The position numbers and the translations under genes are program-made. From IMG/VR virus record IMGVR_UViG_3300042376_001169, positions 1-27,052 of that record: a stretch of 27,052 nt of DNA; one strand, written 5' to 3'. The stretch comes from a virus. Shown here one piece after another: positions 1 to 27,052 of this stretch. How positions within the stretch are numbered: position 1 is the stretch's first letter; each line of letters starts with the position of its first letter. A model generated the notes under the pieces. The model was not told the DNA's origin and ran no database searches. It was given only the letters and a program-made list of their open reading frames with translations.

Positions 1-164
1 TTCGCGCCGCGATAGTGGGAATCTACAGTCTATATCGACCGATGCAAGCGCCAGCATGATAGATTCTCCAACGAATTCGGTCCGTATTCGCGCAAGCGTA
101 GGCGTGCGCGTGAGTTACGGTCGAAATAAAATTGTTGGATCGCGCATTCGGCACGTCGGATTAC

Positions 165-193
165 CGGGTATCGGCGAGCCGATCAAGTACCCG
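165..193. repeat. nested inverted repeat / hairpin
   Basis: An inner perfect inverted repeat ATCGGC-GA-GCCGAT (170-183) is flanked by outer arms CGGGT (165-169) and ACCCG (189-193), giving an 11-pair stem with a five-base bulge on the 3' side. No T-run follows, so it does not look like an intrinsic terminator. It could be an operator, an origin element or an RNA structure. Confidence 0.45.
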
Positions 194-270
194 TCAGGTG
201 AGAGAAAGCCAAATTATCGGATGGTGCGTCGCTCCGAGTCGAGGCCCGCGCGTGCGTGCGCGTGGTGGAC

Positions 271-318
271 GCCCGAGCCCGCCCCGGCCCGGCGCCCGAG
301 CCCGAGCCCGCCCCGGCC
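271..318. repeat. 19-bp GC-rich direct repeat, two copies
   Basis: The 19-base sequence GCCCGAGCCCGCCCCGGCC occurs exactly at 271-289 and again at 300-318, a period of 29 bases. Shorter GCCCGA units lie between and after the copies. The tract is strongly C-rich on the + strand. Its function is unknown. Confidence 0.7.
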
Positions 319-431
319 TGAGCCCGACGCCGGCCAGTCTGGCCGTTCGGCTTCTGTTAGGCCGACCAAAACCCGAACGGGCCGAGCGAATATCGGACCG
401 AAGAAAATTCGGAAAATCCCTCACGCTCCCC

Positions 432-460
432 TTGCGTTGAGCCGATGATACTGTAGTATC
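432..460 (+). promoter_or_regulatory. possible early promoter overlapped by a palindromic operator
   Basis: A perfect inverted repeat GATACT-GT-AGTATC occupies 447-460. A -10-like hexamer TAGTAT (454-459, four of six consensus bases) lies inside it, with a weak TTGCGT -35-like box at 432-437 and a 16-base spacer. A palindrome covering a -10 box is the usual geometry of a repressor operator. The first gene starts 65 bases downstream. The palindrome is directly visible; the promoter is inference because its -35 box is poor. Confidence 0.35.
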
Positions 461-524
461 CTACACCGCCAACGTGGCGCAGGACGGACAGACACGACCC
501 CCAAACCGAACAGGACCCCACGAC

Positions 525-941
525 ATGCACCCATTTACGGAACCATTCAACGTAGCATTATCTCAGTCCGAATGCGTCGAACTCGTGCGGATCCTAACCA
601 ATAGAGCGTCTGAGATTCACGCGGCCATATCGTCATGCCTCAAATCGCAATTGAACAGCGAAGGATACCTTTGCAAGTTCGATCGGTACGATGAAACTTT
701 AGTCGATCTATGGGCGGCTGAGTCTCTTACGGCCCTTGCGAGGACCACGATGGAAGCCTACGCGACCGAGAGGGCCCCCCGGATCGTAGAATACGTCACG
801 CGGCGCGAAGCCGAGACAATCACGATGAACCGAAGGAATGATACCGCGACTATTACTGTGCCCTGCAACGTTCACCACAGCACGGGTATTCACCTTCAAC
901 CCTTCATTGCGAGAGCCTACGCAGGGGAATCATTCTCGTGA
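525..941 (+). CDS. hypothetical protein, 138 aa
   Basis: I do not recognise this protein. The ATG at 525 is preferred over an in-frame GTG at 474 because the intervening translation (rich in Thr, Arg and Pro) does not look like protein. The body is soluble and mixed: a helical N-terminal half with Ser/Cys/Glu-rich stretches and an ERAPRIVEYVTRREAE segment near residue 95, then a beta-like Thr/Val segment. There is no signal peptide or membrane segment. Its last bases overlap the next gene as GTGA, suggesting translational coupling. It is the first gene after a possible operator-controlled promoter and groups with two other small early-type genes ahead of a terminator, so a non-structural role is likely (inference). 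Confidence 0.6.
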   Translation: MHPFTEPFNVALSQSECVELVRILTNRASEIHAAISSCLKSQLNSEGYLCKFDRYDETLVDLWAAESLTALARTTMEAYATERAPRIVEYVTRREAETITMNRRNDTATITVPCNVHHSTGIHLQPFIARAYAGESFS

Positions 942-1207
942 TTACCCAGAAGCCCCCAACCATGCATGACCTTGACACCCTCCCCCCGCGCGACCCCGCA
1001 ACCCTCTTCGCATGCCGACGCGCCGGCGCCGCTCTTCGCGCCATCGGAGAGACTCCGATCGATGCGGAATCCTACACGGCCATCTATCACCGATGGCTCG
1101 GAATCCACCAATCACTACGCGGGTCGCGGGCGAACGAAGCCGCCGCCGCGTACCTACGCCTCGCGGACGATATCGACCGACAGTACCGCGCCATCGTCGT
1201 CCGTTGA
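938..1207 (+). CDS. hypothetical protein, 89 aa (81 aa from an alternative start)
   Basis: This small, mostly helical protein is not recognised. The GTG at 938 overlaps the upstream stop (GTGA), typical of coupled phage genes; an in-frame ATG at 962 would give 81 residues. The C-terminal half (Tyr-rich, then Ala-rich helix, ending near ADDIDRQYRAIV) looks like a compact helical domain. There is no membrane segment or Cys motif. It sits between an unknown protein and the Gp88-like gene and probably shares their transcript, which ends at the terminator at 2232-2268. Reality as a gene rests on the overlap, position and protein-like composition. Confidence 0.55.
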   Translation: MITQKPPTMHDLDTLPPRDPATLFACRRAGAALRAIGETPIDAESYTAIYHRWLGIHQSLRGSRANEAAAAYLRLADDIDRQYRAIVVR

Positions 1208-1233
1208 ACCCGAACCACGAAAGGAGCCCGACA

Positions 1234-2208
1234 ATGCCGAACCTCGCTCTTCCGACCATCTCCGCCGCATCCGCCGCCCTCGCTCTCCCTCCGTTTGAAA
1301 CTCCGGAATGGCGCGAGTCATTCTCGCGGGGCATCCGCGCTGCGCTCCATTCGGAGGGCCGCGCCGCTCCGTACCTTCGGCGCACTATCTCGGCCATGCG
1401 CGAGACTCTCGGGCCATCCGACATGTTCGAAGTGTCGGCGCCCGAGCAATCGGGCAACGCCAAACTCGCGAAAAACCGCGCCGTTACCCTCGCGTTTACG
1501 GGCGCGTCGGGGGCGGATTCAGGGCGCTACAACCCCTGCCCCGCAATCGGGGAATGCGGGAAAATTTGCGTCTTAGGGCGCACCTGCGGACTCGCTGCTA
1601 TCGGCCTGGCCGACCACATGATCGGCGCACGGTCGCGCCGATTGGTCGCCATGCGGGAACACCCGCTAGCCGCCGGCGCTGAACTGGTTCGCGCTGCTGC
1701 GAGGGCCTCGCGAATGGCGGATTCGCTCAGTATCCGGACCGTTGCGCGGTTGAATGTCGGAACCGATATCGGGTTTGAGTCAATCCCCGAAGTAGATTCT
1801 CTGTTTGCGCGGTTCGGCATCGATGCTTATGCGTACACCAAACGGCCCGCCGCGGTTCGCGCTGCGCTCGGCGCCGGCGGTTCGGTAGGACGAACCCGGA
1901 TCGTTTATTCATGGTCGGAGCGCGTAAACGAGCCACTCGCTGCGGCGTACCTTCGCGCAGGCGGAACGGTCGCACTTGTGGTCGGGGGCATCGGGCGCAA
2001 CAACGCAGCTTCTCTCTTCTCTGCGGTGAGAATCGGGGGGCAAGCGTTCCCGACTATTGACGGAGATGCGACCGACGATAGGACGCTAGACCCGAGGGGC
2101 ATCGTGGTCGCACTTCGCGGCAAGGGACCGCTCCAAACGCTGGACGGCGTCCAGTCTGTGGGCGGGTTTGCGCTCGGGCCAAACGACGCGCGGCTAGTCG
2201 CAAGGTAG
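1234..2208 (+). CDS. Gp88-like phage protein, 324 aa
   Basis: The ATG at 1234 follows an AAAGGAG ribosome binding site (about 1219-1226); a longer open frame reaches back to 1012 but overlaps the previous gene and reads as Arg-rich non-protein. The order of motifs matches, from memory, the phage 'gene product 88' family: NAKLAKN, then a Cys-rich segment CPAIGECGKIC, then a ten-residue VARLNVGTDI strand, a YAYTKRP turn, an IDGDATDDRTLDP block and a closing IVVALRGKG. Function in the family is, to my knowledge, unknown. The Cys-x5-Cys-x3-Cys spacing followed by strand-type motifs could bind a metal or iron-sulphur cluster (inference). It lies in the early module and is followed directly by a terminator. 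Family confidence is good; function is open. Confidence 0.7.
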   Translation: MPNLALPTISAASAALALPPFETPEWRESFSRGIRAALHSEGRAAPYLRRTISAMRETLGPSDMFEVSAPEQSGNAKLAKNRAVTLAFTGASGADSGRYNPCPAIGECGKICVLGRTCGLAAIGLADHMIGARSRRLVAMREHPLAAGAELVRAAARASRMADSLSIRTVARLNVGTDIGFESIPEVDSLFARFGIDAYAYTKRPAAVRAALGAGGSVGRTRIVYSWSERVNEPLAAAYLRAGGTVALVVGGIGRNNAASLFSAVRIGGQAFPTIDGDATDDRTLDPRGIVVALRGKGPLQTLDGVQSVGGFALGPNDARLVAR

Positions 2209-2231
2209 CCCCGATTCGATGAACGTTAGAC

Positions 2232-2268
2232 GGAACGCGCCTACGCTTGTGGGCGCGTTCTGTTTTTT
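2232..2268 (+). terminator. rho-independent terminator after the early gene cluster
   Basis: GAACGCGCC (2233-2241) pairs perfectly with GGCGCGTTC (2252-2260) around a ten-base loop. It is followed by TG and then a run of six T (2263-2268). It begins 24 bases after the Gp88-like stop codon and separates the early genes from the packaging/structural region. Confidence 0.9.
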
Positions 2269-2289
2269 CGACTCGGCAAAAATTCTTGC

Positions 2290-2319
2290 TTGACTTCCCG
2301 ACATGGCGAGCCGTAGCAT
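2290..2319 (+). promoter_or_regulatory. possible sigma70-type promoter
   Basis: TTGACT (2290-2295; five of six matches to the -35 consensus) and TAGCAT (2314-2319; four of six to the -10) are separated by 18 bases, just downstream of the early terminator and pointing into the gene-free region. No gene starts close by, so it would drive either a non-coding transcript or a long leader into the terminase operon. Confidence 0.35.
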
Positions 2320-2970
2320 CTATTCCCGTAGCACACGGCGCGTACGATTGTGTGCATGGAAGTCTTGTGCGGTTCAGAATGAGCCGATAGACACCAAACG
2401 AATCCGCGAAGTAAAGAGGGGATCGAGCCGACGCCATGCCAGGCGCTCGAGGTAGTCGCGCGTCGATCAAGGCGAGAACCGGACACTCTCCTAAAGTCAA
2501 CCGCGAAGAGCCGACGCGCGAGTCGGATAGGTTGGAACGCGGGAACGGTGAACGGGAACGGGGAACGGGAAGAGGAGGAAGGGGGAACGAGAAGAGGGGC
2601 GAACGCTGAGAGGACCGCGCACGCGTTGCCGGCCTGCGCTCGAGCGTGATGCGCGACGCGATCCCGCGTAGTGGATCGGTCGAACCGCTACGCTCCCCTG
2701 CATAGTGGGCGACTCTTGGCCACCGGACTTAGGGGGGTGGGGCCCCCAACAAACCCTCCTCCTCCCGCAACCACTCAACGGCAACTCTTGTTGCACGTTT
2801 GTATCGAAAGAAAATTTGCGATTTGGGGTGGACCGAAATCCGGGGCGGTTTCTCTGACCCCCCGTATGTGCAAAAATCCAGTTCGGGGACTTCTCGTTGC
2901 ATGGATAGACGAGACTTGGGGGTGAAGATGCCCTCCATGCGGCAGTTTTGTTCGACTGCGCTTCATGCTT
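2320..2970. other. gene-free region upstream of the large terminase
   Basis: No open frame here looks like a gene: the longest are under about 150 codons, lack good starts and have biased compositions. Visible elements are the GAACG repeat array (2535-2605), a GGGGCCCC palindrome (2739-2746), a CT-rich tract (about 2755-2766), a small GCAAC/GTTGC hairpin (2781-2794) and several short C or G runs (for example 2861-2866). A small terminase would normally lie here and I cannot see one. A packaging-initiation (cos/pac) or control region is plausible (inference). Confidence 0.5.
2535..2605. repeat. GAACG direct-repeat array in a purine-rich tract
   Basis: GAACG occurs seven times, starting at 2535, 2543, 2550, 2556, 2563, 2585 and 2601, within an almost pure G/A stretch on the + strand that also includes AGAGGAGGAAGGGGG. 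The first five copies are spaced six to eight bases apart. Short regular arrays like this can be protein-binding sites (terminase small subunit, replication initiator or regulator), but nothing in the sequence says which. Confidence 0.65.
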
Positions 2971-2972
2971 GG

Positions 2973-3001
2973 TTGATGTTCTCGGCTCTTAGGGCTTGAA
3001 T
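2973..3001 (+). promoter_or_regulatory. candidate late promoter upstream of the terminase
   Basis: TTGATG (2973-2978) and TTGAAT (2996-3001), each matching four of six consensus bases, are separated by an ideal 17-base spacer. The predicted transcript start (about 3008) falls in the hairpin at 3004-3019, and the terminase ATG is at 3061. The position suits a late-operon promoter; the sequence match is moderate. Confidence 0.4.
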
Positions 3002-3003
3002 TG

Positions 3004-3019
3004 TGCGACCAAAGTCGCA
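3004..3019 (+). promoter_or_regulatory. short hairpin in the terminase leader
   Basis: TGCGAC-CAAA-GTCGCA is a perfect six-pair stem with a four-base loop, 41 bases before the terminase start codon. There is no T-run. It could be an operator at the start of the late transcript or a 5'-stabilising RNA hairpin. Confidence 0.4.
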
Positions 3020-3060
3020 TGTGGTGTCATTTCCGCTGCGAGAATGCCCTTGGAGGTTCG

Positions 3061-4494
3061 ATGGACGAAGCGGGTGGCTTGACGATGGACGAGTTCATGT
3101 ACGGTTGCCGCGAGGCTCCGCACTGGTTCGTTCCGTTCGTTCTTGGGTTCGACAACGCGCCGATGCACGACGACCTTCAGTTTCACTTGGACTCGAGCGA
3201 CAACGCGTACTGCGAGTTGCCGCGCGGTCACGGGAAGACGAACCAGATGGCCGGTCGGGTGTCTTGGGAGATCGGGAAGAACCCGTTGATCCGGGTGAAG
3301 ATCGTTGGTTCGTCGGACGACGAGGCGACGAAGACGGTGACGATGATCCGGAAGGTGATCCAGTCGGAGGAATACCGGAAGGTGTTTCCGTCGATCGAGG
3401 CCGACAAGGACTCGACGTGGGGGAACACGAGTTTCACGGTGAAGCGGAGTCGATTCCTTCGTGACCCGACTGTGGAGGCGGTGAGCGTGTTCGGTCGCGC
3501 GGGCGGTCGAAGCGATCTGCTGATCGCGGACGACATCTGCGACCTTCGGAATGCGGTGCAGCAGCCGAGCCTTCGCGAGCAGGTGAAAGACGCCTGGAAG
3601 AGCATCTGGTTGCCGACTCTTGACCGGAGCGGGAAGAGGCCGCGGATCTGGAAGTTCGGCACGCCGTACCACGTCGCGGACATCACGGCGGAGTGGCGTT
3701 CGTACCACAGGGACGCGGGCGGGTTGTTCCGGAGGCCGGTGGTCGGGAACCGCAGTCCGTGGGGCGAGGTGTACAGGCCGGAGATGATGGACGACCTTCG
3801 GAAGCAGTACGGGCCGATCGCGTACGGTCGCGCGTACGAGCTGTCGCCGGTGTCGAGCGACCAGTTGGTGTTCGACCACGCGTGGCTGGACAGGTCGATG
3901 TACGAGGGCGAGATCCCGGAGATCGTGAGGCTGACGGGCCAGACGATCGCGGCGACGGACTTCGCGTTCAGCGACAAGTCGGTGAAGAAGGGCGACCCGG
4001 ACTATTCGGTGCTGGTGACGGGCGTTCGGTCGATGGACGGGTACTGCTACGTCGATCGGGTGGTCCGCGCTCGGGTGACGTTCCCGGAGTGGCAGCGGAT
4101 CTGCGCTCGCGAGTGCCGCGCCGGCGGCGTGACGGTGCTGATGGCCGAGGGCAACGGTCCGCAGGCGGGTCTTGTGCAGCAGTTGGCGCAGTCTTGCGGG
4201 GAGCTGTCGGTGGTTCCGGTGATCCGCACGAAGGACAAGTTGAGCCGTGCGAGCGAGAAGCAGGCTTTCGTCGAGCAGGGTCGCTTCCGTCTCCGGAGGG
4301 TGGACGGGAGGGAATGCCGCGAGCACGCGGTCTTGTACGACGAGATGACGACGTTTCCTGCCGGCGACCACGACGACGCGGTTGACGCGGCGGTGGATCT
4401 GATGGAGGCTTGCACGAGGGCGGGGTACGGGTTGACGGCGAAGCCGAACCTATCCCAGAGCGGGCGGGGCAAACTGTGGCGTCTCTATGGATGA
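3061..4494 (+). CDS. terL: terminase large subunit (TerL), 477 aa
   Basis: This is the ATP-driven DNA packaging motor and nuclease that threads phage DNA through the portal. The N-terminal ATPase has a Walker A of the PRGHGKT type (residues 54-60) and a Walker B LLIADD (153-158). The C-terminal RNase H-like nuclease shows its acidic residues in AATDFAFS (Asp300), MAEGNG (Glu363) and HDDAVDA (437-443). The length is normal for a complete TerL. The ATG at 3061 is chosen because GGAGG lies at 3052-3056; an upstream TTG at 3001 is in frame but has no better site and would overlap the leader hairpin. The portal gene follows 12 bases later. No small terminase is seen upstream. Wobble positions favour G (GTG, ACG, TCG). 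Confidence 0.93.
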   Translation: MDEAGGLTMDEFMYGCREAPHWFVPFVLGFDNAPMHDDLQFHLDSSDNAYCELPRGHGKTNQMAGRVSWEIGKNPLIRVKIVGSSDDEATKTVTMIRKVIQSEEYRKVFPSIEADKDSTWGNTSFTVKRSRFLRDPTVEAVSVFGRAGGRSDLLIADDICDLRNAVQQPSLREQVKDAWKSIWLPTLDRSGKRPRIWKFGTPYHVADITAEWRSYHRDAGGLFRRPVVGNRSPWGEVYRPEMMDDLRKQYGPIAYGRAYELSPVSSDQLVFDHAWLDRSMYEGEIPEIVRLTGQTIAATDFAFSDKSVKKGDPDYSVLVTGVRSMDGYCYVDRVVRARVTFPEWQRICARECRAGGVTVLMAEGNGPQAGLVQQLAQSCGELSVVPVIRTKDKLSRASEKQAFVEQGRFRLRRVDGRECREHAVLYDEMTTFPAGDHDDAVDAAVDLMEACTRAGYGLTAKPNLSQSGRGKLWRLYG

Positions 4495-4506
4495 TGGAGG
4501 TATGCG

Positions 4507-6672
4507 ATGGACGAGTTGCTGAACAAGGACCGTGACGAGTCGGAGGCCGCTTCGCCGAAGGGCGTCGTTCCTGCGGGAATGGATCAGCCGGTGGCGCTGC
4601 CGATCGAGATGCAGCGGACGTTCTTCGCGAGCGTCGCGAAGATGCTGAGGAACCCGTCGCTGGCGTACCGCAAGGACCGCCAGTTGATGAAGCAGATGCG
4701 GAACGATCCGGACTGCATGGCTCCGCTCCAGCAGTTGCAGGTGTCGATCGCGGGGCTCGAGTGGCAGGTGAAGCCGTTCGACTCGAGGGATCCGATGCAG
4801 GAGGAGATCGCGGAGAGGACTTCGGAGATCATCAAGCGGATTCCGCGGCTCGCGGACCTGAGCCGGCATCTTCTCGAGGCGGTGTGGTACGGGTCGAGCG
4901 CCGCGAACATCATCTATCACCGCCGTCCGAACGGGATCATCGAGGTCAAGGATTGGATCCCGTTCCATCCGGACACGCTGACGGTCGATCTCGAGGGCGC
5001 GCCGGCGATCCGCGTCGGCCCGAGGTACTACGCGGACATGGACGGCACGGGCGGCGAGACGGTGCAGGGCTTCGACTCTCGCGTGCACAGGCTGACGGAC
5101 GTGGAGCGCCGCGCGGTGGTGTGGCATCGGTACATGGTGCAGGGTCCGGACTTCGACGATCCCTACGAGACGGCGTACGCGTACCTCGGCAGGGGCGTGC
5201 GCGACGTGGTGTGGTGGTACTGGAACTTGAAGCAGGCGGTGCTTCAGAACTGGGCGACGTACGCGGAGCGGTACGCGCAGGGCATCCGCGTCGGCTACTA
5301 CCCGATGGCGAACAAGGACGGCAAGAAGGAGATGGAGGACATCCTCCGGAACCTCGTGGGCGACGTGAGCGCGGTGGTCCCGCGCGCGACTCCCGGCCAG
5401 AAGGACTACGAAATCGAGATCAAGGAACCGGGCGCGGCGCGCGCGCAGGTGTTCGCCGACCTGACCGAATGGCTCGCGAAGAACATCAAGGAGCTGATCG
5501 TCGGCCAGAGCGCGACGAGCGAGGCGGTGTCGAGCGGCATCGGGTCGAACATCGGGACGCAGCACCAGAAGACGTTCACGCGGCAGATGCGGTTCGTCGC
5601 GGACGGGCTCGGCGAGACGATCACGGAAAACCTCGTGCGCGAGATCGTGGACATGAACTACGGTCCGCAGGAGTTCTACCCGCGGTTCGAGTTCTCGGTG
5701 GAGAGCCCGGAGAGCGAGAAGCGCCTCGAGGCCATCCGCATCTTCGTGAACGAGCTTGGCGGCACGGTGAGCGAGGCCGAGACTCGCAAGATGCTCGGGC
5801 TCGCGATCCCCGACGTGGACGAGCCCGTGCTGACGGGCAAGGTCCGCGACGTGATGCCGGAGATCGGCGAGAACGGCGGCGTGGAAGACGAAGAGGCAGA
5901 CGGTCCGATGCTGAACGCGAGGCAGGTGTTCGGCGGCATGAGCGAGAAGGAGTTGCGGCGCGAGGCTCGACGCCGGCGGCGCAAGGGGCGAAAGTCAACC
6001 GGAAACTGCGGGAACGGGTTCGGCGGGTTCACCGACTCGAACAAGTGCGCCTCCGGTCCGCACGACTATCCATCGACCCGCAAGAGCCCGCGCAAGAAGT
6101 CGCGAAACTCCCGCGAGATCGGCGAGGAGGTGATCCGCAAGCATCGTGTTCTTCTCGAGGAGGGCTACGACGAAGACCAGGCGTGGGCCATCGCCTACGA
6201 CATGGTTCAGAAGGGCGTGCATGAGCGGAGCAATCCGCAGCACGCCCGCGACTCGAAGTCCCATCGGGAAATGGTGGAAGAGCTGGTGCGCGGCGGCATG
6301 AGCGAGGAGCAGGCTTCGCAGGTCGTGAAGCGCAGGATGAAGGGGATCATGGAGAAGGGCGGCGATGGATTCGTGCCGCCGGAGTCCGTCGCCGCGAACG
6401 CGCGCAAGGCGCTCGAGGTCCGCGAGACGAAGCCGGAGTCGGAGCGCGGAATGACGCAAGTGGGCATCGCGCGCGCGCGTGACCTTGCAAACCGCAAGTC
6501 GGTTTCCATCGAGACGATCCGGCGCATGGTGTCGTTCTTCGAGCGGCACGAGGTGGACAAGAAGGGCGAGACGTGGGGCGAGCAGGGCAAGGGCTGGCAA
6601 GCGTGGAACGGATGGGGCGGCGACGAGGGATGGTCGTGGGCGCGCGGCATCGTCGAGAAGGAGGGCGATTGA
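4507..6672 (+). CDS. portal protein, Mu gp29/DUF935-like, with a multi-module C-terminal extension, 721 aa
   Basis: The portal forms the ring at the capsid vertex through which DNA passes. Residues of about 30-450 follow the Mu gp29-like (DUF935) pattern: an NDPDCMAPLQQLQVSIAG helix, GLEWQVKPFD, then the stem/wing helices with LIVGQSATSE and TQHQKTFTRQMRFVADG. After about residue 495 the protein carries extra material: a Gly/Cys linker (499-515), a basic stretch, two similar helical hairpins (545-567 with EEGYDEDQAWAIAYDMV, and 589-612 with RGGMSEEQASQVVKRRM) and a C-terminal domain (629-718) ending in WGGDEGWSWA (703-712). I recall similar terminal domains in other phage head proteins, of unknown function. 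GGAGG at 4496-4500 supports the start; the stop overlaps the next ATG (TGATG). Confidence 0.85.
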   Translation: MDELLNKDRDESEAASPKGVVPAGMDQPVALPIEMQRTFFASVAKMLRNPSLAYRKDRQLMKQMRNDPDCMAPLQQLQVSIAGLEWQVKPFDSRDPMQEEIAERTSEIIKRIPRLADLSRHLLEAVWYGSSAANIIYHRRPNGIIEVKDWIPFHPDTLTVDLEGAPAIRVGPRYYADMDGTGGETVQGFDSRVHRLTDVERRAVVWHRYMVQGPDFDDPYETAYAYLGRGVRDVVWWYWNLKQAVLQNWATYAERYAQGIRVGYYPMANKDGKKEMEDILRNLVGDVSAVVPRATPGQKDYEIEIKEPGAARAQVFADLTEWLAKNIKELIVGQSATSEAVSSGIGSNIGTQHQKTFTRQMRFVADGLGETITENLVREIVDMNYGPQEFYPRFEFSVESPESEKRLEAIRIFVNELGGTVSEAETRKMLGLAIPDVDEPVLTGKVRDVMPEIGENGGVEDEEADGPMLNARQVFGGMSEKELRREARRRRRKGRKSTGNCGNGFGGFTDSNKCASGPHDYPSTRKSPRKKSRNSREIGEEVIRKHRVLLEEGYDEDQAWAIAYDMVQKGVHERSNPQHARDSKSHREMVEELVRGGMSEEQASQVVKRRMKGIMEKGGDGFVPPESVAANARKALEVRETKPESERGMTQVGIARARDLANRKSVSIETIRRMVSFFERHEVDKKGETWGEQGKGWQAWNGWGGDEGWSWARGIVEKEGD

Positions 6673-7550
6673 TGCTCCGGATGAGCGAGGCGGAGCGCCG
6701 GATGTCCCGGGCATGGAGGCTCGGGCATCGGACCGGAGACTGGATCCGCATGGAGTCCGAGGTCCAAGGCGCGATGGTCGGTGCGTTCCAGTCCGGGCGC
6801 TCCGCGTTCCGCACGTCCGCTCCTCCGATGATGTCGGACATGACGCCGATCTTCGATCGCGCGCGCGCGCTGACGCAGCGCACGATGGCCGAGAGTTCGG
6901 TCAGGCGCGAGGCGATCGCCGAGGGCTACGGATTCACGATGCTCGCGACGCTGTTCCTGCTGTTCTTCGACGAGGACGATGAAGGCGTGTTCCGTCCATT
7001 GGCGCGCGGCGTTCCCTCGGCTACGGCGCGGAAGGCGCGCGCCGGCGGCGTTTCGATGGAGATGGCGCGTCGCGCGCACGAGATCGTCGCGAACGACGCC
7101 GACGCGAAGACGCTCGTGCGGACGATCCCAATGCGATCGGAACTCGTCGCGCTCAACGAGGTGAGGCGCGCGTTGAATCTGGGGATCGCGGACGGCGCTG
7201 TTTCCGAGCGCGTTTCGACGGGGGAGACGGATCATCCGCTGTGGCAGATTTCGGAGATGATGGACAGGCGCACGCGCGGGAATCCGCACGGAGACTTCCC
7301 TGACGGCGGTTTCCACTGGCAGGTGAACGGCTACATCAACACGATCGACGAGATCGTTCGCCAGGGGTGCGTGCCGCCATGCGGTCGCAACTGCCGCGCC
7401 GTGCTTCGCCCCGTGTCGTGGAAGCGCGCGGAATCGCTCGGTCTGATCGGAGCCGATGGCCTTGTCGATCGAGCGGCGGTACGCCAATGGAACGGCGACC
7501 GGCAGGGCTACATCGACCGCGGCCTGTATCCCGATCCGATCTTCCGTTGA
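6672..7550 (+). CDS. minor head / head morphogenesis protein (Mu gpF / SPP1 gp7-like), 292 aa
   Basis: The start at 6672 overlaps the portal stop as TGATG; the frame stays open upstream but inside the portal. The N-terminal half is helical and basic. The C-terminal third has the layout of minor head proteins: a WQISEMMDRRTRG segment (about 195-207), PHGDFPDGGFHWQVNGY, then PPCGRNCRAVLRPVSW with paired cysteines. These echo the 'CR...R..H..(D/N)G ... P..G.NCRC' signature of the SPP1 gp7/Mu gpF family, recalled from general knowledge. Such proteins bind the portal inside the capsid. The place directly after the portal and before the protease is the usual one. The family match is moderate because the central residues differ from the classical motif. 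Confidence 0.6.
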   Translation: MLRMSEAERRMSRAWRLGHRTGDWIRMESEVQGAMVGAFQSGRSAFRTSAPPMMSDMTPIFDRARALTQRTMAESSVRREAIAEGYGFTMLATLFLLFFDEDDEGVFRPLARGVPSATARKARAGGVSMEMARRAHEIVANDADAKTLVRTIPMRSELVALNEVRRALNLGIADGAVSERVSTGETDHPLWQISEMMDRRTRGNPHGDFPDGGFHWQVNGYINTIDEIVRQGCVPPCGRNCRAVLRPVSWKRAESLGLIGADGLVDRAAVRQWNGDRQGYIDRGLYPDPIFR

Positions 7551-7630
7551 ATGATAGTTGCATCTGTGTGTTAGTTTCGGCTGATAAAGCCCGAAATTAT
7601 CCTCACGCAAGGCCATAACCGCTTGCCTTA
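7551..7630. other. AT-richer intergenic gap with possible weak promoter
   Basis: This 80-base gap breaks an otherwise tightly packed operon and is visibly more AT-rich than its flanks. TTGCAT (7558-7563) and TGATAA (7582-7587) lie 18 bases apart but match the promoter consensus poorly. GCAAG/CTTGC arms at about 7607-7611 and 7622-7626 form a short stem near the next start. Nothing stronger is seen. Confidence 0.3.
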
Positions 7631-8833
7631 GTGGTGTTTATCGGCGTGAATGGCGTCGTGGACTCCTCACACTCCATCTCGGAGCAGGGCGATAAGGTCG
7701 TGATCCGGCGGCTCGAGTTGTTCGCCGGATTCGATCCGACGATCGACGACGGCAAGGACGAGGAGATCCGCAAGTTCGACCGTCGCAAGGTGGCCCGCAT
7801 CGTCGATCGGACGAAGCAGTTCATCTCGCGGAAGCAGCATCCGCGCATCGTGATCCTCCACTCGCAGGAAGACCACAGCGAGCCGAAGGAAGCGGTCGGC
7901 GCGGTGCTGGACATCGCGATGGAGGAGCGCAACGGCGTTCCGTTCATCGTCGGCGACGTGGAGATGTCGAAGGACGACTTCGCGCAGTACGTCGCGAGCA
8001 ACAGGTTCCCGCGCCGCAGCGCCGAAATCTGGTCGGACGACCACATGAGCGAGATCGCCCTGCTGGGGCGCGACACGCCGCGTCGTCCGCTGCCCGACAC
8101 GCGGTTCACCAAGACTGGCGAGAAGTTCTCCTTCTCGTGCCAGACGTGCTTCGAGGCAGCACCGGGAGCGGGCAACGTGTTCGTTCCGGGCGTCGCACTC
8201 ACCAAGAAGAAGGACAAGACCATGCAGGACGAAGCCAAGACCGGCGAGAAGGACGAGATGGCGAAGCTCATCGCCCAGAAGGACGCGGAGATCGCGCGGC
8301 TCAAGGAAGAGAACCGCAAGATGTACAACCAGACCCACGTTGACATCGGCTCGCACAAGGACGAGGACGAGGATGACGACGAGGGCGACGAAGGCGACGA
8401 GGACGAGAAGAAGAAGTCCGAGTCGAAGAAGTCGAAGAACGCCCGCGACGGCGCTCGCCTCGAGTTCACCCGCGAGAAGGCGAAGTTCGAGAAGCGGATC
8501 GCCGCGCTCGAGGCCCAGCTCGCGAAGGAGCGATTCTCCCGCGAGATCGACGCGATGGCCTCCGAGGGCTACGCGATCGACGGTTGCCGAGACGAGATGA
8601 TCGAGGAGCTTGCATCCTGCCCGGACCCCGAGCGCAAGGTCAAGTTCTGGCGGGAGAACTTCCGCCGCGATCCGGTCGGCATCCGCGTTGGCGCCGGCAT
8701 CACCCCTCGTTCCGGCAACAAGCCGGAGCCGAAGGCCATCGACAAGGAAACCGTTGCCAAGCTCGTCGCCGAGGCGGCTGGCGATCCCGAGAAGTTCAAG
8801 ACCCTCATGGCGCGCGCGAAGAGCGGCGCCTGA
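7631..8833 (+). CDS. capsid maturation protease-scaffold fusion (Mu gpI-like), 400 aa
   Basis: The protein has two parts. Residues of about 20-165 match the Mu gpI-like head protease pattern: HPRIVILHSQEDHSEPKEAV (70-89), VGDVEMSKDDFAQYV (107-121), RFPRRSAEIW (125-134) and MSEIALLGRDTP (139-150). From Met198 onward it is a typical scaffold: a predicted coiled coil (LIAQKDAEIARLKEENRK), a very acidic then Lys/Ser-rich run (about 243-270), a second coiled coil and a basic C-terminus. The scaffold directs capsid assembly and the protease then cleaves it. The start is uncertain: GTG at 7631 lacks a clear ribosome binding site, with GTG 7634 and 7646 as alternatives; the frame is closed by TAA at 7616-7618. 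It lies between the minor head and decoration genes, as expected. Confidence 0.75.
   Translation: MVFIGVNGVVDSSHSISEQGDKVVIRRLELFAGFDPTIDDGKDEEIRKFDRRKVARIVDRTKQFISRKQHPRIVILHSQEDHSEPKEAVGAVLDIAMEERNGVPFIVGDVEMSKDDFAQYVASNRFPRRSAEIWSDDHMSEIALLGRDTPRRPLPDTRFTKTGEKFSFSCQTCFEAAPGAGNVFVPGVALTKKKDKTMQDEAKTGEKDEMAKLIAQKDAEIARLKEENRKMYNQTHVDIGSHKDEDEDDDEGDEGDEDEKKKSESKKSKNARDGARLEFTREKAKFEKRIAALEAQLAKERFSREIDAMASEGYAIDGCRDEMIEELASCPDPERKVKFWRENFRRDPVGIRVGAGITPRSGNKPEPKAIDKETVAKLVAEAAGDPEKFKTLMARAKSGA
8222..8833 (+). CDS. internally initiated scaffold protein, 203 aa, in frame
   Basis: ATG 8222 is codon 198 of the protease-scaffold gene and is preceded by GAAGGA (8209-8214) with a seven-base spacer, a much better ribosome binding site than that of the full-length start. 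Initiation here would yield exactly the coiled-coil, acidic scaffold portion without the protease. This reproduces the known arrangement of lambda C/Nu3 and Mu I/Z, where free scaffold is made in excess from an in-frame internal start. The signal is directly visible; use in vivo is inferred. Confidence 0.65.
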   Translation: MQDEAKTGEKDEMAKLIAQKDAEIARLKEENRKMYNQTHVDIGSHKDEDEDDDEGDEGDEDEKKKSESKKSKNARDGARLEFTREKAKFEKRIAALEAQLAKERFSREIDAMASEGYAIDGCRDEMIEELASCPDPERKVKFWRENFRRDPVGIRVGAGITPRSGNKPEPKAIDKETVAKLVAEAAGDPEKFKTLMARAKSGA

Positions 8834-8854
8834 CCAAGAAAGCGAGAATCAAAC

Positions 8855-9265
8855 ATGGGTTCTTTCTCCGACGTTCCCTCACTCACCGCGGCAGGCACGA
8901 TCGCCCCGCGACGCGCGGTCCGCGCATCGACCGGCACGGGCTACACGCGACACTCCGGTTCTCAGGTCAGCGCCGCGACCGACTTCGTGATCGGCGTCAC
9001 TGACGGCTCTACCAAGAGCTTCAGCAGCGCCAACCACGCCGAGGCCGGCGATTCGATCACCCTCCAGGGTGGCGCGATCGTCGAGGTCACGACCGGTTCG
9101 GCCACCGCGATTTCCTGCGGCTCGCTTCTCAAGATCGACACGAACGGAAAGTTCGTCGTCGGCGGCGCCGCAAGCGACGTGAACTGGGCCGTCGCGCTCG
9201 AGCCGAGCTCTGCGGCAGACCTCATCATCCGCGCCAAGCTCCTCTCGACTCCGCGCATCACCTGA
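8855..9265 (+). CDS. head decoration / capsid cement-like protein, 136 aa
   Basis: A small beta-rich protein between scaffold and major capsid genes, the standard place for a decoration protein that stabilises the expanded capsid. It opens with a Ser/Thr/Ala-rich arm and continues with beta-barrel-type segments: DFVIGVTDGSTKSF, GDSITLQGGAIVEV (about 65-78), CGSLLKIDTNGKFVV (88-102) and a VNWAVALEP strand near the end. The 'I..G..L..D..G..V' arrangement resembles DUF2190/cement-type proteins, but the match is by pattern only. The start ATG has only a weak purine-rich stretch upstream. The scaffold stop is 21 bases away. Confidence 0.65.
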   Translation: MGSFSDVPSLTAAGTIAPRRAVRASTGTGYTRHSGSQVSAATDFVIGVTDGSTKSFSSANHAEAGDSITLQGGAIVEVTTGSATAISCGSLLKIDTNGKFVVGGAASDVNWAVALEPSSAADLIIRAKLLSTPRIT

Positions 9266-9293
9266 TCCGCACACCTGACAAAAGGACACGCAC

Positions 9294-10340
9294 ATGGCAG
9301 ACTCAACCATCGGTGGCGGACTCTCGACGTTCGTTCCCACCTTCAGCGAGGCGACCGGCCTCATCCAGACCGAGTTCACGCGAAACGTCAACTCGTTCGC
9401 GCTGAACCGCTACGTCAAGCTCGTTCCCGTCTCCGTCACGAGCGGCTACTACCTCAAGATCAACTCGGATGAAACCGTCCGCGTGATCGACGAGAAGGAC
9501 TTCCGCTGGGCCTACGGCGAGGATCGCCCGACCGGCTTCGAGAACGACTTCGACTTCGCGCAGTTCACGACCAAGCGGTACGAGAGGGGCTTCAAGATTC
9601 CCTACGAGACGGCGAAGGTCGCGCAGTGGGAAATCGTGGCGCAGCACGCCCGCAGCCGCGCAACGCAGATGATGACGCTGCGAACTCTCCGCTGCCTGAC
9701 CCAGCTCACCACGGCGGGCAACTGGACGGCGAGCGTCAACTACTTCGCTGACTTCGACGCCCTGAGCGGCCTCACGACCACGACTGGCGTCCTTGAGGGC
9801 AACGCAACGAACAAGCCGTATGCGGCGCAGCTCTTCCAGACCGTGACCGAGAAGATCATGGTCAACACGGGCGGCGCGGTGCAGATGCAGGACATCGTCG
9901 CGGTGATGAGCCCGAAGACCGCGTTCAAGCTGTCGCGCACCGAGGAAATGAAGGACCTCATCAAGTACACGCAGGGCGTGCAGCTGATGCAGGGTGCCGG
10001 AAAGTTCTCGCGGTACGGCCTTGCGCCGCAGCTGTTCGGCATCGGCGACATCGTGATCGAGGACGCCGTTCGCGTCACGAGCCAGAAGGGCGCCACGCGC
10101 GCTGCCGACTACATCCTCGGCGATGGCGCGGTCCTGTTTGTCTCGCGACCCGGTGGGCTCGTCGGCGTCGAGGGTGGCGCGAACTTCGCGACCATCTCCA
10201 ACTTCGTGTACGAGGACATGACGGTCGAGACGTTCGACGATCCGCGCAACCGCCGCACTGTCGGTTCGATCGTGGACAACAGCATTCCGGAGCTCACCGC
10301 TCCTCTCGCCGGCATCTACGTCGCGAACGTCTTCGCCTGA
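9294..10340 (+). CDS. major capsid protein, HK97-fold type, 348 aa
   Basis: This should be the main shell subunit. The length (348 aa), place after scaffold and decoration genes, and domain order fit HK97-fold capsid proteins: an N-arm, an E-loop/beta region with YYLKINSDETVRVIDEKDFR (about 52-71), a spine-helix region (YETAKVAQWEIVAQHARSRA), then the A-domain with VQMQDIVAVMSPKTAFKL, GIGDIVIED and a GDGAVLFVS strand, ending with YVANVFA. It resembles the Mu-like capsid group more than the lambda E group, consistent with the other head genes, but that placement is by eye. AAGGA (9282-9286) sits seven bases before the ATG. A terminator-like hairpin follows at 10359. Confidence 0.88.
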   Translation: MADSTIGGGLSTFVPTFSEATGLIQTEFTRNVNSFALNRYVKLVPVSVTSGYYLKINSDETVRVIDEKDFRWAYGEDRPTGFENDFDFAQFTTKRYERGFKIPYETAKVAQWEIVAQHARSRATQMMTLRTLRCLTQLTTAGNWTASVNYFADFDALSGLTTTTGVLEGNATNKPYAAQLFQTVTEKIMVNTGGAVQMQDIVAVMSPKTAFKLSRTEEMKDLIKYTQGVQLMQGAGKFSRYGLAPQLFGIGDIVIEDAVRVTSQKGATRAADYILGDGAVLFVSRPGGLVGVEGGANFATISNFVYEDMTVETFDDPRNRRTVGSIVDNSIPELTAPLAGIYVANVFA

Positions 10341-10358
10341 TCGGACTCCCTTTCAAGC

Positions 10359-10395
10359 GGGGGGTGGCGGGGCTTTGGACCCGTCACCCCCTTTT
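10359..10395 (+). terminator. terminator/attenuator between capsid and connector genes
   Basis: GGGGGTGGCGGG (10360-10371) pairs with CCCGTCACCCCC (10380-10391), twelve pairs including one G-T wobble, around an eight-base loop, followed by TTTT (10392-10395). The next gene's GGAGG begins two bases later (10397). A strong but possibly leaky stop here would lower transcription of the tail genes relative to the capsid protein. Confidence 0.75.
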
Positions 10396-10406
10396 CGGAG
10401 GCGGCA

Positions 10407-10898
10407 ATGCCGATTCCATACGCCACGGTCGCGCAGTTTGCGAAGACGATCGACGAAAGGCTCCTTGCGGAACTCGGAATTGACGCCGAGGCCGATGGGG
10501 TTGTCGATGGAACGAACGCGATCATCGTCGCGGCGCTCACCCGGGCGTCGCACGAGGTCCAGTCGTTCGCGCTCCGCGGCGGCGTCTACACCGAGTCCGA
10601 TCTCGACCAGATGCAGTCGAGCGAGAACTGGGTTCTCATAGGCACGGTCTGCGACCTTGCCTATGGCATCCTCGTGGCCCGCAGAGGCGGTCCGTTCGGA
10701 GATTCGGTCAAGGACCGGGTTGACAAGGCGAACGCCATGCTGGTCGATCTGCGGGACGGGCGCAGGGTGTTCCCGATCGGCTCGAGTATCGACGCAAGCC
10801 GACCGTCGCTCTCCATCATCTCGCAGCAGCAGCGGGGCGCGCTCGGGTTGGTCGCCGACAGCGACTTCTTCCCGCGCCGGAGGTACACGGAGGCATGA
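10407..10898 (+). CDS. head-tail connector, Mu gp36 / DUF1320-like, 163 aa
   Basis: The N-terminal pattern YATVAQFAKTIDERLLAELG, then AIIVAALTRASHEVQSFALRGG, with a later CDLAYGILVARRGG helix, is that of the DUF1320 (Mu gp36-like) adaptor family, which joins the portal to the tail. The length is close to the family's usual size. GGAGG at 10397-10401 is five bases before the ATG, directly after the terminator-like hairpin. The C-terminal part (RVFPIGSSID onward) is more divergent. Its stop overlaps the next gene's start as ATGA, implying coupled translation with the tail completion protein. Confidence 0.8.
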   Translation: MPIPYATVAQFAKTIDERLLAELGIDAEADGVVDGTNAIIVAALTRASHEVQSFALRGGVYTESDLDQMQSSENWVLIGTVCDLAYGILVARRGGPFGDSVKDRVDKANAMLVDLRDGRRVFPIGSSIDASRPSLSIISQQQRGALGLVADSDFFPRRRYTEA

Positions 10899-11434
10899 AG
10901 CGCCGCCGGAACATGATTCAAGAGGTTCGGATCGTCGAGGCCGTGGCGAACGGGATGGTCAAGGCGCTTCGCGACAACCTCCTCAAGAGCGAGGGCGACG
11001 GCGAGCCGCTTGCTCCGCTCGGGGTGTGGGATGACCTTCGGTTCACCGGCAGGAAGGGTTCCGGAAGCCGTTGGCAAAAGGCCGACCGAACGAACGCCGA
11101 TCTGCCGCTCGTTGACACGGGCAACCTGCTCCGCTCGATCAACGTGACGCAGGTTGTGATGCACCCTGGCACGGAAACCACGGGGCGAAGGTATGACATC
11201 ACGATCTCGGCGGCTGAATATGGCAACGAGCACACATCCGACCGGAGGGCGACCAACGTTCTTCTCGGAAGGACGAAGGAAATCCGAAGGAGACGATCCT
11301 TCGGGGACATGACCGAGGGTGTAGACTTCGTGGTGAAGAAGGAACTGAACGTCCCGGGTAGGCCGTGGAATCGCGTCACGCGCGACAGGCTCAGGGAAAT
11401 CGCGGAGAATGCCGTGAAGGGCATTGGAGGATGA
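10895..11434 (+). CDS. virion morphogenesis / tail completion protein, Mu gpG-like, 179 aa
   Basis: The central motif LPLVDTGNLLRSINV (about 70-84), followed by a beta hairpin (YDITISAAEYGNEH) and a terminal RPWNRVTRDRLREI helix, is characteristic of the phage virion morphogenesis family (Mu gpG, P2 gpS), which completes the head-tail junction or tail end. The segment between contains an unusually basic insert (TKEIRRRRSF). It begins at an ATGA overlap with the connector gene and is followed by the major tail protein after a GGAGG inside its own last codons. Confidence 0.75.
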   Translation: MKRRRNMIQEVRIVEAVANGMVKALRDNLLKSEGDGEPLAPLGVWDDLRFTGRKGSGSRWQKADRTNADLPLVDTGNLLRSINVTQVVMHPGTETTGRRYDITISAAEYGNEHTSDRRATNVLLGRTKEIRRRRSFGDMTEGVDFVVKKELNVPGRPWNRVTRDRLREIAENAVKGIGG

Positions 11435-11435
11435 C

Positions 11436-11966
11436 ATGCCATCAACCGACTTTCATGTAACAGGCCCGGTCAAGATCCTGTGGGGACCCTCTTCGGCTGC
11501 AACCGAACTTGGATTTTCCGACAACGAGGATCTTGTCCGCATCACGTTCACGGACCATCAGCGCGTGTTCAGCCGCAACGACCAAGGCGACATGATCGGC
11601 GAAGTCGTTATGAGCGGAACTTCCGCGATCATCGACTTCACGCTCGTCTCGTGGGATCAAGCCCAGCTTCAGCAGTTGATCTCCCGCGTCCGCAAGGGCG
11701 GCACGGCGACCAACAACATCTCCCAAGAGGGCATCTTCGCTACGGTTGGAGGGACGACCGTGAATGGCGCGAGCCCGCGCACGATCGCTCTGAAGATCCA
11801 GCCGACGACCGTCGGCGAGACGGTCTACGACTTCCCGCTGGTCCGTCTCATCACGGGCCCGGAGATCATGGATCTCGGCAACACGCTCAAGCGCATCGCT
11901 CTTTCGTTTGGGACCGTGGCTCCGGCATCCGGAACCACGATCTGCACCACGACTCTCTCGACTTGA
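11436..11966 (+). CDS. major tail (tube) protein, 176 aa
   Basis: Likely the subunit of the tail tube. The sequence is beta-rich and begins with VTGPVKILWGP, followed by LGFSDNEDLVRITFTDHQRV and an EVVMSGTSAIIDFTLVSWDQ strand pair, the usual start of tube proteins with the 'LG.T..G..I.....' pattern. A long central turn and YDFPLVRLITGPEIMDLGN complete the barrel. ATG 11436 is chosen because GGAGG (11426-11430) lies five bases upstream. It lies between the tail completion gene and the two chaperone frames, the canonical tube position. No sheath protein is found beside it, which argues for a non-contractile tail. Confidence 0.75.
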   Translation: MPSTDFHVTGPVKILWGPSSAATELGFSDNEDLVRITFTDHQRVFSRNDQGDMIGEVVMSGTSAIIDFTLVSWDQAQLQQLISRVRKGGTATNNISQEGIFATVGGTTVNGASPRTIALKIQPTTVGETVYDFPLVRLITGPEIMDLGNTLKRIALSFGTVAPASGTTICTTTLST

Positions 11967-11977
11967 AAGGACCGTGA

Positions 11978-12238
11978 ATGTCTGCTCAGAAGATCGACCT
12001 GCTGGACGACCCTTGGGTTGTCGTGTTCAAGATCGGCGACAAGGAATACCGCGCCGATTCCCTCGTGTTCTCCTCGATCATCATGGACAAGGCGAAGGGC
12101 GAAGACGATCCGCCGAAGGAAGTCATCCTCGAGGCGATGAAGGAAGCCCTTGATTCGACCGAGGGGCTGTCCGACCACCTCATCTTCGCGATGTCGGTTC
12201 GTCTGACGAAGGCGATGACGAACGCGGGAAAAGGATGA
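11978..12238 (+). CDS. tail assembly chaperone, upstream (G-like) frame, 86 aa
   Basis: A short, acidic, helix-rich protein directly after the tube protein, with AAAGGA (11966-11971) six bases before the ATG. The sequence itself is not diagnostic, but position, size and the end of the gene are: its last sense codons read gcG-GGA-AAA-gga before TGA, a GGGAAAA slippery heptamer in the correct phase, followed by a strong hairpin. This is the layout of lambda G/GT, whose two products help fold the tape measure protein and recruit tube subunits. Most ribosomes would stop here; a minority would continue in the -1 frame into the reading frame at 12235-12489. Confidence 0.75.
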   Translation: MSAQKIDLLDDPWVVVFKIGDKEYRADSLVFSSIIMDKAKGEDDPPKEVILEAMKEALDSTEGLSDHLIFAMSVRLTKAMTNAGKG

Positions 12239-12265
12239 AGGCGGCGGCGCTGTTCGCCGCCGCTT
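12226..12265 (+). promoter_or_regulatory. programmed -1 ribosomal frameshift signal
   Basis: The slippery heptamer GGGAAAA (12226-12232) is read as G-GGA-AAA in the upstream frame. Six to eight bases later a hairpin forms: GCGGCGGCG (12241-12249) pairs perfectly with CGCCGCCGC (12255-12263) around CTGTT, extendable by A-T pairs (12238-12239 with 12264-12265). A -1 slip moves ribosomes to AGG (12232-12234) then ATG 12235, exactly the frame of the next gene. Heptamer, phase, spacing and stem all fit known signals. Confidence 0.85.
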
Positions 12266-12489
12266 ACGGTTTCCCTCCATCGGCTTGCGGGACGCAGGAG
12301 GAAATGTTGGGCCTGTTGCAGAACCTCCGCATGTCAATGGCGATCTCCTCTGGCATCCTTGCCCGGGGCGTGGCTGTTTGCTTCTCGTCTGAAGCGAGCG
12401 CGGAGCTCTTGAAGGACAGCGGAGCGCCGACGCAGGACATCCTCAAGGCGAAGTTGAACGCCATGAGGCAGAAGGCCGGTGTCAGGTGA
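12235..12489 (+). CDS. tail assembly chaperone, T-like frameshift extension, 84 codons
   Basis: This frame begins with ATGA overlapping the upstream stop, but it has no properly spaced ribosome binding site of its own: the purines lie immediately against the ATG. It is in the -1 frame relative to the upstream gene and directly follows the slippery site. Frameshifting would produce a 170-residue fusion (85 residues of the upstream frame, Arg from AGG, then these 84). The product is helical and Ala/Met/Leu-rich, with LLQNLRMSMAISSGILARG in the middle and a basic C-terminus. By analogy with lambda gpGT the extension would contact tube or tape measure. A separate 84-residue protein by coupled reinitiation is also possible. 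Confidence 0.75.
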   Translation: MKAAALFAAAYGFPPSACGTQEEMLGLLQNLRMSMAISSGILARGVAVCFSSEASAELLKDSGAPTQDILKAKLNAMRQKAGVR

Positions 12490-13292
12490 ACATCGCGACG
12501 CAGGCTCAGGTTCTTCGCGCCATCCGGCAAAGGCTGATCGACACGCTCGGTCTGCCGGAAAGCCGCGTCTATCTCACGAACGATCCGGTCTTTGCGGAAG
12601 GCATGGACTTCGTGGTTCAGATTTCGCCGATCGCGGTCGGCGCCACGAACGAGTTGAACCGCGCGGGGCTCGGCTTCGTGACGGAGCGATTCAGCGTGAC
12701 CACGTTCGTCCGGACGGCATCGGACAACGACGTGAAGAAGAACCGCCAGTTGACCGGCGAATCGCATGGCGTTCTGTATCGGCAGACGGCGATCCGTCAG
12801 GCGCTCATCCAGCACGATCTCGGCGGAATGCTCGCCGTGCCAATCCGGTTCGTCTCGAGCGGACCCGTCAAGGAGGAGCCGCGGACCCAGATGTACCTGG
12901 CCGCGACCGACGTGTTCATCTGCTCGTACGCGCTGGCTTGGCCTGTCGCCGGGATCTTCCGCTTCGGCTGGCGATCGACGCAGCCGACGTGGGCGCAGTT
13001 GGCGGAGGAGCGATCCTACGCGAACTCAACTCGCTACTCGATCACCACGCCTACGCGCTCTGGGACTCCCGCTTCGGAGTATCTTTGGTTCGCCTTCCCG
13101 GCGGAACTGCACTCGCTCGGGGTGGAGATTCGCACGGCAGCTGGCCTTGAGCCCTTCTACCGGACCGGATTCCCGCCGCCGAGCGGACCCGCCATCGGGA
13201 CGCTGACGCAGGCTGGCGTGACGTATCACCTCTACAGGCGCGCCTTCCCTACCACGGCGGCGAGCCTTACCTATGACGTGAGGGCCGGATGA
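12486..13292 (+). CDS. tail protein with terminator-like N-terminus and fibre-type C-terminal domain, 268 aa
   Basis: It starts with GTG overlapping the chaperone stop (GTGA) and ends in an ATGA overlap with the tape measure. Residues 1-150 (QVLRAIRQRLIDTLGLPESR, DFVVQISP, FSVTTFVRT, TDVFICSYA) have the alternating helix/strand layout of tail terminator proteins such as lambda gpU. Residues of about 158-268 are a beta domain with EYLWFAFPAELHSLGVEI and TYHLYRRAF, which I recall as a common C-terminal domain of tail-surface proteins. The combination is unusual, and a terminator would more often lie before the tube gene. A minor tail protein is the alternative. Confidence 0.45.
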   Translation: MNIATQAQVLRAIRQRLIDTLGLPESRVYLTNDPVFAEGMDFVVQISPIAVGATNELNRAGLGFVTERFSVTTFVRTASDNDVKKNRQLTGESHGVLYRQTAIRQALIQHDLGGMLAVPIRFVSSGPVKEEPRTQMYLAATDVFICSYALAWPVAGIFRFGWRSTQPTWAQLAEERSYANSTRYSITTPTRSGTPASEYLWFAFPAELHSLGVEIRTAAGLEPFYRTGFPPPSGPAIGTLTQAGVTYHLYRRAFPTTAASLTYDVRAG

Positions 13293-14749
13293 GCGGTATC
13301 CCTACCAACATCATCACCATTCAGATGCCGCCGGGAAGCGATCCCGCCGGCGGAGATGGAGCCTACGACTTCGGGCCGATGCTCGACGTGATGAAGGGCG
13401 TTCAACTCAGCGTCGGCAGCATCAACCAGAACGTCAAGGCGATCCTCGAGGTTCTGAAGCGCATGTCATCCATGCGGGGAGGTCCGTCATCGGCTGCGCG
13501 CGGCGGTTCGGTTGCGGCGTCTGTGTCCCCGAAGGCCGGATCGCGCGCGCGGTTCGCCGCCGATCTGCTCGAGTACCGCAAGATGATCCGCGGCGGCGAA
13601 TCGTTCGGTGGAATGATGCGGCAGTCTCACGCGGAGCTGCTTGCGCGATACAAGTCGAACCGGGAATCTCTCAGCGCACGAGAACTGCGCGCGGCCACCA
13701 GGCTCCGTTCCGTCGAGATATTCGGCGAATCGGTCGCGGCTCAGAACGCGGCCACGGAAGCCGCGGCGAAGGCCCGTCAGGAGGCTAAGTCTCAGAAGGA
13801 GGCGATCCGCGCGCAGCGCGAGGCTGCTCGAGCCGCCCGGGCGCAGCAGTCTGCCGACCTTCGCTCCAGTCGGAGCCGAATGACGAACAGCATGGCGCAG
13901 AGGGTGTCCGATCTTCGCCGGAAAGCCGGAATGCCCGGGGCCACGGTGTCCGGCATCGGTCTGACCGATGAGGAGAAGGCGGTTTTGGCGGGGGAGGCAA
14001 GCCCGTCCGGTTTGCCGGGAACCCGCGCGCATTTCCGGGCCGTTGGCGGCATCGTGGATCAGCTTGGGAATGCGGGTGGCGCTCCCGCTCCGGCTCCCGG
14101 GCGGTTCTCTTCGATGGCCGGCGGCGTCATGCGCATCGTCACGATGGTCGGACGGGTGCTGTCCGTGGCCGGGATGGTCACGAGCCTTCTCGGGAAGATT
14201 TGGGGCGTGTTGCGTTCCTTCTCGCAGTCGGCTATGGCTTCGCGAGCGTACTTCTCGCGAATCGACCCGGTGTTCGCGACGCTCGAGGCTCAGTTCCAGA
14301 TCGGGCAGTTGCTTGCCGACATGCGCGTGGCATCGTCTCCGATGGCCCGCGGCGCTGCGACGCAGTTCACGTCCACCCAGCTCGCCCGTCAGAGGGCCGA
14401 GGTTCCCATCCGAAAGGCATGGGAGGTCACGAAGTTCAGTCTTGGGACCATGTACGAGCAGGTCATGTTCGGAGGTTCGCTTCTCCTTGGTGGCGTGCTC
14501 TCCGGAGACGGAAGGAACGCCATGCTCGGACTGACCTCTCTTGCGATGTTCAATGCTCCCGGGCTCGGCTTCATCAACGCCTATGTCCAGTCTCTCATTC
14601 TTCGACTGGCGGGCGGGAACAACACGGCATCTGCGAACGCCCTGTTCATAGGCGACTTGGTTGATATGACCGGAGGCAGGTTCAGCACCACCAGTCCGTA
14701 CATGGGGCCGAAGGCGAACGCATCGAACTGGTGGGGGGCAAGGCCATGA
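13289..14749 (+). CDS. tail tape measure protein, 486 aa
   Basis: Tape measure proteins fill the tube, set tail length and later enter the host envelope. Evidence here is position (after the chaperone pair), size and composition: an N-terminal segment with repeated Met/Val/Leu heptads, a long Ala/Arg/Gln/Glu coiled-coil region (about 140-200), and a hydrophobic stretch around 281-305 (IVTMVGRVLSVAGMVTSLLG), with another Leu/Gly-rich region near 395-435. The start is an ATGA overlap. At 486 residues it is short for a siphovirus; with the usual rule of about 1.5 angstrom per residue the tail would be roughly 70 nm (estimate from general knowledge). Confidence 0.75.
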   Translation: MSGIPTNIITIQMPPGSDPAGGDGAYDFGPMLDVMKGVQLSVGSINQNVKAILEVLKRMSSMRGGPSSAARGGSVAASVSPKAGSRARFAADLLEYRKMIRGGESFGGMMRQSHAELLARYKSNRESLSARELRAATRLRSVEIFGESVAAQNAATEAAAKARQEAKSQKEAIRAQREAARAARAQQSADLRSSRSRMTNSMAQRVSDLRRKAGMPGATVSGIGLTDEEKAVLAGEASPSGLPGTRAHFRAVGGIVDQLGNAGGAPAPAPGRFSSMAGGVMRIVTMVGRVLSVAGMVTSLLGKIWGVLRSFSQSAMASRAYFSRIDPVFATLEAQFQIGQLLADMRVASSPMARGAATQFTSTQLARQRAEVPIRKAWEVTKFSLGTMYEQVMFGGSLLLGGVLSGDGRNAMLGLTSLAMFNAPGLGFINAYVQSLILRLAGGNNTASANALFIGDLVDMTGGRFSTTSPYMGPKANASNWWGARP

Positions 14750-16773
14750 GTACGACCGTTCTCTACAACACCGTCCTGCTCGAGCAGGTTCGCATCATGG
14801 AGTACCGCGTCGAGTCTCCCGCGAACTTCGAGTCTCCGCACACGGGGATCCTTCAGCACTTCGTCACGGGGGAGGCGCTTGTCTTCGTTGACAACGACTT
14901 CAGCCCGCAGGCGTTCCGTTCGTTGGTCATAAACAAGCTGAACGTGCCTCGGAAGCAGATGAAGATCGAGGTTGAGGACTCCAATCAGTCTCCGACGACG
15001 AAGTACACCCTGTTCGACAACACCGTGTACACGGAGAACTTCGACGAGGCCCACGGCCCGTTCTTCTCCGCGCAGGTGACTGCGATCACCGGGACTCGAT
15101 GCCTTCTCGTGAACTTCACGGCGCAGTGGACGGAATCGGGAGACTCGCTGAATGCGATCCGTTCCTACTACTGCGTGTCGTCGTTCTCGATCGACGAGAT
15201 CGGCAACGTCACGCTCAGGAAGACCGGATCATTGCAGATCCGTGCAAAGGAGAACTTCACGCCGCCGATGGGCGTGGCTCCGAGAAATCAGGATCGCGCG
15301 GGCGTGTCGAACACCGGCGTCTACTTCGGAGATTCCGTCCGGTCGGATGTCGTGACCGACTTCATCACGTCGAACATCTCGGGGAACGTCGGGCAGTTCC
15401 CCGACTGCTACCGGCGGTTCGCGGCGGGAAACCTCTATCCGGGCTTCCGGCGAATCCGTCAGGAATACGCCATCGACGAGAGCCGGACGCGCCTCATCTT
15501 CGACATCACGGATCAGGAATTCACTCGAGGGCTTCCCGCGCCGGCGAAGGTCGGAAACTGCTCCTTCACCTACGAGCGGAGCCTCGACGGCAAGACGAGC
15601 GCGATCGGAACGAAGCACTTCATCGCGTCCGTCAAGGGCGACAAGTTCGTGACCGCAGGGGCGCTGTTGACTCTCTGCATTCGTCTGTCGCAGAACAGGA
15701 TCGACTACGCGAAGGACGTGATCCAGCGCATCCGCGTGACCGAGGAGAACATGCTGACGGAGAACTCGATCTCGTATGAGGTCTTGGCTTTGTCGGCGTC
15801 CAGTCAGGCGTTTGTCGCGACGAGCGGCGACAATACCGAGGACAGGTCCGGTCAAGTCTCTCCGGTGGACACGAGCCTGCTCCTCAAGAACATCCTTTCG
15901 CCGGTCAAGCTCTCCGGAGGCAAGTTCGTCTTCACCCCGGCGAAGATGCCGGACGCGTACGGCAACAGCCTTATCGTCCGGGTGACTCCGTACGCGTTCG
16001 ACCACCACGACACGCAATCGCTCTCGTCCGCTTCGTTCAGCCTTCCATCGACGTTCCAGATCCCGAACGACGAGGGAAGCGGATTGCAGCCGGTGATCTA
16101 CCTGTTCCCGGGCGGATACTTCGATGCTTCCGAGGGGCAAGCAAACGACACTACCGGGAACGAAGACGCGATCTACAGGTACATTCCGCCGAAGACGGAG
16201 CCATATGTTCCCGCCGGCCCGAACAAGGGCGATCTCGAGAAGAACAAGAGGAACCCGAACTCAAGCGAAACTCCCAACCCGAACTTCTCGTCGAAGGGAG
16301 GAAGGAAGATCAACGTTCGTTCCGGCATCGTGATCTGTCCTCCCGTGTCTCCGAGCGCCAAGAGCAGGGTGTTTCAAGTGGCGGCTCCAATGGCCGTCTA
16401 CACCGACTTCATCGACGGCTCCAAGAAGAACGAGCCGCCGAACCGCTCGATAGGCGACGTGCCGGGAGGCTCCGTCGTGACCGACATGAACTACTCGTTC
16501 ACGTCCGGAACCTCCGACTTGAACGGCAACAGGATCATGGCGGCTGGCTACGACCGGACGGTGGCGATCTCATGCCCAGGCGATTTCCCCGGAACGGGAG
16601 AGTCGCCTACGCAGCCAGCCTTTGAATTGCAGGATCGGACCTATCAGGGCGAGACGTACCGGATCGTCACGTTCAACCCGAAGTCCATCTTGATGCCGAG
16701 CGACGAAACGCAGGGTCAGAATCAGCCCGCCTACACAGATGGCCTCGGTAGTCCGGAGGGGTATCTTGCATGA
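14746..16773 (+). CDS. unrecognised large tail-tip protein, 675 aa
   Basis: Starts at ATG 14746 in an ATGA overlap with the tape measure; an in-frame GTG 14731 would add five residues. I do not recognise the family. The sequence is beta-rich throughout: early segments FVTGEALVFVDNDFSP and KQMKIEVEDSN, then FSIDEIGNVTLRKTGS, and SLIVRVTPYAFDHHDTQSL near residue 415. Around residues 485-525 lies a Pro/Asn/Lys-rich linker followed by a smaller beta domain. By position just after the tape measure it should take the place of the distal tail or tail-hub protein. It is nearly the same length as the next gene, but I see no clear sequence repeat between them. Confidence 0.6.
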   Translation: MSTTVLYNTVLLEQVRIMEYRVESPANFESPHTGILQHFVTGEALVFVDNDFSPQAFRSLVINKLNVPRKQMKIEVEDSNQSPTTKYTLFDNTVYTENFDEAHGPFFSAQVTAITGTRCLLVNFTAQWTESGDSLNAIRSYYCVSSFSIDEIGNVTLRKTGSLQIRAKENFTPPMGVAPRNQDRAGVSNTGVYFGDSVRSDVVTDFITSNISGNVGQFPDCYRRFAAGNLYPGFRRIRQEYAIDESRTRLIFDITDQEFTRGLPAPAKVGNCSFTYERSLDGKTSAIGTKHFIASVKGDKFVTAGALLTLCIRLSQNRIDYAKDVIQRIRVTEENMLTENSISYEVLALSASSQAFVATSGDNTEDRSGQVSPVDTSLLLKNILSPVKLSGGKFVFTPAKMPDAYGNSLIVRVTPYAFDHHDTQSLSSASFSLPSTFQIPNDEGSGLQPVIYLFPGGYFDASEGQANDTTGNEDAIYRYIPPKTEPYVPAGPNKGDLEKNKRNPNSSETPNPNFSSKGGRKINVRSGIVICPPVSPSAKSRVFQVAAPMAVYTDFIDGSKKNEPPNRSIGDVPGGSVVTDMNYSFTSGTSDLNGNRIMAAGYDRTVAISCPGDFPGTGESPTQPAFELQDRTYQGETYRIVTFNPKSILMPSDETQGQNQPAYTDGLGSPEGYLA

Positions 16774-18812
16774 GCTGCGCGATCTCCGTCAAGTCCCGGG
16801 AAATCAACGCCACCGACTACACGGGCCGGGATGCCACGGTTTCGGCGCGACTTCTCACGGACGAGCTGCGGAGGCTCATCGAGAGGCAGAATGTCGATTG
16901 CAGGGACATCAACTGCATGAGGTGGCCGCTGTTCGGCATGAGCAGGCACGGAGTCTGCAAGCTCCTGCTTCTGAAGAACGACGTGATGGCCCTTCTCAGT
17001 TACGGCGAATCAACGGAGTCGATGAACACCAGTCAGGCGAACACGCTTCCCGCAGTCTTCGACATCACGTTTGAGTCCGAGCCGGACGATCCAATCACCT
17101 TCTGGAACATGTCGATGGCGCATGTCCAGCCTCTCATGGTTTCCGGATTCGGAAGCGCGATGCACGGCGAGGCCATGTACGTCGTCACGTTCAAGTGCCC
17201 GAGATGGGCCATGCGGTGCGCGCGCTCGAGGAATTCAAGCGGCGATCATCTGTCCGACAGGGATTGGGTTCCCGGGAAAGTGGTGAGCAATTCGTCTGCA
17301 TCGAATGCGGCGAACACCTACCGGAACGCCATCACGTCCCTTTGCGACTGCTCGGCAATCACCGCCGGGACGGCATTGATAAACGACCCCCTGTCCTATG
17401 GGCTTGGAGTTTCGTTTCCCCCCATCTACAGGCCGCAGAGTGTTTGGGAATCCTCCGCAGCCATCTCGCTCGCCGCCTATCTCAGCGAGCCTGTGGAGCT
17501 TGGCAGCGCGGACCACAAGCCGTTTCTGAACGTGATCGACGACATGGCTCGCAACGCCGGAGTCGCCGCCGGCCTGTTCCCCTTCAGGACGGGCGCGAAC
17601 TCCAGAAGCTACTACGTCGCGATCCATGCGATAGATCAGGGCGTGACCAACGCCGTTGCCTATCTGGACGGCATCCGCGACCGGATCATCGCCGGGACCA
17701 TCACGCATCTTGGCTCGGCCCCTCCGGGCATGAGCGGGGATCTCGCGCGGTTCGTCATCCCGCTTCAAGCGACGAAGATGGGTCAGCCCAATCAGGTCTA
17801 TCTGAAGCGCGGCTCGGCGCATCCTCCGGACGGTCGCCCCCCCGCTGTCTTCAACCCATCGGCTTCGCTTTCCGACTACACGACTCCTTCCGACACCGGA
17901 AAATTCGACATCGAGGAATTGTCTCCCATCTACCGCCGCGGTGCGGGATGGGATCTGCGGGGAGCGATCGCCGCCGCCGATTCGATCCACTCAAACGGTC
18001 CCGGGTATGGAGTGATCGAGCCGGGTCCGTATGGTGGATTCGCCTGTATCGCAGCATCCGGGTCGTCGATATCTCCGACCAGCGGCTCGTACGAGCAGCA
18101 TCTAGCCGATCGGCGCATCTGGGGTTTGAAATCCGGCGTCTGCGACGTTTGGTTGAGCGGATGGCTGTGCCCGTCCTACCAGAACGGATGGGCCGGAGGA
18201 TCTTGGATCGAACTCCGGTTGCAGACCGACGACAAGGGCTTCGGCTTCCCCACGACGCGCATCCACGGGAGCCTCGAGGACTCGCTGGTGTGTCCGCAGT
18301 TCTCCGATGGAGACACCGCGATCGAGGGCGGCGGAATGGTCCGCACTTGGCGCGGGGACGATGGCAAGACCCACGCGCACGTCGAATGGCCGTTCGGGAT
18401 CCCGTGCCTCATCCGAATCACGAACAGCACGCGGATCAACGCAGGAATTCCCATTTGGCGCTACACGGCGAATATCGTCGTGAAGAACCGCGCAGACGCA
18501 ACGGCGCCCGCCAATGCGACGGAGTATCAGGGGGGGCTCGCTGCGTTCAGAGATTGCGCCTCCTCGTTGCCGGAGCATGAGATCATCGCATACAACATCT
18601 CTGAAACAAACAACAGCGCCGCCTTTGCCGCACCGGGATACAAGCTGCCATTCAACCCGCCCACGTTTGAAATGCTACCGATCGGCGAGGACAGGGATGG
18701 AAATAAGCGCGATGTCGTGGTGCAAGCAATGCTCTATCGGGGCTATAATGACGGCACGGCGCGGACCTGTGCCTACTTCTGCCTGACCAACGCCGTCGAT
18801 GGATACTGCTGA
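16770..18812 (+). CDS. unrecognised large tail-tip protein with many cysteines, 680 aa
   Basis: Starts in an ATGA overlap with the preceding gene and ends in TGATG with the fibre gene. The family is not recognised. It is a large beta-rich protein with scattered cysteine pairs (VDCRDINC near 45-52, CPRWAMRC near 144, LCDCSA near 192, and C-terminal CAYFC and YC), which could form disulphides outside the cell. The segment SGSWIELRL-type strands near 475 and aromatic/Gly-rich loops (GPGYGVIEPGPYGGF near 415) resemble carbohydrate-binding or tail-tip beta domains in style only. Its place between the first tail-tip protein and the fibre suggests a baseplate/hub or fibre-attachment role. Confidence 0.6.
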   Translation: MSCAISVKSREINATDYTGRDATVSARLLTDELRRLIERQNVDCRDINCMRWPLFGMSRHGVCKLLLLKNDVMALLSYGESTESMNTSQANTLPAVFDITFESEPDDPITFWNMSMAHVQPLMVSGFGSAMHGEAMYVVTFKCPRWAMRCARSRNSSGDHLSDRDWVPGKVVSNSSASNAANTYRNAITSLCDCSAITAGTALINDPLSYGLGVSFPPIYRPQSVWESSAAISLAAYLSEPVELGSADHKPFLNVIDDMARNAGVAAGLFPFRTGANSRSYYVAIHAIDQGVTNAVAYLDGIRDRIIAGTITHLGSAPPGMSGDLARFVIPLQATKMGQPNQVYLKRGSAHPPDGRPPAVFNPSASLSDYTTPSDTGKFDIEELSPIYRRGAGWDLRGAIAAADSIHSNGPGYGVIEPGPYGGFACIAASGSSISPTSGSYEQHLADRRIWGLKSGVCDVWLSGWLCPSYQNGWAGGSWIELRLQTDDKGFGFPTTRIHGSLEDSLVCPQFSDGDTAIEGGGMVRTWRGDDGKTHAHVEWPFGIPCLIRITNSTRINAGIPIWRYTANIVVKNRADATAPANATEYQGGLAAFRDCASSLPEHEIIAYNISETNNSAAFAAPGYKLPFNPPTFEMLPIGEDRDGNKRDVVVQAMLYRGYNDGTARTCAYFCLTNAVDGYC

Positions 18813-20770
18813 TGCCGCATACAGAATCCGTCCTTCCTCTTGGAGTTCCGATTGCTCCCACGGAGCCAACGGACGGAAACTCCACGCACATCGACAATTA
18901 CGGTAGAGGCGGACTTCACTCTGTCGCGGACATTGCCGCTCGAGATGCGATCGCGTCGGACCGCCGGCGCGTCGGCATGGTCTGCTATGTCCAGGCGGAT
19001 TCGACGCACTACAAGCTTACGGCCCTTCCGAACACATGGGCCACGTTCGGTGGCGGCGGCAACGTCAACGTCGTGTCGGGCGACGGCATCACCGTCACGG
19101 AGAGCCCTGCCGACACGTTCACAGTGCGGGCGAACTTCGGAAGCGCGGGAAACACCGTCTGCGAGGGCAACGACGCCAGACTGTCCGACGCAAGACCGCC
19201 GCTCTCTCACACGCACGTTCTTGCCAACATCACCGATGCAGGAACCATCGCATCTCAGGACGCGGACGCCGTTTCGCTTACGGGCGGCACGGTTCAAGGC
19301 GTGTCGGCGGTCACGGGGTCGTACTCGTCGCTGCTGAACGAAGCGACGATGAAACTCGTCCGCAAGTCCACATCCGGCACGATCACGAAGGGGCAGGTCG
19401 TCTACATCGTCGGCAGCAGCGGCAATCACCTGACAGTTGAACTCGCGGATGCAGACAGCGAGGCGACTGCGGCAACCACGATCGGCGTGGCCGTCGAGAA
19501 CATCACGAGCACGACGAGCGGCTACATCATCGTCCAAGGCTACCTTTTTGGCCTTTCCAACCTGCCTGTCGTCAGCTTTCCCGACGGCGCAGCCCTTTGG
19601 CTGAGCCAGACGGCAGGCGGCTGGACCACCACGCCGCCCACCCAGCCTGCCCACAGGGTCTTCCTTGGCTGGGTCATTACGAACAGCAACGGCGCGGCGG
19701 GCCGAGCCTACATCAAGGTCATCAACGGCCAGGAGCTGGACGAGCTCCACGACGTGCTGATCGGCGGATCGCCGGCGGACAACGACCTGCTGGCCTACGA
19801 CTCGGCGACAAGCTTGTGGAAGAACCAGACGGCGGCGCAAGCCGGCCTCGCCGCAGCAAGCCACACGCACGCGATTGCGGACGTAAACCTGCTTCAGAAC
19901 GCGCTCGACGCCAAACTCGACGATTCACAGGCCACGGCAACGGGCCTTGCGGTGCTTGGTGCTGCGACGCCTGCGGCGGGCGCGACGGCGCTTGGGCTTG
20001 GCACGGGCGACACGCCGACGTTCAAGGAGATCATCCTTGAGAACGGCGAGCGGATCAGGAACACGACGAACGGGCGCGTCGAGATCATCCCGCAGCCATC
20101 GGTCGCGGACCGGATCGGCATCACGTTCGACCTCACGCTACGGTCGAACCTCATCAGCATCGGCTCCTTCCGTCCGATCGACAGCGCGGTGAACGTGGGC
20201 GGCGTGTACTGGGATATCCCGCTCCAAGTCGGAAACAACGTCGACCTTGTGGTGTCTGGACAGGATTGGTCTGCGTTCCGGCAAGTGGTCGGCGCGGGCC
20301 TCCGGCAGACGCTCTGCGTCGGCGTCGGCGTCGGCTACAACTTCGGCGGCACGGACATCAGCAGCAGTTCGTTCGCGCTGATGCATCGGTATCACTTCGG
20401 CCTTTCGACACGCTGCCCGAGCGTGACTCACGCGGACCCGCACTTCTACGTCTACTCGATGGACTCGACGCAGGCGAACGACTTCGTGCGCATGTCGCAC
20501 GATCAAACGGACGGCGTGATCGAGAGCGGGAACGGCGACCTGCGGCTGGTTGCTCCGGGTGAAATCCGCTTCAACGGCAACCTGATTCAGAGCCGCATCA
20601 CGTCGGCCCAGTCCCGGCTTCTCGGTCGAGGCGCTTCGTCGGGCTCCGGCCAGCCGCAGGAAATCACGATCGGGTCCGGGCTCTCGCTGACCGGAACGAC
20701 TCTCTCCGCGACGGGCGGCGGCGGCGGCGTGACAGAGGACTTCGCAATCGCGATGGCGGTGGCACTATGA
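18812..20770 (+). CDS. tail fibre protein, 652 aa
   Basis: This protein carries classic fibre signatures: GNDARLSDARPPLSHTH (119-135), a second SHTH motif near residue 350 followed by LLQNALDAKLDDSQA, a Gly-rich segment before position 85 and a C-terminal QPQEITIGSGLSLTGTTL with a poly-Gly stretch. Between the two SHTH motifs (about 180-312) is a domain beginning KSTSGTITKGQVVYIVGSSG that resembles capsid-cement/decoration folds. A second variable domain (about 385-600) precedes the C-terminal shaft. It probably trimerises and mediates host attachment. It starts at TGATG and ends at ATGA, so it is fully embedded in the operon. Confidence 0.8.
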   Translation: MPHTESVLPLGVPIAPTEPTDGNSTHIDNYGRGGLHSVADIAARDAIASDRRRVGMVCYVQADSTHYKLTALPNTWATFGGGGNVNVVSGDGITVTESPADTFTVRANFGSAGNTVCEGNDARLSDARPPLSHTHVLANITDAGTIASQDADAVSLTGGTVQGVSAVTGSYSSLLNEATMKLVRKSTSGTITKGQVVYIVGSSGNHLTVELADADSEATAATTIGVAVENITSTTSGYIIVQGYLFGLSNLPVVSFPDGAALWLSQTAGGWTTTPPTQPAHRVFLGWVITNSNGAAGRAYIKVINGQELDELHDVLIGGSPADNDLLAYDSATSLWKNQTAAQAGLAAASHTHAIADVNLLQNALDAKLDDSQATATGLAVLGAATPAAGATALGLGTGDTPTFKEIILENGERIRNTTNGRVEIIPQPSVADRIGITFDLTLRSNLISIGSFRPIDSAVNVGGVYWDIPLQVGNNVDLVVSGQDWSAFRQVVGAGLRQTLCVGVGVGYNFGGTDISSSSFALMHRYHFGLSTRCPSVTHADPHFYVYSMDSTQANDFVRMSHDQTDGVIESGNGDLRLVAPGEIRFNGNLIQSRITSAQSRLLGRGASSGSGQPQEITIGSGLSLTGTTLSATGGGGGVTEDFAIAMAVAL

Positions 20771-21321
20771 ACAGAACACTCGGCATCGACATCCCCGGCA
20801 GCACCACGTTTACCCCGGGCCTCGGCGGCGTCGGCACGGTGACCTTCATCGGCATCGACCTGACGCTCGCGAACATCAAGCTGATTACGAACGTCACCCG
20901 GAACGAGATCATCTACAACTTTGCCAGCGCGGCGAAGGGCGCGGCGGCGTTCGGCCTGAACAGCCTAACGCTGGACTTCGACACCTCGACGCACAGCGGG
21001 TCGGACGTGCTGCAAGTCATCCTCGATGTGACCGGGGCTCAGGACGTTTCGACCGGCGAGATGATCGAGACGCTGTCGGCCCTGCGGATGGCCGTGCAAT
21101 CGTTGACCCGCGCGATGGGCCGAGTGGACGCCACTGGCCGCCTCGTCGTTGCGGCGGAGCAGCCCACGGCTGCCTCCCTCAACGTGGCCCTCGCCTCTCT
21201 CGCCAGCGTAGCCACGGTGACCAACCAGACTCAGCACGGCGGCATCGCCGCGAACGACCTCATTCCGACTCTCTCTCGCCTTGGCGGCGATTCGCTCCGC
21301 CGCAACATCACGGTGACTTGA
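20767..21321 (+). CDS. virion-associated protein of unknown function, 184 aa
   Basis: The N-terminal beta domain contains FIGIDLTLANIKLITNVTRN, then IIYNF, and a LTLDFDTSTHSGSDVLQVIL strand, a pattern I recall from many uncharacterised phage tail-region proteins ('ITN.T....IYN...LTLD.DTS...D.L'). The C-terminal part is a long helix (MIETLSALRMAVQSLTRAMG, about 99-118) and a Ser/Ala/Gln-rich tail. It may bind the fibre or act as a fibre-associated structural protein. It starts in an ATGA overlap and the next gene begins two bases after its stop. Confidence 0.55.
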   Translation: MNRTLGIDIPGSTTFTPGLGGVGTVTFIGIDLTLANIKLITNVTRNEIIYNFASAAKGAAAFGLNSLTLDFDTSTHSGSDVLQVILDVTGAQDVSTGEMIETLSALRMAVQSLTRAMGRVDATGRLVVAAEQPTAASLNVALASLASVATVTNQTQHGGIAANDLIPTLSRLGGDSLRRNITVT

Positions 21322-21322
21322 A

Positions 21323-22759
21323 ATGCCAACCACGAACGGAAACCGGAAGCTCCTCGATCTCAAGCGCTGGGAAATGGTCGCACCGCTTCAGGCAGCGACC
21401 TCGGCGGGCGCGTTCATCGCCTCCTCGCGGCACTACCGGCAGCAGCAGCTGTACGTCGCGTCGAACACCTCTGCCTGGCTTTACAACCCCTCCGAGGACG
21501 GCTGGACTCCGCTCGCTTCGCCGGCCCTTGCAGGCACGTTCGGCGCGGGAGCGTGCGGTGTGGCGGTCGCTATCTCGATCGGCAGCTCGACCGGAGCCGC
21601 GCAGCTGACGGCCACCGGCGGCACGACCACGACGATCCAGACCAACCAGAACCTTCAGCGCGACCTTCGCGGCTACTCGGTGCACATCACTGGCGGCCCG
21701 AACGCGGGCGCGACTCTTGCGATTGTCTCGAACACCCTCGGCGCAAGCGCGACGATCACGGTCGCGGCGCAGGCCACGGCGTTCAGCGCATCCACGACGT
21801 ACCGCCTGATTACCCCGGTCTGGTACGTCCTCGGCGCAGGCACGACCGCGGCGGGCTCGTTCAGGAAGTACGACTTCGCAACGAACACGTGGACCACGCT
21901 GGCACAGGCCGGCCTCCCCGCGACGATCAGCACCGACTCGAAGCTGGTCTCGACGCCGAGCTGGATCGGTGAGAACTTCCTCCAGTTCCTGACCGGCACT
22001 GCTTCGGCTGGCGCGGCTGCGACCCTGACCCACACCGGCAAGTCGTGGACCACCAACCAGTGGACCAACTACCAGATCCGGATCGTGTCTGGAACGGGCG
22101 CCGGGCAGATCCGGAACATCGCCAGCAACACGGGTTCGGTCATCACGGTGTCCGCGAACTGGACCACCAACCCGGACGCGACCTCCGTCTACTCGATCGA
22201 AGGCAACGACGATTACCTGTACTACCTCGGAAGCGGCGCGGTAGGCCTCATCCGGTACAGCATCAGCGCGAACACGTGGACGACCCTGAGCCCAACCGTG
22301 GCGCGCGCCGCCGCGCCGGGCGCGGGCATGAGCGCGCACTGGGTCCACTCGGCCACGGATGCGGCTTGGACCGGCGAGAACGCCATCCGCAACGGCCAGC
22401 GCATCTATTCGTTCCGAGGCGGCAACACTTCGCTGCTGGACTACTACGACATCGCGGCGAACACCTGGGTGAACGGCGTGCCCTATGCGCCGGCGGGCGA
22501 GTCCCACGGAACCGGCACTAAGTGGATCTACAGCGGCGACTTCCTGTACGGGCAGCACTTGGCGACGGGCCGCTGGTTCCGCGTGAACCTCGTCACGTCG
22601 GCGCAGGACGGCTGGTCGGTGATGGTCTATCCGCAGGGCGCCGCCGTGGTCGGCGACACCGCGTTCGACGCCACCTTCATCGACGGCGCCACCCGGATCG
22701 ACTTCCTGTATATCGGCTTGAACACGAGCACCGTGATGCTCCGGCAGATGGTGATCTGA
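21323..22759 (+). CDS. Kelch-like beta-propeller tail protein, 478 aa
   Basis: Repeating Kelch-type blades are visible from the motif Y-x-x-x-x-NTW: YDFATNTWTTL (about 183), YSISANTWTTL (about 312), YDIAANTWVNG (about 375), plus a divergent LYNPSEDGWTPL near 53. Inserted between blades are two copies of another beta unit, one around GGPNAGATLAIVSNTLG (about 124-140) and one around SGTGAGQIRNIASNTGSV (about 256-273). Such propellers in phages are typically receptor- or glycan-facing virion proteins. There is no signal peptide. It lies between a virion-associated protein and the lysis genes and overlaps the next start as TGATG. Confidence 0.7.
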   Translation: MPTTNGNRKLLDLKRWEMVAPLQAATSAGAFIASSRHYRQQQLYVASNTSAWLYNPSEDGWTPLASPALAGTFGAGACGVAVAISIGSSTGAAQLTATGGTTTTIQTNQNLQRDLRGYSVHITGGPNAGATLAIVSNTLGASATITVAAQATAFSASTTYRLITPVWYVLGAGTTAAGSFRKYDFATNTWTTLAQAGLPATISTDSKLVSTPSWIGENFLQFLTGTASAGAAATLTHTGKSWTTNQWTNYQIRIVSGTGAGQIRNIASNTGSVITVSANWTTNPDATSVYSIEGNDDYLYYLGSGAVGLIRYSISANTWTTLSPTVARAAAPGAGMSAHWVHSATDAAWTGENAIRNGQRIYSFRGGNTSLLDYYDIAANTWVNGVPYAPAGESHGTGTKWIYSGDFLYGQHLATGRWFRVNLVTSAQDGWSVMVYPQGAAVVGDTAFDATFIDGATRIDFLYIGLNTSTVMLRQMVI

Positions 22760-22923
22760 TGGAAAACCAAGAACGCATCGAGTGCGAACGCAACCGGCTC
22801 GCGAACCTCTCCTCGCTTCGGACGGCGGCGCATCGCGTCGGCGACGCCGAGCGCGTGCTCGCCTTGGATCGCGACATTGCGGCGACATTGGCGCTGATCC
22901 AGCAACTGGAGGCACAGCAGTGA
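22759..22923 (+). CDS. small coiled-coil protein, 54 aa
   Basis: A tiny protein starting at the TGATG overlap with the Kelch gene and ending in GTGA with the next gene. The sequence is a helical, charged coiled coil (RNRLANLSSLRTA, then LALDRDIAATLALIQQLEAQ) without a membrane segment. Its function is unknown. It probably works with its neighbours in the lysis cassette or as a small tail-accessory protein. The gene call rests on tight overlaps on both sides and protein-like heptads. Confidence 0.55.
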   Translation: MENQERIECERNRLANLSSLRTAAHRVGDAERVLALDRDIAATLALIQQLEAQQ

Positions 22924-23111
22924 TCGACCTGAACCTCGTCATAGGAATCATCACGGTGGTTTCCGCGATTCTCGGAGTCGGATGGAAGCTCGGGCAGATC
23001 GCGAGCGGCATCCGTCTCGAGATCGCGGAGATCAAGGGCATCCTGCTCGTGCAGCACGAGCGGGTGAGCCAGTTGGAGCGCCGCGTCGAGGCGCTTGAAA
23101 AGGAACGATGA
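22920..23111 (+). CDS. XhlA-like membrane and coiled-coil protein, 63 aa
   Basis: GTG 22920 overlaps the previous stop (GTGA). Residues of about 5-23 form one hydrophobic segment (LNLVIGIITVVSAILGVGW), followed by an amphipathic coiled coil (IAEIKGILLVQHERVSQLER) and a basic end. This is the plan of haemolysin XhlA-like proteins found beside phage holins, which cooperate in membrane permeabilisation. The topology is clear; the function is inferred from family and neighbourhood. Confidence 0.6.
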   Translation: MIDLNLVIGIITVVSAILGVGWKLGQIASGIRLEIAEIKGILLVQHERVSQLERRVEALEKER

Positions 23112-23143
23112 ACAGCGGCCACGTGCCGCAGAAAGCAGGGTGA
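23108..23143 (+). CDS. possible 11-codon mini-ORF in the lysis cassette
   Basis: ATG 23108 overlaps the previous stop (ATGA) and reads eleven codons (MNSGHVPQKAG) to TGA 23141-23143, three bases before the holin-like ATG at 23147. It contains a GCGGC/GCCGC stem (23115-23129). It may simply carry ribosomes across a 35-base gap to the holin start. A functional peptide is not implied. Confidence 0.25.
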   Translation: MNSGHVPQKAG

Positions 23144-23146
23144 ACG

Positions 23147-23332
23147 ATGAAGCCCGGATACAAGACCACGGAATTTTGGCTCTCTGTCGCGGCGATGATC
23201 GTCGGCGCGGCTCTCGCGTCGGGCGTGTTCGAGACCGACTCTGGCGGCGACCGCATCCTCGGCCTCGCGGCGACGGTGCTTGCCTCGCTCGGCTACACGG
23301 TGTCTCGCGGCATGGCGAAGAGGGGGTCGTGA
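23147..23332 (+). CDS. holin-like small membrane protein, 61 aa
   Basis: Two hydrophobic segments (about 10-27, FWLSVAAMIVGAALASGVF, and 37-50, LGLAATVLASLGY) are separated by a short polar loop, with a charged C-terminus (SRGMAKRGS). The opening KPGYKTTEFWL and ending GYTVSRG are familiar from many short phage holin-like proteins. Two membrane spans fit a class II holin, which forms the lesions that start lysis. AGGGTGA (23137-23143) provides a ribosome binding site. The stop overlaps the next start (GTGA). No endolysin gene is seen nearby. Confidence 0.7.
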   Translation: MKPGYKTTEFWLSVAAMIVGAALASGVFETDSGGDRILGLAATVLASLGYTVSRGMAKRGS

Positions 23333-23535
23333 GTGCCCTTGAGCGCATCGTCGCGGCCATCGCTCTCGGCCTGTTTCGCTGGCTTGAGAGCCGCGCTGAG
23401 TCACGGCATCGTGCGGTGGACGCTGACATGGACCGCGATCGCCTTCGCCGCGCTGGCGCTCGCGTGCGCGAGTGGATGCAGTCGAGCAGTATTGGTCCCC
23501 GAGTCGAGCCCGATCCGGATCGGCCCCGCGACTGA
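23329..23535 (+). CDS. small basic amphipathic protein, 68 aa (lysis cassette)
   Basis: GTG 23329 overlaps the holin stop as GTGA. The N-terminus (ALERIVAAIALGLFRWLESR) is a short hydrophobic or amphipathic segment, followed by a charged helix (DADMDRDRLRRAGARVREWM) and a Pro/Asp tail. Similar short proteins are common beside phage holins. It overlaps the lipoprotein gene in another frame from 23411 to 23535, the arrangement typical of inner/outer spanin pairs (Rz/Rz1), but it is much shorter than a classical Rz and lacks a clear long coiled coil. An inner-membrane partner is therefore only a possibility. Confidence 0.55.
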   Translation: MSALERIVAAIALGLFRWLESRAESRHRAVDADMDRDRLRRAGARVREWMQSSSIGPRVEPDPDRPRD

Positions 23536-23647
23536 GGCCCGCGTGTACACGCGGGTCGGGGACGAGTGGGTGTTGAGCGAGAACCGCGTCGAGATCCCCG
23601 AGGGGTGGTACTGCGTGCCGCCAAGCTTCGTGGAGGAGGAAAGATGA
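23411..23647 (+). CDS. putative lipoprotein (outer-spanin-like), 78 aa, overlapping frame
   Basis: From GTG 23411 the product opens with a basic residue and a hydrophobic stretch (LTWTAIAFAALALACASGC), a lipoprotein-type signal with lipid-attachment cysteine at residue 23 (ASG-C). The mature part is about 56 residues with RVYTRVGDEWVLSENRVEIP and a GWYCVPP end. The frame is open further upstream to GTG 23333, but that extension would bury the signal. The gene overlaps 125 bases of the preceding gene in a different frame and ends in ATGA with the phosphoesterase gene. A nested outer-membrane lipoprotein is the hallmark of Rz1-type spanins; family assignment remains tentative. Confidence 0.6.
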   Translation: MRWTLTWTAIAFAALALACASGCSRAVLVPESSPIRIGPATEARVYTRVGDEWVLSENRVEIPEGWYCVPPSFVEEER

Positions 23648-24513
23648 AACTTGATCGGGTGCGAGTCTCAAAGCCGGACAAGGGTGTTCTCCGGATCGAC
23701 TACCACCCGAGAAAGATCGGCGACGATCTTTGGTTTCTCCTCCGGTCGGACGCGCACCACGACAACGAGCACACGGACATCGGCATGGAGCGCCGACATC
23801 TGGATGAGGCTCTTTCAAAAGAAGCCATGATTCTTGACAATGGGGATCTGCATTGCGCTATGCAGGGTCGCTGGGATAAAAGGGCAGACCGAAGCGCGCT
23901 CCGACCCGAATACCAGTTCGGGAACTACATTGACCGCCTGGTTGATTGCGCGGTCGATTTCTACACCCCATATGCGCCCAACTGGTGCATGATGGGGCTT
24001 GGCAATCACGAGACGGCGATGCTGAAGGCTCACGAGACGAACCTCACCGAGAGGACGGTCGAGAGGCTGAAGCTGGCGGGGGCCACAAGGCTTCATGCCG
24101 TTGGATACGCAGGATGGGTCCGCGTGGTCATTCATGCACCAAACACCCGCAAGATCGGAAGCCTGTGGATGTACCGGCATCACGGCTACGGCGGCGGCGG
24201 TCCCGTCACGCGCGGGACTATCCAGACATCCCGCATGGCCGTATACCTGCCGGACGCCGACATCGTTTGGACGGGGCATACCCACGATCAGTGGATCATG
24301 CCGATCGAGCGGCATCGGGTCACGAACTACGACCGGACCTATCTTGACAGGCAGCTCCACGTCCGCACCCCGGGATACAAGGACGAGTTCAGTCCGGGCG
24401 AAGGATGGCACGTCGAGCGCGGCGGACCGCCGAAGCCCCGGGGTGCGCTTTGGCTTCGCGTCCACATGGGCAACAACTCCCTCGTACAATCGGAAATCAC
24501 AGAGGCACGATAA
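23644..24513 (+). CDS. calcineurin-like metallophosphoesterase, 289 aa
   Basis: All metal-binding blocks of the calcineurin-like phosphoesterase fold are visible in order: SDAHHD (Asp36, His38), NGDLH (Asp68), GNHE (120-123), HHGYGG (179-184) and GHTH (211-214). The enzyme should bind two divalent metals and cleave phosphomono- or diesters; the substrate cannot be told (nucleotides, nucleic acid or another phosphoester). No signal peptide is seen, so it acts in the cytoplasm or is carried in the virion. GGAGGA (about 23633-23638) supports ATG 23644, which overlaps the lipoprotein stop (ATGA). It lies between lysis and tail-surface genes rather than with replication genes, which is unusual. 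Confidence 0.85.
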   Translation: MKLDRVRVSKPDKGVLRIDYHPRKIGDDLWFLLRSDAHHDNEHTDIGMERRHLDEALSKEAMILDNGDLHCAMQGRWDKRADRSALRPEYQFGNYIDRLVDCAVDFYTPYAPNWCMMGLGNHETAMLKAHETNLTERTVERLKLAGATRLHAVGYAGWVRVVIHAPNTRKIGSLWMYRHHGYGGGGPVTRGTIQTSRMAVYLPDADIVWTGHTHDQWIMPIERHRVTNYDRTYLDRQLHVRTPGYKDEFSPGEGWHVERGGPPKPRGALWLRVHMGNNSLVQSEITEAR

Positions 24514-24875
24514 TGTCCGCAGCGATCTACAACTTCACCATCAACCAGGGCGAAACCTTCACCAAGAACTTCGCTTGGGCGAACGCCAGCGAGGTTCCGT
24601 ACAACCTGACCGGATGGACCGCCCGCTTGCAGGCGCGCGCGTTCGTCTCGTCGAGCTCGACCCTGTTCGACAGCGGAGGCGCTTCGCCCACAACGGGACT
24701 GTCGGTGACGATCCCTACGCCGGCGAACGGAACCGTCGTCGTCACCATGACGGCGGCGATGACGAGTGCGATCCCGTGCGATGGCGTCTACGCCCTTGAG
24801 CTCACCTCGGGATCCAGTCAGGTCAAGCGTTTGGTCGAAGGCTCATTCACCATCAGTCCGGAGACGAACCGATGA
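24513..24875 (+). CDS. tail-associated beta protein (BppU N-terminal-like), 120 aa
   Basis: The pattern IYNFTINQGETFTKNFAWAN (5-24), NLTGWTARLQAR, then TIPTPANGTVVVTMTAAMTS and a closing VYALELTSGS with RLVEGSFTISPE is that of a small beta-sandwich common in phage baseplate and fibre regions, often as an N-terminal attachment module. Here it stands alone, directly before a receptor-binding-like protein, so it may anchor that protein on the tail. It starts at TAATG overlapping the phosphoesterase stop and ends in ATGA with the next gene. Confidence 0.7.
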   Translation: MSAAIYNFTINQGETFTKNFAWANASEVPYNLTGWTARLQARAFVSSSSTLFDSGGASPTTGLSVTIPTPANGTVVVTMTAAMTSAIPCDGVYALELTSGSSQVKRLVEGSFTISPETNR

Positions 24876-25405
24876 GCGACAACATCACCATTGACGAAAC
24901 CACGGATCAAGTCAAGATCCTGAGCGCCGGAGCCCTTGTCGGCTACGGATTGACTGGCGGCTTCGATTCCGGGCAGACGCTCGCGGTAAGCCTGTCCAGC
25001 GCCACCGGGACGCTTTCCGCAAAGACGGCTCTCACCGGATCGTTCGCCACCCCCGCCGGCGCGAGCGTGTCTTTGGCGGCTGGGACATGGCTTGTCGTGG
25101 CGCACGCCTCGATCGGGGCCACGAATCTCGCGGCCACCCTTGCCGCCTCGGCGACCTATGGGCTCCGCATCTTCGACGGAACCAATCCGGTCGCATCGGT
25201 GCATGGCTCGGTGGCCCGAGACGCCACGACCAATGCGGCCCAGATCACGAGTGCGGCCCTATCGACTCTCGTGACCATCGGGGTGACGAGCACGATCTCC
25301 TTGCAGGTTCGCGGCAGCACCGATCTTTCGGTCTATCATCAGGAGCAGGGTTCTGGGGCCACGACGGGCAATGCCACGCGCATCGTGGCGGTTCGGATCC
25401 TCTGA
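24872..25405 (+). CDS. virion surface protein with jelly-roll-like beta domain, 177 aa
   Basis: After a short N-terminal arm the protein is almost entirely beta: ASVSLAAGTWLVVAHASIGA (about 65-84), TYGLRIFDGTNPVASVHGS, STISLQVRGSTDLSVYHQ and a terminal ATRIVAVRIL. The order 'LAAGTWLV.A...', 'Y.LRI.DG', 'I.LQVRG' and 'A..IVAVRI' resembles jelly-roll head domains found in phage fibres and receptor-binding proteins. No homologue is named. It is coupled by ATGA to the upstream attachment-type protein and by TGATG to the next small gene. Confidence 0.6.
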   Translation: MSDNITIDETTDQVKILSAGALVGYGLTGGFDSGQTLAVSLSSATGTLSAKTALTGSFATPAGASVSLAAGTWLVVAHASIGATNLAATLAASATYGLRIFDGTNPVASVHGSVARDATTNAAQITSAALSTLVTIGVTSTISLQVRGSTDLSVYHQEQGSGATTGNATRIVAVRIL

Positions 25406-25623
25406 TGCCGAAGGATTACCAGACGGAACCTCTCGAGAAGGCCGAAGCCGCCGCCAGGAGATTCATCGAGGATTCCGGCGCGGATGCCGTGGTCATCCTG
25501 TGGACATCGCGATCCAAGCGCGCGACGAGATTCTTCCGGCATCAGATCGGGAACGCGATACTCTGCAACGCCCTCGTGGAGAGGACCGCGGAGCAGCAGT
25601 GCGAAGTCGAAGAGGATGAATGA
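25405..25623 (+). CDS. hypothetical protein, 72 aa
   Basis: A small helix/strand protein starting at TGATG. The sequence has an N-terminal Ala-rich helix (EKAEAAARRFIEDSG), a strand with AVVILWTSRSK, an RFFRHQIGNA helix and an acidic C-terminus (CEVEEDE). There is no membrane segment and I do not recognise the family. Its gene is tightly coupled on both sides; the following start codon is immediately after its stop. Confidence 0.55.
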   Translation: MPKDYQTEPLEKAEAAARRFIEDSGADAVVILWTSRSKRATRFFRHQIGNAILCNALVERTAEQQCEVEEDE

Positions 25624-27052
25624 ATGTCGTTCCAAATGTCGTGTTGCTGCTCATCCTGCCCGACCCATGACTGTCTGAACGGGAGCACGATCGACACGGG
25701 CTGCTGCCCGTCGTGCGACACGCTGATCCTGTTCTGCGAGAGGCCGGGCTACACGCAGAAGAACATGGCCGCGCAGTTCAACGCGAACCCCGAGCCTGGC
25801 CAGACTCGCGTGCTGTGCTGCGAGTATTCGTGGAGCTCGCTGCCGCCGGTGCAGGCGATCTACCGACACTACGGCACGTTCTACCGCGTGGCGTACCGCG
25901 ACGATCGGCCCGGACTGCGGACATGGATGGCCCCATATCCAGAGTGCCCATTCCCGTGCCCCGAGGAGGGCTACGGCGGCTGCGAGAATTGCGACCCATC
26001 CCCGCCGTTCCCGAATTTCAGCGGCTGCGTCTGCAATTCCACGCACTCCCAGTATCAGATCGACAAGTGGAGTGAGGAGCCGGGGACGCTGTGGGGTCCT
26101 GAGATGATCTGCTGGGGCGGCGGCGCGAACCTCAACGCGACGCTCGGGCGGCTTGAGGACCAGTTGCTCGGCATCGTGCACTTTGAGCGGTGGTGGAGAA
26201 TCGCAGACCCGAAGCGCGCGGGCTGCGCGCAGTGGCGCATCCACGTTCCCGACTGCATCGAGACTGAGAACGGCTGGCAGTGCGGCGACGGCGCGCCGGT
26301 GCAGGGCGACAACCTCGTTCCGAAGTGGTGGATCTACGCGTGCAGCGGCGTGCCGCTTTTCGACTTCGACATCACCGATGCAGTGAACCGTGAGTTCATC
26401 ACGACGGAAGAGGCCGATTCGATCCGCAACGCCGCCGCGGTGAAGGAGCAACCGCCGCAGGACATCCTGCTCCGCATGGCTGCGGGTGGATATTTCGACA
26501 CGAAGGACTGGCGAGCGGCGCAGCGTCAGGCGTTCGTCGATCTGAACGCGGAGTTCCCCGGCGCGGGATACGCCGCGTGCGTTCAGAACGTCGCGGACAT
26601 GGACGCGCTCGGCCCGGTTCGGCGGCGTCTGTGCGGCGCATTCGCCGACGCGAATCCGACTCCGATCCTCGATCTCGCGGACGCGACGGCGACGCAGCAG
26701 ACGATCAACGTAGACGGCGCGTGCTTCATCGACTACCCGGGTCTGTTCACCGCCGGCAACGAGGCCGACTACGCGTACTGGGCCGATCGCCAGTGGGTGT
26801 ATTTCCGCGCCGTTCCGGGCGGCTGGACGTGGGCCGGATGGAACGCACCGAGCGGACCATGCCTTGGGTGGGGGGAAGACGATGCGATCCTCGCGGGATG
26901 CGGTCGGCAGGATCCCGATTGCATCGAGGCGCTCAAGGGCTACCCGCTCGCGGAGCCGACGATCACGACGTGCACGCATCCGTGCTGGGACACGTTCGAA
27001 AATCCCGTGCAGTGCTCATGCGTCGAACCTGACGCGGAGTGCGCGATCCTGT
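25624..27052 (+). CDS. cysteine-rich virion-type protein, partial (at least 476 aa, runs off window)
   Basis: An uninterrupted frame starts at ATG 25624, directly after the upstream stop, with GAGGA (25612-25616) seven bases before it, and has no stop before the window ends. It contains 33 cysteines in 476 residues, in clusters: SCCCSSC and TGCCPSC at the N-terminus, VLCCEY, PECPFPCPEEGYGGCENC (about 107-124), SGCVC, and toward the end CTHPC, VQCSCV and EC. Trp, Tyr and Gly are also abundant (for example FERWWRI and GGWTWAGW). No signal peptide is present. The paired cysteines suggest disulphides or metal knuckles in a surface-exposed virion protein; position among tail-surface genes agrees. 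The family is not recognised. Confidence 0.75.
   Translation, partial: MSFQMSCCCSSCPTHDCLNGSTIDTGCCPSCDTLILFCERPGYTQKNMAAQFNANPEPGQTRVLCCEYSWSSLPPVQAIYRHYGTFYRVAYRDDRPGLRTWMAPYPECPFPCPEEGYGGCENCDPSPPFPNFSGCVCNSTHSQYQIDKWSEEPGTLWGPEMICWGGGANLNATLGRLEDQLLGIVHFERWWRIADPKRAGCAQWRIHVPDCIETENGWQCGDGAPVQGDNLVPKWWIYACSGVPLFDFDITDAVNREFITTEEADSIRNAAAVKEQPPQDILLRMAAGGYFDTKDWRAAQRQAFVDLNAEFPGAGYAACVQNVADMDALGPVRRRLCGAFADANPTPILDLADATATQQTINVDGACFIDYPGLFTAGNEADYAYWADRQWVYFRAVPGGWTWAGWNAPSGPCLGWGEDDAILAGCGRQDPDCIEALKGYPLAEPTITTCTHPCWDTFENPVQCSCVEPDAECAIL

Follow-up and report, generated by a model that had tools for sequence, protein, structure and literature searches.

Two overlapping reading frames of an uncultured phage are very probably joined by programmed -1 frameshifting and probably constitute a tail-assembly-chaperone gene pair of the lambda G/GT type. 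The window analysed here is the whole 27,052-nt stretch of IMGVR_UViG_3300042376_001169 (positions 1 to 27,052). Comparison of the window with its relatives strongly supports a -1 frameshift as the event that joins the two frames; the slippage itself and its frequency we infer from the sequence. As proposed, most ribosomes would read ORF1 and stop at the TGA at 12236, and a minority would be paused by a GC hairpin while GGA occupies the P site and AAA the A site; after slipping back by one base, these would continue in the overlapping frame and yield a 170-aa fusion. The coordinates of the relevant features are collected in Table 1.

Table 1. Features of the frameshift locus and the neighbouring genes, in window coordinates
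Feature	Position	Strand	Basis
Presumed tail tube gene	11436..11966	+	named by position
ORF1 (86 aa), presumed to be the short tail assembly chaperone	11978..12238	+	TGA at 12236; homologues in relatives
Slippery heptamer GGGAAAA, phase G_GGA_AAA	12226..12232	+	sequence; in-phase GGGAAA[C/A] in 23/23 junctions
Extension in the -1 frame, 84 aa counted from the overlapping ATG, predicted to be reached by slippage	12235..12489	+	homologues
ATGA, in which the -1 frame Met codon overlaps the ORF1 stop	12235..12238	+	not conserved
Likely stimulatory GC hairpin with a 5-nt loop and 11 pairs, one of them G-U	12239..12265	+	spacer of 6 nt from the heptamer
Intervening gene, 268 aa, behind the chaperone pair and before the presumed tape measure	12486..13292	+	homologues aligned
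Presumed tape-measure gene, 486 aa	13289..14749	+	gene order, weak PHROG matches of homologues

The slippery junction and its conservation

Re-reading of the letters in both frames confirmed the initial annotation in placing the GGGAAAA heptamer in exact slippery phase. ORF1 is read at the site as GC[G GGA AAA] GGA TGA, that is, in the X_XXY_YYZ phase and one sense codon before the stop, so that each of the two tRNAs would be able to pair again after a backward shift of one base. Read in the -1 frame as GGG AAA AGG ATG AAG, the site predicts the junction peptide AGK-R-MK and a fusion product 170 aa long (85+1+84), which reproduces the annotated product and its entry into the second frame at ATG 12235. 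The second frame, as had been noted, lacks a well-spaced Shine-Dalgarno sequence, and an AAGG abuts the ATG. The codons of the site are rare in 12 core genes picked from the list of open reading frames of the window, with AAA accounting for 6 of 193 Lys codons and GGA for 83 of 429 Gly codons. In the 4886 codons of the same genes, in-phase XXXYYYZ heptamers occur 8 times, including 2 with Y = A or T. Taken alone, the signal in the window is thus only suggestive and only modestly above chance.

Relatives were collected by scans of viral sequences with ORF1, ORF2, the capsid and the portal and with alignments of both frames, and by one genome scan. The resulting set has 23 junctions, from the window, 20 further viral contigs and two contigs of metagenome-assembled genomes, one labelled alphaproteobacterial (L131) and the other actinobacterial (L132). 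The contigs are related and near-identical rows are included, so the counts given below are not independent; the 23 junctions fall into 15, 14 and 11 clusters at 95%, 90% and 80% DNA identity, respectively. The counts leave out one contig that ends before the junction (L029), one that ends inside its second tube gene (L028), further copies of counted contigs, and loci from the capsid and portal scans that do not reach the junction. The alignments cover part of the set, namely 18 junctions for ORF1, 18 for the extension and 20 (19 distinct) for the hairpin. Homologues of ORF1 are 44-98% and those of the extension 55-99% identical to the window proteins, and the extension contains an invariant peptide, KAAAxFAAAYGFPPS, which begins as KAAALFAAAY in the -1 frame of the window.

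The alignment of relatives that the initial annotation had proposed as a check bore out the frameshift: the heptamer, its phase and the frame overlap are kept in 23/23 junctions, in each of which the first frame ends one sense codon past the heptamer and overlaps an open -1 frame. A junction with both frames intact and the heptamer lost, which had been named as evidence against the proposal, was looked for among these 23 and not found. The heptamer is GGGAAAC in 19 junctions and GGGAAAA in the remaining four (the window, L005, L038 and L041). The most telling relative is L130, with a capsid only 44% identical to that of the window and a first frame that is not found with the window ORF1 (tblastn, E 0.01), yet with the heptamer, the stop and the hairpin in the same places. 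When the whole viral collection was scanned with a pattern in which GGGAAA, the stop and the conserved coding positions were fixed, 20 contigs were recovered, the same 20 viral relatives already known; when the heptamer was left free in the pattern, the loci collected here had only GGGAAAC and GGGAAAA before the stop and the stem.

A matched control for the encoded peptide is available within the window itself. A second in-phase heptamer, GGGAAAC at 15426-15432, lies inside the gene at 14746-16773 and encodes the same Ala-Gly-Asn. Among 17 of the 23 loci, window included, the Gly at this control site is kept in 17/17 and the heptamer in only 4/17, three of these four being the window and its near-identical group. 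The dipeptide alone, therefore, does not hold the heptamer in place, and the junction heptamer (23/23 vs 4/17) is conserved beyond the demand of the peptide that it encodes. The control heptamer thus looks like a chance occurrence, given that it is kept in so few loci; the -1 frame at that site would stay open for 117 codons.

The hairpin

The nine-pair perfect GC stem of the initial annotation (12241-12249 with 12255-12263) stood up to re-examination, and the spacer of eight bases assigned to it did not: the stem extends by one A-U and one G-U pair to 11 pairs (12239-12249 with 12255-12265), which shortens the spacer to 6 nt. This hairpin, which is kept in the relatives, is a probable stimulator of the shift, on weaker support than the heptamer, because about two thirds of its pairs are forced by the conserved KAAAxFAAAY. 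In the register of the stem, the first positions of the alanine codons pair with second positions, so that only third positions are free.

The fold of the 68 nt from 12233 is unexceptional for its composition (z = -1.37, 18 of 200 shuffles being as good). With the peptide kept constant, a stem that folds as well as that of the window arises in 4.7% of random synonymous recodings (p = 0.047); for single contigs, p ranges from 0.01 to 0.214 and lies between 0.1 and 0.22 in 9/23. Over the 23 contigs, the mean hairpin energy is -21.2 kcal/mol, compared with -15.3 (sd 0.73) for synonymous recodings drawn from the codon usage of the window in every contig, a contrast that is inflated by the relatedness of the contigs. 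Covariation is slight. Among the 19 distinct rows, 95.2% of the pair cells are standard, vs 93.5% with shuffled partners (2/500 shuffles as high), and the covariation score was reached in 1/500 shuffles. Sliding the partners by +3 gives a score of 0.120 vs 0.101 in register, but with far fewer pairs (67.5%). At one third-position pair, L052 and L037 have C-G in place of G-C, a change on both sides; 7/19 rows lack pair 72-84 and 3/19 lack pair 75-81. An outer helix suggested by RNAalifold (12226-12275), which pairs GGGAA of the heptamer with TTCCC of the GFPP codons and encloses the hairpin, was not adopted, as the bases involved are fixed by the peptide.

Alternative readings and the identity of the pair

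The overlap of the -1 frame ATG with the ORF1 stop could also mean that the two frames are separate genes, the second of which is started by reinitiation at the ATGA at 12235, with the heptamer incidental or competing and two or three products made. The overlap recurs in 5/22 relatives (L005, L038, L052, L041 and L130) and, with the window, in 4 of the 11 clusters at 80% identity, which speaks for such coupling; it is nevertheless a very unlikely explanation of the locus. The junction codon is CTA in 14/23, CTG in 3/23 and ATG in 6/23, so that 17 junctions have no start codon (ATG, GTG or TTG) at this position, whereas the heptamer is present in all 23, and coupling was rejected as a conserved feature. 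In the 17 without ATG, the only nearby -1-frame starts are a TTG or GTG at -51 in five contigs, an ATG or TTG at +15 in five, and starts at +69/+72; L045 has no -1-frame start within reach of the junction. Initiation at +15 or beyond would truncate the invariant KAAAxFAAAYGFPPS or leave it out altogether. With no start at the junction and later starts that would damage this peptide, most relatives would reach the full second frame by frameshifting. The poorly placed AAGG and the hairpin, which begins 4 nt into the second frame, also argue against initiation at the ATG.

The recurrence of ATG has a simpler source: a frame-0 stop of the form TRA forces NTR in the -1 frame, that is, Leu, Met, Val or Ile, and ATG can thereby recur without being a start. 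The same constraint accounts for the CTA at the junction, a codon that makes up 3/319 Leu codons in the core genes. Most simply, ATG 12235 is a plain Met codon of the -1 frame. The suggestion of the initial annotation that ATGA coupling competes with frameshifting was accordingly not upheld as a conserved route. Some reinitiation may take place in the window. A restricted version, very unlikely, is that in the ATGA lineages (the window group, L052, L041 and L130) the extension is also made alone by termination-reinitiation, with one hairpin tuning three products, and that the CTA and CTG sisters frameshift only. If true, these lineages would present a natural series of coupling and recoding replacing one another.

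It is also conceivable that the heptamer and stem arose from the G+C-rich codons of a conserved peptide and are idle, the frames having been split by sequencing error or decay. The extent to which KAAAxFAAAY dictates the stem and the background frequency of in-phase heptamers in the core genes both lend themselves to this reading, but all 23 junctions, from separate contigs, agree in the split, the phase and the heptamer, which, set against the poor retention of the control heptamer, makes it extremely improbable; because of this conservation, the question of whether the frameshift site is more than chance can be regarded as settled.

The remaining issue is whether the frameshifted pair encodes a tail assembly chaperone or some other virion or assembly factor at the same place, an unlikely option that nonetheless draws on several negative searches. 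Searches of Pfam and PHROGs gave no match for either frame of the window, and the homologues of both give only weak PHROG matches of unknown function; single-homologue PHROG matches at E 0.009 or worse were set aside. A search of the PDB with the ORF1 sequence returned one chance row. The model of ORF1 is a small alpha/beta domain (pLDDT 83), and that of the extension is poor (pTM 0.37). The ORF1 fold has no match at E 0.001 or better in the PDB or among viral models, the best viral model being A0A516L3X5 (E 0.011, TM 0.69), and the known chaperones HK97 gp13 and YqbN are absent from the best 50 VIA-align matches listed. The VIA-align match of ORF1 to 3fgx is too weak to count for much (Z 4.4, rmsd 4.4, 74 residues aligned, among unrelated rows of up to Z 5.3), but points in the expected direction, as one study counts 3fgx among phage tail assembly chaperones (PMC9603447). 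Gene order also argues for a chaperone: the presumed tube gene is followed by the frameshift pair, the 268-aa gene and the 486-aa tape-measure-like gene. The annotated position between tube and tape measure, as in lambda G/GT, is thus retained as to order and corrected as to adjacency, since the 268-aa gene separates the pair from the tape measure. The names tube, chaperone and tape measure are presumptive and follow from gene order, in the case of the chaperone together with the frameshift architecture.

The presumed tube protein of the window has no PHROG match, and its sequence search of the PDB gave only chance rows. In two relatives, L052 (8609-9133 and 9136-9702, tblastn 50% and 41%) and L028 (5602-6045 and 6106-6387, 44% and 44%), the presumed tube gene is immediately followed by a diverged second copy of itself, a tandem duplication just before the frameshift pair. 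The 268-aa protein was aligned with its homologues (13 sequences, the L130 member being 29% identical), and 2 of the 13 give a weak match to phrog_3934 (unknown function). The 486-aa protein of the window does not match phrog_305 or phrog_3519, both of tape measures; among its homologues (n = 12), one matches phrog_305 (E 8e-4) and one phrog_3519 (0.03). The presumed tape measures that are complete are short and similar in length (391-520 aa among the relatives measured), as would suit a short tail if the gene is the ruler.

Phage isolates gave no tblastn match for the capsid, the extension or the 268-aa protein of the window, or for the tube or capsid of L130, and the 8 records obtained with ORF1 (E about 1-3 over 29 residues) were taken as chance. 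The portal alone has distant matches among isolates (60 records, all under 60% identity). The C-terminal part of this Mu-type portal (window 6000-6669, from about residue 500) occurs on its own in many viral contigs, being the main match region in at least 48 loci (L063-L110) among the 80 matches listed; Vibrio phages carry it in a protein called coil-containing, and it has the appearance of a mobile domain. The gene at 1012-2208, which lies upstream of the structural module, matches phrog_1617 (unknown function; E 1e-22). Searches for Rfam families and tRNAs yielded 0 of each.

Comparison with known frameshifted chaperone genes

A -1 frameshift is reportedly widespread in tail chaperone genes, as described by Xu, Hendrix and Duda in 2004. 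The slippery heptamer of lambda is GGGAAAG. The wide occurrence of the shift in these genes is also stated in a later source, which describes in lambda gpG/gpGT the same arrangement, with -1 slippage near the end of the first gene connecting two overlapping frames (PMC5009743). The locus described here further resembles lambda in its G_GGA_AA-type heptamer and in its place between the tail shaft gene and the tape measure. It differs in that no sequence relation was found with profile libraries, in the 268-aa gene before the tape measure, and in the A-site codon, which is AAA or AAC here and AAG in lambda. By analogy with the lambda model for the division of labour between the short and long chaperones, as given in that source (PMC5009743), we infer that the tape measure would be the target of the ORF1 part and the tube protein that of the extension.

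The closest precedent seen is gp18/gp19 of the Burkholderia phage KL1, for which GGGAAAC at the gp18 stop is described, together with a stem-loop predicted downstream and one gene that separates the pair from the tape measure (PMC3483164). The heptamer, confirmed at the gp18 stop in the KL1 sequence (JF939047), is that of 19/23 junctions here, and a gene between chaperone and tape measure is also recorded there in KL1, HK97 and others (PMC3483164). Unlike the 86-aa ORF1, the first frame of KL1 has 142 aa, and gp18 and ORF1 are not related by hhalign (probability 0.1). In the haloarchaeal virus HCTV-1, whose host is archaeal, the g-t frameshift takes place at G_GGA_AAC (PMC5009743), a heptamer shared with most of the relatives studied here.

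Each element of the locus, then, has a precedent, and the new part is a protein lineage without a Pfam or PHROG match. The analysis adds a conserved frameshift gene to an uncultured phage group in which neither frame matches these libraries, and otherwise confirms a known pattern. Annotators of this group should join both frames, and the set of junctions, 19 with GGGAAAC and four with GGGAAAA, could serve for comparing Asn- with Lys-decoded A-site slippage in bacterial phages.
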